From Flocculibacter collagenilyticus (lineage in GTDB: Bacteria; Pseudomonadota; Gammaproteobacteria; Enterobacterales; Alteromonadaceae), in contig NZ_CP059888.1 in assembly GCF_016469335.1 (NCBI RefSeq), positions 3,857,899 to 3,921,898 of the forward strand: 64,000 bases of DNA, given 5' to 3'. The notes under the pieces were generated by a model, which saw nothing but the letters and a program-made list of their open reading frames with translations, was not told the origin of the DNA and did no database searches. Shown one piece after another: positions 1-64,000 of this stretch (its first letter is position 1; each line of letters opens with the position of its first letter). The position numbers and the translations under genes were made by a program.

Positions 1-753
1 TTAAATGGCGGCTTACAGTTTTCTTCCATTGATGAATATCGCTATCATGAAACACTGGTTCACCCTGCGATGTCACGCCTAACAAACCCTAGTAAAGTTT
101 TAATATTAGGTGGTGGCGACGGCTTAGCAGTGCGAGAGCTACTTAAGTACACGTCCATTAGCACAATTACTCTTGTTGACTTAGATCCTGCTATTGCTGA
201 GCTTGCTCAGCGCAATCCGCACCTTACTAAGCTTAACAAGAATGCCCTTACCCACCATAAAGTAACCATACATCATCAAGATGCATGGCAGTTTTTAGAT
301 ACATCACAACAGCTGTATGACCTTATTCTTGTAGATTTACCCGATCCTAAAACCATTAGCCTAGCGCGTTTATACAGCAAACAGTTTTACGTTAAGTTAA
401 AGCAACACTTACAGCCTAATGGCATTATGGTGACTCAAGCCACTAGCCCATTTTTCGCAAAAAAAGTATTCTGGTCTATTTATGAAACGGTCACCAGCGC
501 TGGTTTTGCCAATACTTTACCTTACCACGTGAATATTCCATCATTTGGCGAATGGGGCTTTGTAATGGCATGCCACCGTGTGTGCCATACAACACCCACA
601 CTGAACGTAGCAACGCGTTTTTATTCAGAGCAAATGGAAATAGCCATGCGTTCTTTTCCTAAAGATATGCAAATGAAAGGTGCTAGCATCAGCACCTTAG
701 ATAAACCCAATGTGCTGTACTATTACTTAGAAGGTTGGAAGTACTGGGATTAA
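1..753 (+). CDS. Spermidine-synthase-like aminopropyltransferase, 3' part
   Basis: The reading frame is open from base 1, so the 5' end lies outside the window; about 250 residues are visible. The nucleotide-binding motif LILGGGDGLAVREL, the acidic loop VDLDP and the later VDLPDP are those of the polyamine aminopropyltransferase family, which moves an aminopropyl group from decarboxylated SAM to putrescine. The C-terminal stretch with PYHVNIPSFGEWGF resembles the long form of the family, which carries an N-terminal membrane domain; that part would be outside the window (inference). The family fold is well supported, but the exact substrate cannot be read from the sequence. Confidence 0.8.
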   Translation, partial: LNGGLQFSSIDEYRYHETLVHPAMSRLTNPSKVLILGGGDGLAVRELLKYTSISTITLVDLDPAIAELAQRNPHLTKLNKNALTHHKVTIHHQDAWQFLDTSQQLYDLILVDLPDPKTISLARLYSKQFYVKLKQHLQPNGIMVTQATSPFFAKKVFWSIYETVTSAGFANTLPYHVNIPSFGEWGFVMACHRVCHTTPTLNVATRFYSEQMEIAMRSFPKDMQMKGASISTLDKPNVLYYYLEGWKYWD

Positions 754-872
754 CACCCCCTGAACTAAAACCGCATAAATCCGGTCTTATTATTTATTGA
801 GTGGAACTTATTAAGTGCTACTTATTAAATGGTAATGGTGTAACGTAGAGATATAAGTTAAAAGGGGGCAAC

Positions 873-1388
873 ATGAAACGCAAACTGAGCAAAACTCGAC
901 TACCATTATTCGCAGCCAGCGTTGGCTTATTATGCAGTGTGGCTACAACCTCTCTATATGCAACAGAAGCCGTTATTAAATGGAAAGACTTTGACCGCTA
1001 TACCGATGTCGCACCTGCCAATCACAATAAAAAAGCCTTTCATAAAAATATTGAAAAGCATTTTAACGACCATATTGAAAAGCTCGCAAGAAAACTACCA
1101 GATGGTTACACCCTAACTATCACAGTTAACGACTTAGACTTGGCTGGAGACGTGCGCATTGGCATCAACGAAGTACGTATCATTAAGCCCATTTACTTTC
1201 CTAAGATTAAATTTGATTATATCGTCACTGCATCTGATGCAGCTGTAGTGTCTAAAGGTTCGGCCAACCTAAAAGATATGGGGTTTATGACCAGCCCTCG
1301 ATTACGTAGTAATGATACTTTTTATTATGATAAAAAGTTAATTGAAGAATGGTTTAAAGATGAGTTACTACCTAAGGTAAAAGCGTAG
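873..1388 (+). CDS. Exported DUF3016 protein
   Basis: A 171-residue protein. An N-terminal signal peptide with a hydrophobic core (LPLFAASVGLLCSVATTSLYA) ends near residue 31. The mature part matches the DUF3016 pattern: a W-K-D-F start, a central KLPDGYTLTITVNDLDLAGDVR and a later LKDMGFM. The family is common in Shewanella, Colwellia and relatives and has no established function. An AAGGGGG ribosome site stands in front of the ATG. It is convergent with the hydrolase that follows, with only about 20 bases between the stops. Confidence 0.85.
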   Translation: MKRKLSKTRLPLFAASVGLLCSVATTSLYATEAVIKWKDFDRYTDVAPANHNKKAFHKNIEKHFNDHIEKLARKLPDGYTLTITVNDLDLAGDVRIGINEVRIIKPIYFPKIKFDYIVTASDAAVVSKGSANLKDMGFMTSPRLRSNDTFYYDKKLIEEWFKDELLPKVKA

Positions 1389-1408
1389 CAAGAAAGCTGT
1401 GTAGTGAG

Positions 1409-2479
1409 TTATAGGTGTTTGGCAAACCAATGCTTTAAATGGCTTACTAATTCCTTGCGGTGTTGGTATAACCCGTGATCACCGCCAGAGAACACCACCA
1501 ATTGATGTGGGTGGTTGTTCTTTTTCAGTAACTCAGCAAGCTCCACTGACTGCGCGACATTAACTCGCTTATCTTGATCGCCATGCAACAACAGTATTGG
1601 AGCATGTTTTGGCAGCTTATCTAACCAATGAACCACTGAGCGCTGACGAAGTGCTTCCGTTCTGTTTTTTTCAAAATCAGGCACTCGCCGTTGATATACC
1701 CGATTCATTGCAGGACGCCACGCCAGCGCCTTTTCAACATCGCTATTCCCCGCTATCGCTACTAGCGTTTTAAGATTGGGTAGATGCTTGGCGGCCAAAA
1801 ATGTTTGCATGCCACCGCGACTCCAGCCAAACATACCAATGTGCTCCGCATCTGCGCTTGGTATTGTTTTAATTAAGTCCATTAATGCAAGTACGTCATT
1901 CACGTCTTGACCACCAAATTCATCATGACCATTATTTTCCAAAAAACGAGAACTGCCTCTGTACTGGCTGCCAATAACAATATATCCACTTTTTGCCAGC
2001 TCAGATAAAAAGCCAAGTTTTTTGCCAAACTTTACTGCCCCAAAACCTGCATTTCCTCCTCGGTTAAATACAAGCACAGGTAGTTTCTTATCGCCTTGCT
2101 CAGGGTGCATATCCTTGGGCGCAAGGTAATAACCTGCAACGCTCAGCCCATCAACTTGATAAGTGAAATCATAGCATTCAATAGCTGCTTTATTTTCGTC
2201 GTATAACGACTGGGGATACGTTGCGGTAAAGCGTTCTTGATTAAATTTCTTTTTTCGTTGTTGTAAAAACTTGAACCACGAAGAGTAACTGGAAAAAGGA
2301 CCGCTAAAACAAGATTTCACGTTATTCATTGTAGGCTGTTCTGCTTCAACGCTTTGCTGCAATGAACGCGGTTGCTGCGCACTAAATTCACTATTAGCTA
2401 ATAGAGGCCATGAGACTGCAAATAAACCAAACAGTATGAAGTACAGTGGTAACTTAGTGGAAAGAGATAATAGGTTCAT
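1409..2479 (-). CDS. Secreted alpha/beta hydrolase of the prolyl-oligopeptidase (S9) type
   Basis: I place the start at the ATG ending at 2479, because it opens directly into a signal peptide (MNLLSLSTKLPLYFILFGLF). An upstream in-frame ATG at 2524 would add 15 polar residues. The hydrolase core shows the nucleophile elbow GMFGWSRGGMQ, an acid in LLHGDQDKRVNV and a histidine in GGDHGLYQH, giving a complete Ser-Asp-His triad. The protein is about 356 residues, has no beta-propeller and resembles the catalytic domain of dipeptidyl-peptidase-like hydrolases. The substrate is unknown; a peptidase or esterase is likely. It is probably periplasmic. Confidence 0.8.
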   Translation of the reverse strand: MNLLSLSTKLPLYFILFGLFAVSWPLLANSEFSAQQPRSLQQSVEAEQPTMNNVKSCFSGPFSSYSSWFKFLQQRKKKFNQERFTATYPQSLYDENKAAIECYDFTYQVDGLSVAGYYLAPKDMHPEQGDKKLPVLVFNRGGNAGFGAVKFGKKLGFLSELAKSGYIVIGSQYRGSSRFLENNGHDEFGGQDVNDVLALMDLIKTIPSADAEHIGMFGWSRGGMQTFLAAKHLPNLKTLVAIAGNSDVEKALAWRPAMNRVYQRRVPDFEKNRTEALRQRSVVHWLDKLPKHAPILLLHGDQDKRVNVAQSVELAELLKKNNHPHQLVVFSGGDHGLYQHRKELVSHLKHWFAKHL

Positions 2480-2772
2480 TTTTACGTCCAGTGTAATGTT
2501 AAAGAGAGTACTCGCAGCCATCAATCGCTACCCTTCCTTGCTGCTAATCAGCTTAGGCCATTCTAAAATTTAAATTATATTTTTACAATAACCATTTGAA
2601 TATTAAAGTATTAGTCTCATCCACAAAGTCGCTTATGTTTTAGATGCTCGATAATGCGTATTAACCATATAGGAAACAGCTCCCTGTTTCTATTTTTTCT
2701 ACTAGTCTTAACTGTATTGCACCACAGCCACCGAAACAGCCACCGAATTGACTAATTAACAGGAAGCAAGTA

Positions 2773-3702
2773 ATGCACTTAAGGAAACATAATATACTAG
2801 CGAGGTTATCTATAAAGACGCTAGCTACAATCACCGCAATAGCGCTAAGCTCATCATTAAACGCATCAGAACTTGAAAAAAACTACCTCACGTTACAAGA
2901 AGCAGGAGTATTACTAGCAGAAGATAAGGATGCACTGATATTAAATAAAATGCCGAGTCAATTTCCAATTCAGGACTGGGGAAAAGACGTTAGTGTTTTT
3001 GGTAGTTACAAGCGAGCCAAATTTCAAGGGGCCACTATATTAATATTAAAGTCGAGCAAGAATAAGGCCTTATTAAAACAAGCAGTAATACACACGTTAG
3101 AAGCAAATCAATGGAGTAACTTGCATTTATTACAGCATGTCAACCCTACAGGCTTTATTACTAATCAGCCTGAACCCAATATTACTAATCAGCGGACATC
3201 CAATCGGAACGCCCCTTTTTGCCATAAAAAAGATGGATTTATGCAAATATCAACACATGACTTATCCAATTCTGAGTCCATGTTAACGATTACTCATCAC
3301 CCCCTCTACGCTATTTGCTCAATACAGCAGGCAGAGCGCAAAAATATAATTATGGCAAAAGATTTACCTTATCCAACCCTCTCATTACCAGATAATATCG
3401 AAACACCTTTTCTTCCTTATGGTGCTGGCTCAAGCTCAGGCGGAAATAACATCAGAAAATCGACTGAACTATTTATTGATACAACCATGCCTTTGGATAG
3501 ACTATATCAACATTTTGTCTCGCAAATGAATCAGCAAGGCTGGGCCGAAGACAGCAATTGGTCGGGTAGCTTGTCAGAAGGTGGTGTGTGGACGATAGCC
3601 GACGAGCAATTTCAAAAAGTATTCGGCAACATCTCAATTACTAGATTTTCAGCTGAAAAGTTATATATCAAGCTTGAGGTACAGGGGCTAAATGAAAAAT
3701 AA
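2773..3702 (+). CDS. Exported protein of unknown function
   Basis: A 309-residue protein that I do not recognise. It begins with a basic stretch and a hydrophobic segment (about residues 13-30) ending in LNAS, a probable Sec signal peptide, so the product is likely periplasmic or outer-membrane associated. A short asparagine-rich segment lies near the middle, and the last 80 residues contain LYQHFVSQMNQQGW, a pattern seen in proteins with repeated alpha/beta sensor-like folds. The ATG follows AACAGGAAGCAAGTA, a clear ribosome site. It appears to be a single-gene unit ahead of the tRNA-His gene, which is on the other strand. Confidence 0.7.
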   Translation: MHLRKHNILARLSIKTLATITAIALSSSLNASELEKNYLTLQEAGVLLAEDKDALILNKMPSQFPIQDWGKDVSVFGSYKRAKFQGATILILKSSKNKALLKQAVIHTLEANQWSNLHLLQHVNPTGFITNQPEPNITNQRTSNRNAPFCHKKDGFMQISTHDLSNSESMLTITHHPLYAICSIQQAERKNIIMAKDLPYPTLSLPDNIETPFLPYGAGSSSGGNNIRKSTELFIDTTMPLDRLYQHFVSQMNQQGWAEDSNWSGSLSEGGVWTIADEQFQKVFGNISITRFSAEKLYIKLEVQGLNEK

Positions 3703-3757
3703 AAATAAAGCTAAGCTTTTTTGTAATTGCTTTGGCAGTTAGTATTGTAGGAAAAAA

Positions 3758-3834
3758 TGGGGCGACTGATGGGGATTGAACCCACGACAACCGGAATCAC
3801 AATCCGGGGCTCTACCAACTGAGCTACAGCCGCC
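3758..3834 (-). tRNA. tRNA-His (anticodon GTG)
   Basis: On the minus strand the sequence folds as a cloverleaf. The acceptor stem GCGGCTG pairs with CAGTCGC (one G-U pair). The extra 5' G(-1) faces C73, a hallmark of tRNA-His. The anticodon stem is CCGGA/TCCGG with loop TTGTGAT, the T-arm is GTGGG-TTCAATC-CCCAT, and the CCA end is encoded. It is 77 bases including CCA. A run of T follows the 3' end and probably terminates the transcript. It is a single tRNA, not part of a cluster. Confidence 0.95.
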
Positions 3835-3904
3835 ATAACATGATGACCTAAGTGCATTACTGACTAATGACTTGGTTTTATGTTGTTCCCAGAGCGGGAT
3901 GCGC

Positions 3905-3932
3905 ATTCTACAATAAATTGAATGATTATCAA
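3905..3932 (-). promoter_or_regulatory. Sigma-70 promoter of tRNA-His
   Basis: On the minus strand TTGATA (-35, 3927-3932) and TAGAAT (-10, 3905-3910) are separated by 16 bases. They are followed by a GC-rich stretch (GCGCATCCCGC), the discriminator type seen at stringently controlled stable-RNA promoters. It lies about 65 bases before the mature tRNA 5' end. The rest of 3835-4150 contains no convincing gene. Confidence 0.6.
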
Positions 3933-4156
3933 ATAATTTTTTCTAGTAAATCAAATCCCGTTCTTTACCCTTTTCTATCGTTGTGTGCTCTCTCAATTAT
4001 TGAAAATAACCTGACATTCCTAACTATAGCTTCTATCTTATCAATTGGTTATCGTGATAACCTTTATTTTATAACCGAATAATAGAACCATATTCAGCTA
4101 AGCACGTGTCTATCTTAGCTGCATAGGTTATTAACATTAGCCATTAAGAGGTGGGT

Positions 4157-4975
4157 ATGGAAAGTGCGTTAGCGTGGATCATGGACAATCGTGATTTAAT
4201 TATCACGTTTGGTATTAAAGTAGTTGTTGCTATTTTCATCGTCATTATTGGTAAATTTGCAGCGCGAGGATTAGCATCGCTATTACGCAAATCTCTCACT
4301 GTTAAAAACGTAGATGAAGCTATCATTTCGTTTCTAACCAGCATCGTATTTTCAGTGGCAATGGTGGCCATTCTACTGATGGCGCTATCTCACGTGGGCA
4401 TTGAAACCACCTCGCTAATTGCAGTGTTAGGTGCTGCAGGCTTAGCGGTAGGCTTAGCGCTTAAAGACTCTTTGTCTAATTTTGCTTCTGGGGTAATGAT
4501 CATTGTGCTTAAGCCATTTCGTGCAGGCGATTGGGTTGAAGCAGGTGGCGTTGCGGGCACCGTTCGAGAAATAAAAATCTTCTCAACCATCTTCACGTCT
4601 GCGGATAATAAAATTATTACGGTCCCCAACGCACAAATAACTGAAGCTCCAATTACCAACTTTACACAGCAACCTACCCGCCGGGTTGATCTAAAAATCG
4701 GCGTCAGCTATGACTCTGATTTAAAAGTGGCCAAAGAAGTCCTCACGAAAGTGGTCACGCAACATGAGAAGGTGCTAGAATCACCGGCTCCTGTAGTCGC
4801 AGTGCAAGCACTGGCAGATTCCTCTGTTAATTTTGTAGTTCGCCCTTGGGTGAACACGGTTGATTATTGGGCTGTGTATTTTGACTTGCACGAACAAATT
4901 AAATTGGCGCTTGATGCTGCCGACATAACAATACCTTATCCACAAATGGATGTTCATTTATCTAAAAACGATTAA
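4157..4975 (+). CDS. mscS: Small-conductance mechanosensitive channel
   Basis: Inner-membrane channel that opens under membrane tension to release osmolytes. It matches E. coli MscS along its full length: TM1-TM2, then the pore helix TM3 (AVLGAAGLAVGLALKDSLSN), then LKPFRAGDWVEAGGVAGTV, which opens the beta domain, and the C-terminal IPYPQMDVH. I choose ATG 4157 because the ribosome site AAGAGG (4146-4151) is then correctly spaced; a GTG at 4151 overlaps it. The protein is about 272 residues; E. coli MscS has 286. It is followed after 18 bases by a DUF481 gene, probably co-transcribed. Confidence 0.93.
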   Translation: MESALAWIMDNRDLIITFGIKVVVAIFIVIIGKFAARGLASLLRKSLTVKNVDEAIISFLTSIVFSVAMVAILLMALSHVGIETTSLIAVLGAAGLAVGLALKDSLSNFASGVMIIVLKPFRAGDWVEAGGVAGTVREIKIFSTIFTSADNKIITVPNAQITEAPITNFTQQPTRRVDLKIGVSYDSDLKVAKEVLTKVVTQHEKVLESPAPVVAVQALADSSVNFVVRPWVNTVDYWAVYFDLHEQIKLALDAADITIPYPQMDVHLSKND

Positions 4976-4993
4976 ACCTTGGAGATGTTTTCT

Positions 4994-5755
4994 ATGCAAA
5001 AGGCTTTTTTATATGTAGTTCTGGCTGTACTGACTTTTTCAATACAGGCGGCAGAAGAAGAACAAGACAAAACGTGGAAATTATCAGCTGAATTAGGCGT
5101 TATATTAACAACAGGTAACACTGAAACGACCTCTGTAAAAGGTAAAGTGGATGCGACTCAAGAGCTAGAAAAGTGGTCAAATCAATATATTTTCGACGGT
5201 TTATTCAAAGAAGATAAAGTAGAAAATAACGATACAGGCGAAGAAGATACGGTAAAAACGGCAGATAAATACTTTTTCTCTGCACAGGGTAATTACAAAT
5301 TAGAAAAGAAGCATGACTCGTTATTTGTGTATGGATCACACTTAAAAGATCAGTTTGGCCCATTAGCTGACTACACTGTTGTTTCTGTCGGTTACGGTAC
5401 TCGTTTATATGAAAGCGAGAGTAGCTATTTAGATGCTGATATTGGTCCGGGTTATGCGTCTGGTGAAAAGCAAGGTGATGGCGAAACACCAGGCGAAAGC
5501 ATTGATGGCATGATTTTACGTGCCAATGCAGAATACGAATGGCAAATTAGCAAAAGTGCTAAATTCACACAAAAGCTAAGCGTAAACTACGGCTCAGACA
5601 ATACAGTAACAAAATCAGAAACTGCCCTAACCGCTAAAATTAACGGTTCAATGCAAATGAAAGCTGGTTTTAATGTAACAAACAACTCTGACGTAGATGC
5701 AGATAAAGAAAATACTGATACTGAAACATTTGTGACTTTAGTATTTAACTTTTAA
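4994..5755 (+). CDS. DUF481 outer-membrane protein (YdiY-like)
   Basis: A 253-residue protein starting at ATG 4994, which follows GGAG at 4981-4984 and opens into a clean signal peptide (MQKAFLYVVLAVLTFSIQA). The mature chain shows alternating strands typical of a beta-barrel and the DUF481 opening, in which WKLSAELGVILTTGNTET is followed by repeated aromatic/polar strands. It ends in a beta signal with a terminal phenylalanine (FVTLVFNF). It is a porin-like salt- or acid-induced outer-membrane protein of unknown role. Its position behind mscS suggests an osmotic-response pair, which is inference. Confidence 0.85.
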   Translation: MQKAFLYVVLAVLTFSIQAAEEEQDKTWKLSAELGVILTTGNTETTSVKGKVDATQELEKWSNQYIFDGLFKEDKVENNDTGEEDTVKTADKYFFSAQGNYKLEKKHDSLFVYGSHLKDQFGPLADYTVVSVGYGTRLYESESSYLDADIGPGYASGEKQGDGETPGESIDGMILRANAEYEWQISKSAKFTQKLSVNYGSDNTVTKSETALTAKINGSMQMKAGFNVTNNSDVDADKENTDTETFVTLVFNF

Positions 5756-5820
5756 TAGCATCGACCGCTGATGGCGTTAGCGCATCGTATATGCATTAAA
5801 GCCAACACGCCCTAACCTAA

Positions 5821-5856
5821 AGGCTTGATTAAGGAACACTTAGTCAGGCCTTTTTT
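5821..5856 (+). terminator. Rho-independent terminator after the mscS-DUF481 pair
   Basis: A 13-bp stem (5821-5833 with 5839-5851, two G-U pairs) with a five-base loop is followed by TTTTTT. It closes the transcript before the amidohydrolase gene. Confidence 0.85.
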
Positions 5857-5913
5857 CTTTGCGATAGCTGATCTATGATGGTAATCATAAGAATAATAAT
5901 AACGTGAAGAATC

Positions 5914-7692
5914 ATGAATATTTCGCCCCAGTCTGCTTTTCTCGCCACGGTTACACGAATCAAACACCCAACTATTACAGTAATAACTTTTATTAGCTTG
6001 CTACTTAGCTTATGCGCTGCCTTTTCCAGTTATGCACACGGCAATGCTCATCAACACAGTAAGCATAAAAACGTGATGCCTGCTGATGAATCAACCTCGT
6101 TACTGGTGCACAACATCAATGGCTACACCTTTACTACTGACCGCAAATTGCAGCGCTTTTCCAGCATGCTTATTCGTCACGGCAAGATTCACGAAATTGG
6201 TGATAACCTATTAAAAAAATATCAGGATCAAAAAATAACGCGGCTAAATGGTCAAGGTAGAACTGTGTTACCCGGTATGACTGATGCGCATGGACATATT
6301 CTGGGATTAGGGTTTAATCGTATGAACGTCGATGTTCGCGGTTTAACATCAGCACAGGCAACCGCTAAAAAAGTCGCTGACTATGCCAACCAAAATCCGC
6401 AACAACAATGGATCAAAGGGCGCGGCTGGAATCAGGTGTTGTGGCCTAGTAAGCAATTTCCAACCGCAAACGACCTAGATGAAGTGATTGCCGATCGCCC
6501 TGTTATGCTAACAAGAGTAGACGGTCATGCCAGCTGGTTAAATACCAAAGCATTGCAGTTAGCAGGCATTAACAGCAGCACAATAAGCCCTGAAGGTGGC
6601 GAGATCATTAAAGATGAAAATGGCCAACCTACGGGCATACTGATAGATAATGCCATGAACTTGGTTGAAAAAAAGCTACCCAAGCCAACCAATAAAGAAA
6701 AGCAAATGGCGTTAGATATTGCCTCTAAGCATTTGTTAGCGCTGGGCGTAACCAGCGTGCACGATGCCGGAATTGACCACAATACGTATCATTTATACAA
6801 AGACAAAGCCGCAAACAATACGTTAGACATGCGCATTTATGCCATGATTTCAGCCAACGATCCGCACTTCGAAACGATGCTTGAAAAAGGCCATGTTAAA
6901 GATGAAGCAGATTTTTTATCTATTCGCAGCGTGAAGATTTATGGCGACGGCGCATTAGGTAGCCGCGGTGCTGCACTATTGAAACCCTATCAAGATCAGC
7001 CTGATAATCATGGATTATTAGTCACTTCACAAACGCAATTGCGCCAATTAATGCAACAAACATTGGCGCATAACTTTCAAATAAATCTTCATGCCATTGG
7101 CGATCGCGCAAACCGTATTGCATTAGATGAATTTAGCTTTGCATTTAAGCAGAACCCTGCAAACCAAGCACTGCGTCATCGAGTAGAACATGCACAAGTC
7201 ATTAGTGTTGACGATATTCCACGCTTTAAAGCACTGAATATTATCCCTTCAATGCAGCCCACTCATGCAACGTCAGACATGAACATGGCGGGTGATCGTG
7301 TCGGCAAGCAACGCCTTGCTGGTGCTTATGCATGGCAAACGCTCTTAAAACAAAACTCGGTGATTGCACTAGGCTCCGACTTTCCCATTGAACTGGCTAA
7401 CCCATTTTTTGGAATCCACGCGGCGGTAACACGCCAAAACCGCGATAATCAACCAGTAAATGGCTGGATACCTGAAGAAGCAATGACCGTTGCACAAGCC
7501 GTGCGTGGCTTCACCATTGACGCTGCTTACGCAGCGCATCAAGAACACAGTCTAGGCGGTTTAGAAACAGGTAAGTGGGCCGATTTTATTATGGTAGATC
7601 GCGATATTTTTACAATACCGACGAACGAGTTATGGAAAACGCAAGTCTTAGAAACTTGGGTAGCAGGAAAACGCATACAAAATACACAATAG
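5914..7692 (+). CDS. Exported amidohydrolase (YtcJ / Amidohydro_3 type)
   Basis: A 592-residue protein. The N-terminal hydrophobic segment (about residues 21-42) is a signal peptide or anchor and is followed by a histidine-rich stretch (HGNAHQHSKH). The metal-dependent TIM-barrel domain carries the HxH motif at H126/H128 (TDAHGHI), then KIYGDGALGSRG, LHAIGDRAN and the late metal aspartate in ALGSDFPIEL, all as in the YtcJ family. Members hydrolyse amide bonds of varied substrates; the substrate here is not predictable. A strong terminator lies upstream and the gene stands alone, about 250 bases before the S9 peptidase gene. Confidence 0.85.
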   Translation: MNISPQSAFLATVTRIKHPTITVITFISLLLSLCAAFSSYAHGNAHQHSKHKNVMPADESTSLLVHNINGYTFTTDRKLQRFSSMLIRHGKIHEIGDNLLKKYQDQKITRLNGQGRTVLPGMTDAHGHILGLGFNRMNVDVRGLTSAQATAKKVADYANQNPQQQWIKGRGWNQVLWPSKQFPTANDLDEVIADRPVMLTRVDGHASWLNTKALQLAGINSSTISPEGGEIIKDENGQPTGILIDNAMNLVEKKLPKPTNKEKQMALDIASKHLLALGVTSVHDAGIDHNTYHLYKDKAANNTLDMRIYAMISANDPHFETMLEKGHVKDEADFLSIRSVKIYGDGALGSRGAALLKPYQDQPDNHGLLVTSQTQLRQLMQQTLAHNFQINLHAIGDRANRIALDEFSFAFKQNPANQALRHRVEHAQVISVDDIPRFKALNIIPSMQPTHATSDMNMAGDRVGKQRLAGAYAWQTLLKQNSVIALGSDFPIELANPFFGIHAAVTRQNRDNQPVNGWIPEEAMTVAQAVRGFTIDAAYAAHQEHSLGGLETGKWADFIMVDRDIFTIPTNELWKTQVLETWVAGKRIQNTQ

Positions 7693-7942
7693 GGTAACGT
7701 TCAAAATGATAGGGTGTTTTTAAATATTGGCCGGTAACTTGCTAACCTATAATAAATGTTAAATACGCCCATGCATTAAATTACATTTAATTGAGTGGAT
7801 TGCCTGATTGCAACCCTCATAAAAGTGATAGAATGCCGATAAACTTAAACCAGCAGTATATTAATACTCTAAGTTTACTTCCCTCTATGGATAGCTTTAG
7901 GTATTTTGAATATGTTCAACATGGAATAACAGGCAGGTAAGC

Positions 7943-10900
7943 ATGAATAAACGCTTTTTCCCTTTACAAGACATATTGGTTGTGTGGTTACTTGTTAGTA
8001 GCTTGCAGGTAATAGCCAGCCCAGCTCAATCAAGCCCGCACCAAACTAATACCCACATTACTGGTGTACAGGAAAAGGCAGCACTTACGCTAGCCGATAT
8101 TATGAAGTTTAAAGATATTGAACACACTACAATATCTAAACAAGGTGATTGGATTGCTTATAGTGCACAACCTGATCGCGGTGATCCAGTTGGTCATATT
8201 AAAGCCACACAAAAAAATGCCGCGTACGTTATCCCTTACGGCCAATACCCAATCATTAGTAACAATGGTCAATGGGTTGCATTTAAACAGGCGATTCCGC
8301 TACTTGAATACGAAAAAACAGAAGAAAAAGCACGCGATAAACTAAAAACTAATGCCATTTTAATTAATACAGAAACGGGTACACAGCAATCTTTTGAGCG
8401 TGTGAAGTCGTTCGCATTTAGCGGTGACAGCCAATTATTTGCCGTCCATTTTTACCCGGAAGACGAAGATAAGCAGGCGTCTGACAGTAATGTTACAAAT
8501 GAAGACTGCCAAACTATAGAATCGCAGTTAAACCCAAATGCAGAGCCAACATCACAGGCTACCGAACAAGCTAACACGGCAACGCCGTCGAATAATGAAA
8601 ATGAGCGTGAAGGCGCAGTTAGCCAAGAGCAAGAACAGCCTGAAACCCCGCTCCACTATTTTAAAGAAGACATGATTGGCAGTACTTTGCATGTTATTCG
8701 CTTATCGGGCACCGTTACCCTAGAGAACAACAATACAACCTCACCAAACACTCATATTATCGAACATGTTCAACACTATACGTTTGCAGAAGAAGGTGGC
8801 CAACTTGCCTATACGGTTATCACACCTGAAGACCAAGCCAATACGCTTGCGGTGTTATCTCTTGCTCAAAATAACAAAGAAGATAGCGCAACTTTCAATA
8901 CGCCCATTACGTTAGCGCAAGCAGCATTTAATGCTTACCCTCATTTAAGCTGGAATAAAAAAGGTACGCACCTCGCGTTTTTAGTGGGTAACTATCAAGC
9001 AGCCGAACGCTATCGCCCTCACCAGCTTATGATGTATAAAACCGGCGCTAAAAAAGCCACCACACTAAAAGTTGCGCGTAACGGTTGGTTCATTAGCCAT
9101 AACAATAAGCTAATTTGGAGTAAAGACGGGCAGCGTCTGTTTTTTGGTCATCAACCTAACCAAGCGCGCAATCCTGAACCAAACAGCAAGGTAGCCACTA
9201 AACAAGATTTATATAACCTAGATAAACTAACCGCTAAACGTAGTCTACAAGTGTGGCATGGTGACGATCCTCGCATTAAACCACAACAAATAACCGAATA
9301 TAGTGATGATCAAGCGCACGTGTATTTAAGTGTTTATCACCTTAAAAACAATCGATTTGTGCCATTGGCCGACAAGCAAATGCCTGATATCGACATTACT
9401 GAAAATAACCATGCCGTGCTGGGACATAATCCACTGCCGTATTATAAAAACATGACATGGGAAGGCTTCTTTCATGATTTATATCATGTGGATTTAAAAA
9501 CAGGGAAAAAGGTTTTAATCAGCAAAAAAGTACTTGCTGATGAAATCGCCCATGTGTCGCCAAATGGTCGCTATGTGGCGTATTACCAAGACCAAGCGTT
9601 TCATGTATTTGACGCGAAAAACATGCGCAAAAGTAACTTTACCCAATCCTTAGATGTGTCTTTTGCTAATGAGCTGCACGACTATCCAAGCCGCACGCCC
9701 AGTTATGGCATTGCAGGCTGGTTAGCACAAGGCGATAGCGTTTTAGTTTATGACAGATATGATGTATGGCAACTCAATGTGTCTGGGCGCGCGCTAAACC
9801 TAACACAAAATGACGGCCGCAATCGCGAAGTGGTTTACCGTATTATCGATACCGATAACGAAACTGAGGTGATTGATGTTAACAAGCCGCTGTTACTTCA
9901 TGCCTATTACGATAAATTAAAACACTCTGGGTTTTATCAGCTTAACTTACGCTCTGCATCGCTAAAAAAACTTATCGAAGCGCAAAAAACCTTCTCTTAT
10001 GTTGCCAACGCTGATGATGCAGACGTATTGCTGTTTACTCAAGAAGACATGCATGAGTTTCCTGACCTGTGGGTCACATCAAGCGATTTTGCTAACCCGA
10101 ACAAAGTCACCAATGTAAATCCTCAAATCAAAGATTTTAACTGGGGTAAACCAGAGTTAATTGATTGGCGTTCCAATACAGGCAAGCCATTACAAGGTAT
10201 TTTAATTAAGCCTGCTAATTACCAAGCCGGAAAAAAATACCCTGTATTAGTCTATTACTATCGCTATTTTACTCAGCGCATGTACCAATTTAATCCGATG
10301 AAAGTGAATCATCGTCCAAACTTTCCGTATTACACCAGCCACGATTATGCGGTGTTCTTGCCAGATATTAAATTTGATGTAGGTACCCCCGGTAAATCAG
10401 CAACAGACTCACTTGTACCGGGTATCCAAAAAATTATTAATATGGGAGTGGCGGATCCAGACGCCATTGGTTTACATGGCCATAGTTGGTCTGGTTATCA
10501 AACCGCTTTTGTAATCACTCAAACCGACATATTCAAAGCGGCAGTTGCTGGTGCACCAGTAACAAATATGACCAGCGCTTACAGTGGCATTCGCTTAAAG
10601 TCTGGCTTAGCTCGACAGTTTCAATATGAGCAAGGGCAAAGCCGTATCGGCGCAAGCTTATTCGATAAGCTAAATTTATATATTGAAAATTCACCTGTGT
10701 TCTACGCCGATCGCATTAACACACCACTCTTAATTCAATTCGGCGACATTGACGGTGCAGTACCATGGCAACAAGGTATTGAAATGTACCTTGCTATGCG
10801 ACGACTTAATAAGCCCGTGATTATGTTGCAATATGAAGGTGAACCTCACCACCTTAAGAAGTACCCCAACAAAGTAGACTACACCATAAAAATGAAAGCA

Positions 10901-11032
10901 TTTTTTGATCACCATTTGAAGGGCAAACCTGCCCCACAATGGATGATCGATGGCGCGCCATACCAAGAATGGGACGAAGAACCCGTGAATAAACCTGAAG
11001 AAGAAACGCAGCCAACCTCCAGTACACATTAA
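7943..11032 (+). CDS. Secreted S9-family (prolyl oligopeptidase-like) serine peptidase
   Basis: A 1029-residue protein. A signal peptide (hydrophobic core VVWLLVSSLQVIA) is followed by a long region of WD-like beta-propeller repeats and, from about residue 750, the alpha/beta-hydrolase domain. The nucleophile motif is GHSWSGYQ with the serine near residue 848 (GxSxS rather than the usual GxSxG). The acid lies in FGDIDGAVPW and the histidine in EPHHLKKYP. The tail is acidic and glutamate-rich. A large low-complexity insert (about residues 175-235, rich in E, Q, N, T) sits inside the propeller. It probably degrades peptides in the periplasm or outside the cell. Confidence 0.88.
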   Translation: MNKRFFPLQDILVVWLLVSSLQVIASPAQSSPHQTNTHITGVQEKAALTLADIMKFKDIEHTTISKQGDWIAYSAQPDRGDPVGHIKATQKNAAYVIPYGQYPIISNNGQWVAFKQAIPLLEYEKTEEKARDKLKTNAILINTETGTQQSFERVKSFAFSGDSQLFAVHFYPEDEDKQASDSNVTNEDCQTIESQLNPNAEPTSQATEQANTATPSNNENEREGAVSQEQEQPETPLHYFKEDMIGSTLHVIRLSGTVTLENNNTTSPNTHIIEHVQHYTFAEEGGQLAYTVITPEDQANTLAVLSLAQNNKEDSATFNTPITLAQAAFNAYPHLSWNKKGTHLAFLVGNYQAAERYRPHQLMMYKTGAKKATTLKVARNGWFISHNNKLIWSKDGQRLFFGHQPNQARNPEPNSKVATKQDLYNLDKLTAKRSLQVWHGDDPRIKPQQITEYSDDQAHVYLSVYHLKNNRFVPLADKQMPDIDITENNHAVLGHNPLPYYKNMTWEGFFHDLYHVDLKTGKKVLISKKVLADEIAHVSPNGRYVAYYQDQAFHVFDAKNMRKSNFTQSLDVSFANELHDYPSRTPSYGIAGWLAQGDSVLVYDRYDVWQLNVSGRALNLTQNDGRNREVVYRIIDTDNETEVIDVNKPLLLHAYYDKLKHSGFYQLNLRSASLKKLIEAQKTFSYVANADDADVLLFTQEDMHEFPDLWVTSSDFANPNKVTNVNPQIKDFNWGKPELIDWRSNTGKPLQGILIKPANYQAGKKYPVLVYYYRYFTQRMYQFNPMKVNHRPNFPYYTSHDYAVFLPDIKFDVGTPGKSATDSLVPGIQKIINMGVADPDAIGLHGHSWSGYQTAFVITQTDIFKAAVAGAPVTNMTSAYSGIRLKSGLARQFQYEQGQSRIGASLFDKLNLYIENSPVFYADRINTPLLIQFGDIDGAVPWQQGIEMYLAMRRLNKPVIMLQYEGEPHHLKKYPNKVDYTIKMKAFFDHHLKGKPAPQWMIDGAPYQEWDEEPVNKPEEETQPTSSTH

Positions 11033-11063
11033 TACGCACTCACGCTTCTTCATTTTGAAATTT

Positions 11064-11098
11064 ATCCTAATCGCTTGGGCTGACTAAGTGATTAGGAT
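11064..11098. other. Hairpin downstream of the S9 peptidase gene
   Basis: ATCCTAATC and GATTAGGAT pair, with an inner CTT/AAG extension. There is no T-run on either side, so it may be an mRNA 3'-end structure or a weak terminator. Confidence 0.35.
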
Positions 11099-11278
11099 GA
11101 AAGCGTGCCGTTAACAACGAGGCATCTTCAAGTATGAAGGGGATAATATTGGTATTAAAAACGTTCTATGCTACATTCATCCACCTTTTTAGCCTTTTCG
11201 GCTAAACTAACGTATTAGATTCATTACTTTACGCTATACGTTACTTATTTTTTAACTGGTTGTTTGTTTGGAGGAATC

Positions 11279-12181
11279 GTGAAAATCATTAAGTCTTTAA
11301 CTAAGTTACTTAATCCAGAAAACAACCAACCAAAGATTACACGGCGCATAGAGCCTAAGTTTAATGATCATGTTCTTCACCCTGAAGAGCATGAAGTGCA
11401 CCAACAACCTGAAGTGAAAGCAACTACTTCAGCCCCCAAAAAATCGGCACACGCTGAAACAATAGAGCCACACGTTCACGTATCGCATCAGCCCAATAAA
11501 GCACCTACGGTTAAAACGAGTAATCAAGCCGCCCCTCATGAAAGCGCACAAGATGATGCTACTCATGATCCTCACGCCATTCCTGGACTAACACAATACT
11601 GGCAAAAGCTTGAAGCGTATTGCTCTCCTGTTATTCATACCGCTAAACAGCTTAACCCTAAAATATTAATCATGGGCATTGCTGGAATAGTCATTATTGT
11701 GGTTGTGCTGCTTATTTCATTACTATCTGATCCTGAGTCCAACGATGCGACACATACTGAAGACGCAGCGGTTACGCAAGCGCCTCCTGAAACTGTTAAC
11801 ATTCAAGCACGCTTATTAATGCCGACCGACTTTAGTTTACTATTAGATGAACATCAAAGTTTAATGATTAACTGGCAGGCTGAAAGCAGTACAGAGCACA
11901 CCGCTGATGCAGTTTCTGTGTGGACACTGCGCACAGCGGTTGGCGATGAACGTTGCCAAACGCTTACGTTTAATAACGCGGCTTCATATAGACCGCTTAC
12001 CGTAGAACGACTTGATGGGTACGACTATACGGCCACGTTTTCACCGCTAGATAGCGAAGCTATTATCAATAACATTGCTAATTTAAGTCATTACGATTTG
12101 TGCGGTAAACGGTTCTCTTTAAAAGGCACCAAAGCTGCACTGGAAAGTAACACCAGCTTTCGTCAGTTCCTTAATTATTAA
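11279..12181 (+). CDS. Single-pass membrane protein upstream of vgrG, unknown function
   Basis: I do not recognise this 300-residue protein. GTG 11279 is chosen because GGAGGA stands just before it. Residues 1-125 are polar and rich in H, P, E and Q, with a short basic start; residues about 129-150 form one very hydrophobic membrane helix (IAGIVIIVVVLLISLL); the C-terminal 145 residues are a globular domain with two cysteines (ERCQTL, YDLCGKR). The topology suggests a cytoplasmic low-complexity arm and a periplasmic domain. It lies 141 bases before the VgrG effector gene in the same direction, so an accessory role in that island is possible but unproven. Confidence 0.65.
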   Translation: MKIIKSLTKLLNPENNQPKITRRIEPKFNDHVLHPEEHEVHQQPEVKATTSAPKKSAHAETIEPHVHVSHQPNKAPTVKTSNQAAPHESAQDDATHDPHAIPGLTQYWQKLEAYCSPVIHTAKQLNPKILIMGIAGIVIIVVVLLISLLSDPESNDATHTEDAAVTQAPPETVNIQARLLMPTDFSLLLDEHQSLMINWQAESSTEHTADAVSVWTLRTAVGDERCQTLTFNNAASYRPLTVERLDGYDYTATFSPLDSEAIINNIANLSHYDLCGKRFSLKGTKAALESNTSFRQFLNY

Positions 12182-12322
12182 GGGCGCCTTCTTCATTAGC
12201 GATAATTTATTTTAAGACGAACCACTTTAACCTTTGTGAAAATTAAGTTGCATTAATAGCATTAAATAGTGAAAATACATTTTTAGTTTCGTCATTCATG
12301 TTTTTTCACAGAGGTATTCCCC

Positions 12323-15300
12323 ATGACAAAGGACCTGTCACGTACGCGCATTGCGTTGCATTGTTTAGATTCGCGTTTGTCGGTAATGCATGTGGCAGGA
12401 GAAGAGCAGTTAAACGGTGCATTTCGTTATTGTGTTTGGATAGAAGTCCCTCAAACGGTTGATTGTTTTTCTATATTAGGTCAAAGCGTGGTGCTGGAGT
12501 TTATTGCCCCAGACGGCCACTCCCGCATGTTAGCGGGCGCAGTGTGCGAAGTGGAAGCGCGTGGCCGTTTTATGCTGTCTAATAGCAGTACCCATCACGT
12601 GCCTGTTCCCTATCGTCGTTTTGCTATTACCTTAACCTCTCGCTTAGAAGCACTCCAAGGCACCGAGCACAGTCGGGTGTTTGTTGATACCGATGTTGCC
12701 ACCTTGTTAACCTGTTTAGCCAGTGAAGCGGGTTATCATCCTAGCCAAATTGATTGGCGCTTGTCTCAATCGCTTCCCGGTTGCCCGCAGTTTGTGCAGG
12801 CCATGGAATCAAACTACCAGTTGTTTCAACGCATTGTGGCGCAATACGGCTTATTGTATTGGTTTGAAACTCAGCATCAGCAAGAAATACTGGTCATCAG
12901 TGATGGCAATTTACGTAGCCCGTATTTATCTCGTACGGCTATTGCCGTGTATTCCTCGTATGGGTTTGACCGTGCGGGATTACAGCTTGATAAAAGCTCT
13001 GAGCTTCATGGGAATGCCAGTACCAATACCAATACTGGTACTAATACCAGTAACCAAACACAAGGCCGAGCGCGCCTGCCGTTTGTTGGCTTTAACAGTA
13101 TCGAAGAGCGGTGCCGCTATACCGCCAATCGGGTGACCACCACTACATTGTCGCACCCACCACTGCGTCATGGCAGTCACCCCGATAACGACACCGCGAC
13201 TGCGCGTGCTAATGCTGCTCGGGCAGGCCAAGGTAAGCACCTTGCCCATTATGAGCCAGTCGCTGAAACGGTATCAGCCGCCGCATCATTCGCAACCCAT
13301 CAAAGCCTCGCTCAACAAGCCTTAGCCACCACATTGACACTCACTGGTAATGTGCCAGATATCTTTGCCGGATGTAGTTTTACCCTTGATGACCGCTCAC
13401 GCTTAAATGCCAGTGGCGATTACTTATGTATTAAGGTGTCGCACACCAGTCAACAACCTGCTGATGAATCACGCCAAGACGGCTTAAGTAAGCACAGTTG
13501 TACGGTTACCTGTATTCCCCGTAGTACGCCATATAAATCAACCATGCCGCGTCCTACTGATAAACCCATGCTATTTTCGGCACGTGTTGAGTCACCCAGT
13601 CAACATGCCCAATTAACCGCACAGGGTGACTATATAACACGGTTAGTATTTGATGATACAGCACGTGCGGTTGGTCAAGGTGGGCGACCATTAAAAAAGC
13701 TCGCCATGTATGCCTGTGCCAATCAATCACACGCCACAGGCTGGCATTTTCCTTTAGTCAACGACAGCCAAGTATTAGTTGGCTGCATGAACAACGACCC
13801 GAACCAGAGTTATATTGTCGGGTTTTGCATGAACGAAGCACAACCGTCCGTGGTGACCTCAGCCACGCCACACCATAATCGACTGACCAGCAGTGCAGGC
13901 CATCAACTATTATTTGATGACAGCCCCACCGCCCCGCAAATTTTATTACACACCTTAGGGGTAACCCCAGAGCAAAGTGCGCAGCACATTGTGCTAAATG
14001 GCAGTACTCAACCCATGTTGGAATGGGTGAGTCGGTTTGGCAGTGTGAATTTATATGCAGGCACCGATTTATGCCTGCACGCAGAAGAGGCCGATGTACG
14101 TTATGTAGTACACGGCAATCAATGTATTGATGTTACTGGCACAATTAGCCAAACCACCGCCAAAGACAGTATGCATTATCAAGCCGCCACTACGTTAGAC
14201 ACGCACACCGGCAGCCAAACCCACACCGCCAACGCCGATATCAGCTGGTTAAGTGGTCGCAGTGTGAATGCCCATGCTAACAGCGACATTGCCATCAACA
14301 CCCCCAACGGCGCTATTAACCTCAGCGTGCCACAAGGCAGCACTGTGTTACAGGTGGATGGCAATATCACCATTAAAGGCACAGGCCAAGGTGACATTCG
14401 CCTGCACAACCAAGGCGGAGAAATTAAGCTCGACAGCCAAGGTAACGTTAGCCTCATCGGTAAAGACATGCTCACCTTAAACGGCGCAATGATTACCCTA
14501 GACGGCCCCGTTGATTATCAAATTAGTGGACCAGAGACGGCCAGTGCACCGAGTACAGTGTCACCAAGTACCATTCCACGCGTACCGCCATTAACGCTAA
14601 ATGACGACACCGTGGCAGATGTGACTCCGAACGATATTCAGTTAGCCTATCAATACCAAGATGGCGAGCCAGTGCAGCACGCCCCTTATATCCTGACCGT
14701 CAGTGACGGCACCCAAGTCAGTGGGCAATTAGACGGCCAAGGGCAAGCCACTATCCCCAACATGCCACTGGGGCAGTACTTAATTCAGCTCGGTGAAGAC
14801 ACCCGCGACTACCAATTAAAAGATGCTCACACCACCCCCAATCCGCTATACGGTAAAATCACCCCGACACAAGCGGTCAAAATGGTGGAGCAAGGCGATA
14901 CCAGCCTACTCGACCAAGCAGGCCAACTGGGCGCACAAGCGGGTGATTGGTTATGGGGCACCTTACAAGGCGACTTTAACGAACACCCCAGCACCAGCCA
15001 AATTGTGGTGGGCAGCCTTATCTCAATGATACCTGTTGTCGACCAAATCATGGATTGTCGTGATGTGTGTGCCAACGCCATGCTACTGACCGACGATAAT
15101 GACGCCAACGACACCGACGGTTGGATAGCCCTCACCCTCACAGGTATAGGCTTTGTGCCTGTTGTTGGCTCCGCAGTCAAAGGCGTAGGCAAAGTGATTG
15201 TCAAACACATCGACAACGCCATTGCCACCGCCGCCGCGGTACTTAGAAAACTCGGTTACGGCGACCCTATCGCCTATATCAACAAGATAGACTGGCAAGA

Positions 15301-16162
15301 CTTAGGCAAACAAAGCAGCCAACTGATTAAAGAAAAAATCACCACCGTGGCCGATGCGTTAAACGAAATCTTAAACACCGCCTTCATCCGCTGGTCATTA
15401 CCAAGAGAAGCTATTGAGAACTTCACCCACACCGAACAAGCCTTGCGTAATCTGTTACCGAAAATCGACCAAGGTATTAACCACGCCACCAGCCAGATTG
15501 AAGGAAAAGTCAATCAAGCGATACAGAAGTATGAAGGGGAATTGCCGCATCGAGGGAATACAAATACACCTAATAAAGTAAAAACAGCGGAGTTAGATAA
15601 GCCAGAAGGGAATGACTTAAAAGGCGCAAAAGTTGTTAAGATGAAACAACATGATGTAGCCTGTTTTAAGAAAAATAAAAAAGGCAATGTGGCAGAGTAT
15701 GACCGACAGCTAGCAGGGCAACAAGCTGGCCTGAATAACATGACCGTGAAAGAATATCTTGATAACCGAAAAGCCTTTAAAGAGATTGGCCGTAAAGGAA
15801 CAGGAGCTGCGCAGAAGGAAGCTCGAGAAAAGTTTAAGTCAAAACTTATAGAGAAATATGAAAAACAACTTGAAGAAGAGGGTTTTTATGGTCTTGAAGC
15901 TGAGAATAAAATAGCTGCATTAGTTAAGCAGGATATGAAAACGTTAAATGCTCTACACAATCCCGATATGATCGCAGGTGGTTATGATAAAGTTCTAGAT
16001 TTAGGTGATGCTAGTGTCAATCAGTCAATTGGTTCCCAGTGGAATAGAAAAGGTGGTGCAGTAAGTAAGCGTGTTGACTTAATGGATATAGAGGCGCAGA
16101 AAACACTAGAAGTATATGGGCCTCACACTAAAATGAATATCAATTTACACAGGTGTAAATAA
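12323..16162 (+). CDS. vgrG: VgrG spike with C-terminal Ntox15 (Tde-type) DNase toxin
   Basis: An evolved T6SS VgrG of 1279 residues. Order: VgrG/gp27-like head with an NT-rich linker near residue 235; gp5-type OB domain and triple-helix spike (about 420-740; repeats such as NGAINLSVPQGSTVLQVDG); a small beta domain (about 770-830); a hydrophobic pre-toxin segment (about 895-965, SLISMIPVVDQIMD, GFVPVVGSAVKG); and a charged toxin domain from about 1095. This last part matches polymorphic toxin type 15, the domain of Agrobacterium Tde DNases, including HDVACF and the HxxD motif HNPD at residues 1212-1215. The gene follows GAGGT. The immunity gene starts 4 bases after its stop. No T6SS core genes are nearby, so it must use a machine encoded elsewhere. 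Confidence 0.88.
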   Translation: MTKDLSRTRIALHCLDSRLSVMHVAGEEQLNGAFRYCVWIEVPQTVDCFSILGQSVVLEFIAPDGHSRMLAGAVCEVEARGRFMLSNSSTHHVPVPYRRFAITLTSRLEALQGTEHSRVFVDTDVATLLTCLASEAGYHPSQIDWRLSQSLPGCPQFVQAMESNYQLFQRIVAQYGLLYWFETQHQQEILVISDGNLRSPYLSRTAIAVYSSYGFDRAGLQLDKSSELHGNASTNTNTGTNTSNQTQGRARLPFVGFNSIEERCRYTANRVTTTTLSHPPLRHGSHPDNDTATARANAARAGQGKHLAHYEPVAETVSAAASFATHQSLAQQALATTLTLTGNVPDIFAGCSFTLDDRSRLNASGDYLCIKVSHTSQQPADESRQDGLSKHSCTVTCIPRSTPYKSTMPRPTDKPMLFSARVESPSQHAQLTAQGDYITRLVFDDTARAVGQGGRPLKKLAMYACANQSHATGWHFPLVNDSQVLVGCMNNDPNQSYIVGFCMNEAQPSVVTSATPHHNRLTSSAGHQLLFDDSPTAPQILLHTLGVTPEQSAQHIVLNGSTQPMLEWVSRFGSVNLYAGTDLCLHAEEADVRYVVHGNQCIDVTGTISQTTAKDSMHYQAATTLDTHTGSQTHTANADISWLSGRSVNAHANSDIAINTPNGAINLSVPQGSTVLQVDGNITIKGTGQGDIRLHNQGGEIKLDSQGNVSLIGKDMLTLNGAMITLDGPVDYQISGPETASAPSTVSPSTIPRVPPLTLNDDTVADVTPNDIQLAYQYQDGEPVQHAPYILTVSDGTQVSGQLDGQGQATIPNMPLGQYLIQLGEDTRDYQLKDAHTTPNPLYGKITPTQAVKMVEQGDTSLLDQAGQLGAQAGDWLWGTLQGDFNEHPSTSQIVVGSLISMIPVVDQIMDCRDVCANAMLLTDDNDANDTDGWIALTLTGIGFVPVVGSAVKGVGKVIVKHIDNAIATAAAVLRKLGYGDPIAYINKIDWQDLGKQSSQLIKEKITTVADALNEILNTAFIRWSLPREAIENFTHTEQALRNLLPKIDQGINHATSQIEGKVNQAIQKYEGELPHRGNTNTPNKVKTAELDKPEGNDLKGAKVVKMKQHDVACFKKNKKGNVAEYDRQLAGQQAGLNNMTVKEYLDNRKAFKEIGRKGTGAAQKEAREKFKSKLIEKYEKQLEEEGFYGLEAENKIAALVKQDMKTLNALHNPDMIAGGYDKVLDLGDASVNQSIGSQWNRKGGAVSKRVDLMDIEAQKTLEVYGPHTKMNINLHRCK

Positions 16163-16166
16163 AAAC

Positions 16167-16838
16167 ATGAATAAAGCTTTCGATAATTTCTATAATTTTA
16201 AGGGCTTTGGTCCTGCAATAAAAAGTATACCTCCAAGCCAAGCAATTTTAGATGAGTACAAAGGCAGGTTACCAGACAGGTTATTAGAGTACTGGCAAGA
16301 ATATGGATTTTGCGGTTGGGGTGACGGATTATTTTGGACAGTAAACCCAGAGGACTATGAAGATATTTTACAAGAATGGCTGCAAGGGACACCCTTTGAA
16401 GAAAATGATATTTATTATGTGATTGCGCGTAGTGCGTTTGGGGAGCTGTTCGTATGGGGAAAACAGTCAGGGCAAAGCCTTACTCTTGAACCTTCTTTCA
16501 GCATGATCTTTCCTACAGATGAGAGTGATTCACTTGCGAGAAGAGGACAAGATGCAGTATTAGATAGTTTCTTTGCGTGTAAGAGGAAAGAGTCGTTAAA
16601 TAAAAAAGATGATAAGGATGAACTTATATTTGAGCGTGCTGTAAAAAAACTCGGCGAGCTTTCCCCCGACGAAATGTACGGTTTTGAGCCTGCCCTTGCA
16701 CTAGGTGGTGAGCCTAAATTAGAAAACTTAAAAAAAGTACCTGTTCTTGAGCATTTATCCTTTTTAGCTTCATTAGGTGAAAAGCGCGTAATGGCTGACA
16801 TTGTTGCGATGTCTAATGCACTACCGCATAACCAATAG
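16167..16838 (+). CDS. Tdi1-type immunity protein (GAD-like + DUF1851), copy 1
   Basis: A 223-residue protein. The N-terminal half (FNNFYNFKGFGPA-like opening, LPDRLLEYWQEYGFCGWGDG, WTVNPEDYEDIL) is a GAD-like domain; the C-terminal half (DEMYGFEPALALGG, HLSFLASLGEKRVMADI) is DUF1851. This pair of domains defines Tdi1, the immunity protein of Tde DNases, which fits the Ntox15 domain directly upstream. It starts 4 bases after the vgrG stop, and the codons for the toxin's last residues (LHRCK) contain the AGGTG that probably serves as its ribosome site. It is the copy expected to neutralise the current toxin. Confidence 0.88.
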   Translation: MNKAFDNFYNFKGFGPAIKSIPPSQAILDEYKGRLPDRLLEYWQEYGFCGWGDGLFWTVNPEDYEDILQEWLQGTPFEENDIYYVIARSAFGELFVWGKQSGQSLTLEPSFSMIFPTDESDSLARRGQDAVLDSFFACKRKESLNKKDDKDELIFERAVKKLGELSPDEMYGFEPALALGGEPKLENLKKVPVLEHLSFLASLGEKRVMADIVAMSNALPHNQ

Positions 16839-16856
16839 TATTCACTATCCACCTCA

Positions 16857-16889
16857 CACCTAGTCATATATTTATGCCGTGATTAGGTG
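16857..16889 (+). repeat. Conserved hairpin after immunity copy 1
   Basis: CACCTAGTCA pairs with TGATTAGGTG. The same element recurs after copies 2 and 3 at an 860-bp period, with a longer 12-bp stem there. No T-run follows. Confidence 0.6.
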
Positions 16890-17023
16890 TTAAAGAATCC
16901 ACGTTCAGTCAAAAATCATGGGCTAGTAAGTGCGTTGAGCTAATGGATATTGAAGCAAAAAAAGTATTAGTCGAATTTGGCCAAAATACCAATATGCATG
17001 TGAAATTACACAGGTGTAAATAA
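16883..17023 (+). pseudogene. Relic of a toxin C-terminus (intact frame) before immunity copy 2
   Basis: In frame up to TAA 17021-17023 the bases encode SKCVELMDIEAKKVL and then a stretch ending KLHRCK. This aligns to the last 32 residues of the VgrG toxin (SKRVDLMDIEAQKTL ... LHRCK) without gaps. The frame opens just after a TGA at 16880, so only the end of a former toxin gene remains. Its stop codon abuts the ATG of immunity copy 2, the arrangement of a real toxin-immunity pair. The AGGTG within it supplies that gene's ribosome site, which may be why it has been kept. Confidence 0.8.
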
Positions 17024-17695
17024 ATGAATGAATATTTTGATGAATTTTATAACTTTAGTGGCTTTGGGCCTGCAATAAAAAGTATAACCCCAAGCCAAGC
17101 AACCTTAGATAAATACAAAGGTAAGTTACCTGATAGGCTATTAGAGTACTGGCAAGAATATGGCTTTTGCGGTTGGGGGGACGGATTATTTTGGACGGTA
17201 AACCCAGATGATTATGAAGATATTTTACGAGAATGGTTGCAAGGCACACCTTTTGAAGAGAACGATGACTATTATGTAATTGCACGTGGTGCGTTTGGCA
17301 AATTGTTTGTATGGGGGGAGAGGACTGGTCAAAGCATTAAGATTGAGGGAAATTACGGAATGATATTTCCAACCGATTGTACAGACGATCTGAATGAAGA
17401 TGGAGCGACATTGACTATTGAGCTATTTTTTTCAAGTTTATATAAAGAATCTATAGACTTGTTAGGTATAGATGATAAACCGCTATTTGAACGAACATTC
17501 AAAAAGCTCGGAGAGTTATCCTCCGACGAAATGTATGGTTTTGAACCAGCGCTTGCACTAGGTGGTGAGCCTAAATTAGAAAACCTAAAAAAAGTGCCTG
17601 TGCTTGAGCATTTATCCTTTTTAGCTTCATTAGGTGAAAAGCGCGTAATGGCTGACATTGTCGCGATGTCAAATGCACTACCGCATAACCAATAG
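17024..17695 (+). CDS. Tdi1-type immunity protein, copy 2
   Basis: 223 residues, same GAD-like + DUF1851 structure as copy 1. The first 95 residues are close to copy 1 (same GFCGWGDGLFWTVNP core), residues about 105-155 are strongly diverged (IKIEGNYGMIFPTDCTDD and onward), and the last 63 residues match copy 1 except for one P-to-S change. The ATG immediately follows the stop of the toxin relic. It presumably protects against a related toxin variant that is no longer encoded here (inference). Confidence 0.85.
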   Translation: MNEYFDEFYNFSGFGPAIKSITPSQATLDKYKGKLPDRLLEYWQEYGFCGWGDGLFWTVNPDDYEDILREWLQGTPFEENDDYYVIARGAFGKLFVWGERTGQSIKIEGNYGMIFPTDCTDDLNEDGATLTIELFFSSLYKESIDLLGIDDKPLFERTFKKLGELSSDEMYGFEPALALGGEPKLENLKKVPVLEHLSFLASLGEKRVMADIVAMSNALPHNQ

Positions 17696-17716
17696 TATTC
17701 ACTATCCACCTCATTT

Positions 17717-17750
17717 CACCTAGTCACGTATTTTATGCCGTGACTAGGTG
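17717..17750 (+). repeat. Conserved hairpin after immunity copy 2
   Basis: A perfect 12-bp stem, CACCTAGTCACG with CGTGACTAGGTG, and a ten-base loop, followed by TTAAAAAAT rather than a T-run. Confidence 0.65.
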
Positions 17751-17754
17751 TTAA

Positions 17755-17883
17755 AAAATCCACGTTCAGTCAAAAATTATGGGCTAGTAAGTGCGTTGAG
17801 CTAATGGATATTGAAGCAAAAAAGCATTAGTCGAATTTGGCCAAAATACCAATATGAATGTGAAATTACACAGGTGTAAATAA
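17755..17883 (+). pseudogene. Frameshifted relic of a toxin C-terminus before immunity copy 3
   Basis: Nearly identical at DNA level to the relic at 16883-17023, but one base is missing in the A-run near 17818-17823. The frame SKCVELMDIEAKK therefore runs into a TAG, while the following bases, read in the shifted frame, still give ALVEFGQNTNMNVKLHRCK and the stop at 17881-17883. The loss of frame shows that the peptide itself is not selected. Confidence 0.8.
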
Positions 17884-17887
17884 GAGA

Positions 17888-18559
17888 ATGAACGCACTAT
17901 TTGATGATTTTTATAATTACGAAGGTTTTGGTCCTGCTATCAAAGCAGTAGCCCCAGCCAAAGATGTAATAGCAAAATACACAGGAAAATTACCTGATCG
18001 TTTAATTGAGTGTTGGCAAGAATATGGCTTTTGCGGTTGGGGAGAAGGATTATTTTGGACGGTAAATCCAGAAGATTATGAAGATATTTTACAAGAGTGG
18101 CTACAAGACACCCCTTTTCCAGAGAATGATGCTTATTATGTGATTGCTCGCAGTGCGTTTGGCGAACTATTTATTTGGGGGGAAAAGTCTGGCCAGAGCC
18201 TCAGTATCGAAAGTAACTTCGGAATGATTTTCCCTACAGATAAAACAGCAAAGCTTAACGAAAACGGCCCGACAATGAGTGTTGATTTATTTTTTTCTTG
18301 TCTGAGCAAAGAAAGCATGGAGCAAAAAGACATTAACGATAAACCTCTTTTTGAACGAGCAGCTGAAAAACTTGGCGAGCTTTCTTCTGACGAAATGTAT
18401 GGTTTTGAGCCTGCCCTTGCACTTGGTGGAGAGCCTAAATTAGAAAACTTAAAAAAAGTACCAGTGCTTGAACATTTATCCTTTTTAGCTTCATTAGGTG
18501 AAAAGCGCGTAATGGCGGATATTGTTGCGATGTCTAATGCACTACCGCATAACCAATAG
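17888..18559 (+). CDS. Tdi1-type immunity protein, copy 3
   Basis: 223 residues, GAD-like + DUF1851. Its N-terminal half is the most diverged of the three (YNYEGFGPAIKAVAPAKDVIAKY), the central segment differs again (TKENG-like NENGPTMSVDLFFSCL), and the last 63 residues equal copy 2. It starts four bases after the relic stop. The frame is intact, so it is probably still functional as an orphan immunity gene. Confidence 0.85.
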   Translation: MNALFDDFYNYEGFGPAIKAVAPAKDVIAKYTGKLPDRLIECWQEYGFCGWGEGLFWTVNPEDYEDILQEWLQDTPFPENDAYYVIARSAFGELFIWGEKSGQSLSIESNFGMIFPTDKTAKLNENGPTMSVDLFFSCLSKESMEQKDINDKPLFERAAEKLGELSSDEMYGFEPALALGGEPKLENLKKVPVLEHLSFLASLGEKRVMADIVAMSNALPHNQ

Positions 18560-18577
18560 TATTCACTATCCACCTCA

Positions 18578-18611
18578 CACCTAGTCACGTATTTTATGCC
18601 GTGACTAGGTG
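18578..18611 (+). repeat. Conserved hairpin after immunity copy 3
   Basis: Same 12-bp stem as after copy 2. Similarity to the preceding intergenic repeats continues to about 18655 (GCTAATAAGTGC, compared with GCTAGTAAGTGC) and then stops abruptly, marking a recombination junction inside the toxin-tail sequence. Confidence 0.65.
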
Positions 18612-18651
18612 TTAAAAAATCGACGCTCAACCAAAAATCTTAAGCTAATAA

Positions 18652-18859
18652 GTGCCCTCAGTCATTATGATAGTGCGTGCCCTATACCGCCAGTTACCAA
18701 ATGTCGCAAAAGCAGCACCAACGCAGCGTAGGGCATATAAATACACGGGCGAAAAGTTCCTCAATGTACAAATGAGCGCCGCTATAACTCGATAGTAAAA
18801 GCCCAGAACATTTTGATATATTTTACGAAATAAATGATATAGAAAAGTATGTAAAATAA
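18652..18859 (+). pseudogene. Probable relic of a second, unrelated toxin C-terminus
   Basis: One frame (18652-18795) reads ALYRQLPNVAKAAPTQRRAYKYTGEKFLNVQMSAA (split here only by reading order) and stops. The +1 frame then reads DSKSPEHFDIFYEIND and IEKYVK to a TAA at 18857-18859, just before the ribosome site of the next gene. Joined by one frameshift it would be a plausible charged effector tail. No residue pattern lets me name the toxin family. The call rests on position (directly before an immunity-like gene, directly after the repeat junction) and on amino-acid composition. Confidence 0.45.
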
Positions 18860-18880
18860 ACAATAATCTTGGAGGCTAGT

Positions 18881-19228
18881 TTGACGATTGAAAATATACA
18901 TCAAAGTATTGCAGACAACATGGTAGATAACATTTTCATAAATGACTGGGCTAATGCTTTTATTACAGTAGAGTACTATGATGAAAGTGCACTGGAACTT
19001 GAAGGAGGTTACAAAACTAAGAGTAATGACTTTATTTCATTTAAATTTAGGAACTTTGACCGAAGAATAATCAGCGACTTTCATCGACTTCATAAAATCA
19101 CATCATTTGACTCTGGAAAAAAATGGAATCGAGCAGCATTCACTCTAGAGCCAACAGGTAAATTCAATATTGACGTTAATTGGGATCAAGAATTAGCCGA
19201 CGAAATTGAGCGCTTTAGCAATAAATAA
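18881..19228 (+). CDS. YezG/DUF600-like immunity protein
   Basis: A small acidic protein of 115 residues. TTG 18881 is taken as the start because GGAGG (18871-18875) is ideally placed; an upstream TTG at 18869 overlaps that site. The pattern IADNMVDNIFINDW, then ITVEYYDESA, and near the end WNRAAFTLEPTGKFNIDV is that of the YezG/DUF600 family, immunity proteins of polymorphic toxins in many bacteria. Its cognate toxin is not present intact; only a probable tail relic precedes it. The family match is moderate, made by eye. Confidence 0.6.
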   Translation: MTIENIHQSIADNMVDNIFINDWANAFITVEYYDESALELEGGYKTKSNDFISFKFRNFDRRIISDFHRLHKITSFDSGKKWNRAAFTLEPTGKFNIDVNWDQELADEIERFSNK

Positions 19229-19406
19229 TTTATCACCCCAAACGTAAATACCAAGTGTATTTAAGGCTTTCACGACAAATATAAAATCTATTATTTTTCT
19301 ATTATTACAATTAAATCAATAAAATAGATTTTTTATAAGATCTTAACGCTGCGTCTGTATAAGTTGTTATTTCTTAACTCAGTGTCATAGTTTTAATGGA
19401 GTAACA

Positions 19407-20342
19407 ATGCAGTTTATTCATCATTCATACATGCAATGTAGTGTTCAGTTAGCAATAGTGAGCATGTTAGGTTTTAGTACTTTTTCCTCTTTTGCCCACC
19501 AAGCGTCTTTCACTTTACCAGAAATGCAAACCATTCCGGCTGGTAGTTATGTTCGTGAACGTGAGTCCAATAACGGTATGTTAAAGCAACAGGTGAATGT
19601 TAAACGCTTTAAGTTGGCTAAGTATGAGATCACGGTAGGAGAATTTAGGCAATTTGTGAACGCTACAGGACACAAAACCCGAGACGTTTGCTGGAACTGG
19701 TCAGAAAAAACGCCTAGCTATAAATGGTTTATGAAGCGAGAAAAAGGCAGTTGGTCAGATAACGCTTATGCGCCTTCAGATAAGCACCCTGTTATGTGTG
19801 TAACTTGGTATGACGCCAAGGCCTACGCCAAATGGTTAAGCAATAAAACCGGAAGAAGTTTTCGGTTACCGACAGAAGCTGAATGGGAATATGCGGCACT
19901 TGGTAATCAAACAACAGTGTATTATTTTGGCAATGATGCATCAGAAATTTGCAAATACGCCAATATCTTAGATCAATCTGGCGAAGTTGCGATGTACCGT
20001 GATTACAAGCAGAAACCGAAAGGCGTAAACTGCGATGATGGTGTTGAGTACACCGCTAAAGTTGGTTCTTTTCAGGCGAACCCTTTCGGATTGCACGATA
20101 TGCTAGGAAATGTGTTTGAATTTGTTGAAGATTGTGAACATAACGATTATGAGAACGCACCACTTGATGGCAGCGCTTGGACTAAAGGATGCGACGCCGC
20201 AGACGCTAAAATACTGAAAAAAGGAGGCTCTTATGGTTTCAGTGAAAGGCGCGCGCTAATCACTGGCGGAGGGCACGCAGGTAAAGACAATCCAAGTGCG
20301 TTAGGTGAAGGATTTCGTTTGGCTGAAACTATCATCCAGTAA
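19407..20342 (+). CDS. Exported FGE-sulfatase (SUMF1) domain protein
   Basis: 311 residues with an N-terminal signal peptide (LAIVSMLGFSTFSSFAHQA). The rest is one formylglycine-generating-enzyme-type domain: MQTIPAGSYVRE, FKLAKYEITVGEFRQFV, HPVMCVTWYDAKAYAKWLS, FRLPTEAEWEYAA, FGLHDMLGNVFEFVED, LKKGGSYGFSERRALITG, EGFRLAE. Classical FGE activates sulfatases, but many exported members have other or unknown roles, and no sulfatase gene is nearby. The ATG follows TGGAGTAACA. It is convergent with the CadC-like regulator gene downstream. Confidence 0.85.
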   Translation: MQFIHHSYMQCSVQLAIVSMLGFSTFSSFAHQASFTLPEMQTIPAGSYVRERESNNGMLKQQVNVKRFKLAKYEITVGEFRQFVNATGHKTRDVCWNWSEKTPSYKWFMKREKGSWSDNAYAPSDKHPVMCVTWYDAKAYAKWLSNKTGRSFRLPTEAEWEYAALGNQTTVYYFGNDASEICKYANILDQSGEVAMYRDYKQKPKGVNCDDGVEYTAKVGSFQANPFGLHDMLGNVFEFVEDCEHNDYENAPLDGSAWTKGCDAADAKILKKGGSYGFSERRALITGGGHAGKDNPSALGEGFRLAETIIQ

Positions 20343-20408
20343 TATTCTCTCAATTCAATGCAGTGGGTGTTATAAGTAAGAGAACTAACTGTCCCACTGC
20401 CAATAATC

Positions 20409-22241
20409 TTATACAGATAAACTATCGAGGTTGATTTTCCGCCTATCCAGCCAATGTTGAGGGGCTTGCTCTTGAATAAATTGGCAGTAAAAAGCATGGC
20501 TGCTTGGCGATAGGTCACATAGCGCTAACGCAACATCCAAACTCAGTATTCTTTCTCCTTTCCCTTCAGCTAATTCAAATGCTCGTATTGCATGTGCGGT
20601 GATTTCAGCGTGATTATTTTTATATTTGGCATATTGCATGCGTAAATATAATGCTGATGCGTCGTCATCCTCCAACGTATTCAACAACGCCACGGCATCA
20701 TCTTCACGGCCTTTATTAAGATAATACGTTAATAAACTACGTTGACTTGATTGTGCTAACTTGTGGTGTTTTACCTGCTGAGTCAGCGCTATAACTTGTT
20801 TATAGTGAGGTTCGCTTGCATCGGTGTTGTGGCCAAATATAGCGTAATGATAAGGGATCACCGCTTTGTGGTGATCGGGCAAACGATATGCTTCGATTTT
20901 TTTCTCGGCAATATGCAGATAGTGGTATTTATCTTTGTCTTGCTTGTACTTGTGCGCCATCACAGATAAGTAAGTTAACGCATTGATCTCTTTAAGGGGA
21001 TCGCTTGCTAAATTGGCTTCATTTACGGCTGACAGCAAACTGGTTTTAATGGCTTGATAATCTTTTTGATAATGCGCAAGCCAAGTGGATACTAGCAAAC
21101 TGTCAGCGAGTTGTTTGTGATCTTGAATTGACGCAAACAATGACATCGCACGCTTAAGTTTCTTGCCACTTAAAGGATACAGTTTTTTCAAGGCAAGCAC
21201 GGCACTTTGCTTTAACAGTGCCACACCTTGGTAATAGGGAGACGACTGCTGAGCGCTTAGCTGAAGTAGTTTCTCAGCAAACACCATCGCTTTATCTAGC
21301 TCATGTTGGCCGACTAGTAATTCAATTAAATTACTCAATATTATTACGTCTTCTGGATTGGCTTGATGGGCTATTTGCAATTTTGCCAGTTTATTTTCTG
21401 GCTTTAACGTAGTAGCAAAGAGTGCTTTTAGCGCTGGCTGACTAATATGATCTGATAATTCAGTAAATATGTCTGTTAACGAACGCCCTGCAATGTTACC
21501 GCGCCAGTCAATTTGTGCGCTTTTAATAAGAAAATCTAGATGGAGTGTGGGCTGATCAAGGTGAACGGTGGTCCGTACTTCACCTGTAAGAAACACACCT
21601 TCATGCATCGCTGTCGCAGGTGAGATATATTCATACGAATTTAAAAAGTCTTGGTAAGTTATATCTTGGTTAATGGTGAAACGAATTTCATTCTCTTGTA
21701 ATAAAGCGTGTGTGGTGTGTTCTTGCATTCCCTTTAATGGGATCACGCTAAATTGAGTGGTATTAAGCGAAGCTGAGCCTGAATTTACATAACCGCCTAT
21801 TATCAATATACACAAAAAAGCGAGCGCGGTTGCGGAAAACGCCATAATACGACTCATATTGCGCTTATTTGTATTAGTAGCAGAACTGGATGCTCTCAGA
21901 TTGCGCGTATTTAGATTGCGTGTATCAGGTGCTTGCTCTTCAGACACTTTTATCTTAACGTGTGGCTGCCACTGATAACCTCGCTTTGAGTAGGTTTTGA
22001 TGGCTTCGCTACCAAAAATACGTCTTAAATGACTGATATTCTGAAAAACCACCTGATCTGCAACCACTTTCCCTTGCCAAACATGCTCTAGGATCGCTTC
22101 TTTGCTCACAACGGAATCAGCGTTACTTATTAAAAAAGCGAGTAATTTCAATTCGTAAGGGCGTAAATCGAGTGTTTCGCCTTGTTGGGTGAGTATTAAT
22201 GTTTCACTATTAAATTCAAAATTGTCGAACAGATAATGCAT
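20409..22241 (-). CDS. CadC-like membrane-bound transcriptional regulator with TPR-like C-terminus
   Basis: 610 residues. Residues 1-95 form an OmpR/PhoB-type winged helix (LDLRPYELKLLAFLI, VVSKEAILEHVWQG, NISHLRRIFG, IKTYSKRGYQW). A basic stretch and one membrane helix (about 132-150, FSATALAFLCILIIGGYV) follow. The remainder, about 450 residues, is helical with TPR-like repeats and would lie in the periplasm, the ToxR/CadC layout. Its signal and targets are unknown; the convergent FGE-domain gene is the closest candidate partner, but nothing in the sequence proves that. Confidence 0.85.
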   Translation of the reverse strand: MHYLFDNFEFNSETLILTQQGETLDLRPYELKLLAFLISNADSVVSKEAILEHVWQGKVVADQVVFQNISHLRRIFGSEAIKTYSKRGYQWQPHVKIKVSEEQAPDTRNLNTRNLRASSSATNTNKRNMSRIMAFSATALAFLCILIIGGYVNSGSASLNTTQFSVIPLKGMQEHTTHALLQENEIRFTINQDITYQDFLNSYEYISPATAMHEGVFLTGEVRTTVHLDQPTLHLDFLIKSAQIDWRGNIAGRSLTDIFTELSDHISQPALKALFATTLKPENKLAKLQIAHQANPEDVIILSNLIELLVGQHELDKAMVFAEKLLQLSAQQSSPYYQGVALLKQSAVLALKKLYPLSGKKLKRAMSLFASIQDHKQLADSLLVSTWLAHYQKDYQAIKTSLLSAVNEANLASDPLKEINALTYLSVMAHKYKQDKDKYHYLHIAEKKIEAYRLPDHHKAVIPYHYAIFGHNTDASEPHYKQVIALTQQVKHHKLAQSSQRSLLTYYLNKGREDDAVALLNTLEDDDASALYLRMQYAKYKNNHAEITAHAIRAFELAEGKGERILSLDVALALCDLSPSSHAFYCQFIQEQAPQHWLDRRKINLDSLSV

Positions 22242-22380
22242 ACTGTGTATTTGTGTTTATCTTTAATCATTCACTATAAACCCAACGTGGTTGGGATAAA
22301 TACCTGCCGTCGACAATACTGCGACTTCCTGAAGCAGAGTATAACGAGCGCATGTGATTAACAAGCACTATGGATTAATC

Positions 22381-23658
22381 CTATTCCTTAACACAATTTC
22401 GCCCTGCTTTTTTAGCACGATATAACGCTTCGTCGGCTTGCTTCATAATGGCATGAAATTCACTCATTTCTTTGCTACGACTGGCTAACCCTAAACTAAT
22501 GGTTACATTAACGGTTTTCTGTTTTGCAGGAGTTTTTGTTTTCCGATCTTGCTCACTAGTTACAGGCCTGTCTTTACCACGCAATACAATGTCGTAGTCA
22601 GCAATAGCTTGGCGCAATACGTCTAAATGAGGAACAACCTCTTGATTCGACTTGTTCGGAAACACCAGCGTAAATTCTTCGCCACCATAACGAAATGCCT
22701 TGCCACCACCTGTTACTTGATTAAGCTTCGCGGCCACCAGCTTTAATACTTGGTCGCCGACATCGTGACCATAGGTGTCGTTAAACTTTTTAAAATGATC
22801 TACATCCGCCATTACAACAACGTATTTACGCCCCAAAGTGGGAACATATTGCATCAGTGCACGGCGCGACGGTATACCCGTTAACTCATCTTTAAACGCC
22901 ATATTATGGCTGTCTATTAATGCTGAGAGAATAAAAATACCCGATAACGTTAAAATTACACTATGCAGTAACACCGTGCTTATTGGTGTTTCACTCGTTT
23001 GAAATTGTAAATACACTAAGCTGATTATTGTGACAAAAATAGCCGTGTGAGTATTGGTTGGCAGCCACACTAACCTCACCAGCGCAGCTATAATTACTAC
23101 CCCATAGAGAACAAATACGTCACCTGTTAATTGCGCAGAAATGGTATTCGATAGTCCTGCATATAATTGCTCAACCCATCGGATTGCCGCCACTAAATGA
23201 TTGATGAATGACGAGTCACTACTAACGGCATTTACATTGTGTGACAGCTGCCATAAAAAGTCGGCGAATACAGTAAGCAATACAAATACGACGAGATAAA
23301 TTAAGCTGGTGTTTACTTTGATACCGCGGTCTTTATCTAGCATTAAAAGTGTACTTGTTAAAATGCAGCTGGTAAAAAGAATGCTCGGCTGAAAATTAAA
23401 AAAGGTAGCAGCAATATGATCTTGAAGTAGCAGTGCCAGCAGAAGTAATGACAAATACACGATGCGCGTTCGACCAAATTGCCACGAAATTGCCGCCGCT
23501 ACCACTAGCATAATATGGCTTAACCAATTAAGTTGAGAAAACCACTGCGAGACCTGCTCGGGTGCATAAAAGGTGTAGAAAATAGCGGCAAACACCACTA
23601 AAAATTGTGGAATAGAGCGCTTTAAAACAGATTCTAGTGAAAACAAAACAACGTTCAC
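22381..23658 (-). CDS. Membrane diguanylate cyclase (GGDEF)
   Basis: 425 residues: seven or eight hydrophobic helices in the first 250 residues (a MASE-like sensor region I cannot assign to a named family), then a GGDEF domain with DELTGIPSRRALMQ, VVMADVDHFKKFNDTYGHDVGD and the active-site RYGGEEF. It makes cyclic di-GMP from GTP. The inhibitory I-site RxxD normally found five residues before GGDEF is absent (GGGKAFRYGGEEF). The GTG at 23658 opens directly into the protein but has no good ribosome site, so the start is uncertain. Confidence 0.88.
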   Translation of the reverse strand: MNVVLFSLESVLKRSIPQFLVVFAAIFYTFYAPEQVSQWFSQLNWLSHIMLVVAAAISWQFGRTRIVYLSLLLLALLLQDHIAATFFNFQPSILFTSCILTSTLLMLDKDRGIKVNTSLIYLVVFVLLTVFADFLWQLSHNVNAVSSDSSFINHLVAAIRWVEQLYAGLSNTISAQLTGDVFVLYGVVIIAALVRLVWLPTNTHTAIFVTIISLVYLQFQTSETPISTVLLHSVILTLSGIFILSALIDSHNMAFKDELTGIPSRRALMQYVPTLGRKYVVVMADVDHFKKFNDTYGHDVGDQVLKLVAAKLNQVTGGGKAFRYGGEEFTLVFPNKSNQEVVPHLDVLRQAIADYDIVLRGKDRPVTSEQDRKTKTPAKQKTVNVTISLGLASRSKEMSEFHAIMKQADEALYRAKKAGRNCVKE

Positions 23659-23933
23659 CCATACAACATTAAAGTCGTCATTGTAGGTATTTTTATAGCC
23701 GTTGTCTTGCGGCTATTGTTTATTACCGAAAAGATTGTGCAAATACCAAGTTACTCAAAAAGCAGCTCCATTTGATTAAAATCTAATGGCATTCGCTGCA
23801 CCACCTCATGCCTTGATAATATAAAGGCGCGACATTGGTGATGTAATCATTTAATTGCTTTACTAACACTCGCTAAAACCGAACTGAATATCATTTTACC
23901 TGCGTCATAATCGAGACACGTTATATTGTGAAC

Positions 23934-23951
23934 TGTGTCGACAATGACACA
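23934..23951. promoter_or_regulatory. Inverted repeat TGTGTC-N6-GACACA, possible enhancer-binding-protein site
   Basis: A perfect six-base inverted repeat with a six-base centre; a further GACAC half-site lies about 20 bases upstream (around 23915). It sits about 100 bases before the sigma-54 promoter, the usual place for binding of an NtrC-type activator such as the one encoded at 28634. Its function is inferred from position and symmetry. Confidence 0.5.
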
Positions 23952-24022
23952 CCTAGTTTATAAAAAACTATCACACCAAAGGCAATACCATTAAATTCAA
24001 TAACTTACATACAAATTCATTC

Positions 24023-24038
24023 TGGCATAAAGCTTGTT
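24023..24038 (+). promoter_or_regulatory. Sigma-54 promoter of the HlyD/MacB-type export operon
   Basis: TGGCA and TTGTT with the correct spacing of the -24/-12 elements (consensus TGGCAC-N5-TTGCW; one base of the GC is a T). The predicted start near 24049 leaves about 24 bases before ATG 24073. The remaining part of 23659-24022 has a short hairpin (23695-23716) and no gene. Confidence 0.6.
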
Positions 24039-24072
24039 ATAACTAGATATCATCATGTATTGGAAAAGTACT

Positions 24073-25341
24073 ATGGATATTCAAAGACAGTTATCAGGCA
24101 AATCTACACTGCGCAAAATGAACAAGTATTATTATTTTATTTTGTTGGCAATCATTCCTATTGCAGCATGGGCGATTAAAAGCCATTTTTTGGGGGATGC
24201 GTCCTACATTGTGAAAGAAAGTAGCATTCAAACCGCAGTCGTAGAGAAGGGCAAGTTTAATGTAGAAATACGCGGTATCGGCGTATTAAAGCCAGACATC
24301 ATGCGCTGGGAGTCAGCCCAAGTAAGCGGCAGAGTTGAGCAGGTACTAGTAAAGCCGGGTAGCGTGGTCGCTAAAGGGCAAACGCTACTCACCCTCTTTA
24401 ATCCGTCGTTAGTGCGTCAACTGAAACACGCTGAATGGGAAGTTAAAGCAACCAAAGCTGAGCATCATGCTGCACTAGTGGCGTTAGAATCGCAATTGCT
24501 TGAACTTGAAACCAGTGTTATTCAAGCGCAATTTAACTACCAAGCCATTAAACTGAAGCTAGATGCCGAGCGTAATCTTATCGCCCAGCGCAAAGGGTCA
24601 ATATCGGCTATTGAATTCAAGCGCACTGAGCTAGAACTAAAACAGCAGCACCACCGCTGGCAAGCGCAGCAAAAACGGTTAGTAAAAATGCAAACCAACC
24701 TAACAGCCATTCAACAAGCACATCATGCCAAATTGGGGTTAGTAACCAACAATTATCAGCAGATTCAAGACGAAGTTGCCGCACTCACTGTCGTCGCCAC
24801 CAATGCAGGTGTGGTACAACAAGTGTCATTAAATTTAGGTGAGCAAGTTCATCAAGGGGACGCCGTTGCGCTTATCGCCAACCAAAATAAACTGATTGCT
24901 GAATTAGATGTACAAGAGTTACAGGTGCAACATATTCAACGAGGCCAAAAAGTGTGGATTGATACGCGCCAGTCGCAAGTACTCGGGGAAGTAGCACGAA
25001 TCGACCCTGCGGTAATCAACGGCATGGTGAAAATAGATGTGAAAATGGTTGACGACTTACCCAGTGAAGCAAGGCCCGATTTGAATGTAGAGGGGCGCAT
25101 TATCATCAGTGAATTTGAGCAAACCACTTTTGTTAAACGTCCCGCGTTTTCACCCCGCCTTAGCGAGGCATTTGTTTACCGTATTTCACCTGATGGCCAG
25201 CTAGCCACCAAAACGAACGTCACCTTTGGCCAACGGTCAGTGAATTATATTCAAATTGAAGCTGGGCTTAATCAAGGTGAACGTATCGTTATTTCAAATA
25301 CTGACGAATGGTTAACGCACGAACACGTACTGATTAATTAA
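24073..25341 (+). CDS. HlyD-family periplasmic adaptor of an ABC exporter
   Basis: About 422 residues. One N-terminal membrane helix (YYYFILLAIIPIAAWAI), then a lipoyl/beta-barrel part (VSGRVEQVLVKPGSVVAKGQ), a long coiled-coil hairpin (about 130-235, rich in Q, K, E and L) and the returning barrel (LNLGEQVHQGDAVALIA). It bridges an inner-membrane transporter and an outer-membrane channel. ATG 24073 fits the predicted sigma-54 start and has GGA at -10; an in-frame ATG at 24055 would leave almost no leader. It is the first gene of a three-gene export operon; no TolC homologue is nearby. Confidence 0.85.
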   Translation: MDIQRQLSGKSTLRKMNKYYYFILLAIIPIAAWAIKSHFLGDASYIVKESSIQTAVVEKGKFNVEIRGIGVLKPDIMRWESAQVSGRVEQVLVKPGSVVAKGQTLLTLFNPSLVRQLKHAEWEVKATKAEHHAALVALESQLLELETSVIQAQFNYQAIKLKLDAERNLIAQRKGSISAIEFKRTELELKQQHHRWQAQQKRLVKMQTNLTAIQQAHHAKLGLVTNNYQQIQDEVAALTVVATNAGVVQQVSLNLGEQVHQGDAVALIANQNKLIAELDVQELQVQHIQRGQKVWIDTRQSQVLGEVARIDPAVINGMVKIDVKMVDDLPSEARPDLNVEGRIIISEFEQTTFVKRPAFSPRLSEAFVYRISPDGQLATKTNVTFGQRSVNYIQIEAGLNQGERIVISNTDEWLTHEHVLIN

Positions 25342-25352
25342 GGAAAATAAGA

Positions 25353-26087
25353 ATGAATAACAGCCAACACACAGAAACACTGGTTACACTGAATGACATC
25401 AATAAAATATTTTTTACCGACGAGATAGAAACACGTGCGATTAGCAATATTAATCTTAGTATTAAAAAAGGTGAATATGTTTCTCTTAGCGGGCCATCAG
25501 GCTGTGGTAAATCGACGTTACTGGCTATTCTCGGTTTACTAGACACGCCAACACAAGGCAGCATAATGCTACAAAATCAAGATGTAGCAGCGTTAAACCG
25601 TAATCAACGCGCCCGTATTCGCGGTCAGCATATTGGCTTTGTGTTTCAGTCGTTTAATCTTATTTCAGATCTGACTGTGGCCGAAAATGTGATGCTTCCT
25701 CTGACCTATCAAACACCCACCCTAAGTAAAAAAGAACGACAACAACGCGTTGATAGCGTACTAAAAAAAGTACAAATGCAGCACCGTAAACAACATTTTC
25801 CGTCGCAATTATCTGGCGGACAACAACAACGTGTCGCGGTGGCAAGAGCGCTAGTTAATAACCCTGACTTTATTTTAGCGGATGAGCCAACAGGTAACTT
25901 AGATTCGAAAAACGCAGCCGCTGTGATGGCGTTGCTTGACGATTTACATCGTGAAGGCTGCACAATTGTAATGGTGACCCATGATGAAGCTTCTGCAAAG
26001 CGAGCCAGCCGCCAAATTGATATGTTTGATGGCAAAATTGTTGCTGACAATTACAACACCACAAATCTTGCTGTTTCATCTTTTTAG
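25353..26087 (+). CDS. ABC transporter ATPase (MacB/LolD type)
   Basis: 244 residues. Walker A GPSGCGKST, Q-loop FVFQSFNLI, signature LSGGQQQRVAVARALV, Walker B FILADEPTG followed by NLDS, and the switch histidine in MVTHDEA are all present. The spacing and the LISDLTVAENVMLPL segment place it in the MacB/LolD/FtsE subgroup, which drives mechanotransmission-type exporters. It starts 12 bases after the adaptor gene with AAGGAAAATAAG in front, and the permease gene follows 10 bases after its stop. Confidence 0.93.
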   Translation: MNNSQHTETLVTLNDINKIFFTDEIETRAISNINLSIKKGEYVSLSGPSGCGKSTLLAILGLLDTPTQGSIMLQNQDVAALNRNQRARIRGQHIGFVFQSFNLISDLTVAENVMLPLTYQTPTLSKKERQQRVDSVLKKVQMQHRKQHFPSQLSGGQQQRVAVARALVNNPDFILADEPTGNLDSKNAAAVMALLDDLHREGCTIVMVTHDEASAKRASRQIDMFDGKIVADNYNTTNLAVSSF

Positions 26088-26096
26088 GAAGCTATT

Positions 26097-28544
26097 ATGT
26101 CTGTTTGGATTGATATTAAGTACGCCTTACGGTTACTGCTAAAAGCGCCAAAGTTCACCGGCATTACTTTGCTTGTATTAACAGGTGGCTTAGCCATTAG
26201 CTTGTTTACGTTTTCTTTTTTGTACTCAATGCTTTATAAGCCATTACCGTTACCCAACGGCGAATCCATTTATCGTGTTACTAACTTTATCAATGGTAAT
26301 CACCGTCTTTTGCCAGCTTATGAGCTTTTAACCGCAAGAAAGCAATTTACTGCATTTAAGGAGTTTGGCGTTTACCAAAGCACTAATAGCCTGATTATGT
26401 TTGATGACGAAGCCTATAATGCCCGGGGTTCATACGTAGAAGCCAACTTTTTTCCGTTTACTCAGGTGTCACCTATCGCAGGTAGAACCATTGACCATAC
26501 TGACATGCAGGCTGATGCACCTCCTGTAGTGGTATTGAGTTTTAATCTGTGGCAAGGCTATTTCAGCGGACAACAACAAAACAGCGATCCCACGTCGGTT
26601 ATTGGTAAGGTCATTAATATTAATCAAACACCGACCACCGTTATTGGTGTGATGCCTAAGGGTTACTTATTCCCAGTTAGCAGCCAATTATGGCTACCTA
26701 TGCCCAAAAAGATGTTAACACCCACCGCATCAAGTACAGAGAGTATTCGCGCTTTTGCTCGCTTAAAGCCACATGTTTCCGTGGCGTCGGCCAATCAAGA
26801 AATGACGCAGGCGGTTAATACTCTTTACCAAGAAAATGTTACGCATTATCAAAAAACAGCAGGCAACATCACCGTTAAGTTGAACACCTTCGCGATGGCG
26901 CAAGCCGACAATCAAGGCACCATGATTTTCGCGTTTCTTAATATTGTCGCCTTTCTTATTTTACTGCTTGCCTGTATTAACGTTGGCAACCTGCTATTAG
27001 CGCGTGCGGTGCAACGCAATAAGGAAACAGCGATACGCGCCGCACTTGGTGCAACCTCAAGCCGATTGATTAGCCAACTGATGTGGGAAGGCGTGATCAT
27101 TTGCGTTGTTGGCGGCATTTTAGCGGTACTATTGGTTGCTGGCGCGCTCGACTTTACTAATGTAGTACTTCAAAGCGAGCTATCTACCAATCGTCCATTT
27201 TGGTGGCGTTGGCAATTTGATTTCCCCACGTTATTAATGGCAATTGCTTTTACCGTAACGACGATTTTCTTAGCCTCATTTGTACCGGCTTATCGTGCAA
27301 CTCAGCAAGATATCAACATTACATTGCGCGACGGTACACGCGGTGCACAAGGCCGCAAAGCGGGCAGAGTCTCTCGTTTTTTAGTCACTGTTCAAATATT
27401 TATTATTGCCTTGCTGATGATGATTGGTGGTGTTTCTGCCATGATTTCAATGCATTTGTTAAATATGGACTTAGGCGAAGACTTTTCTAAGGTATTAATG
27501 GCCGAAATCGTATTACCAGAGCAGCGATACGCTAATGAACAACAACAAAGACAATTTACTCAATCACTCGTTGACGCCTTAAATCAGCAACCGAATATCG
27601 ACAATGCCGTTAATTGGCATTATATCGATCACCTACCTTTTAACTTACTGGGTTCAGAGAATATGGATGATGAACAATGGCCCAAAATAAACACCGTCGC
27701 ACTAGTAGGCAAAACCGAATTACATGGCTTACGCATCATGGCTGGCAGGCACTTAAGCCATCACGATTCGCACAATGCAAGACGCGTTATTGTGGTTAGT
27801 GAGTCTTTTGTTAAGCGTCATTGGCCATCGCAGCCATTGAGTACAGCGCTAGAACAGCAAATACAATTAAAAATTAATGACCAGCCAGTGCCATTTAGCA
27901 TTGTGGGCGTCATTTCAGACCGTATGAATGGCAGCAGTATATTTAGCCACAAAAGCGTTGAAGATGAGGTGTATATTTCTGGCTATCAATACCCAACGCC
28001 ATGGTTGAAAGTAAAAATGAAATACTCTGGTAATGAAAAAACAGCTGAAAAACAGTTTTACCAACGTTTATTCCAGCTAGACAGTGCAATTGAAAACTAC
28101 GAAGTGCGTTCAGCAGAAAGAAATTTCAGCATGATGCGAAGCAGTATGAAATTAATGGCAAATATAACTTTTTCAGCCGGCGCATTTGCATTATTGCTCG
28201 CGGTAACAGGCATTTATGGTATTACCGCCAACGCAGTGGTGCAACGCACCCATGAAATTGGCATACGTCGTGCGGTAGGTGCCAGTGAGCAGCAATTAAT
28301 TAAACTATTCTTACGTCAAGGTAGCTGGCAACTACTCACGGGCTTAAGCGTTAGCCTGCTATTGTTTAGCGCCATTTCATATATATTCTACAATTTTTCT
28401 GAAGGGCACCTGCCAGTTTATATGTTTCCCACCATTGCAGTTACCGTGTGCGTGTTGCTTACGTTCGTTGTATTAACGGCAGTATACCTTCCTGCTCGCA
28501 AAGCAGTTACATTAGAACCCAGCCATGCATTGCGTTATGAATAA
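26097..28544 (+). CDS. ABC permease with duplicated FtsX domains (MacB-like)
   Basis: 815 residues. It has an N-terminal helix, a MacB periplasmic core, an FtsX block (about 280-430, LNIVAFLILLLACINVGNLLLARAVQRNKETAIRAALGA split by loops), a second periplasmic core and a C-terminal FtsX block (TGIYGITANAVVQRTHEIGIRRAVGA). Two complete FtsX halves in one chain make it an ADOP-like fused permease. With the adaptor and ATPase it should export a peptide, lipoprotein or small molecule from the periplasm. The gene is preceded by AGGAAG. Confidence 0.88.
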   Translation: MSVWIDIKYALRLLLKAPKFTGITLLVLTGGLAISLFTFSFLYSMLYKPLPLPNGESIYRVTNFINGNHRLLPAYELLTARKQFTAFKEFGVYQSTNSLIMFDDEAYNARGSYVEANFFPFTQVSPIAGRTIDHTDMQADAPPVVVLSFNLWQGYFSGQQQNSDPTSVIGKVININQTPTTVIGVMPKGYLFPVSSQLWLPMPKKMLTPTASSTESIRAFARLKPHVSVASANQEMTQAVNTLYQENVTHYQKTAGNITVKLNTFAMAQADNQGTMIFAFLNIVAFLILLLACINVGNLLLARAVQRNKETAIRAALGATSSRLISQLMWEGVIICVVGGILAVLLVAGALDFTNVVLQSELSTNRPFWWRWQFDFPTLLMAIAFTVTTIFLASFVPAYRATQQDINITLRDGTRGAQGRKAGRVSRFLVTVQIFIIALLMMIGGVSAMISMHLLNMDLGEDFSKVLMAEIVLPEQRYANEQQQRQFTQSLVDALNQQPNIDNAVNWHYIDHLPFNLLGSENMDDEQWPKINTVALVGKTELHGLRIMAGRHLSHHDSHNARRVIVVSESFVKRHWPSQPLSTALEQQIQLKINDQPVPFSIVGVISDRMNGSSIFSHKSVEDEVYISGYQYPTPWLKVKMKYSGNEKTAEKQFYQRLFQLDSAIENYEVRSAERNFSMMRSSMKLMANITFSAGAFALLLAVTGIYGITANAVVQRTHEIGIRRAVGASEQQLIKLFLRQGSWQLLTGLSVSLLLFSAISYIFYNFSEGHLPVYMFPTIAVTVCVLLTFVVLTAVYLPARKAVTLEPSHALRYE

Positions 28545-28575
28545 CAATTGAATATGGTAACTGTATAACTGTTAA

Positions 28576-28604
28576 AGCCAGCCTAGTCATGTTCTAGGCT
28601 GGCT
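28576..28604 (+). other. Perfect 11-bp hairpin between the exporter genes and the two-component genes
   Basis: AGCCAGCCTAG pairs with CTAGGCTGGCT around a seven-base loop. No T-run follows, so it is not a standard terminator. It may be a partial terminator or a stabiliser that lowers expression of the regulator genes relative to the exporter. Confidence 0.5.
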
Positions 28605-28633
28605 AGCTGTGCCCGATTAAGAAGAATAACTGA

Positions 28634-30067
28634 ATGACCCACACTATTTTAATTGCCGACGACGACATCAATATTATCGCCAGCCTGAAATTTTTATTGG
28701 AAGATGACTTCACTGTTGTAGCTACCACCACGCCCAGCGCGACTAAAGCGGCATTGCAGCAGCAAACCATCGATTTAGTATTAATGGACATGAACTTCCA
28801 ACGCGACACCACGTCGGGCGAAGAAGGCTTAACGTTAATCGGCGAGTTGTTAGCACAACATCAAGCACATACTGACTCACGCTTACCCATCATTGTGATG
28901 ACCGGTTGGGCCACAATAGACATTGCCGTTAATGCACTAAAAGCAGGCGCGAGCGATTTTGTGCAAAAACCATGGAATGACGAACACCTTGTACATGCCA
29001 TTAAAACGCAATTACATATGATAGAAACCGAGCATCAAGTTGCTCGGCTTTCGCAACATAATAAACAGCTCAATGCACAACTAAGTGAACAGCTTACAGG
29101 TCTTAGCAACACAGCCACTGATCCAGGCTCAGCAATTATTGCAGTGTCACCTGTGATGCAACAGTTAATGCAACAGTTGCGTCAGCTCGCCCAGTCAGAC
29201 ATGAATATATTATTAACTGGTGAAAATGGCACAGGTAAAAGCTTACTGGCACATTACATTCACCAAGCTTCAGCTCGTCAAACACAGCCATTCATTGCAG
29301 TTAATATGGGTGCAATTCCCGATACTCTTTTTGAAAGTGAAATGTTTGGCCATAAAAAAGGCGCATTTACCGATGCGAAAGAAAACCGCATTGGTCGCTT
29401 TGAAATGGCGGATCACGGCACACTCTTTTTCGATGAGCTGGCCAATATTCCATTACCACAACAAGCAACGTTATTAAGGGTGTTAGAAGAAAAGTCCTTT
29501 GAACCTGTCGGCAGTAATCAAACCCTACATAGTGATGTGCGTGTGATTTCAGCCACAAACGCTAATTTAGACCAAGCGATTAAAGATAGTTTATTTCGCC
29601 AAGACTTATATTATCGTTTAAACACCATCGAATTACGTGTACCTGCACTGCGGGAACGCCAAACAGATATTATTCCTTTAGCGCAGCAGTTCTTGCAACA
29701 GCATTGCCATAAATATCGCAAAGCCAATATTGTATTAACCGAATCAGCAAAACACACACTCACTCATTATGCTTGGCCGGGGAATGTTCGCGAACTGAAT
29801 CACACCATGGAGCGGGCGGTATTTAGCGCCGTTAATAACAAGATTGAAGCCAGTCAACTTAGCTTAACCGCAGCTCCCACGCATGAAACTACCAGCACTC
29901 ACGCTTCACCCAATGACATACTGCTAACGTTAAACGAAATTGAACAACAAAGCATGATACAACGGCTGGAACACTTTAACGGTAACGTATCGCAAACAGC
30001 TAAGTCGCTTGGTTTAAGCCGCAGCGGTTATTATCGTCGCTTATCAAAATTTACCGAACCTTCTTAA
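28634..30067 (+). CDS. NtrC-type sigma-54-dependent response regulator
   Basis: 477 residues. Receiver domain with DDD at 9-11 and phospho-acceptor D52 (LVLMDMNF), the conserved T/K region (VMTGWA, VQKPWN). AAA+ domain with Walker A GENGTGKSLLA, the sigma-54 contact loop GAFTDA (about residue 243), Walker B GTLFFDEL and the arginine-finger region. The C-terminal Fis-type helix-turn-helix is QTAKSLGLSRSGYYRRL. It activates sigma-54 promoters; the promoter at 24023 in front of the exporter is the obvious target. Its stop is two bases from the kinase start. Confidence 0.93.
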   Translation: MTHTILIADDDINIIASLKFLLEDDFTVVATTTPSATKAALQQQTIDLVLMDMNFQRDTTSGEEGLTLIGELLAQHQAHTDSRLPIIVMTGWATIDIAVNALKAGASDFVQKPWNDEHLVHAIKTQLHMIETEHQVARLSQHNKQLNAQLSEQLTGLSNTATDPGSAIIAVSPVMQQLMQQLRQLAQSDMNILLTGENGTGKSLLAHYIHQASARQTQPFIAVNMGAIPDTLFESEMFGHKKGAFTDAKENRIGRFEMADHGTLFFDELANIPLPQQATLLRVLEEKSFEPVGSNQTLHSDVRVISATNANLDQAIKDSLFRQDLYYRLNTIELRVPALRERQTDIIPLAQQFLQQHCHKYRKANIVLTESAKHTLTHYAWPGNVRELNHTMERAVFSAVNNKIEASQLSLTAAPTHETTSTHASPNDILLTLNEIEQQSMIQRLEHFNGNVSQTAKSLGLSRSGYYRRLSKFTEPS

Positions 30068-30069
30068 TC

Positions 30070-31641
30070 ATGGCATTTACATTTACTCATACCCAACAAG
30101 GGTTAGTGTTACTCGCAGCAATTCCCAGTTTGCTCATCGCGGCCATTTCATTATGGTGGTCTGGTATTTCGGTGTATCTCATCATTTGTACAATGATAAT
30201 ACTTGCTCTTGTGATCAGCTACGCAACCTATGCCGTGCAGCAAAACACCGAGCAACAGTTGCACACCATTTCAAACTTAGTAGAAGCAATGATTGAAGGC
30301 GATTATTCATTGCGTGGTAGACAACATAAAAGCCAAGCATTTACCGACTTATTAGCACAAATAAACTTACTCGCTGAAACACTACAACAGCATAAAATGA
30401 GTGCACAAGAGAGCCAGTTATTATTAGAAAAAGTCATTGAGCAGATGGATGCGATGATTTTTAGCTGCAATAAACACGGGCAAGTCATTATGGCCAACCG
30501 CGCAGCACAACGCCTATTGTTTAATACAAGAACAGCCGATACTTCTCTTTCTGACAACGTTCAAATAGCCGCAAGCTTGCTGCAAAAATTAGCGCTACCA
30601 AACAGTTCTGGCATTATTGAGCTACCGCTCATCCAGCACCATTCAAATGGGGAGTTAACGTCAGATAAGCGGGACGATGCCACACTCGTTGATACCAGCT
30701 GTTTTGTGTACCGAGATAGCTTTATGAGTCATGGAACCACGCATCAATTATATTTGATCACACGCGCAGACCGATTGTTACGCGAGCAAGAGCGACAAGC
30801 ATGGCAGAGTTTACTTCGCGTACTCAGCCATGAATTAAATAATTCATTAGCGCCGATCATCAGTTTTAGCCACACCATGCGTAATAAACTCGCCCGCCTT
30901 GCAGAACAACAACATAACACAAGCAATGACAATGAAACACAATCAACGATTAATCACACCTTGCTGCAATTTAATGACGGCCTCAATATTATTCATGAAC
31001 GCGGTCAATCACTACAGCGCTTCATTGCCCAGTATAGCCAGCTTACTCATTTACCCAACCCACAGCGACAACCTACAGATTGGCGGGCTCTGATCAATAA
31101 AACTTGCTCATTAATGGTCGAAGCCGATCATCAGCTAAACATCGACTGTAGCCAACTAAGTCAGCACTCAACTGACAACGCACTGCCTCACGAGGTATAT
31201 GTTGACCCTCAACAAATAGAACAAGTGCTTATCAACCTACTAAAAAATGCAAAAGAAGCCAGCGTCCAAGCTAATACCCCTGACAATACCTCATTGCCGA
31301 GTACAAATACGCCTCCGATAAAAATAAGCGCACATGTGAGCAATACCGCATCGTTTTCTACGCAATCAAACTCTAAAAAACAACAACGCCACCAAACACA
31401 GTTACACATACAAATTGAAGACTCAGGAACCGGGATCGCTAACCTAAATAATTTATTTGTGCCTTTCTACACCACAAAAACACAAGGTAGCGGTATTGGT
31501 TTAACCTTATCGCGACAAATCATCCAAAACCACAATGGTCAGTTATCACTAAAAAATAAACTCGATGGTGATGGTGCCGTCGCCACCATCGTATTACCGC
31601 TTATTCCAACGTCTCAATCTTCACTTAACGCTGAAAAATAA
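30070..31641 (+). CDS. NtrY-like sensor histidine kinase
   Basis: 523 residues. There are two membrane helices at the N-terminus (about 10-55) with almost no periplasmic loop, a HAMP-like linker, a PAS-like region (LLEKVIEQMDAMIFSC, MANRAAQRLL), the H-box LSHELNNSLAPI, an N-box NLLKNAKEAS and G-boxes EDSGTGIANL and GSGIGLTLSRQII. A serine/threonine/asparagine-rich insert separates the N-box from the first G-box. With so little outside the membrane it probably senses an event in or near the membrane. It is translationally coupled to the response regulator and is its partner. Confidence 0.92.
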   Translation: MAFTFTHTQQGLVLLAAIPSLLIAAISLWWSGISVYLIICTMIILALVISYATYAVQQNTEQQLHTISNLVEAMIEGDYSLRGRQHKSQAFTDLLAQINLLAETLQQHKMSAQESQLLLEKVIEQMDAMIFSCNKHGQVIMANRAAQRLLFNTRTADTSLSDNVQIAASLLQKLALPNSSGIIELPLIQHHSNGELTSDKRDDATLVDTSCFVYRDSFMSHGTTHQLYLITRADRLLREQERQAWQSLLRVLSHELNNSLAPIISFSHTMRNKLARLAEQQHNTSNDNETQSTINHTLLQFNDGLNIIHERGQSLQRFIAQYSQLTHLPNPQRQPTDWRALINKTCSLMVEADHQLNIDCSQLSQHSTDNALPHEVYVDPQQIEQVLINLLKNAKEASVQANTPDNTSLPSTNTPPIKISAHVSNTASFSTQSNSKKQQRHQTQLHIQIEDSGTGIANLNNLFVPFYTTKTQGSGIGLTLSRQIIQNHNGQLSLKNKLDGDGAVATIVLPLIPTSQSSLNAEK

Positions 31642-31772
31642 ACTGTTTTAGTAAGCGTCAGGCTGGTTAGTTAACGTACAAACACACATTAAAAAAGATA
31701 AAATTAAGTAAGTTCGGTAAGATAGCTCGCAAAGACGCGCGTTTTTTTATAGAATTCGAAGCCTAAATTTGC

Positions 31773-31847
31773 GCTCTCGTAGTGAAATGGATATCACGTG
31801 ACTCTCCGGAAGTTAAGTTGCAGGTTCGATTCCTGCCGAGAGCGCCA
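31773..31847 (+). tRNA. tRNA-Arg (anticodon CCG)
   Basis: A cloverleaf of 75 bases with encoded CCA. The acceptor GCTCTCG pairs with CGAGAGC. The D-stem is GTG/CAC with GG in the loop. The anticodon stem is TGACT/AGTTA with loop CTCCGGA, giving CCG (reads CGG codons). The T-arm is GCAGG-TTCGATT-CCTGC. It is a single tRNA gene. The rest of 31642-31942 holds only a minus-strand terminator. Confidence 0.93.
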
Positions 31848-31880
31848 TTTTTAGCCAGCCTTCCCTCTCGATAAAGTACA

Positions 31881-31914
31881 AAAAAAGCGCAACAAAATAT
31901 TTATTCTGTTACGC
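31881..31914 (-). terminator. Rho-independent terminator of the yihI-DUF2489 transcript
   Basis: On the minus strand GCGTAACA pairs with TGTTGCGC (one G-U pair) around a 12-base loop, followed by a run of T. It lies directly downstream of the DUF2489 stop. Confidence 0.75.
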
Positions 31915-31942
31915 CCCGCTAAACTTCAATATCGATGTTTAT

Positions 31943-32434
31943 TTAATGAATACTGGTTGATGGTCTATCAAAGCTCACTATCAGCTGTTCTAAATCAATT
32001 ACCACTTGCTCTTCGTGCTTGTCTTCCGCACGGTAGCGCTCCATATCCATTTTTCTAATTTCTTTTTTGCTGTATTTGTTACGCGCTTCATGCGTTGGCA
32101 TGTCTTTAATTGCATCGTACATGGCAAATACGCCGGGATATAAACGTTGATAATCTGGTTTAGGATCCTCAAGGTAATACTCGAGTAACATCCAAATTCT
32201 TAAACAGCCTTCCGACATTTCACATTGTTTTTCTAGCATGGCTTTTGCGATAAACACTATGCTTTCTCGCATCGACTCTTTGCGCTCTTCACGCTTAGCT
32301 AATGCAGCTTGTTGCTGCTTTTGTTGTTTAATAGATTGCTGTTTAACCTGCCATAACAGCTTGCCAGCATAATAAGAGAGTGCAGCAATAATTGATGCAC
32401 CAATCACAATGGCGATAAGCCAATAAGCATTCAT
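31943..32434 (-). CDS. DUF2489 membrane-anchored protein
   Basis: 163 residues. One N-terminal membrane helix (about 4-26, LIAIVIGASIIAALSYYAGKLLW), a lysine/glutamine-rich coiled segment, then the DUF2489 core (IVFIAKAMLEKQCEMSEGCLRIWMLL, YPGVFAMYDAIKDMPTHEARN). No function has been established for this family. It lies 33 bases after yihI, an arrangement typical of Shewanella- and Vibrio-type genomes, and the two probably share a transcript. Confidence 0.85.
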   Translation of the reverse strand: MNAYWLIAIVIGASIIAALSYYAGKLLWQVKQQSIKQQKQQQAALAKREERKESMRESIVFIAKAMLEKQCEMSEGCLRIWMLLEYYLEDPKPDYQRLYPGVFAMYDAIKDMPTHEARNKYSKKEIRKMDMERYRAEDKHEEQVVIDLEQLIVSFDRPSTSIH

Positions 32435-32467
32435 TTAATAGTACCTATGTTGCTCATACCGATAGTG

Positions 32468-33013
32468 TTATAGCTTATCTTTCTCAGCTTGGTAATCATC
32501 TTCCCAGCCTAGTTTATCGATATTAGAAAGCGGATCGTCGCTCTCTTCTTCTTCGTCTAAGCCTAAGATTTCATACAGCTCTGCATGACGCGCCATTTGC
32601 TTATTAAAGAATTTAGCTTCTTTGCCCTGCAAAATTTCGCCATTTTCTACTCGCTCCATTAGCGCTAGCAGCTGTTCATTTGATTCAATTGCAGCTAATT
32701 CTTGCTCTGGTGTTAACTTTTCAGCGTTATCTACTTTCTTCAATTTAACTTGCGGCTTTAAATCTTCACGTAGTTTAGGTTCTTCAACAGGCGTTAACGC
32801 AATTGGAGTACGGCTACCATGGCGCTTGTCTTGGTTTTTATTAGCTTGCTGGCTTGTTGGTGCCTTAGTCGCATCAATTGAATGGCGACTACCCGGCTTA
32901 TTGCCTTTGCGCTTTTTGGCTTTCGGATCAACGACAGTGCGGTCTTGTTCTTCTTTTGGTAATTTACGAGGGGCCAACGGGCCAGATTTACGAGATTTCT
33001 TTATACGAGTCAT
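32468..33013 (-). CDS. yihI: YihI, activator of the GTPase Der
   Basis: 181 residues. The N-terminal half is highly basic and low in complexity (MTRIKKSRKSGPLAPRKL, KKRKGNKPGSRHS), the C-terminal half acidic and helical (LTPEQELAAIESNEQLLALMERVENG, EEEESDDPLSNID), the two-part layout of YihI. In E. coli it stimulates Der GTPase and tunes 50S ribosome assembly. The genomic order engB / csr-type RNA / yihI seen here parallels the E. coli order yihA-csrC-yihI. Confidence 0.9.
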   Translation of the reverse strand: MTRIKKSRKSGPLAPRKLPKEEQDRTVVDPKAKKRKGNKPGSRHSIDATKAPTSQQANKNQDKRHGSRTPIALTPVEEPKLREDLKPQVKLKKVDNAEKLTPEQELAAIESNEQLLALMERVENGEILQGKEAKFFNKQMARHAELYEILGLDEEEESDDPLSNIDKLGWEDDYQAEKDKL

Positions 33014-33097
33014 AATAGCTTCTTAGCGATACACAATTGCTTTTATTTTAACTCATTCACACGTTGCACGCATACGTATTTACCAGACTGATTAAAA

Positions 33098-33769
33098 TTA
33101 ACCAGTGCGCGATTGGAATAAGATGACATCATTACCCACATACTCTACGGAAAGATGATGTTTATCTGCTAAAAAATCAAACGTTTCACGGCTAAAAAAG
33201 CTAACGTGCGTGGGATCATTTTTGTAGTGCCATTGACTAAACCGAGCTTCGTCTATCACTAACTTGGTCATAATAACTAAGTGTCCTTGCGGCTTTAATA
33301 ATGAAAGCAGTTGTGCCCAACCTTCCGCAGGTTGATTAAAATGCTCTATCACTTCGGTACAAGTAACAAAATCGTATTGTCGCGACAATACTGCATTATC
33401 AGGATGATAGTAGTAATCGTATAGCGCAACGTTGTGCCCCGCAGCTTGCAGTAGCTCAGCCAGTGCAGGTGCTGGCCCACAACCAAAGTCGAGCCCACTC
33501 AATCTGGTTGAAACGGTTGATAGTCGCTCAAGCAACGGGTTAGCCGCACGTTGTAAAAAATTTACGTATCCACTATCAGTTACATCGTTCTCATGCTTGT
33601 CGTATTCCGCCTTCTCGTCCTCAGCAGATAAATGAAATTGCGCAGGCACAAAGACTAATGCGCACTGCACACAACGCAAATACTCCCGCTTTTTATCTTG
33701 ATGGAAGGGAGTGACTGTGAAGTGCGCACATAACGGGCAAGATAAATTTGGCTCTGATCGGTTAAACAT
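33098..33769 (-). CDS. Class I SAM-dependent methyltransferase with zinc-ribbon-like start
   Basis: 223 residues. Four cysteines at the N-terminus (CPLCAHF, LRCVQC) form a probable zinc ribbon. They are followed by a Rossmann-type methyltransferase core: LDFGCGPAP (SAM motif I), a later VTCTEVIEHFNQPAEGWAQL and LKPQGHLVIMTKL. The histidine- and tyrosine-rich stretch YDYYYHPDN takes the place of the usual acidic motif II. The substrate is unknown. It lies between yihI and the predicted csr RNA, transcribed in the same direction as both. Confidence 0.82.
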   Translation of the reverse strand: MFNRSEPNLSCPLCAHFTVTPFHQDKKREYLRCVQCALVFVPAQFHLSAEDEKAEYDKHENDVTDSGYVNFLQRAANPLLERLSTVSTRLSGLDFGCGPAPALAELLQAAGHNVALYDYYYHPDNAVLSRQYDFVTCTEVIEHFNQPAEGWAQLLSLLKPQGHLVIMTKLVIDEARFSQWHYKNDPTHVSFFSRETFDFLADKHHLSVEYVGNDVILFQSRTG

Positions 33770-33840
33770 GATTAATTACTTTAGCGGTTAAAGATACGAA
33801 GGCGTAAGTTGAAAGGCAGTGTAATGTAAACAGCGCATAT

Positions 33841-33872
33841 AAAAAAGGCGAAAGAGTTAAACTCTTCCGCCT
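33841..33872 (-). terminator. Rho-independent terminator of the predicted csr-type RNA
   Basis: On the minus strand AGGCGGAAGAG pairs with CTCTTTCGCCT (one G-U pair) and is followed by TTTTTT. No protein gene ends just upstream on this strand, so it points to an RNA gene. Confidence 0.8.
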
Positions 33873-34250
33873 ATTAATTTAGTGTCGCACAGCTTAATCA
33901 GCTTAGCGCATTTATGACACTCGTACCATTTCGACTACAATTCTACATGGAGTTCCATCCCTAAAGTCGACACCCCTGTCTTAGTCTTTATTAGTTATCC
34001 GTATTTTTTTTGTTTAACATCCGTGTATGTATTTCTTTTTATTGGTCTTCCGCTAACGCTTTCTTAGTTCGTCCCTAGAGCATCCCTATCGTATAGCAGC
34101 AAATACATCATTGTTGTGTATTTCTCTATACCCAATTAGGGTCACTTCCTTCTTTCGCTATCCTAGTCGTTTTGCCCTGCTTTATTATTTTTTTATTGTT
34201 ATTATTTTTGTTGCTAAGCTCAGTGGTTTAATACAGTTAAATCTAACTGC
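33841..34250 (-). ncRNA. Predicted CsrB/CsrC-type regulatory RNA
   Basis: A 1-kb gap without a credible ORF. On the minus strand there are about ten GGA motifs in 300 bases (forms AGGGAT, AGGGAC, CGGAT, AGGAT, GCGGAAG), roughly three times the number expected at this base composition. GGA is the core of CsrA-binding sites; such RNAs sequester CsrA. A strong terminator marks the 3' end and a GacA/UvrY-like box lies upstream. The setting engB / RNA / yihI is that of csrC in E. coli. The 5' end is not determined (about 34250 is a guess from the usual distance to the box). No further feature is seen up to 34771. Confidence 0.65.
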
Positions 34251-34439
34251 CAACCCTGTTGTTAAACGACGGTAAACAATTTACTGAATCCTCAATTTCA
34301 AACAACACCTTTTTACAAAAAAAATGAACTTTTTTTAAAGCGATTAAAAAAAGACCTATATTTTCAATAGTTAATGTTAAAAATAAATTTAATTAAGGCA
34401 ATCTCTTACATTTATTAATGGGTAAAGTCTTACATATTT

Positions 34440-34457
34440 TGTGAGAGATATCTTACG
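34440..34457. promoter_or_regulatory. GacA/UvrY-like upstream activating site
   Basis: TGTGAG-N6-CTTACG matches the inverted repeat TGTAAG-N6-CTTACA, bound by GacA/UvrY upstream of rsm/csr RNA genes, at 10 of 12 positions. Its distance of about 190 bases from the assumed RNA start is usual for such sites. Confidence 0.6.
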
Positions 34458-34771
34458 AGCGGGAATAGCTAAAACAGCATCTAGAAGGCTATTTGAATTT
34501 TTTATTAACAATTTCAATCACTAATTAGTTAATATTATTTGGCAGCATGACAATCGCTAACAATAAAGCCAAAAGCGGTCTTACCAATGAACCTAAATTA
34601 TAGATAGGGTCACAAATTTATTTTTCAACTGATCAAGAGCACTTTTATGCTTTTTTACTCCGTCACCAGCGCTATATATTAAAGATTAGCGATACATAAA
34701 CAAAAAGGGCAGCCGTTTAGCTACCCTTAATACAAGTTTAAACGCTTTATCAGCGCGATATTTACATCTGA

Positions 34772-35398
34772 CTAGTGTAAACCAGCAACATACTTAGAAA
34801 GAATTTCAATATCTTCATCAGTTAGCTTTTTAGCAATGTCGCGCATAATGGCATTCATGTCGTTTGCACGCTCACCACTACGGAATTTTTCTAACTGAAT
34901 TTTTGTATAATTTGCATGTTGGAAAGATATCATAGGAAAGCCTGCAAGACTTTGACCTACACCACGCGGACCATGACACGCCTGACAAGCAGGAATACCA
35001 CGCTCTAAGTCGCCACCACGGTATAACGCTTCACCTTTTTCAATCACGTTTTCTGGTGTTGCACCTTGCGTCATGGTTTGGCTAGCAAAAAATGCTGATA
35101 CATCTTTCATATCTTGATCAGATAACGGCATCGCCATCCCACCCATTACTGGGTCAACTCGGCCTTCGCTACCGCCAGACGTCATGCCTAATTTAAATTC
35201 TTTTAATTGCTTATAAATGTACTCAGCATGTTGCCCTGCAATTTTAGGGTACATATCAACCATACTATTACCATCAGCACCATGACAAGCGGCACACGTT
35301 GCTGCCTTTGCTTTTCCAGCTTCTGGATCGCCCTCAGCCGCGTTTACACCGCCGACTAGCCCTACTAACAAAGTTAAAGATAGTGCAAATTTCTTCAT
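34772..35398 (-). CDS. Cytochrome c4 (periplasmic dihaem)
   Basis: 208 residues from ATG 35398, which has AGAG at -10 and opens into a signal peptide (MKKFALSLTLLVGLVGGVNA); an in-frame upstream ATG at 35425 is less likely. Two haem-binding motifs, CAACH and CQACH, head two similar halves with methionine ligands in the VMGGMAMPLSD and DMNAIMRDIA regions. Length and twin-domain layout match cytochrome c4, which passes electrons to terminal oxidases such as cbb3. It is divergent from engB, a frequent arrangement in gammaproteobacteria. Confidence 0.92.
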   Translation of the reverse strand: MKKFALSLTLLVGLVGGVNAAEGDPEAGKAKAATCAACHGADGNSMVDMYPKIAGQHAEYIYKQLKEFKLGMTSGGSEGRVDPVMGGMAMPLSDQDMKDVSAFFASQTMTQGATPENVIEKGEALYRGGDLERGIPACQACHGPRGVGQSLAGFPMISFQHANYTKIQLEKFRSGERANDMNAIMRDIAKKLTDEDIEILSKYVAGLH

Positions 35399-35654
35399 GG
35401 TTATTTCTCTGTTTTGTCCCTGCATGTGCTGGCAGGCAAGTTATATTTATTTATGAACCGCTATATTTTACACAAATATTATGGCAGTAAAACTTCTAAT
35501 GACAAAATTTCATAGAAAAACAACCCTCTTTCGTTGTTTCTTGGCTCAAAAGTTATGATTAGTTCTGATTTTGTACTAAACCGACTATAGCACCACCATT
35601 GTGCACCCTAGGGTGATACAGTAAAATAGCGCGAAATTTATATAGGAGCTTAGC

Positions 35655-36350
35655 GTGGCTAAATCTCGATTCAATTACACAGGCGCAACGTTTTTAACTA
35701 GCGCGCCAGATATTCGCAGACTACCTAACGGTGGAATGGAAGTCGCATTTGCTGGTCGTTCTAACGCCGGTAAATCTAGTGCCTTAAACACGCTAACTCA
35801 CCAGAAAGGTTTAGCAAGAACCAGTAAAACCCCGGGTCGTACTCAGCTTATTAATGCGTTTGATATTGGCGAAGATCGCCGCCTTATCGACTTACCTGGC
35901 TATGGCTTTGCAAAAGTACCACTAGAAATGAAGCTGAAATGGCAAAAATCATTAGGTGAATACTTAGAAAAGCGCGAATGCTTACGTGGCTTAGTGGTAT
36001 TAATGGACATTCGCCATCCGATGAAAGATCTCGATCAAGATTTAATTTTTTGGGCGGTAGACAGCAATATCCCTGTTTTAGTGCTACTTACCAAGGCAGA
36101 TAAATTAAAATCCGGTAAGCGCAAAGCGGAACTGTTAAAAATTCGCGAAGCTTCACTCGCTTTCCAAGGTGATGTTACGGTGCACGCCTTTTCATCGTTA
36201 AAACACTTCGGGGTGAAAGAGCTATCGCAAAAACTTGATGAATGGTTCAGTGATGATTTTGGCCAAGATAACGCAGCAGCCAATGGCGCAAACAGTGAAG
36301 AGGCTCAGCACATCAGCACACTAGCTGACGAAGACGATCAAGCTTCATAG
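35655..36350 (+). CDS. engB: Ribosome-assembly GTPase EngB (YihA/YsxC)
   Basis: 231 residues. G1 GRSNAGKSS, the switch region [13 protein letters not shown]3 [10 protein letters not shown] and G4 TKAD are all present. It is required for assembly of the 50S subunit. The C-terminus has an acidic extension of about 25 residues ([20 protein letters not shown]) beyond the usual end. The ATG or GTG choice is clear: GTG 35655 follows TAGGAGCTTAGC. Confidence 0.95.
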
Positions 36351-36390
36351 ACTCAAAAATAAGCCCGTATCATAAGCCCACACCATAGAT

Positions 36391-36421
36391 AAGCTGCAAA
36401 TCAACTTTTGCAGCTTTTTTT
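36391..36421 (+). terminator. Rho-independent terminator after engB
   Basis: AAGCTGCAAA pairs with TTTGCAGCTT (10 bp), followed by TTTTT. Confidence 0.88.
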
Positions 36422-36594
36422 CGCCAAGCCACTAGCCGCAAATATTTTCATTCAAACGCTACTACACCCTTCAATCAAAACCCGTCAATCAAAGAGTAAA
36501 GCACAGCCGCCTCTTAGTATGCTCCATCAACGCATTCAATAGTCGAAGATAGTCATACACAAGCATTACAGTATTATTCAGAAGAAAATCAGGC

Positions 36595-36626
36595 AAAAAA
36601 AAAACCAGCTGACAAATTCAGCTGGT
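36595..36626 (-). terminator. Intrinsic terminator of the candidate small RNA
   Basis: A perfect 9-bp stem (36604-36612 with 36618-36626), a five-base loop, and a long T-run on the minus strand. Confidence 0.85.
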
Positions 36627-36698
36627 TATAGCAATCGGGGAGAAGCTATTCAAATTGTTAAATCTACAGGGCGTTTTTAATCGAACAAATTAAAAACT
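36595..36698 (-). ncRNA. Candidate small RNA with a CUCCCC loop
   Basis: About 104 bases on the minus strand between engB and the helicase gene, with a promoter (-10 TATAAT) and an intrinsic terminator but no ORF. Predicted structure: a 5' hairpin GTTTTTAAT/ATTAAAAAC, a single-stranded middle, a 5-bp hairpin ATAGC/GCTAT whose 12-base loop contains CTCCCC (complementary to ribosome-binding sites), then the terminator ACCAGCTGA/TCAGCTGGT with nine T. This is the layout of an Hfq-dependent regulator. I do not recognise it as a known family. Confidence 0.6.
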
Positions 36699-36704
36699 GA
36701 TGCC

Positions 36705-36733
36705 ATTATACCCAACCAAATAAAAAATTAAAG
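36705..36733 (-). promoter_or_regulatory. Promoter of the candidate small RNA
   Basis: A perfect -10 TATAAT (36705-36710) with a weak -35 (TTTAAT or CTTTAA, spacing 16-17). The stretch CTTTAATTTT upstream is shared with the Spot 42 promoter at 44239. No other feature is seen in 36734-36918. Confidence 0.55.
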
Positions 36734-36918
36734 TATTTACTCTAATTTTTTATTTCTGTAAATTATTGGCTGGTTGTCTATATAGTAAACTTTCCGCATA
36801 ATAATGCTTGCCCTCTATATCGCGTCAACATCTCGATAGATTCAATAACCTGCAACAACTATATTTGTGGAGCAGTTGAACTACCAAGAAGTTTTAGTAA
36901 CCTTATTGTGGAATCTTT

Positions 36919-39609
36919 GTGTTGAATATTAAAAACACCCTTTCTTATTATCGAGATTGCTATAAAGAAGACAGCGCAGATCTTAATTTATGGAATCTCA
37001 CTAAACTAAATAGCGAAGATTACCTCATCTTAGAAGGGCAAGATGACTTAGGCTCTGGTTTTCTTCCTAGACTTCCCATACCTGAAAGTTTTGCTTCGCA
37101 AATGATAAAGCGTATCAATTTGTATCAAAGAGAACGAGTGCTACTGTATGCCCGCTTTATGATTACAGGAAGACTAGAGATAAATGGCGAAGTGAAAACT
37201 GTTGTAGCACCATTAGTATTCAATGAGGCTGAAATAATAAAAGATAAAGGTGATTATTACTTTTCATTAAAAAGTCACGTACTAGAAATTAATGAGTCAT
37301 TAATTCAAACTCTCTTACCAGAAGGAAATAGCACTTTACAAGATGATAACTTAGGTGATTACCACTCTCCATCCTATTGGACTGCGTTATTAAAGAATAG
37401 CCCTCACAAACTAAACCTTGTTGAGCTACTAAATTATCCCTCACTTGTAGATGCCAAAGCGTTAAAAAGAGCACTTAGACAGAAAATACCCTCACTACTG
37501 CCAGCCTCTGTGCTTGCATTTGTTGAAAGATCAAAAAGCAATCGAGGTATTCTGCATGAGCTCGAAACAATAATTTCTTCAGATACATTATCACCTCCTT
37601 TAGCAAACCTTTTTGATACCTCTAACACGCCGTATTATCAGAAAAAACTAAAGTATGACTATCTGCCGGGGTTACTTTCCATTTCTCAAAAAAAGGTTAT
37701 TTCCATTGCGGCGAATGCAAGTTTGGGCTGTGTTTCAGGGCCACCAGGAACAGGCAAAACTTACACAATTGCAGCAATAGCAGCAGAGCATATCGCAAGA
37801 GGTGAATCGGTACTTATTGTTGCAAACAATGAGACAGCTCTTGATGTAATCTCAGAAAAATTAGAGGGCAACTTTAATCTTGGAGATGTATCTATTAGGG
37901 CTGGTCAAAGTGAATTCCTAAAAAAGTTAAAAAGCTACATATCTGATCTACTATCTGGCTACTACTCCAACGATATACAAACACACCCTATAACATGCGA
38001 ATCAGAGTTAAGTGAAATTAATAACACCTTAAATAAACTAGAAAAACGCTTTATTAAGTATTGTCAAAAAACGGTGTATAACGGCCAAAGAATAAAGCGC
38101 CTTGATGAAAGTAATTCGCGCTGGATGAAAAGCATATATTTAGCTTTTACTCGAAATGAGATCCACAGGTTAACCCAAGAGTGGTCCTCTTTAGAGAAGA
38201 TCAACTCTAAGCAGTCAATACGAGAAAAGCTTGCAAGTAATTATCTAAATGCAATAAAAAATGAGAATTTAAAAACGCTAGTTGAAACGCATCGAAAATC
38301 ACTTCAGGCCTTCAACAAGGCTATTCGTAGTCGAACATCAAAAAAACAATTCGAGCAATTTAACGATATTGAATACTCAGCACTACTGTCAGCTTTTCCA
38401 GTTTGGCTTGTAAGCCTAAATTCATTGTATCGAGTATTACCATTAAAAGCAGAAATGTTTGATTTAGTGATTATTGATGAGGCGACACAGTGCAATATTA
38501 CTAGCTGTTTGCCTGCGCTATATCGCGCAAAAAGAGCGATAGTGATAGGAGATACGAAACAACTAAAACATTACTCCTTTCTCGCTAAAAATAAAGAGGC
38601 TCAACTCTTATCTAAAAATAACGTATCAACCAGTACTAATGGTGTACTGAGCTATCGAGACAACTCCATTCTAGATCTAGCATTATGTATGCTTAATAGC
38701 CATCAGCAACTTGCCTTTTTGGACGAACATTTCAGAAGCAAGCCGGAAATAATTCATTTTAGTAACCACTCTTTTTACCAAAATAAGCTAAAAGTTATGC
38801 AGCACAGACCCTGTACCAGTAGTGGGTATCTTCATGTTAAGCGAGTGAATGGCATTAGAAATAATGCAGGGATAAATGAGATAGAAGCATCGCACCTGAT
38901 CGAATCAATAAAACAACAAATTAATGAAGATGGCCAAACGGGACTAATTCACAGTATTGGTGTTATTTCTCCATTTAGACATCAAGCAGAATACTTGTCT
39001 AAGACTGTTAATTCTTGTTTTACTGAGTCTGAGATCACTAAACATAAAATACGCGTAGCAACGCCGTTTGGATTTCAAGGGGAAGAAAGAGATGTCATGT
39101 TCATTTCTTTTGCAGTAGATAATAATTCAAAGAGAACTACGGCATACTTAAACAGAGAAGATGTGTTTAACGTCACCATTACTCGCGCAAGGCAGAAACA
39201 AGTGTTGTTTTTATCTATAGACGAAGCAACGCTTTCAGAAAGCAACTTATTGAAGCGATACATGAATTCAGTTGGTCAGTTTAAAGCGATTCATTTAACA
39301 AAGCCTCAACTTGACGAGTTTCAGAATGAAATTATATCGGAATTAAAAAAACTAAAAATAGAAACATGGTCTGGGTATACGATTGCGGGAGTTGAAATAG
39401 ATATTTTGTGTAAACATAAAGATAAATATCTTGCACTTGACCTAATTGGATACCCTGGACCATGGGAAGGCTTCTTTGAGTTAGACACATATAAAATTTT
39501 CAAACGAGCAGGAATTGAGGTGTTACCGATTAGCTATAGCTTATGGGTTATCAATAGAAGTGTTTGTAAAGAGAAGATTGTAAATATGCTGGGCGCTAAT
39601 CAAATATAA
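36919..39609 (+). CDS. Superfamily 1 helicase with possible C-terminal nuclease domain
   Basis: 896 residues. Walker A GPPGTGKTYT (about residue 275), Walker B LVIIDEATQCN and the UPF1-like motifs GDTKQLKHYSF, LDEHFRSKPEI, TPFGFQGEERDVMF and NVTITRARQKQ define an SF1B (Upf1/Dna2-like) helicase. A 130-residue helical insert separates motifs I and II. The last 70 residues (VEIDILCKHKDKYLALDLIG, then a YKIFKRAGIEVLPI stretch) resemble a VSR/PD-(D/E)xK fold, although catalytic residues are uncertain. The GTG start follows GTGGA. It is a single gene with no partner. Such helicase-nuclease proteins occur in phage defence, but a repair role is equally possible. Confidence 0.8.
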   Translation: MLNIKNTLSYYRDCYKEDSADLNLWNLTKLNSEDYLILEGQDDLGSGFLPRLPIPESFASQMIKRINLYQRERVLLYARFMITGRLEINGEVKTVVAPLVFNEAEIIKDKGDYYFSLKSHVLEINESLIQTLLPEGNSTLQDDNLGDYHSPSYWTALLKNSPHKLNLVELLNYPSLVDAKALKRALRQKIPSLLPASVLAFVERSKSNRGILHELETIISSDTLSPPLANLFDTSNTPYYQKKLKYDYLPGLLSISQKKVISIAANASLGCVSGPPGTGKTYTIAAIAAEHIARGESVLIVANNETALDVISEKLEGNFNLGDVSIRAGQSEFLKKLKSYISDLLSGYYSNDIQTHPITCESELSEINNTLNKLEKRFIKYCQKTVYNGQRIKRLDESNSRWMKSIYLAFTRNEIHRLTQEWSSLEKINSKQSIREKLASNYLNAIKNENLKTLVETHRKSLQAFNKAIRSRTSKKQFEQFNDIEYSALLSAFPVWLVSLNSLYRVLPLKAEMFDLVIIDEATQCNITSCLPALYRAKRAIVIGDTKQLKHYSFLAKNKEAQLLSKNNVSTSTNGVLSYRDNSILDLALCMLNSHQQLAFLDEHFRSKPEIIHFSNHSFYQNKLKVMQHRPCTSSGYLHVKRVNGIRNNAGINEIEASHLIESIKQQINEDGQTGLIHSIGVISPFRHQAEYLSKTVNSCFTESEITKHKIRVATPFGFQGEERDVMFISFAVDNNSKRTTAYLNREDVFNVTITRARQKQVLFLSIDEATLSESNLLKRYMNSVGQFKAIHLTKPQLDEFQNEIISELKKLKIETWSGYTIAGVEIDILCKHKDKYLALDLIGYPGPWEGFFELDTYKIFKRAGIEVLPISYSLWVINRSVCKEKIVNMLGANQI

Positions 39610-39680
39610 GTGATGACATAATCAAAGAGCCTGTATTGAACTTAGGACAACACAAATTTCCAAGCACTACTAGCTTAACT

Positions 39681-40217
39681 TTACTCAGATTTCATACTTT
39701 TATTTAGCAGCATGGTTTGTAACTTATTAACCGTATTTAAGTTTCTTCCTGTTGCATCAACACCAAGGCACTTTTCAATATTAGCAACTAACTTGGAACG
39801 GCCAATACCGTCAGGTGCATATAAATAAAACACATGATTATGGTATGCGTACAGCTCGGTTGGTGTTTTAAGCTGGTTAATCTTATCTAAATCAAGGCTA
39901 GGTTGTGGCTGGCAGAAATAATAATGCACTAGCTTACCTTCGCGCTGTTTAAACGGGTTATTTGCTAATGCTTCGTTAAACGCATCTAATGTGAGTATCA
40001 TCAATGATGGTTTAAACGAAAATTGTTGCTCAATGGATTTTTGAATAGTATCCGTACATGGCAACTGTTCACTTTGAAATACTACGTTGCCAGTTTGAAT
40101 GTAGGTTTGTATATGGTGATAGCCCAACGTTTCAAGCAAAGGCACTAGCTCTTTCATTGGCAGTAAGTTTTTGCCACCTACATTAATTGCACGTAAGAGC
40201 AGAATATAGGTACCCAT
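39681..40217 (-). CDS. DUF1697 family protein
   Basis: 178 residues. The start YILLLRAINVGGKNLLPMKEL and the following GYHHIQTYIQTGNVVFQSE are the signature of DUF1697, a small family without proven function, found across bacteria. The second half (KLVHYYFC and a conserved DGIGRSKL) agrees. It is convergent with the helicase gene and may be co-transcribed with the phosphatase upstream (25 bases apart). Confidence 0.88.
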   Translation of the reverse strand: MGTYILLLRAINVGGKNLLPMKELVPLLETLGYHHIQTYIQTGNVVFQSEQLPCTDTIQKSIEQQFSFKPSLMILTLDAFNEALANNPFKQREGKLVHYYFCQPQPSLDLDKINQLKTPTELYAYHNHVFYLYAPDGIGRSKLVANIEKCLGVDATGRNLNTVNKLQTMLLNKSMKSE

Positions 40218-40242
40218 AATGTATCCTTTACGAATTAATTGG

Positions 40243-41277
40243 TTATAGCAGCTTTATTTTTTCACCCGTATAGGTGCCGCGGTATGCAGACTGATTATTA
40301 AAAAGTAATATTTCACCGTCTTCACCGTTTTTGATGCTGGTATCAACAGCAAAAATGCGACCATCATTTAGTTGTTTTATTTCTTCGCCTGATGTGTGAC
40401 CAACAACAATGCGTGATGCTTTTAATATACTAAGAATTTGATCAACCACTGTATTGGTTAACCCCGCATCAAAATACCCTCGGTACCAAATTGGCCCTGA
40501 AGAAGCATGTAACTGCGAGTAAATAGGGTGCTGCTTCACTGCGGTTTTAGACAAACCGATACTGGCTCGAAAATGCTGATTAATGTCGTGTAAATCTAGC
40601 TGTGAAGAGAGTAATTTTGTTGAAATACCGCCGTGTAAAAATACCGTATCATTAATTTTTATCACCGTAGCTTTTGATCTTAACCAACGACCTAAAACAG
40701 TTTGCTCATTAAACAGCGCCTTGTAATCCGTATTAAGTAACGTAGCCGTTTGATGGTAATTAGGGTGTAAATAATCTAGTCGACCACGTAATACCATGTA
40801 TTCATGATTACCTAATAAAAAATGCACCTTACCACCAGCAGCCTTTGCCTGTTGCTCTAAATTGAACACAAACCATAAGCTATCTAGCACTTGCGGCCCT
40901 CTATCGAATATATCACCCGTAATGACTAAGTGTCCGTCTCCATATATCCATTGATGTTGCTGATTAATAACCTTGTTATTTTTTAAGATATTAAGAAAAA
41001 TATCATGCTGACCGTGGATGTCACTGATTGCCGCAATATGAGTCACACCTTGATAGTACGTCGCTTCTGCAGCAAAGTCGGTAGGGAATGTTTGCTCACT
41101 ACGTTGGACTATGACCTTACCGTTTTCAATCGACTTACTAATAAACTTATCACCTTCAATAAGAATATAAGGACCATCGTTAAACGGATTAGTGTTTATT
41201 GATTGTGCGGCTGCACTGATGCTCATTAACAGGTTGATGAATAAAACTAACCCTACAGCGTTATATGCGTGTTTCAT
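40243..41277 (-). CDS. Exported Shewanella-like protein phosphatase
   Basis: 344 residues with a signal peptide (VGLVLFINLLMSISAAAQS). The metallophosphoesterase motifs are complete: DIHGQHD, GDIFDRGP, LGNHEYM, a histidine in FLHGGIS and VVGHTSGE. Sequence order and length match the Shewanella-like phosphatases of the PPP superfamily, which remove phosphate from proteins and use two metal ions. Being exported, its substrates would be in the periplasm. ORF boundaries are clear. Confidence 0.88.
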   Translation of the reverse strand: MKHAYNAVGLVLFINLLMSISAAAQSINTNPFNDGPYILIEGDKFISKSIENGKVIVQRSEQTFPTDFAAEATYYQGVTHIAAISDIHGQHDIFLNILKNNKVINQQHQWIYGDGHLVITGDIFDRGPQVLDSLWFVFNLEQQAKAAGGKVHFLLGNHEYMVLRGRLDYLHPNYHQTATLLNTDYKALFNEQTVLGRWLRSKATVIKINDTVFLHGGISTKLLSSQLDLHDINQHFRASIGLSKTAVKQHPIYSQLHASSGPIWYRGYFDAGLTNTVVDQILSILKASRIVVGHTSGEEIKQLNDGRIFAVDTSIKNGEDGEILLFNNQSAYRGTYTGEKIKLL

Positions 41278-41327
41278 TAAAAGGTAACCCTCAATAGTAC
41301 TTTATCTTTTGGTACACAGTTATCTCG

Positions 41328-41813
41328 TTAAGCATCCATTTTAATGCAGTCGCCCGCTAGGTGCTCGACATCAATGTCTGTTTTATTTTGACCTATCGCA
41401 GTCATCCCCTTTACTGCCTCTGCATAGCCACACAGCCATGAAATAGGGCTAACTGCACTACCTTCAACGACCGCTGGACGAAAACTTAAATACTTTCCCT
41501 GTAACGGTTCCGGCACATTGTTGCCAAGAAGGATATGAATTGCGCCATTTTTAATTGATACACTTTCTATTTTATTAGAAATAAGCTTATCAGGCGCAGG
41601 CAACCCTGCTTGTTGGTTATTTTCAGGAAAGCGCAGATGTTTTCCATAATACTCAGTAACGGGTTGACGGATATTGTCAGCGTATTGGTAAGCTTCAACG
41701 ACATGCGTTTTCAAGGTGTACATATGATATTGAGGTAATGCAACTGATGACAAAATGCCAACTATTGCGACCACAACCATCAATTCTATCAGTGTAAATC
41801 CATTTTCCTTCAT
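41328..41813 (-). CDS. Type IV pilin-like protein
   Basis: 161 residues. The prepilin leader MKENG is followed by the conserved FTLIELMVVVAIVGILSSVALPQY, with the leader-peptidase site after G5, the glutamate at mature position 5 and one hydrophobic helix. The globular part contains two cysteines near the end (LCGYAEA, GDCIKMD) that may form the D-loop disulphide. Its start overlaps the stop of the PilC-like gene by four bases, so the two are translated together. No other pilus genes are close. Confidence 0.9.
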   Translation of the reverse strand: MKENGFTLIELMVVVAIVGILSSVALPQYHMYTLKTHVVEAYQYADNIRQPVTEYYGKHLRFPENNQQAGLPAPDKLISNKIESVSIKNGAIHILLGNNVPEPLQGKYLSFRPAVVEGSAVSPISWLCGYAEAVKGMTAIGQNKTDIDVEHLAGDCIKMDA

Positions 41814-42667
41814 GACATTACTTCTCCAATTGAAAAGATAGGGATATAAATATTAATAATATAAAATGCGATGCTGCAGAAAAGGATGGGTGCCAGTAAC
41901 AGCTGCATTCTACTTATCATTTGCCACACTTTTTGTTCCAATCTCTCTGTGTGTTTATTAAATAAGCTAAATAATTCAATATTTTTATCTAATCCCAACT
42001 CACTTATTGTATGGATCTTTTTATACAGTTCGCTATCAAGGCTTTCATCTTTTATGGGCAGTGTAATAATATTGTTAAGTTCATTCACTTCTAACAATAT
42101 TGACTTGGGTAAAATAGATTTCTGCCACTGAGTGGCTCCTTGAATGATGATCTTATCCATATTTTTGATCAACACACTGATCATAAAGCTAAACGCGATT
42201 ATGCTTGCAGACACTATCAAGCCTACCATCCAAACCATATTAAATGCTTCAAAATAAGGATTATTTAATCGTGGATATTGCGCAATGAACTCAGAAAAAA
42301 CAGGGTGCACAAACACCTTATGAACACTACTAAGCGCGATGTAAATCAACGCTAAAGACACCATATAATAAAGCTTATTTAATATTGACTCATACTTTTT
42401 TGACGCTTTTAGTTTCTGTTCTAAATCTAGCCCAGCATAATAAGCCAGCGCACTGTGCTCAACCTTTAGACCTGCACTCACTTGCTTATTGCTAACGACC
42501 GCGGCGCGTTCAAATAAGCTTTGCTGCGCTGGCTCAAGTTGATGATTTGAATGAAGTGTAGATAATCCACTGTTCTGATACTGCTGCTCGGCTTCAGCAA
42601 TAGTTCGTCCTTGCTGTAGATATTGTGTGAAAAAACGGCACTTAAAATGAAACTGTGGCCAACTCAT
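41810..42667 (-). CDS. Short PilC/GspF-like inner-membrane assembly protein
   Basis: 285 residues. The C-terminal segment (LAPILFCSIAFYIINIYIPIFSIG) matches the end of PilC/GspF proteins, and there are three membrane helices (about 97-115, 146-172, 257-277). Normal PilC or GspF has about 400 residues and two T2SF domains; here only one cytoplasmic domain lies between helices. A cytoplasmic N-terminus with the ...QQGRTIAEAEQQY pattern precedes the first helix. It probably helps to assemble the pilin encoded just downstream, and would need an ATPase from elsewhere. Confidence 0.7.
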   Translation of the reverse strand: MSWPQFHFKCRFFTQYLQQGRTIAEAEQQYQNSGLSTLHSNHQLEPAQQSLFERAAVVSNKQVSAGLKVEHSALAYYAGLDLEQKLKASKKYESILNKLYYMVSLALIYIALSSVHKVFVHPVFSEFIAQYPRLNNPYFEAFNMVWMVGLIVSASIIAFSFMISVLIKNMDKIIIQGATQWQKSILPKSILLEVNELNNIITLPIKDESLDSELYKKIHTISELGLDKNIELFSLFNKHTERLEQKVWQMISRMQLLLAPILFCSIAFYIINIYIPIFSIGEVMS

Positions 42668-42788
42668 ACTGTCCTTGTTTATGTGTAAATAAATGTGGGC
42701 TGGTATATTATATTTTTATTAATATTGTTGCAAAACATGTTCGTAAGTTATCAGCCCAATAAACCACTATCTATGTATACTCTTGCAC

Positions 42789-43715
42789 TTACTCCACAAT
42801 AAAAGCTAATCCACCCACGATTGCAGCCACTTGCGCATTAATACAATTTTCGTCGTCTACTTTTGGGCTGTCTGGGTAAACTTCCGTTGTTGTTTTATAT
42901 ATCGCATTCGTCACTCCCATACACAGCCCTAACCCTGCTGCTGCGTAATTAATGACACCTTCTTGCTCAATGGCGACCCCAATTAATTTGCCGTTTTCAT
43001 CGGCTGGGGCTATATGAGTAACTTTCGCAACAGATTCTATAATAGCGGTTTGAAAGGCAGTTTGTGGCTGCTTAACGTCGGCAACTAAATAAAAGCCGTC
43101 TGGAATATTCCAATTAGTATGAGTAGAGGCGTCACGGGCAGCTAAAGCAGGTCGGAATTCGGTGTTGTCAGTATCGGTCGTTTCATGTAAATCGAAATGA
43201 GCAATAATTTCACTGGTAATGTTTGCTTGAATGCTAGATAGACACTCCATTAGCTTCGCTGACTCTTCCGCTGGGCTATTACTCAAAAATGAACGATTTG
43301 GATCGACGGCATTGGGATTCCATCGATTAATCGTTTCATATCCCCATGGACTCACACAGGGCACAACCAGAATATTAAATTGGTTCTGGTATTCAGTGGC
43401 AACGGTTTCCAAAAAACGAATCGCGCCATGAACCCCACTGGTTTCATAACCATGAACGCCACCAGTGACTAACACTGTGGGCTTAGTTTCGTCCCACTGC
43501 TGACTTTTCACAATGTATAGTGGATAGCGTGACTCATCATAAGAAAGCGCACCGTACTGCTCTACACTGAAACGGTTAGCTAACGGTGTTATTTTTGCTA
43601 CCACTTCCTCTTGATATGAGCGCTTAACACTTTGCTGAGCCAGCCAGGTTTGCTTTTCTTCTTGTTGCCATTTTTTACCGGGTTGACCAATCGGATAAGC
43701 TTGCTGTTGAGTCAT
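42789..43715 (-). CDS. M14-family metallocarboxypeptidase (succinylglutamate desuccinylase-like)
   Basis: 308 residues. The zinc-site motif is VLVTGGVHGYETSG, with the second ligand region AHFDLHETTDTDN, and the substrate-binding stretch is WNPNAVDPNRSFL. This pattern belongs to the M14 group that includes AstE/aspartoacylase-like and gamma-glutamyl-peptide enzymes. There is no signal peptide, so it is cytoplasmic. Substrate unknown. The 73-residue DUF gene lies just upstream on the same strand. Confidence 0.82.
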   Translation of the reverse strand: MTQQQAYPIGQPGKKWQQEEKQTWLAQQSVKRSYQEEVVAKITPLANRFSVEQYGALSYDESRYPLYIVKSQQWDETKPTVLVTGGVHGYETSGVHGAIRFLETVATEYQNQFNILVVPCVSPWGYETINRWNPNAVDPNRSFLSNSPAEESAKLMECLSSIQANITSEIIAHFDLHETTDTDNTEFRPALAARDASTHTNWNIPDGFYLVADVKQPQTAFQTAIIESVAKVTHIAPADENGKLIGVAIEQEGVINYAAAGLGLCMGVTNAIYKTTTEVYPDSPKVDDENCINAQVAAIVGGLAFIVE

Positions 43716-43766
43716 TGTTGTGCCTTGTATAATTTGTTCGTTTTAGTGTTAGCCATGAAACGCTAA

Positions 43767-43988
43767 CTAGTGGTTTGATATTTCTATCATTTGTTTGATT
43801 TTTATCGCTTTTTCAAAATGATCTAGCTGATGAGTTTGAATCCACCAAGTAGCCACTTCCATTAGTTGCTCGGGATTATCGTTCTTATTCGCAAAAAAAG
43901 CGTAAAACGACAGCCCTACGTTGTTGCCCTTTTGCTTAATTTTTTGGTCGCATACAGCCAGTATCTTTTGTTTTAATTCCGCGTTCAC
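43767..43988 (-). CDS. Small conserved protein (probably DUF6500 family)
   Basis: 73 residues. The pattern ILAVCDQKIKQKGNNVGLSFYAFFANK, then EVATWWIQTHQLDHFEKAIKIKQMI, is strongly conserved in appearance and agrees with a small family I remember as DUF6500; the name is from memory. No signal peptide or membrane segment. Function unknown. Confidence 0.7.
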   Translation of the reverse strand: MNAELKQKILAVCDQKIKQKGNNVGLSFYAFFANKNDNPEQLMEVATWWIQTHQLDHFEKAIKIKQMIEISNH

Positions 43989-44151
43989 GTTGCCTTTCCT
44001 TACATCAACTTAAGCGCTTAGGTTACTTATTTTATGCACAAGAAACTAGCCTAAATAGCTAAATATACTAGAAATTATAAACCGGTTGTATTGTGGCTTT
44101 GATAGTGACGTTAGATAAGATAAACGTGTGAAATGTGGGTAGTAGGTGAAG

Positions 44152-44232
44152 AAGAAAAATTGCCCCAGCAGGTGCCTGCCAGGGCTAAACAAAAGGTTTG
44201 AAGATAACAACCTTCGTACCTCTGTACCCTAC
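44152..44232 (-). ncRNA. spf: Spot 42 RNA, shortened form
   Basis: On the minus strand the RNA begins GTAGGGTACAGAGGTA, the same 16 bases as the start of E. coli Spot 42, continues through a hairpin with an AACCTTTT segment (AGACCTTTT in E. coli), and ends in an 11-bp terminator stem GCCCTGGCAGG/CCTGCTGGGGC followed by AATTTTT. It lies downstream of polA in the same direction, as in E. coli. At about 80 bases it is roughly 30 shorter than the E. coli RNA; the long unstructured middle region is mostly missing. It regulates carbon-use mRNAs with Hfq. Confidence 0.9.
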
Positions 44233-44238
44233 AGGCGA

Positions 44239-44268
44239 AACTATACACACCTAATAAAGAAAATTAAA
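44239..44268 (-). promoter_or_regulatory. Promoter of Spot 42
   Basis: TATAGT (-10) lies seven bases before the first base of the RNA; the -35 is weak (TTTAAT, spacing 17), which fits a promoter under activator or repressor control such as CRP in E. coli. Confidence 0.6.
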
Positions 44269-44402
44269 GCCTATTTTGTAATTTTATTACCAATAAACAC
44301 TACAAATTATACGAAAACCATCAAAACAACTTGATATAACGGATAAATATTACAGTTTTGTGTAGGTTAATTTTTTAATAAGTCAATGCATAAATCGAAG
44401 TC

Positions 44403-44430
44403 AAAAAAAAACCCCGCCATCATGACGGGG
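44403..44430 (-). terminator. Intrinsic terminator after polA
   Basis: On the minus strand CCCCGTCA pairs with TGGCGGGG (one G-U pair), loop of three or four, then nine T. The 150 bases between this and the polA stop contain no gene. Confidence 0.88.
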
Positions 44431-44581
44431 TCAAAACTATTTACATAAAGGGAGAGAAAAAACTTTCTAAAACGTTACTGCTATTAAGTAGGACTAACCT
44501 GATCCCTAAAAGTTCAAATTAATTATCATTTTTTTAAATTAATTTTATTTTCTCAGTTCACCCTTGTTTTGCTTACGCTGA

Positions 44582-47356
44582 TTAATGCGCTTCATCCCAA
44601 CAATCACCCACATCAGCTTCTGCTAATAATGGAACATCTAAACTAGCCGCATCAGCCATAATCGCTTGTATTTTAGGTATCACTTGATCAACCGCTTCAT
44701 TTTTTACCTCAAACACTAATTCATCGTGCACTTGCATGATCATGGTTACATCGTCACTGGCTTCCGCATCAATCCAGTTAGCAACTTTAATCATTGCTAG
44801 TTTAATAATGTCAGCGGCCGTGCCTTGCATCGGAGCATTAATCGCAGCACGCTCTGCGGCTTTTCGTCTGGCACCATTTTGTGCTTTAATTTCTGGTAAG
44901 TGTAATCGACGGCCAAAAATAGTCTCTACATAGCCCTTATCTCTTGCAGACTCGCGCGTACGTTCCATATATTCAAGCACACCAGGAAAACGCTCAAAAT
45001 ATAAATCCATATACTTTTGCGCTTCGCCACGCGGAATATTTAGCTGACGAGATAAACCAAATGCTGACATGCCATAAATTAAGCCAAAGTTTACTGCTTT
45101 TGCGCTGCGTCGTTGTTCACTAGTCACCTTGTCAATTGCCACATCAAACACTTCCGCAGCCGTTGCTTTATGAATGTCTTGGCCACTAGCAAATGCATTT
45201 AATAAGCCTTTGTCTTGCGATAGGTGCGCCATTATCCGTAACTCTATTTGTGAATAGTCAGCCGCCACAATTTTATGGTCTTTTGGTGCAATAAATGCCT
45301 GACGAATACGACGACCTTCCGCATTACGAATTGGAATATTTTGCAAGTTAGGATCGGTTGATGATAAGCGCCCTGTTGCTGTAACGGCTTGGTGATATGA
45401 CGTATGAACTCGCCCTGTATGCTCGTTCACCATCAACGGCAGTTTATCCGTATAAGTTGATTTAAGCTTACTTAAGCCGCGGTGCTCAATAATGATTTTC
45501 GGTAATGGGTAGTCATGTGCCAATTCTACCAACACTTCTTCAGCAGTAGATGGTGCACCTTTTGGCGTTTTCTTAATAACAGGTAAGCCCAGCTGCTCGA
45601 ATAAAATTTCTTGCAGCTGCTTTGGGGATGCTAAGTTAAACTCTTTACCTGCAATGTCATAGGCTTCTTGTTCTAGCTCCATTAAACGTACAGCTAACTG
45701 CTGGCTGTGTACGTTTAGCGTTTGGCTTTCAATTAACACACCATTTCGTTCTACTTGAGATAACACCGACACCAACGGCATCTCTATATCGTTAAACACG
45801 GTCAAAAGGCTTGGTTCTGCTTCTATTTTCGGCCACAGTGCTTGATGTAATCGCAAAGTAATATCTGCATCTTCCGCGGCATAAGGAGCAGCTTGCGCTA
45901 AGTCAATTTGATTAAAGGTTAATTGTTTTTTGCCTTTACCTGCAATCTCTTCAAAGCTAATGTTTTTATGCGACAGGTACTTAAGTGCTAAGCTATCCAT
46001 ATCATGACGCGAGCCCACACTATTAAATACATACGACTCCAACATCGTATCGTATTTAATACCACGTAATACGATGCCAGCACGTGCCAATACGCTTTTA
46101 TCGTACTTCAAATTTTGGCCAACTTTGGCGTGTTCTTCGCTTTCTAATATCGGCGCAAGCGCCTTAAATACTACTGCTTTGGAAAGCTGTTCAGGTGCAT
46201 CAATATAGTCATGGGCAAGGGGTAGATACGCAGCCAGTATTTTCCCGTCTTTTTCTACCGCAAATGACATACCAACCAACTCTGCTTTCATATAATCTAA
46301 GCTGGTGGTTTCCGTATCAAAAGCAAACAGTTCAGCTTCTTTTAATAAAGCACACCAGCTGTTTAAATCAGTTTCAGTTAATAGCGTTTGGTAAGCACTG
46401 CGATCGATGGTAGGCGCTGACTTAACAGGCTCTGCACCTAAATTGTGCTGTGCCGCCTGTTGAATTGGGCTTGTACCATCTAACACTTCTGCCAGCCAAC
46501 GCCTAAATTCACAAGCGCCGTACAATTCTGCTAATCGATCAGCATCTGGCTCTGTCACTTTTAGCTGCTCGATGTCTTCGTCCACTTCAACATCAAGTTT
46601 GATCGTCGCTAATTCATAAGACAGTGTTAATTGCGCTTTGTGCTCTTGCAATTTTTCAGGCATTTTTTTCGAGCCGCGAAAACCAAGATCAGCCACTTTA
46701 TCAATATTTTCATAAATACTTTCAATTGATCCCAAGCCCTGCAATAGTGCCAGTGCAGTTTTTTCTCCGACTCCTGGTAAGCCCGGAATGTTATCAATTT
46801 TATCGCCCATCAACGCTAAATAGTCGATGATCAGATCAGCTTCTATGCCAAATTTTTCTTTTACGCCTGCTGGATCTAATACGGTGTCTGTCATGGTATT
46901 GATTAACGTCACATGCTCATTAACCAACTGTGCCATGTCTTTATCACCCGTACTGATTAGCGTATGGTGACCTTGCTTAGCAGCATGACAAGCCAACGTA
47001 CCAATCACATCATCGGCCTCTACGCCTTCAATGCTAATTAACGGTAAGCCCATGGCTTTAATGATGTTATGTAGCGGCTCTATTTGCGTACGCAAATCGT
47101 CCGGCATTGGTGGGCGATGCGCTTTATAGTCAGCATACATATCATTACGGAACGTAGGACCTTTGGCATCAAATACCACCACCATATGCGTAGGTTCAAA
47201 CTGCCTAATTAAGCTTTTAAGCATGTTTACTACACCATAAATGGCACCTGTTGCTTCACCTTTTGAATTAGTGAGATGCGGTGGAGAATGATAAGCGCGA
47301 AATAAATAGGAAGAGCCGTCTACAAGAATAAAAGGATTTTGCGGAATCTGAGCCAT
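44582..47356 (-). CDS. polA: DNA polymerase I
   Basis: 924 residues from ATG 47356, whose protein start [19 protein letters not shown] aligns with the start of E. coli PolA; a GTG at 47374 would add six residues. Three domains: 5'-3' exonuclease (to about 290; [18 protein letters not shown]), 3'-5' exonuclease with the acidic motif FDTETTSLD intact, and the polymerase with [14 protein letters not shown], the O-helix [14 protein letters not shown] and HDELVFEV. It fills gaps and removes RNA primers. The complete proofreading site distinguishes it from Bacillus/Thermus enzymes. Confidence 0.97.
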
Positions 47357-47412
47357 TTTGATCTTCTCAATCACAAATTAATTGTTGTTTATAACAGAAT
47401 ATGAACCCTAGC

Positions 47413-47632
47413 GATCAATGTACTAATAATCAATAAAAACCTAGGTTTGAAGTGGGATCATGGGAATAACAAGTTGTGGATAACTTTGTTTATAAGATCA
47501 GCAAATATGCCTAAGGAGATCGTTCCAGAAGCGAAGCGCTGAACGTAAGTTTTTGAATTTTAATAAATAAAAGGAGAAATCTGACGATCCTTTTGTTTTT
47601 TATTATTATTTTCCATCGTGTGGAAAAGGATC
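47413..47632. other. GATC- and DnaA-box-rich region upstream of polA
   Basis: Six GATC sites (47413, 47456, 47496, 47518, 47586, 47629) in 220 bases, where about one is expected. A perfect DnaA box TTATCCACA lies on the minus strand (47475-47483), a second box-like TTTTCCACA at 47619-47627, and AT-rich tracts are present. GATCCTTTT at 47586 and AAAAGGATC at 47624 form an inverted repeat enclosing TTTTCCA/TGGAAAA. It could be a DnaA/SeqA-controlled element. The 495-base gap to elbB otherwise holds only promoter sequence. Confidence 0.45.
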
Positions 47633-47660
47633 TTAGTAGTGCTTATTATTTGCTGGTGAC

Positions 47661-47674
47661 AGTAAACGTTTACT
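47661..47674. promoter_or_regulatory. Perfect 14-bp palindrome AGTAAACGTTTACT
   Basis: Its CG-centred form with AAACGTTT is like operators of LacI-family repressors. It lies 200 bases upstream of elbB. No regulator is encoded nearby. Confidence 0.35.
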
Positions 47675-47875
47675 AAGCCCGTTCAAAATTTAACCAATAA
47701 AGGAAAAATCGGAGAGCTAGACTACCATAAACAAGGTAGATTAAAAGAAAAATATTAAACTTTTTTTAAGCTAAAAATACAGCCTTAAATAATTATTTAG
47801 CATAAGCTAGTATTTATGCGGTTTAGACGCTTAGGTTTAGCGATAACCTCTCATTATTTAAACAAAGGAGCACAA

Positions 47876-48532
47876 ATGAAAAAAGTAGCAATTATTTTAA
47901 GTGGCTGCGGCGTATACGACGGATCTGAAATACATGAAGCCGTATTAACCTTACTTCATCTTGAAAAATCTGAAGCCAGCTACCAATGTTTTGCCCCTGA
48001 TATTGAGCAGCACCATGTCATTAATCATCTTACTGGCGAAGAAACAAGCGGTGTAACCCGCAATGTGCTTGTAGAGGCGGCGCGCATCGCACGGGGTAAT
48101 GTAAAACCACTTACTGAGTTACAAGCAGATGATTTTGATGCGCTTATTTTGCCAGGCGGTTTTGGTGCAGCTAAAAATTTATGTAACTTTGCAGTTAAAG
48201 GCGCTGAGTGTGAAATACACGAAGACGTACTGCAAGCCTGTAAACAATTTGCGGATGCCAAAAAACCTGCGGGCTATATTTGTATTTCACCTGTGATGAT
48301 CCCACATATATATGGGAAAAATACCTCATTAACGATAGGGATTGACCGTGATACGGCCGCGGCCGTGCAAGCAATGGGTGGTGACCATGTAGACAGTACG
48401 GTGTCACAAATTGTAGTTGATGAAGAACACAAAGTTGTTAGTACTCCTGCTTATATGTTGGCAGGTTCCATTGTAGAAGCTAACTCAGGCATTGAAAAAC
48501 TCGTGGCTAAAGTTCTCGAGCTCGCTAAGTAA
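47876..48532 (+). CDS. elbB: ElbB, DJ-1/PfpI-type glyoxalase
   Basis: 218 residues from ATG 47876, which follows AAAGGAG. MKKVAIILSGCGVYDGSEIHEAV and LILPGGFGAAKNL match E. coli ElbB; the nucleophile cysteine lies in GYICISPVMIP and the glutamate in the GSEIHEA segment. ElbB belongs to the DJ-1/ThiJ superfamily and has glyoxalase activity, adding water to methylglyoxal-like compounds; it has also been linked to isoprenoid synthesis. It stands alone, divergent from polA. Confidence 0.92.
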   Translation: MKKVAIILSGCGVYDGSEIHEAVLTLLHLEKSEASYQCFAPDIEQHHVINHLTGEETSGVTRNVLVEAARIARGNVKPLTELQADDFDALILPGGFGAAKNLCNFAVKGAECEIHEDVLQACKQFADAKKPAGYICISPVMIPHIYGKNTSLTIGIDRDTAAAVQAMGGDHVDSTVSQIVVDEEHKVVSTPAYMLAGSIVEANSGIEKLVAKVLELAK

Positions 48533-48555
48533 TTAGCAACATAGTATAAACAGCG

Positions 48556-48584
48556 ATATTCACTGCATGCGTAGCAGTGAATAT
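48556..48584. terminator. Perfect 11-bp hairpin between convergent elbB and topoisomerase genes
   Basis: ATATTCACTGC pairs with GCAGTGAATAT around a seven-base loop. There is no long T-run, so termination strength is unclear; the position between two convergent stops favours a shared terminator. Confidence 0.5.
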
Positions 48585-48624
48585 TGTTATCAACGATGTT
48601 ACTGCCACCAGCGTGCTGTAACGG

Positions 48625-49614
48625 CTAATTAAGCACATCCATCAAAATACATTCCGATTCCGTTAACGCTTCATTCAATTCATGATCACATGGTAAATTA
48701 TTCACAATGGGTAATTGGTTAGCTTTTATTGCCTTAGTCAGTTTAGGGTGTAAATAATAGTCACGACATATTTTTACTGTATTACCCAGCTCTGCGGCCA
48801 CTAATTTAACTAATATATTAAAAATACTGCTACGTGGTTGTTGCTGTTTAATGTGTTTAGCCTCAGGATAAAGCTCAATGGCTAAGCGGCAAGCTGTCCA
48901 CATGCGGAAATCTTTACAAGAAAACTCTGGGTGCATATAAGACTGAATAAATGCATTCACATCGTAATTATCCACATCCACCCATTGCCGCTTTTCGTTT
49001 TGATACCTGAATACATCGTAGCCTGGTTGATCAGCGCTTTGTTTTATTGCGTCCACCAGTGTTGGACATGAAATATTCACTTGTCGCGGTTTATTGCTTT
49101 TGCCTACAAAGCTGAACTGTAAGTCGTCTTTAACCAGTTGAATATGCTTGCGCCTGAGTGTTGATAAACCATAGGTGTCGTTCTCTTGAGTGTATTTGGC
49201 ATTACCAATACGAATGCCTGTTTGATCAAGCACCAACACCATGAGTGCCAATACTTTTTCCTTCGACCAGCTATTTTGCTCCAGCAGTGAGACACAATAG
49301 CTGCGCATGGCGGGTAAATGCACGCCAAATTCAGTTAACTTGGCAAACTTTTTTTGCTGTTGACGCTGCTGCCAATGAGGATGGTAAATATACTGACGCC
49401 GCTCACGGCTGTCATGACCTAATGCCTGCAATTTAGCATCTGGCTTGTCATTAATTCTTACCTTTTGCCATGAAGGTGGAATGGTTAAATTTTTAATGCG
49501 CTTGAGCACTTGCTTACACGTTATCCATTCACCGTCTGGGTAGTTATAGCGAAATCCGCGCCCCCACTTGTGTCGGGCAATGATCAACTCTTCGATTGCA
49601 TCTGCTCTTGCCAT
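48625..49614 (-). CDS. DNA topoisomerase IB (poxvirus type)
   Basis: 329 residues. The N-terminal domain shows GFRYNYPDGEWI and LTIPPSWQKVRIN; the catalytic domain has GIRIGNAKYTQENDTYGLSTLRRKH (first arginine), a KDFRMWTACRLA stretch (second arginine) and the region CRDYYLHPK, in which the second tyrosine is the probable nucleophile. It relaxes both positive and negative supercoils without ATP. This enzyme is scattered among bacteria and is often considered accessory. Confidence 0.9.
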   Translation of the reverse strand: MARADAIEELIIARHKWGRGFRYNYPDGEWITCKQVLKRIKNLTIPPSWQKVRINDKPDAKLQALGHDSRERRQYIYHPHWQQRQQQKKFAKLTEFGVHLPAMRSYCVSLLEQNSWSKEKVLALMVLVLDQTGIRIGNAKYTQENDTYGLSTLRRKHIQLVKDDLQFSFVGKSNKPRQVNISCPTLVDAIKQSADQPGYDVFRYQNEKRQWVDVDNYDVNAFIQSYMHPEFSCKDFRMWTACRLAIELYPEAKHIKQQQPRSSIFNILVKLVAAELGNTVKICRDYYLHPKLTKAIKANQLPIVNNLPCDHELNEALTESECILMDVLN

Positions 49615-49811
49615 TTATCACGCCATCATAAAATAATGATTGATAAAGTTAGTACGCCATCTAGTGTTAAGTGGTTTTATTAAACCGATGAATATTTAAC
49701 AGCCCACTAAATACTAAGCCAACTTGCTCAATACCCTTAAAATAAATAAAGTGTTTATCTTATTAAGTAGCGTTTATACTTGTCCTATACCAACATAACT
49801 CTTTTGTAATT

Positions 49812-50450
49812 ATGGCTAAAAAAGTAAATAGTGAGCGAATTCTTTATCTATTAAAATCCGATGGGCCACAAACCGCGCAAACCTTAGCGCACACCCTTGA
49901 TATGACCTCGATGGGTTCACGGCAGCACTTACAGGTATTAGAAAGTGAAGGGCTAGTAAGCACATTTGATAAAGCGGAAAAACGAGGTCGCCCCGCCAAA
50001 TACTGGCAGTTAACGCCTGCGGGTCATCAGCGCTTTCCCGACCGCCACGCTGAACTCACGATTCAAATGCTCGATTCCGTTAAATCTATCTTCGGTGACG
50101 AAGGCCTAAATAAAATGATTACCCAACGCGAGCAACACACGCAAGCGCTTTACTTATCGTCTATTAAGCCGAGCGATAGCTTAGAAAATAAAGTGGCTAA
50201 GCTTACACACTTGCGAGAACAGGAAGGCTATATGGCCGTATATGAGCCTCACCAAAAAGGCTTTCTTTTAATTGAAAATCACTGCCCTATTTGCGCTGCA
50301 GCAGCAAGCTGCCAAAATTTTTGTCGATCAGAATTAGCAACTTTTCGAACCGTGCTTGGCGAAAGTGTGCATGTCGAGCGGGTTGAACATATTCTCAATG
50401 AAGCAAGACGTTGCAGTTATTATATTTACGAACAACCAGCCACTAAGTAG
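49812..50450 (+). CDS. Winged-helix regulator with cysteine cluster (COG2345/SufR-like)
   Basis: 212 residues. An N-terminal ArsR/MarR-like winged helix (ILYLLKSDGPQTAQTLAHTL, SRQHLQVLESEGLVS, KRGRPAKYWQLT) is followed by a helical linker and a C-terminal domain with CPICAAAASCQNFC and, 30 residues on, a further cysteine in RRCSYYI. Cysteine-bearing relatives include SufR, which holds an Fe-S cluster, so iron-sulphur or redox sensing is likely (inference). No suf genes are nearby; the downstream YbaK gene is 160 bases away. Confidence 0.78.
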   Translation: MAKKVNSERILYLLKSDGPQTAQTLAHTLDMTSMGSRQHLQVLESEGLVSTFDKAEKRGRPAKYWQLTPAGHQRFPDRHAELTIQMLDSVKSIFGDEGLNKMITQREQHTQALYLSSIKPSDSLENKVAKLTHLREQEGYMAVYEPHQKGFLLIENHCPICAAAASCQNFCRSELATFRTVLGESVHVERVEHILNEARRCSYYIYEQPATK

Positions 50451-50607
50451 CTCACTTATAGAACAGGATAAACAGAAGTGGCTAGCCCGTGTTTTTTGGC
50501 CGCACAATATAGGTACCTATCACAACGCAGAAAACCAATTGACTGCTATAATTATAAGTCCTACAGCACGCTGAACCCAGCTAACCATTAATAAGTAGGA
50601 GGACAAT

Positions 50608-51087
50608 ATGACCGTTGCTAACCGAGTCTATTCATACTTAAAAAATAATCAAATTCCTTTCGATGTGGTTGAACACCCGCATAGTAACAACTCGCTATCT
50701 ACCGCAATATCCTCTCAGATCCCATTTGCGAATATAGCTAAAGCTGTGATGTTGGCCGACCATGAAGGGAAAAAAGTAATGGCGGTGTTACCGGGCAATA
50801 ACAAAATAAGCTTGTCGAAATTGAATGATGCTACGCACCGAGAGTTTCATTTAATTAACGAGCAGGAAGTATTTAAGTTATTTAGTGACTGTGAACATGG
50901 TGCTGTGCCGCCAGTCGCCAAGGCTTATGAAATGGATGCAGTATATGATGAAGCCTTGTTTGATCAAGCTGATGTGTATTTAGAAGCAGGTGATCATCAA
51001 ACCTTAATTCACCTCAGCCATAGTGACTTTATTAAATTAACTAAGGGTTATAAAACCGCGCATTTTAGTAGCCAAGTGTTTCACTAA
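50608..51087 (+). CDS. YbaK/ProX-type aminoacyl-tRNA deacylase
   Basis: 159 residues. Editing-domain pattern: VVEHPHSNNSLSTA, AKAVMLADHEGKKVMAVLPGNNKISLSKL, then HGAVPPVAKAYEMD and VYLEAGDHQTLIHLS. The conserved lysine in IAKAVML and the GxxPP motif (GAVPP) place it in the YbaK/ProXp family, which hydrolyses mischarged tRNAs. Which tRNA it edits cannot be told. AGGAGG precedes the start. Confidence 0.85.
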   Translation: MTVANRVYSYLKNNQIPFDVVEHPHSNNSLSTAISSQIPFANIAKAVMLADHEGKKVMAVLPGNNKISLSKLNDATHREFHLINEQEVFKLFSDCEHGAVPPVAKAYEMDAVYDEALFDQADVYLEAGDHQTLIHLSHSDFIKLTKGYKTAHFSSQVFH

Positions 51088-51131
51088 TATTGAGACTAAT
51101 ACTAAGATTGTGCTCGCATACGGTGGTTGCG

Positions 51132-51347
51132 TTAATAGCCTGATGCGGGCATGTGCATGTAGTAATCTACACGGTTACGTAAGTGCTGCTGCAACTCGGG
51201 GTTATTAAACGTATCGCGAATTTTAAACTCGATATCCGCTTTACTCATTTTGCCAATTTTTACATTGTGTACCCACAACGAAGCCATTAAATCATGTTGA
51301 ATGGCTTCTTGCTTAGCTTTTGGCCACTGTGCAATATTTACTGTCAT
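51132..51347 (-). CDS. Small protein of unknown function
   Basis: 71 residues from ATG 51347 (GGAAG at -13); an upstream TTG would add five. Basic to neutral and helical: WPKAKQEAIQHDLMASLW, then KMSKADIEFKIRDTFNNPELQQHLRNRVDYYM. No signal peptide, no cysteines. I do not recognise it. It is divergent from the amidase gene. Confidence 0.6.
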   Translation of the reverse strand: MTVNIAQWPKAKQEAIQHDLMASLWVHNVKIGKMSKADIEFKIRDTFNNPELQQHLRNRVDYYMHMPASGY

Positions 51348-51414
51348 TATTGAGGCTTCCAAAATAAAAGTGATAGGATAAATAGTAATTAATAAATATC
51401 AAGTCATAACTCTA

Positions 51415-51957
51415 ATGAAAATTCAGCGTCAGCTTACTCTTCCCGATTTTGATCACCGGCCCGCCAATACACAAATTGACACCCTAGTCTTGCACTCTAT
51501 GTACAATCCGTTTGCAACCTGCCAAGCAGACAAGTTCATGCCCGAGCAATGCTGTCAGTGTTTGCACCATCATCATGTTTCAGCACATTATTTAATTGCC
51601 CGCGATGGTAATACATTTGAATTGGTAGCCCCCAACATGCGAGCTTGGCATGCAGGAGCCAGCGAGCATCCTATAGACGGTAGAACAAGGTTGAATGACT
51701 TTAGTATTGGGATAGAACTGATTGCCACTGAGGACTCTGGATACACTGATGAGCAATATGATGCAGTAAGCCAATTATCGCACCTTCTCGCGCAACAATT
51801 CCCCATCAGCAGTATTGTTGGCCACGTACACATTGCTCCTGATAGAAAGTCAGATCCTTGGCAATTTGATTGGAGTAGATTTAATCAGCAGCTCATTGAA
51901 AAAAATATGGGAGATTTAGTGCCTAATCCCCTTCTAAATACTAAGCTTTCACCTTAA
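51415..51957 (+). CDS. ampD: AmpD-like 1,6-anhydro-muropeptide amidase
   Basis: 180 residues, no signal peptide, so cytoplasmic like AmpD. The zinc and catalytic positions of E. coli AmpD are present: the histidine of LVLHSM (the E. coli form is VLHNI), HVSAHYLIARDG, the RAWHAGAS loop, DFSIGIEL and GHVHIAPDRKSDPW with the last histidine and aspartate. It cleaves the lactyl bond between anhydro-MurNAc and peptide in cell-wall recycling. Odd: a segment with CQADK, CCQCL and HHHH (about residues 27-44) replaces the usual loop. No ampE follows. Confidence 0.82.
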   Translation: MKIQRQLTLPDFDHRPANTQIDTLVLHSMYNPFATCQADKFMPEQCCQCLHHHHVSAHYLIARDGNTFELVAPNMRAWHAGASEHPIDGRTRLNDFSIGIELIATEDSGYTDEQYDAVSQLSHLLAQQFPISSIVGHVHIAPDRKSDPWQFDWSRFNQQLIEKNMGDLVPNPLLNTKLSP

Positions 51958-52041
51958 AGTTTAATGCTTAATTAGACTTCAAGGTGAGAAACAGGTTGTA
52001 AGTAAATTTAATGACTTTCTCTAGCCAGACACATTCATGTG

Positions 52042-52527
52042 TTAGTCAATAATACTGGCAGCTTCTAAAGTTGCATCTAAACCTTGGGTAGCGCGAGGGA
52101 ATGCGGCGGGATCTGTCATGCCTTGTTCGTTCGTCATGTCTCTGATATTTTTTTGTATCGTTATGATGGCAAATAATGAGAGCACAAACGACATCCCATA
52201 AAAGCCTTTTTCACTTAATAGCATTGTCGCATTTATAAGCCCAACCACTAAAAGAGCAATCGCTGAAGAAAATGCAAACCAACACATCCCAGCAAATATA
52301 TTCGTAACAGGAATACCCTCTTCTTTATCTCTAATCGTTTTTTGTAATGTAACAGCAGCAAACATTGCTAATAAAAAAACGGCAAAATAATAGCCTTTTT
52401 CATTCAACTCTAACGTCGCGTTCCAAAGTCCGATTAAGTAGCCAAGCACACCTATTGCCAATGCGCCCCATGAAGCAAAAATATAAGCAGCGGTTGGTTT
52501 ATTAATATTAGAATTGTTTAAATGCAT
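52042..52527 (-). CDS. YiaA/YiaB-family inner-membrane protein
   Basis: About 161 residues from ATG 52527 (AAGGA at -15); an open frame extends upstream to 52626. Two repeats of a two-helix unit are visible: AYIFASWGALAIGVLGYLIGLWNATLELNEKGYYF with LQKTIRDKEEG, and MCWFAFSSAIALLVVGLINATMLLSEKGFY with IQKNIRDM, the YiaA/YiaB pattern. Integral membrane protein, function unknown. Confidence 0.82.
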   Translation of the reverse strand: MHLNNSNINKPTAAYIFASWGALAIGVLGYLIGLWNATLELNEKGYYFAVFLLAMFAAVTLQKTIRDKEEGIPVTNIFAGMCWFAFSSAIALLVVGLINATMLLSEKGFYGMSFVLSLFAIITIQKNIRDMTNEQGMTDPAAFPRATQGLDATLEAASIID

Positions 52528-52730
52528 TTGAAGTTCATCCTTATTGTTAGTTAATTTCATCCCTGTACGAGTAGCTTTTGATACGTACCGTACTGCGGTT
52601 AAATATATGCTATTTAATATAAGCATCTATAATCCTGTAATTGTGAATTTCCATTTAACTATGTTAATAATATTCGCAGGCTTTTTATCACGACTACAGG
52701 GTTTATTCAATAACGTTGCATATTAGAAGC

Positions 52731-52740
52731 GCGTTACTGT
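52731..52740. repeat. Left target-site duplication of the ISAs1 element
   Basis: GCGTTACTGT, repeated exactly at 53960-53969 on the other side of the element. Confidence 0.9.
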
Positions 52741-53959
52741 CAGGGCAAGATCATTATAAATTGAACTAAATGATATTTTCATGATCAGAGCAGGAAATAA
52801 TAACTACAGGTTTCCTAGCATGACCAACAACTTCATCACTTACTTTTCCATCATAGAAGACCCGCGAATAGACCGTTGTAAAAAGCATGAGTTGATAGAT
52901 ATTTTATTTTTATCTATCTGTGCCGTGCTATCAGGCGCAGAAGGCTGGGAAGATATCGAAGATTTCGGACATGTAAAAGTTGACTGGTTAAAGCGTTATC
53001 TCCCCTTTGCAAATGGTATTCCCAAGCATGACACCATAGCCCGAGTAATGAGCCGTTTAGACCCTGTAGCCATTCAAACCAGCTTTATCAATTGGGTAAA
53101 TGAAATCGCCGAGCAAGTGAATGGCGAAGTTATCGCCATTGATGGAAAAACCGCTCGTAGAAGCTTCACAACCAAAGACAGAAAGAACCCGTTGCATATG
53201 GTCAGTGCATGGAGTTGTGGCAATGGTCTGGTACTAGGACAACAAAAAGTAGATGATAAATCCAATGAGATAACAGCTATCCCCAAGCTGCTGGATTTAC
53301 TTGATGTAAAAGGTGCAACCGTTACGTTAGACGCTATGGGATGTCAGCACGCAATTACAAAGAAAATTCAATCCAAAGGTGCTGATTACGTCATTGCACT
53401 AAAAGGCAATCAAAGTACACTCAATGAAGAGGTTCAAGCATGGTTTCATAAGTGCCACAGAGAAAAACTCGTTAACACAGCTCATAGTATTTATGCGCAC
53501 ATTGACAGCGGCCATGGTCGAATAGAAGAAAGAACGTGTACCCAATTGGAAATTGATAACAATTGGATAACCGATAATGAAAACTGGAGCAGTATTCAAA
53601 CGGTCGTCAGTGTAGAGTCTAAGCGTCATATTGGAGATAAAATGACTTCCGAAACGCGTTATTACATCAGCTCATTGGGGCTAAATGCAGAGCGATTAAA
53701 TGGCATAATTCGCAATCACTGGGGCGTTGAAAACTGCTTACACTGGACGCTAGATATGACATTCCATGAAGACGATTCACGTATTAGGCGGGGCAATGCA
53801 GCCGAAGTCATGAGCGCATTTAGAAAATTGGCGTTGAATATTGTGAAAACAGATACAACAAAAAAAGCCAGCATGAAGCGAAAGCTAAAAATGGCGGCAT
53901 TAGATGATGATTTTAGAGCTGAACTACTTGTAAGGGGAAATTAAAATGCTCTTGCCCTG
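52741..53959 (+). mobile_element. ISAs1-family insertion sequence, complete
   Basis: 1219 bp. Terminal inverted repeats begin CAGGGCAAGA at both ends (52741 inward and 53959 inward; about 14 of 17 match) and the element is flanked by a perfect 10-bp direct repeat. One transposase gene fills it. It sits in the gap between the yiaA-type gene and a small membrane-protein gene and breaks no recognisable gene. The intact ends and flanks point to a recent insertion. Confidence 0.93.
52781..53944 (+). CDS. ISAs1-family transposase
   Basis: 387 residues, full length. DDE catalytic residues lie in GEVIAIDGKTARRSF, VTLDAMGCQHAI and NHWGVENCLHWTLDMTFHED, and the N-terminus has the typical FSIIEDPRIDRCKKHELIDIL. 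It cuts and pastes the element using its 10-bp-duplicating chemistry. An ATG at 52820 (MTNNFITYF) is a possible alternative start. The ORF is intact, so the element may be active. Confidence 0.93.
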   Translation: MIRAGNNNYRFPSMTNNFITYFSIIEDPRIDRCKKHELIDILFLSICAVLSGAEGWEDIEDFGHVKVDWLKRYLPFANGIPKHDTIARVMSRLDPVAIQTSFINWVNEIAEQVNGEVIAIDGKTARRSFTTKDRKNPLHMVSAWSCGNGLVLGQQKVDDKSNEITAIPKLLDLLDVKGATVTLDAMGCQHAITKKIQSKGADYVIALKGNQSTLNEEVQAWFHKCHREKLVNTAHSIYAHIDSGHGRIEERTCTQLEIDNNWITDNENWSSIQTVVSVESKRHIGDKMTSETRYYISSLGLNAERLNGIIRNHWGVENCLHWTLDMTFHEDDSRIRRGNAAEVMSAFRKLALNIVKTDTTKKASMKRKLKMAALDDDFRAELLVRGN

Positions 53960-53969
53960 GCGTTACTGT
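53960..53969. repeat. Right target-site duplication of the ISAs1 element
   Basis: GCGTTACTGT, the partner of 52731-52740. Confidence 0.9.
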
Positions 53970-54192
53970 TCAAAAAATCATTGATGGTAGGATATTTTTA
54001 CAAAAGCTTTATTGTCGATTTTTATCACAATAATAAAAAAGAGGGGTAGCATGTTTTCAAATACGCATTACCTACAACAAGAGCGGTGATGGAAGTTGTA
54101 CTACAACACAGCGCGAGTAAAATTCTACCGTTATTATTCAATTTATGTGCAGCGGTAGTATGTGCTGAAATAGATTGAAGCTATCTAGTGCT

Positions 54193-54495
54193 TTACTCTA
54201 AAAGCTGCAAGTTATCTTTATTCAACATATATCTAGCTGCATAATAATAAACAACATACCAGCCAAATACACCCAACAGTATGCCTAAGCCATAACTTCT
54301 AACAAACGGCACTAACATAATGCTGACTATCATAAGCGCAATATATGCAACAGCAGTTAACGCTAATACTCTATAAGATTTCAGCTTTAATTTAACATTG
54401 CAATGAGAGCAACGTAAGAAAAATGGAAACCAGCAAAGTGTCATACTCAATGGCTGAATGGTGCCATTACATTTTGGGCAATTTTCTGGACTCAT
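54193..54495 (-). CDS. Small membrane protein with zinc-ribbon-like start
   Basis: 100 residues. Two CxxC pairs (CPKCNG, CSHCNV) at the N-terminus form a probable zinc ribbon, followed by two membrane helices (about 44-64 and 68-88) and a charged end. Function unknown; similar small proteins are widespread in Shewanella- and Vibrio-type genomes. The gene stands alone. Confidence 0.68.
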   Translation of the reverse strand: MSPENCPKCNGTIQPLSMTLCWFPFFLRCSHCNVKLKLKSYRVLALTAVAYIALMIVSIMLVPFVRSYGLGILLGVFGWYVVYYYAARYMLNKDNLQLLE

Positions 54496-54692
54496 TAGCG
54501 ATTGGCTCCACTACTAATAAGAATAGATCAACAAACGTTGTCACAGTGTATTGCGAGTGTTTAACAGATGCAAACTCAACGCATAGCACCAAAGCACGAA
54601 TATAAGCTCCAAACAAACCATGTGCGCATGTTTTGTTAAGTAATTCTCATTCATCCACTTATTTGCTTTAGCACCCATTTGCTGACAGGCAT

Positions 54693-54719
54693 AAAAAAAC
54701 CCAGCAACTGCTGGGCTTT
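54693..54719 (-). terminator. Intrinsic terminator of the ATP synthase operon
   Basis: CCCAGCA pairs with TGCTGGG around a two-base loop; the minus strand ends in seven T. Four T on the plus side also allow weak bidirectional use. Confidence 0.88.
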
Positions 54720-54744
54720 TGTATTTATTTGGATGATTAAGCGA

Positions 54745-55170
54745 TTAACCTATTTGCTTTTTCAACTTATTGATAACTCTAAGTTGAGCAATAGCTTGCG
54801 CTAGCTCAGATGCAGCTTCAGCATAGTTAAAATCGTTTGAAGGGTTAGCAATTAACTCTTCAGCATTTTTCTTAGCTTCTAGTGCCGCTGCTTCATCTAG
54901 ATCCGTAGCACGTGTAGCTACATCAGCTAGTACCGATACATTACCAGGTTGAACTTCTAAAATTCCTCCCGCAATGTAAATCAGCTCTTCAACACCGTGC
55001 TGCTTAACCAAGCGAACCATTCCAGGTTTAAGGGCAGTCAAAAGAGGTGCGTGACCAGGATAAATACCTAAATCACCTTCGCTACCAGTGACCTGGATAG
55101 TCTCAACACGACCAGAAAAAATGTTCTGTTCCGCGCTTACTACATCCAGATGTACAGTCATAGCCGCCAT
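54745..55170 (-). CDS. atpC: ATP synthase F1 epsilon subunit
   Basis: 141 residues, near the E. coli length of 139. Start [20 protein letters not shown] after AGGAGG. The beta-sandwich domain ([16 protein letters not shown]) and the C-terminal helical hairpin ([14 protein letters not shown]-like) are complete, so inhibition of ATP hydrolysis by the hairpin is possible. Last gene of the operon, followed by a strong terminator. Confidence 0.95.
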
Positions 55171-55190
55171 TCAAACCTCCTACAGGTTAA

Positions 55191-56594
<1,404 letters not shown>

Positions 56595-56614
56595 TTAAAA
56601 TACTTTACCTTTGC

Positions 56615-57475
56615 TTACACCGAAGCCGCGCCGCTAACAATTTCAGAAATTTCCTGAGTAATTGCTGCTTGACGAGCTTTGTTGTATACCAGTTGCAAGT
56701 CATCAATTAAGTTGCCTGCATTATCGGTTGCAGCTTTCATCGCAACCATTCGAGCCGCTTGCTCTGACGCAGCGTTCTCGACTACACCTTGGTATACTTG
56801 AGATTCAACATAACGAATTAATAATGCGTCCAAAATATGTTTTGGATCCGGTTCGTAAATGTAATCCCAACGGTGGGCCAATTGTTCATCTTCTGCCTTT
56901 GGCAAAGGTAATAGCTGATCGATCGTTGGTTCTTGCTTCATGGTATTTACAAATTTATTGTATACCACAAATAAGCGGTCAATCTTGCCTTCGTCAAATG
57001 CTTGTAACATCACGCGTACAGCACCAACTACATCTTGTACAGATGGCGCATCGCCTAAGCCAGACTTTGCAGCTACCACATTACCACCAAAACGACTAAA
57101 AAAGCCTGATGCTTTTGAGCCGATAGCGGCGAAATCTATTTCAACGCCACTGTCTTGGTAATGTTTAATATCTTTTGCAGCTGCTTTGAATTCATTTGTA
57201 TTCAAGCCACCACATAAGCCGCGATCTGACGAAATTATGATATAACCTACACGCTTAACCTCACGCTCTTCCAAATATGGATGGCGATATTCAAGGTTAC
57301 CTTGCGCGATATGACCGATCACTTTACGCATGTTTTCTGCATACGGACGGCTTGAAGCCATACGTTCTTGCGCCTTTTTCATTTTTGACGCAGCAACCAT
57401 TTCCATAGCGCTAGTGATCTTTTGAGTATTCTTAATACTCCCGATCTTGGTTTTTATCTCTTTACCGCCGGCCAT
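56615..57475 (-). CDS. atpG: ATP synthase F1 gamma subunit
   Basis: 286 residues (E. coli 287). The N-terminal helix [21 protein letters not shown] and the C-terminal [18 protein letters not shown] form the rotating coiled coil; [11 protein letters not shown] is the conserved middle motif. It couples proton flow to catalysis. Confidence 0.97.
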
Positions 57476-57530
57476 GACTATTTCTCCGAAACGTTAATAG
57501 GTGACAACTTACATTGCCACCTAAGGTTAA

Positions 57531-59072
57531 TTACCAAGTTTGAGTAGCCTTAAATTTCTCAATACCTTCTTTAAGACTTGCTTCAATCTCGCCGTTGTAA
57601 TTACCAGTTTCGTTAATGTTAGCCATTAGCTCAGCATATTCACTGTTCATGAATGAAAGAAGCGCACCTTCGAAGTCCTGAATTTTGTCATTCTGAACGT
57701 CGTTCATGTAGCCTTTTTCAACAGCGAAGATAGAAACGCCCATGTCAGCAACTGACATTGGTGCAAATTGCTTCTGCTTCATTAATTCGGTAACACGTTG
57801 ACCATGCTCTAATTGTGCACGAGTCGCATCATCAAGATCAGAAGCGAACTGAGCAAATGCTGCAAGTTCACGATACTGTGCTAGTGCTAGACGGATACCA
57901 CCACCTAGTTTCTTGATGATTTTAGTTTGCGCTGCACCACCAACACGAGATACTGAGATACCCGCATTCACAGCAGGACGAATACCTGCGTTGAATAAGT
58001 CAGTTTCAAGGAAGATTTGACCATCAGTAATTGAAATTACGTTAGTAGGTACGAATGCAGAAACGTCACCAGCTTGTGTTTCAATGATTGGTAGTGCAGT
58101 TAATGAACCTGTCTTACCTTTCACTTCACCTTTTGTGTACGCTTCAACGTAGTGCTCGTTTACACGAGATGCACGCTCTAGAAGACGTGAGTGAAGATAG
58201 AAAACATCACCAGGGTATGCTTCACGACCTGGCGGACGACGAAGAAGTAGTGAAATTTGACGATACGCAACAGCTTGCTTAGACAAGTCATCGTATACGA
58301 TTAACGCGTCTTCACCACGGTCACGGAAGTATTCACCCATTGTACAACCAGCATACGGCGCTAAGAATTGAAGCGCAGCTGATTCAGACGCAGAAGATGC
58401 AACAACGATTGTGTGCTCTAATGCACCGTGCTCTTCTAGTTTACGTACAACGTTTGCAATAGTAGACGCTTTCTGACCAACAGCTACATACACACATTTA
58501 ACGCCAGTACCTTTTTGGTTGATAATGGCATCGATTGCAAGTGCTGTTTTACCTGTTTGACGGTCACCGATGATAAGCTCACGCTGACCACGACCTACAG
58601 GGATCATAGAGTCGATAGATTTGTAACCAATTTGTACTGGCTGATCTACTGATTGACGCTCGATTACACCCGGAGCAATTTTCTCAACAGGTTGGAATCC
58701 GTCAGAATCAATAGGGCCTTTACCATCGATTGGTTGACCTAGTGTGTTTACAACACGACCTAATAAGTTACGACCTACTGGTACTTCAAGAATACGACCA
58801 GTAGAGTGAACTTTTTGACCTTCTTGCAAATCAGCGTAAGGTCCCATTACAACAGCACCTACTGAGTCACGCTCAAGGTTTAGTGCCATTGCAAAACGGT
58901 TGCCAGGAAGCTCGATCATCTCACCTTGCATACAGTCAGCTAGACCGTGAATGCGGATGATACCGTCAGTTACAGATACGATAGTACCTTCGTTACGAGC
59001 TTCACTAACAACTTCAAACTGCTCAATACGTTGTTTGATCAGTTCAGCAATTTCAGTGGAATTCAGTTGCAT
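57531..59072 (-). CDS. atpA: ATP synthase F1 alpha subunit
   Basis: 513 residues, the same as E. coli. The N-terminal [20 protein letters not shown]-loop [13 protein letters not shown], the arginine finger region ([12 protein letters not shown]) and [21 protein letters not shown] are all standard. It forms the non-catalytic nucleotide sites. The stop lies 55 bases before the gamma start. Confidence 0.97.
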
Positions 59073-59085
59073 GCTCTTTCCCCAA

Positions 59086-59619
59086 TTATGATTGCAGTGT
59101 ATCGGCTAAACGATTTAATTTGCCGCGAATAGATCCATCAATAACAGTGTCGCCGGCTCTGATTACCATGCCGCCAACTACAGTAGGATCTACACTGCAA
59201 TTCAGCTTAACTTTGCGTGCGAGACGATGCTCTAGCGCAGCACTTAATTTATCCTGTTGTGCATCACTTAAAGTGGTTGCAGATGCTACATCTACAGTTA
59301 CTTCTTTTTCATATTCAGCTTTTAATTCAGCAAACATGTCAGCGACACCAGGTAGTGCTGGTAGACGTCCATTTTCAGCCATTACTTTAATTAAGTTCTG
59401 GCCGTGTTCGTTGAGCTGCTCTCCACAAATTTGAATAAATGTTCCAGACATTTTATCAGGAGAGGCAGCACCATTAATAAATTGAACCATAGCTTCATTT
59501 TTAGCTACTTCAGATGCAAAAACCAGCATCTCTAACCATTTATCAATAGCGCCCTGCTCAACAGCAAAATCAAATGCTGCTTTAGCATAAGGACGAGCAA
59601 CGGTAGTCAATTCAGACAT
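59086..59619 (-). CDS. atpH: ATP synthase F1 delta subunit
   Basis: 177 residues from ATG 59619 ([20 protein letters not shown]), matching the length and start of E. coli AtpH; the ATG at 59625 is too close to the AAGGAG site. The C-terminal [31 protein letters not shown] is typical. It links F1 to the peripheral stalk. Confidence 0.95.
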
Positions 59620-59633
59620 GCTCATTCTCTCCT

Positions 59634-60104
59634 TTATAGCTCAGCAACAAGTTTTTCAACAATGTCGCTATGCGCAGCTTCGTCAATTTGACGCTCAAGA
59701 ATCTTCTCCGCACCAGCAACAGCTAACACTGCAACTTGTTTACGTAAATCTTCTTTTGCACGATTTCTTTCGGCTTCAATCTCAGCGTGACCTTGAGCAA
59801 TGATTTTCTCACGCTCTTCTTGGCCGCGTTGCGACTCTTCATCAACAATTTGCGTACCACGCTTTTTAGCTTGTTCGATGATTTCTGCCGCTTGCTGTTT
59901 CGCTTCTTTCAGCTTCTCAGCTGCTTTTTCTTGAGCCAACTGAAGGTCTTTTTCAGCACGATCTGTCGCTGCTAAACCTTCTTCAATTTTCTTTTGGCGC
60001 TCTTCAATTGCTCCAATGAGTGGTGGCCACACAAACTTCATGCAGAACCAAACAAACACTATAAATGCAATTAATTCACCCAATAGAGTGGCGTTGATAT
60101 TCAC
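59634..60104 (-). CDS. atpF: ATP synthase Fo b subunit
   Basis: 156 residues, the same as E. coli. One membrane helix at the start ([20 protein letters not shown]), then a long charged helix ([20 protein letters not shown] and onward) that dimerises as the peripheral stalk. Confidence 0.96.
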
Positions 60105-60157
60105 AAGCGCTGCTCCTTAATATGTTAATTGTTCTAAAAAACGCTTTACACTAATGA

Positions 60158-60409
<252 letters not shown>

Positions 60410-60453
60410 TTAAGTTTAAATTGAAAGTTAAAGTTAAATTGTAAAATTATTTA

Positions 60454-61651
<1,198 letters not shown>

Positions 61652-61699
61652 TTTATGTTTAACCTCTGTAATGCCCTGCGTAACAATTTATTACAAGGC

Positions 61700-61741
61700 A
61701 CAAAAAAACTGGCGAAAGTATACTGATTTACGCCAGTTTTG
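61700..61741 (-). terminator. Terminator of the parAB transcript, overlapping the atp promoter
   Basis: On the minus strand AAACTGGCG pairs with CGCCAGTTT and is followed by a T-run; on the plus strand a shorter T-run also follows. The loop of about 16 bases contains the -10 of the atp operon. Confidence 0.8.
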
Positions 61742-61744
61742 CAA
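61717..61744 (-). promoter_or_regulatory. Sigma-70 promoter of the ATP synthase operon
   Basis: TTGCAA (-35, 61739-61744) and TATACT (-10, 61717-61722) with a 16-base spacer, about 60 bases before atpI. The two hexamers lie partly inside the terminator hairpin of parB. Confidence 0.6.
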
Positions 61745-61809
61745 GGAATAACCGCGCCTTCTCGCACAGTTAATGTTTACTTTTCACTCTATCAAGATGC
61801 TGATTAATT

Positions 61810-62718
61810 TTAGAAATCTGATTGCTCTTGATTTATTTTAGCGATAATACCGTCAAGCTCTTCTAACGAGGCATAAGAAATCACCATTTTACCTTTGCCT
61901 TTACGGTTGTAATTAATGTCTACTTTAGCGCCTAAATTCTCTGAAAGCTGTGTTTCTAGTAGTGAAACATCAGGATCTTTATCCGTTTTTTGCTTTTCTT
62001 CTACTGGTTCTAAAATTTTACGGATCAACTTTTCGGTATCACGTACCGTAAGTGCTTTCGCCACCACCTGACGGGCAATTGTGGTTTGCTCATCACCCGA
62101 TAATGCTAATAATGCACGGGCATGCCCCATTTCTAAGTCACCATGCTCTAGTAGTGTTTTTACTTCATCGTTGAGTTGATTTAGTCGTAATAAGTTGGTG
62201 ACCGTTGTACGTGATTTGCCTACCGCATCTGCAGTTTGCTGATGGGTTAATTCAAACTCTTTCATTAGTCGGTCTAACGCGATGGCTTCTTCCATCGCAT
62301 TTAAATCTTCACGCTGAATATTTTCAATCAGTGCAATTGCTACTGCGGCTTCGTCTGGCACACTTTTAATTAAACAAGGGACAACGTCTAATTGGGCTAA
62401 TTGTGCCGCGCGCCAGCGACGCTCACCGGCAATAATTTCAAAGTCATTGGGATTGATTTCTCGCACGACTATCGGCTGGATCACGCCTTGCGCTTTAATC
62501 GAGTTAGCTAAGTCTTCTAACGCGTCCTCAGACATATCTTTGCGTGGCTGATATTTACCAGGCCTTAATTGTTCAACCGGTAAGTGTTGTAATTCTTGTT
62601 GCTTAGGTTCCGTGTGTTCGGCAGCTGCTGGTTGTGCTTCAACCGCTGATTCAGATGGCTTGGCAGATGTTAATAAGGCATCTAAGCCTCTGCCAAGGCC
62701 ACGTTTTTTAACTGACAT
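61810..62718 (-). CDS. parB: Chromosome-partition protein ParB
   Basis: 302 residues. N-terminus RGLGRGLDALL; the CTPase/arginine motif region GERRWRAAQLA with a preceding KYQPRKD; the helix-turn-helix THQQTADAVGKSRTTVTNLLRL; and a C-terminal dimerisation domain. It spreads from parS sites as a CTP-dependent clamp. No TGTTTCACGTGAAACA-type parS is visible in this window. It lies 48 bases after parA. Confidence 0.96.
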   Translation of the reverse strand: MSVKKRGLGRGLDALLTSAKPSESAVEAQPAAAEHTEPKQQELQHLPVEQLRPGKYQPRKDMSEDALEDLANSIKAQGVIQPIVVREINPNDFEIIAGERRWRAAQLAQLDVVPCLIKSVPDEAAVAIALIENIQREDLNAMEEAIALDRLMKEFELTHQQTADAVGKSRTTVTNLLRLNQLNDEVKTLLEHGDLEMGHARALLALSGDEQTTIARQVVAKALTVRDTEKLIRKILEPVEEKQKTDKDPDVSLLETQLSENLGAKVDINYNRKGKGKMVISYASLEELDGIIAKINQEQSDF

Positions 62719-62765
62719 GTTTTAAACCCTTGTAAAATGCGGTGTGCCGCTTAATCAATCTGCAT

Positions 62766-63560
62766 TTATGCAGATACTGAGTCTTTTGTTTTTTTAGTTT
62801 CTTCGCGGCGAATCATTTCACCCGCTAACGCGAGGTACGCTTTCGCACCTGTCGATGATTTATCGTAATACATCGCCGGAGCACCAAAACTGGGAGCTTC
62901 CGCTAAGCGAACATTACGTGGGATCACCGTGCGGTATACTTTTTCACCAAAATGATGTTTTAGTTGCTCAGACACATCGTTTGCCAAGCGATTACGCGGA
63001 TCGTACATGGTGCGCAAAATACCTTCAATTTGCAATGCTGGATTAACAAATGACGCCAGCTGCTCTATGGTATTCATTAATGCTGTTAAGCCTTCAAGGG
63101 CATAATATTCACACTGCATTGGCACTAATACAGAATCTGCCGCCGCCATTGCATTTACGGTTAGCATATTTAAAGACGGTGGACAGTCAATAAAAATAAA
63201 GTCGTATTCATCTTGCGCGGCTTTTAACGCATTACGTAAACGCACTTCGCGGCCTAGCATTTCCATTAATTTAATTTCAACCGCGGTTAAGTCGCTATTA
63301 CCTGCTACTAAATCGTATTCACCCGAAGTGTCTTTACTAACGACTTGTGCTAATGGTTTTTCTTCAACGAGGAGTTCGTAACAGGTTGCAGGAGATTCGT
63401 ATTTATCAATACCACTACCCATAGTGGCATTACCTTGAGGATCAAGATCGATAAGCAATACTTTACGCTTGGTGGCAGCTAATGAAGCAGCTAAATTAAC
63501 TGCTGTGGTTGTTTTTCCAACACCACCTTTTTGATTGGCAATTGCAATTGTTTTTGCCAC
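62766..63560 (-). CDS. parA: Chromosome-partition ATPase ParA (Soj)
   Basis: 264 residues. Deviant Walker A ANQKGGVGKTTTA, the DLDPQGNAT motif and DFIFIDCPPSLNML. It forms DNA-bound gradients that move ParB-parS complexes. Stop and start spacing place it in one transcript with parB and probably with rsmG upstream. Confidence 0.96.
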   Translation of the reverse strand: MAKTIAIANQKGGVGKTTTAVNLAASLAATKRKVLLIDLDPQGNATMGSGIDKYESPATCYELLVEEKPLAQVVSKDTSGEYDLVAGNSDLTAVEIKLMEMLGREVRLRNALKAAQDEYDFIFIDCPPSLNMLTVNAMAAADSVLVPMQCEYYALEGLTALMNTIEQLASFVNPALQIEGILRTMYDPRNRLANDVSEQLKHHFGEKVYRTVIPRNVRLAEAPSFGAPAMYYDKSSTGAKAYLALAGEMIRREETKKTKDSVSA

Positions 63561-63643
63561 TGTTACCCCTGATTATTTTGAAAAGTAGTTGAGCAGACAT
63601 CCGCTCTAATTATCGTCGTTATATATGATTACAGGTGTTATTT

Positions 63644-64000
63644 TTACTGCTTTTGCAACTGAACTAAATGCCTTTCGCCTTCCAATTGTGGCACAAACAA
63701 ATTATTTGTCTGTATCACTGAAACATTTTCCGGTAATTGCGCCATTTCTTGTTCATTAAGCTGGCCTTTCATGGCTAAAAATTGCTTACCAGGCTCAATA
63801 AGGTGCTGGCACCAATTGACCATATCACTGATAGACGCAAAGGCACGGCTTAAAACTGCATCAAGCGGTATATTTGGCTTGTAATCTTCAACCCTTGATT
63901 GTACAGGCTCAATATTAGTTAATCCAAGCTCTAATTTCACTTGATTTAAAAACCTAACGCGCTTACCTAAGCTATCTAGTAGCACAAAGTGTTTATCTGG
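63644..64000 (-). CDS. rsmG: 16S rRNA m7G527 methyltransferase RsmG (GidB), C-terminal part
   Basis: The gene runs off the right edge; the last 118 or so residues are visible. [18 protein letters not shown] and [12 protein letters not shown] match the SAM-binding region of E. coli RsmG, and [21 protein letters not shown] follows. It methylates N7 of G527 in 16S rRNA. Together with parA and parB it marks the origin-proximal cluster mnmG-rsmG-parA-parB-atp. Confidence 0.95.

Follow-up and report, generated by a model that had tools for sequence, protein, structure and literature searches.

A very probably real and apparently undescribed small RNA convergent with engB in Flocculibacter collagenilyticus and its relatives

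The window analysed in the current work, a stretch of 64,000 nucleotides from Flocculibacter collagenilyticus (contig NZ_CP059888.1, positions 3,857,899 to 3,921,898 of the forward strand), very probably encodes a real and apparently undescribed small RNA, the features of which are listed in Table 1. A first-pass annotation had delimited here a unit of about 104 nt, characterized by a consensus -10 hexamer, three hairpins and a strong intrinsic terminator, and each of these elements was recovered, the fold having a z-score of about -4. The fold energy of the unit ranges from -25.7 to -26.7 kcal/mol versus means of -14.3 to -15.3 kcal/mol for shuffled sequences (z = -4.00 to -4.25), and none of 200 shuffles equalled the native sequence for any of three choices of ends. 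The 12-nt loop was likewise retrieved, in hairpin 2, and the claim that the unit is devoid of an open reading frame (ORF) was upheld, as no ATG is present in the unit when its sequence is read directly, and no ORF of at least 80 amino acids covers it in the ORF list (the minimum of that list being 80 amino acids). Judged from these signals, the unit would possess its own promoter and intrinsic terminator, as is expected of a trans-acting base-pairing RNA. There is little doubt that the unit represents a real small RNA.

Table 1. Positions, within the window, of the small RNA, its promoter and the neighbouring features
Feature	Position	Strand	Remarks
Small RNA unit	36698 to about 36595	minus	~100-104 nt; predicted 5' end ~7 nt past the -10
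Covariance model match	36697-36598	minus	63.7 bits
Near-palindrome TTAGAGTAAATACTTTAA, 18 bp	36745-36728	minus	overlaps the -35; conserved
-10 hexamer TATAAT	36710-36705	minus	consensus
Hairpin 1	36697-36673	minus	fold prediction; covarying in relatives
Linker CCCUGUAGAUUU, unpaired	36671-36660	minus	counterpart of C(U/C)UGUUGA of relatives, one base different here
Hairpin 2	36649-36628	minus	stem AUAGC/GCUAU, 12-nt loop UUCUCCCCGAUU
Loop core CUUCUCCCC	36645-36637	minus	inside the hairpin 2 loop
Intrinsic terminator	36627-36595	minus	10-bp stem 36627-36603, then eight T (U run)
ORF presumed to be engB/yihA	35655-36350	plus	convergent with the small RNA
Terminator-like site of engB itself	36391-36416
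Gene block between the small RNA and Spot 42	36919-43715		~7 kb, helicase-like gene first
Degenerate Spot 42 (spf) copy	44154-44242	minus	adjoins polA; carries a GTAGGGTACAGAGGTA start
HexR-type box	44291-44277	minus	reads GGTAATAAAATTACA; ~58 nt upstream of where Spot 42 starts
Possible further small RNA	~44475-44403	minus	between polA and Spot 42; TTTTTTCTCTCCC, then a GC-rich terminator
ORF presumed to be polA	44582-47374	minus	translation used to find polA in relatives

The presence of the small RNA in relatives was assessed by scanning a named genome collection for the 18-bp box of the promoter followed by AGCTTCTCCCC at 62-92 nt, which yielded at least 119 loci, with approximately two chance matches being expected by estimation. 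The listed loci mostly belong to Shewanella, Rheinheimera, Arsukibacterium, Alishewanella, Alkalimonas and Ferrimonas, and they also include Parashewanella, one Algicola, one genome labelled Marinobacter and several MAGs assigned to Gammaproteobacteria only. Among these 119 listed loci, engB is convergent and downstream in all 113 where it was found, polA is located upstream on the same strand in all 108 where it was found, and not one locus lacks both genes. A simple pattern representing the 5' motif of Spot 42 was matched 209-301 nt before the loop core in 50 of the 119, and 112 contain the linker C(U/C)UGUUGA. The locus labelled Marinobacter nauticus (L176) holds a Ferrimonas-type copy adjoining engB and, because this copy is like those of Ferrimonas balearica (L111 and L116), the assembly may be mislabelled or mixed. 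At the level of the family, blastn matched 52 of 295 genomes, the matches covering the loop in 44 cases and only the terminator or a hairpin in eight, according to a reading of the match ranges. A first covariance model (R1) obtained matches in seven of the 394 genomes of the order; as it finds only members of similar linker length, it is no measure of distribution. Not all members of the family possess the RNA, the core being absent between spf and engB in five of them (G005, G014, G015, G030 and G032). In genus g19 (L003, L025 and L049), the RNA core was observed with extra linker sequence and behind a different promoter without the box.

Comparison among relatives, which the first-pass annotation had suggested as a check, revealed that the stems are preserved by compensating changes. 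The two sets of sequences used, as well as the promoter statistics given below, were derived from the first 80 of the 119 listed loci together with other loci, the remaining 39 being left aside. In 33 distinct Alteromonadaceae-type sequences (from 42 matches), 12 of the 19 pairs were changed on both sides, with 96 double-change cells versus 27.8 in shuffles, 95.7% of cells being paired versus 33-49% when the structure was slid, and a covariation score of 0.405, compared with 0.116 for shuffled sequences and no more than 0.083 for slid structures, in an alignment which was fitted to the model and leans towards the structure. In 40 Shewanella-type sequences, aligned by MAFFT and provided with an RNAalifold consensus, double changes were found for 11 of 26 pairs and 97.8% of cells were paired, the shuffle control covering the 33-sequence set only; this second set was obtained from 45 sequences of Shewanella/Ferrimonas type by dropping L113 and four rows of Ferrimonas type. 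Hairpins 1 and 3 display strong compensatory change. Hairpin 2 exhibits no covariation in either set, and it is uninformative with respect to structure because four of its five pairs never vary in the 33-sequence set; its loop is unpaired and almost invariant, and in the 40 Shewanella-type sequences hardly any variation occurs in the stretch that extends from the linker to hairpin 2. A covarying scaffold that carries near-constant unpaired elements is the pattern of base-pairing RNAs, and compensatory structure was found together with the near-constant unpaired seed that is expected of trans-acting members.

The 18-bp near-palindrome, which the first-pass annotation leaves unmentioned, as it does the convergence on engB, has its centre ~38-39 nt 5' of the predicted transcript start and is a probable regulator site. 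The -35 region is without a good hexamer and a simple sigma-70 scan leaves the promoter unlisted; in view of this weak -35, a regulator may plausibly activate it. Box and -10 are separated by 17 nt in 29 of 80 relatives, by 18 nt in 50 and by 23 nt in one, the script used having picked the best match with a mild preference for 15-19 nt, and those box positions which are free of the search pattern are near-constant (77, 80, 77 and 78 of 80 loci). Since the 119 loci had been chosen by their loop core, a search using only the promoter (box and loose -10), which is blind to the RNA body, constitutes a fair test of the loop. Across the 394 genomes of the order, this search returned 42 places in 40 genomes, versus 0 of 394 genomes for a reversed-pattern control, and it matched 26 of the 29 genomes of genus g40, presumably Shewanella. 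Thirty of these places were fetched, of which 27 adjoin engB and/or polA and three are located elsewhere; among the 27, the exact AGCTTCTCCCC is present in 23, AGCTTCTCTCC in one, AGCTTTTTCCC in one and a different body in two. At L341:1500-1700, where the box is next to engB, AGCTTTTTCCC replaces AGCTTCTCCCC, and this may be a diverged member.

Copies of the box were also observed away from the small RNA. Perfect TTARAGTANNTACTYTAA sites in the genome of F. collagenilyticus itself are only two, namely the one in the small-RNA promoter and one ~50 bases before a panB-like gene (named by eye), and a copy with two mismatches precedes an oadG-like gene. Shewanella-type genomes contain three additional perfect boxes, which are situated ~250-370 bases before two genes that we take to be DUF1302-like and one that we take to be fadL-like. 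These extra copies (L053; L059; L227-L229) could possibly represent a regulon of the box-binding factor. Two candidate owners of the box were rejected: the acetate regulator CrbR, as the box is unlike its published ACTU motif, which is of the GAC..GTC type (PMC5715377), and HexR, as the box of the small RNA is without the spacer of TGTAATNNNATTACA. In a scripted test of CrbR, no AGTANNTACT site was detected when nine acs loci from five genomes were scanned.

With regard to its genomic setting, the small RNA occupies the polA-engB position in convergent orientation to engB, and in relatives the real Spot 42 fills the upstream part of this gap, the usual order being polA - Spot 42 - small RNA - engB. 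In relative G017, for instance, Spot 42 is followed by the small RNA, starting ~0.15 kb later, and then by engB. In the window, ~7.4 kb separates Spot 42 from the small RNA, and the block of genes between them is read as an insertion or a rearrangement, the two RNAs being close neighbours in relatives. Because the small RNA and its promoter stayed together despite this distance, the small RNA is regarded as a unit of its own and, having kept its own promoter, it need not rely on read-through from Spot 42.

Spot 42 is a classic example of a small RNA acting in carbon metabolism. The first-pass annotation had placed Spot 42 elsewhere in the window and had concluded that the unit is not Spot 42, and both statements proved correct. 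The degenerate spf copy near polA scores 24.2 bits versus the RF00021 gathering score of 80, and a gathering-score Rfam scan of the window reported tRNAs only and not this copy; over the unit, RF00021 gave no match, whether the gathering score or a limit of E = 10 was applied, and the two RNAs occur side by side in relatives. The small RNA shares with Spot 42 the polA-engB gap, the strand, a similar length, a terminator and a probable metabolic role, but differs from it by a separate promoter box and a different structure. Upstream of Spot 42, the window contains a HexR-type box (Table 1), published as TGTAATTAAATTACA (PMC11906056). Allowing at most 2 mismatches in 12, such a box is found in 66 of 96 distinct spf upstream regions, which are related and not independent, versus 1.75% of mononucleotide-shuffled regions, and Spot 42 may be under HexR control in these bacteria. 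The possible further small RNA that was observed between polA and Spot 42 resembles a VSsrna24-like unit of Vibrionaceae.

At curated scores, Rfam 15 produced no match for the small RNA in the window or in 16 member loci, the latter yielding Spot 42 only (at threshold in five). The covariance search which the first-pass annotation had called for therefore ended with no match at threshold over the unit, in agreement with its description of the RNA as undescribed. Sub-threshold similarity was recorded to Arrc11 (RF02859; 27.5 bits versus a gathering score of 52, E = 0.056), mostly over the promoter, and, at or near the unit, to NsiR1 (RF02399; 18.5 bits versus 39, E = 1.2) and Qrr (RF00378; 16.7 bits versus 50, E = 7). 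RsaE, FsrA and CyaR are trans-acting small RNAs with C-rich loops. The small RNA is likened to these by description, as it would expose a C-rich stretch able to pair with purine-rich ribosome sites, and it differs from them in that C(U/C)UGUUGA provides another unpaired element that is near-constant. It is called a new family, within an already known kind of small RNA, because no description of it was found in the open-access literature, although the S. piezotolerans small-RNA list (PMC5471319) may include it.

VSsrna24 of Aliivibrio salmonicida, as described in its report (PMC3295665), is located immediately downstream of spf, has a length of ~60 nt, is repressed by glucose and is reported to be limited to Vibrionaceae. 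That the small RNA is VSsrna24 or its orthologue might be suspected from the gap between spf and engB and the orientation, which both share, though in the window itself Spot 42 is ~7.4 kb away; the length and the reported limitation to Vibrionaceae contrast with the predicted ~100 nt of the small RNA. Furthermore, several Vibrionaceae loci contain, in addition to the promoter module, a short and distinct CTATTTCTCTCCCGTTGCCCC-terminator unit farther downstream (also written TTTCTCTCCC-terminator), which fits VSsrna24 better than the promoter module does and is presumably its counterpart. VSsrna24 appears to be a different, shorter RNA, and its equation with the small RNA is decidedly unlikely. 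When 22 of 27 Vibrionaceae spf loci were read by eye, 16 (L195, L198, L200, L201, L203-L209 and L213-L217) were found to carry the box (in variant form in one of them), the RNA that follows it having (G/A)CTTCTTGTTC at its start, and the box was absent in five loci of genus g55 and in L202. The Vibrionaceae RNAs that follow this same promoter have not retained the loop. In relative L006, the promoter module likewise precedes a different RNA body, whose start is (G/A)CTTCTTGTTC or resembles it, and in an Rfam search of eight loci (seven of Vibrionaceae and L006) Spot 42 alone reached threshold.

Other functions were weighed against that of a trans-acting base-pairing RNA. A sponge for the neighbouring Spot 42 might be suspected from the adjacency of the two RNAs in most genomes examined and from the opposite expression reported for Spot 42 and VSsrna24 (PMC3295665); yet, in simple duplex energies, mononucleotide shuffles of the small RNA paired with Spot 42 at least as well as the native sequence in 225, 286 and 34 of 300 cases (own genome, G017 and G039, respectively), so that this highly improbable role was rejected, pairing with Spot 42 not being above chance. 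The position of the unit in a convergent gap with engB could indicate only a conserved terminator region or a piece of a longer transcript, which is very unlikely indeed given that the unit has its own promoter and terminator, that the next gene, engB, is antisense and has a terminator-like site of its own (Table 1), and that the terminator varies more than the linker and the loop do. It is also unlikely that the RNA acts mainly by protein binding (CsrA-like titration) and not on mRNA: the constant hairpin loop could serve as a protein site, but it is C-rich and without GGA, and the second near-constant unpaired segment fits base pairing better.

The loop CUUCUCCCC of the presumed base-pairing RNA is complementary to GGGGAGAAG and, because it is near-invariant and unpaired, an anti-ribosome-site mechanism is envisaged, as in the first-pass annotation, in which the loop would plausibly block ribosome sites. 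The numbers of GGGGAGAA sites near an ATG versus those of a reversed-pattern control were 10 versus 14, 11 versus 11, 6 versus 15 and 31 versus 14 in four genomes, an excess being present in one of the four only. In these genomes, 19 ORFs start just after GGGGAGAA, and a VolA-like lipase (PF12262; own genome and G017) was attractive at first because it is the sole orthologous pair among them. GGGGAG precedes the VolA-like ATG in 19 of 27 genomes judged to be RNA-bearing (G229 and G177 solely on account of the range that a weak blastn match covered) and in two of five RNA-lacking relatives (G005, G014, G015, G030 and G032), and three Shewanella-type copies read GGGGAA. These counts were made after G681 and G682 had been dropped as duplicates of G065 and G169, and nine genomes of unverified RNA status had been left out (for G009, no match). 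As a target, the VolA-like lipase failed this control and was rejected, the site being present in two of the five RNA-lacking genomes and missing in eight of the 27 RNA-bearing ones.

The interpretation that we favour, with moderate confidence, is that of an independently transcribed trans-acting regulatory RNA of ~100 nt, which would operate as follows. A transcription factor would bind the box centred at ~-39, probably as an activator because the -35 is weak, and Hfq would hold the RNA through its 3' U run. The loop and the linker C(U/C)UGUUGA would then pair with messenger RNAs, and this pairing would mainly lower the translation or stability of those with G-rich ribosome sites. The targets would probably function in carbon or nutrient metabolism, a role which is proposed because the neighbour is Spot 42.

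More tentatively, and with considerable doubt, the polA-engB gap might be viewed as an ancient small-RNA island that accommodates Spot 42, the small RNA and, in Vibrionaceae, a VSsrna24-like RNA, each with separate inputs. The small RNA would be driven by a dedicated factor whose 18-bp site occurs once or twice per genome searched, and the box would be older than the RNA body because the same promoter precedes a different RNA in Vibrionaceae. If this were true, Spot 42 and the small RNA would report two opposing nutrient states.

The conservation of the box reaches deeper than that of the RNA under its control, an unusual combination of a fixed input with a changing output, and it would provide a route to the regulator. 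For Shewanella and its relatives, which are environmentally important bacteria, this conserved neighbour of Spot 42 would represent a second small RNA, without an entry in Rfam, and a new regulator that is open to direct testing in laboratory Shewanella.
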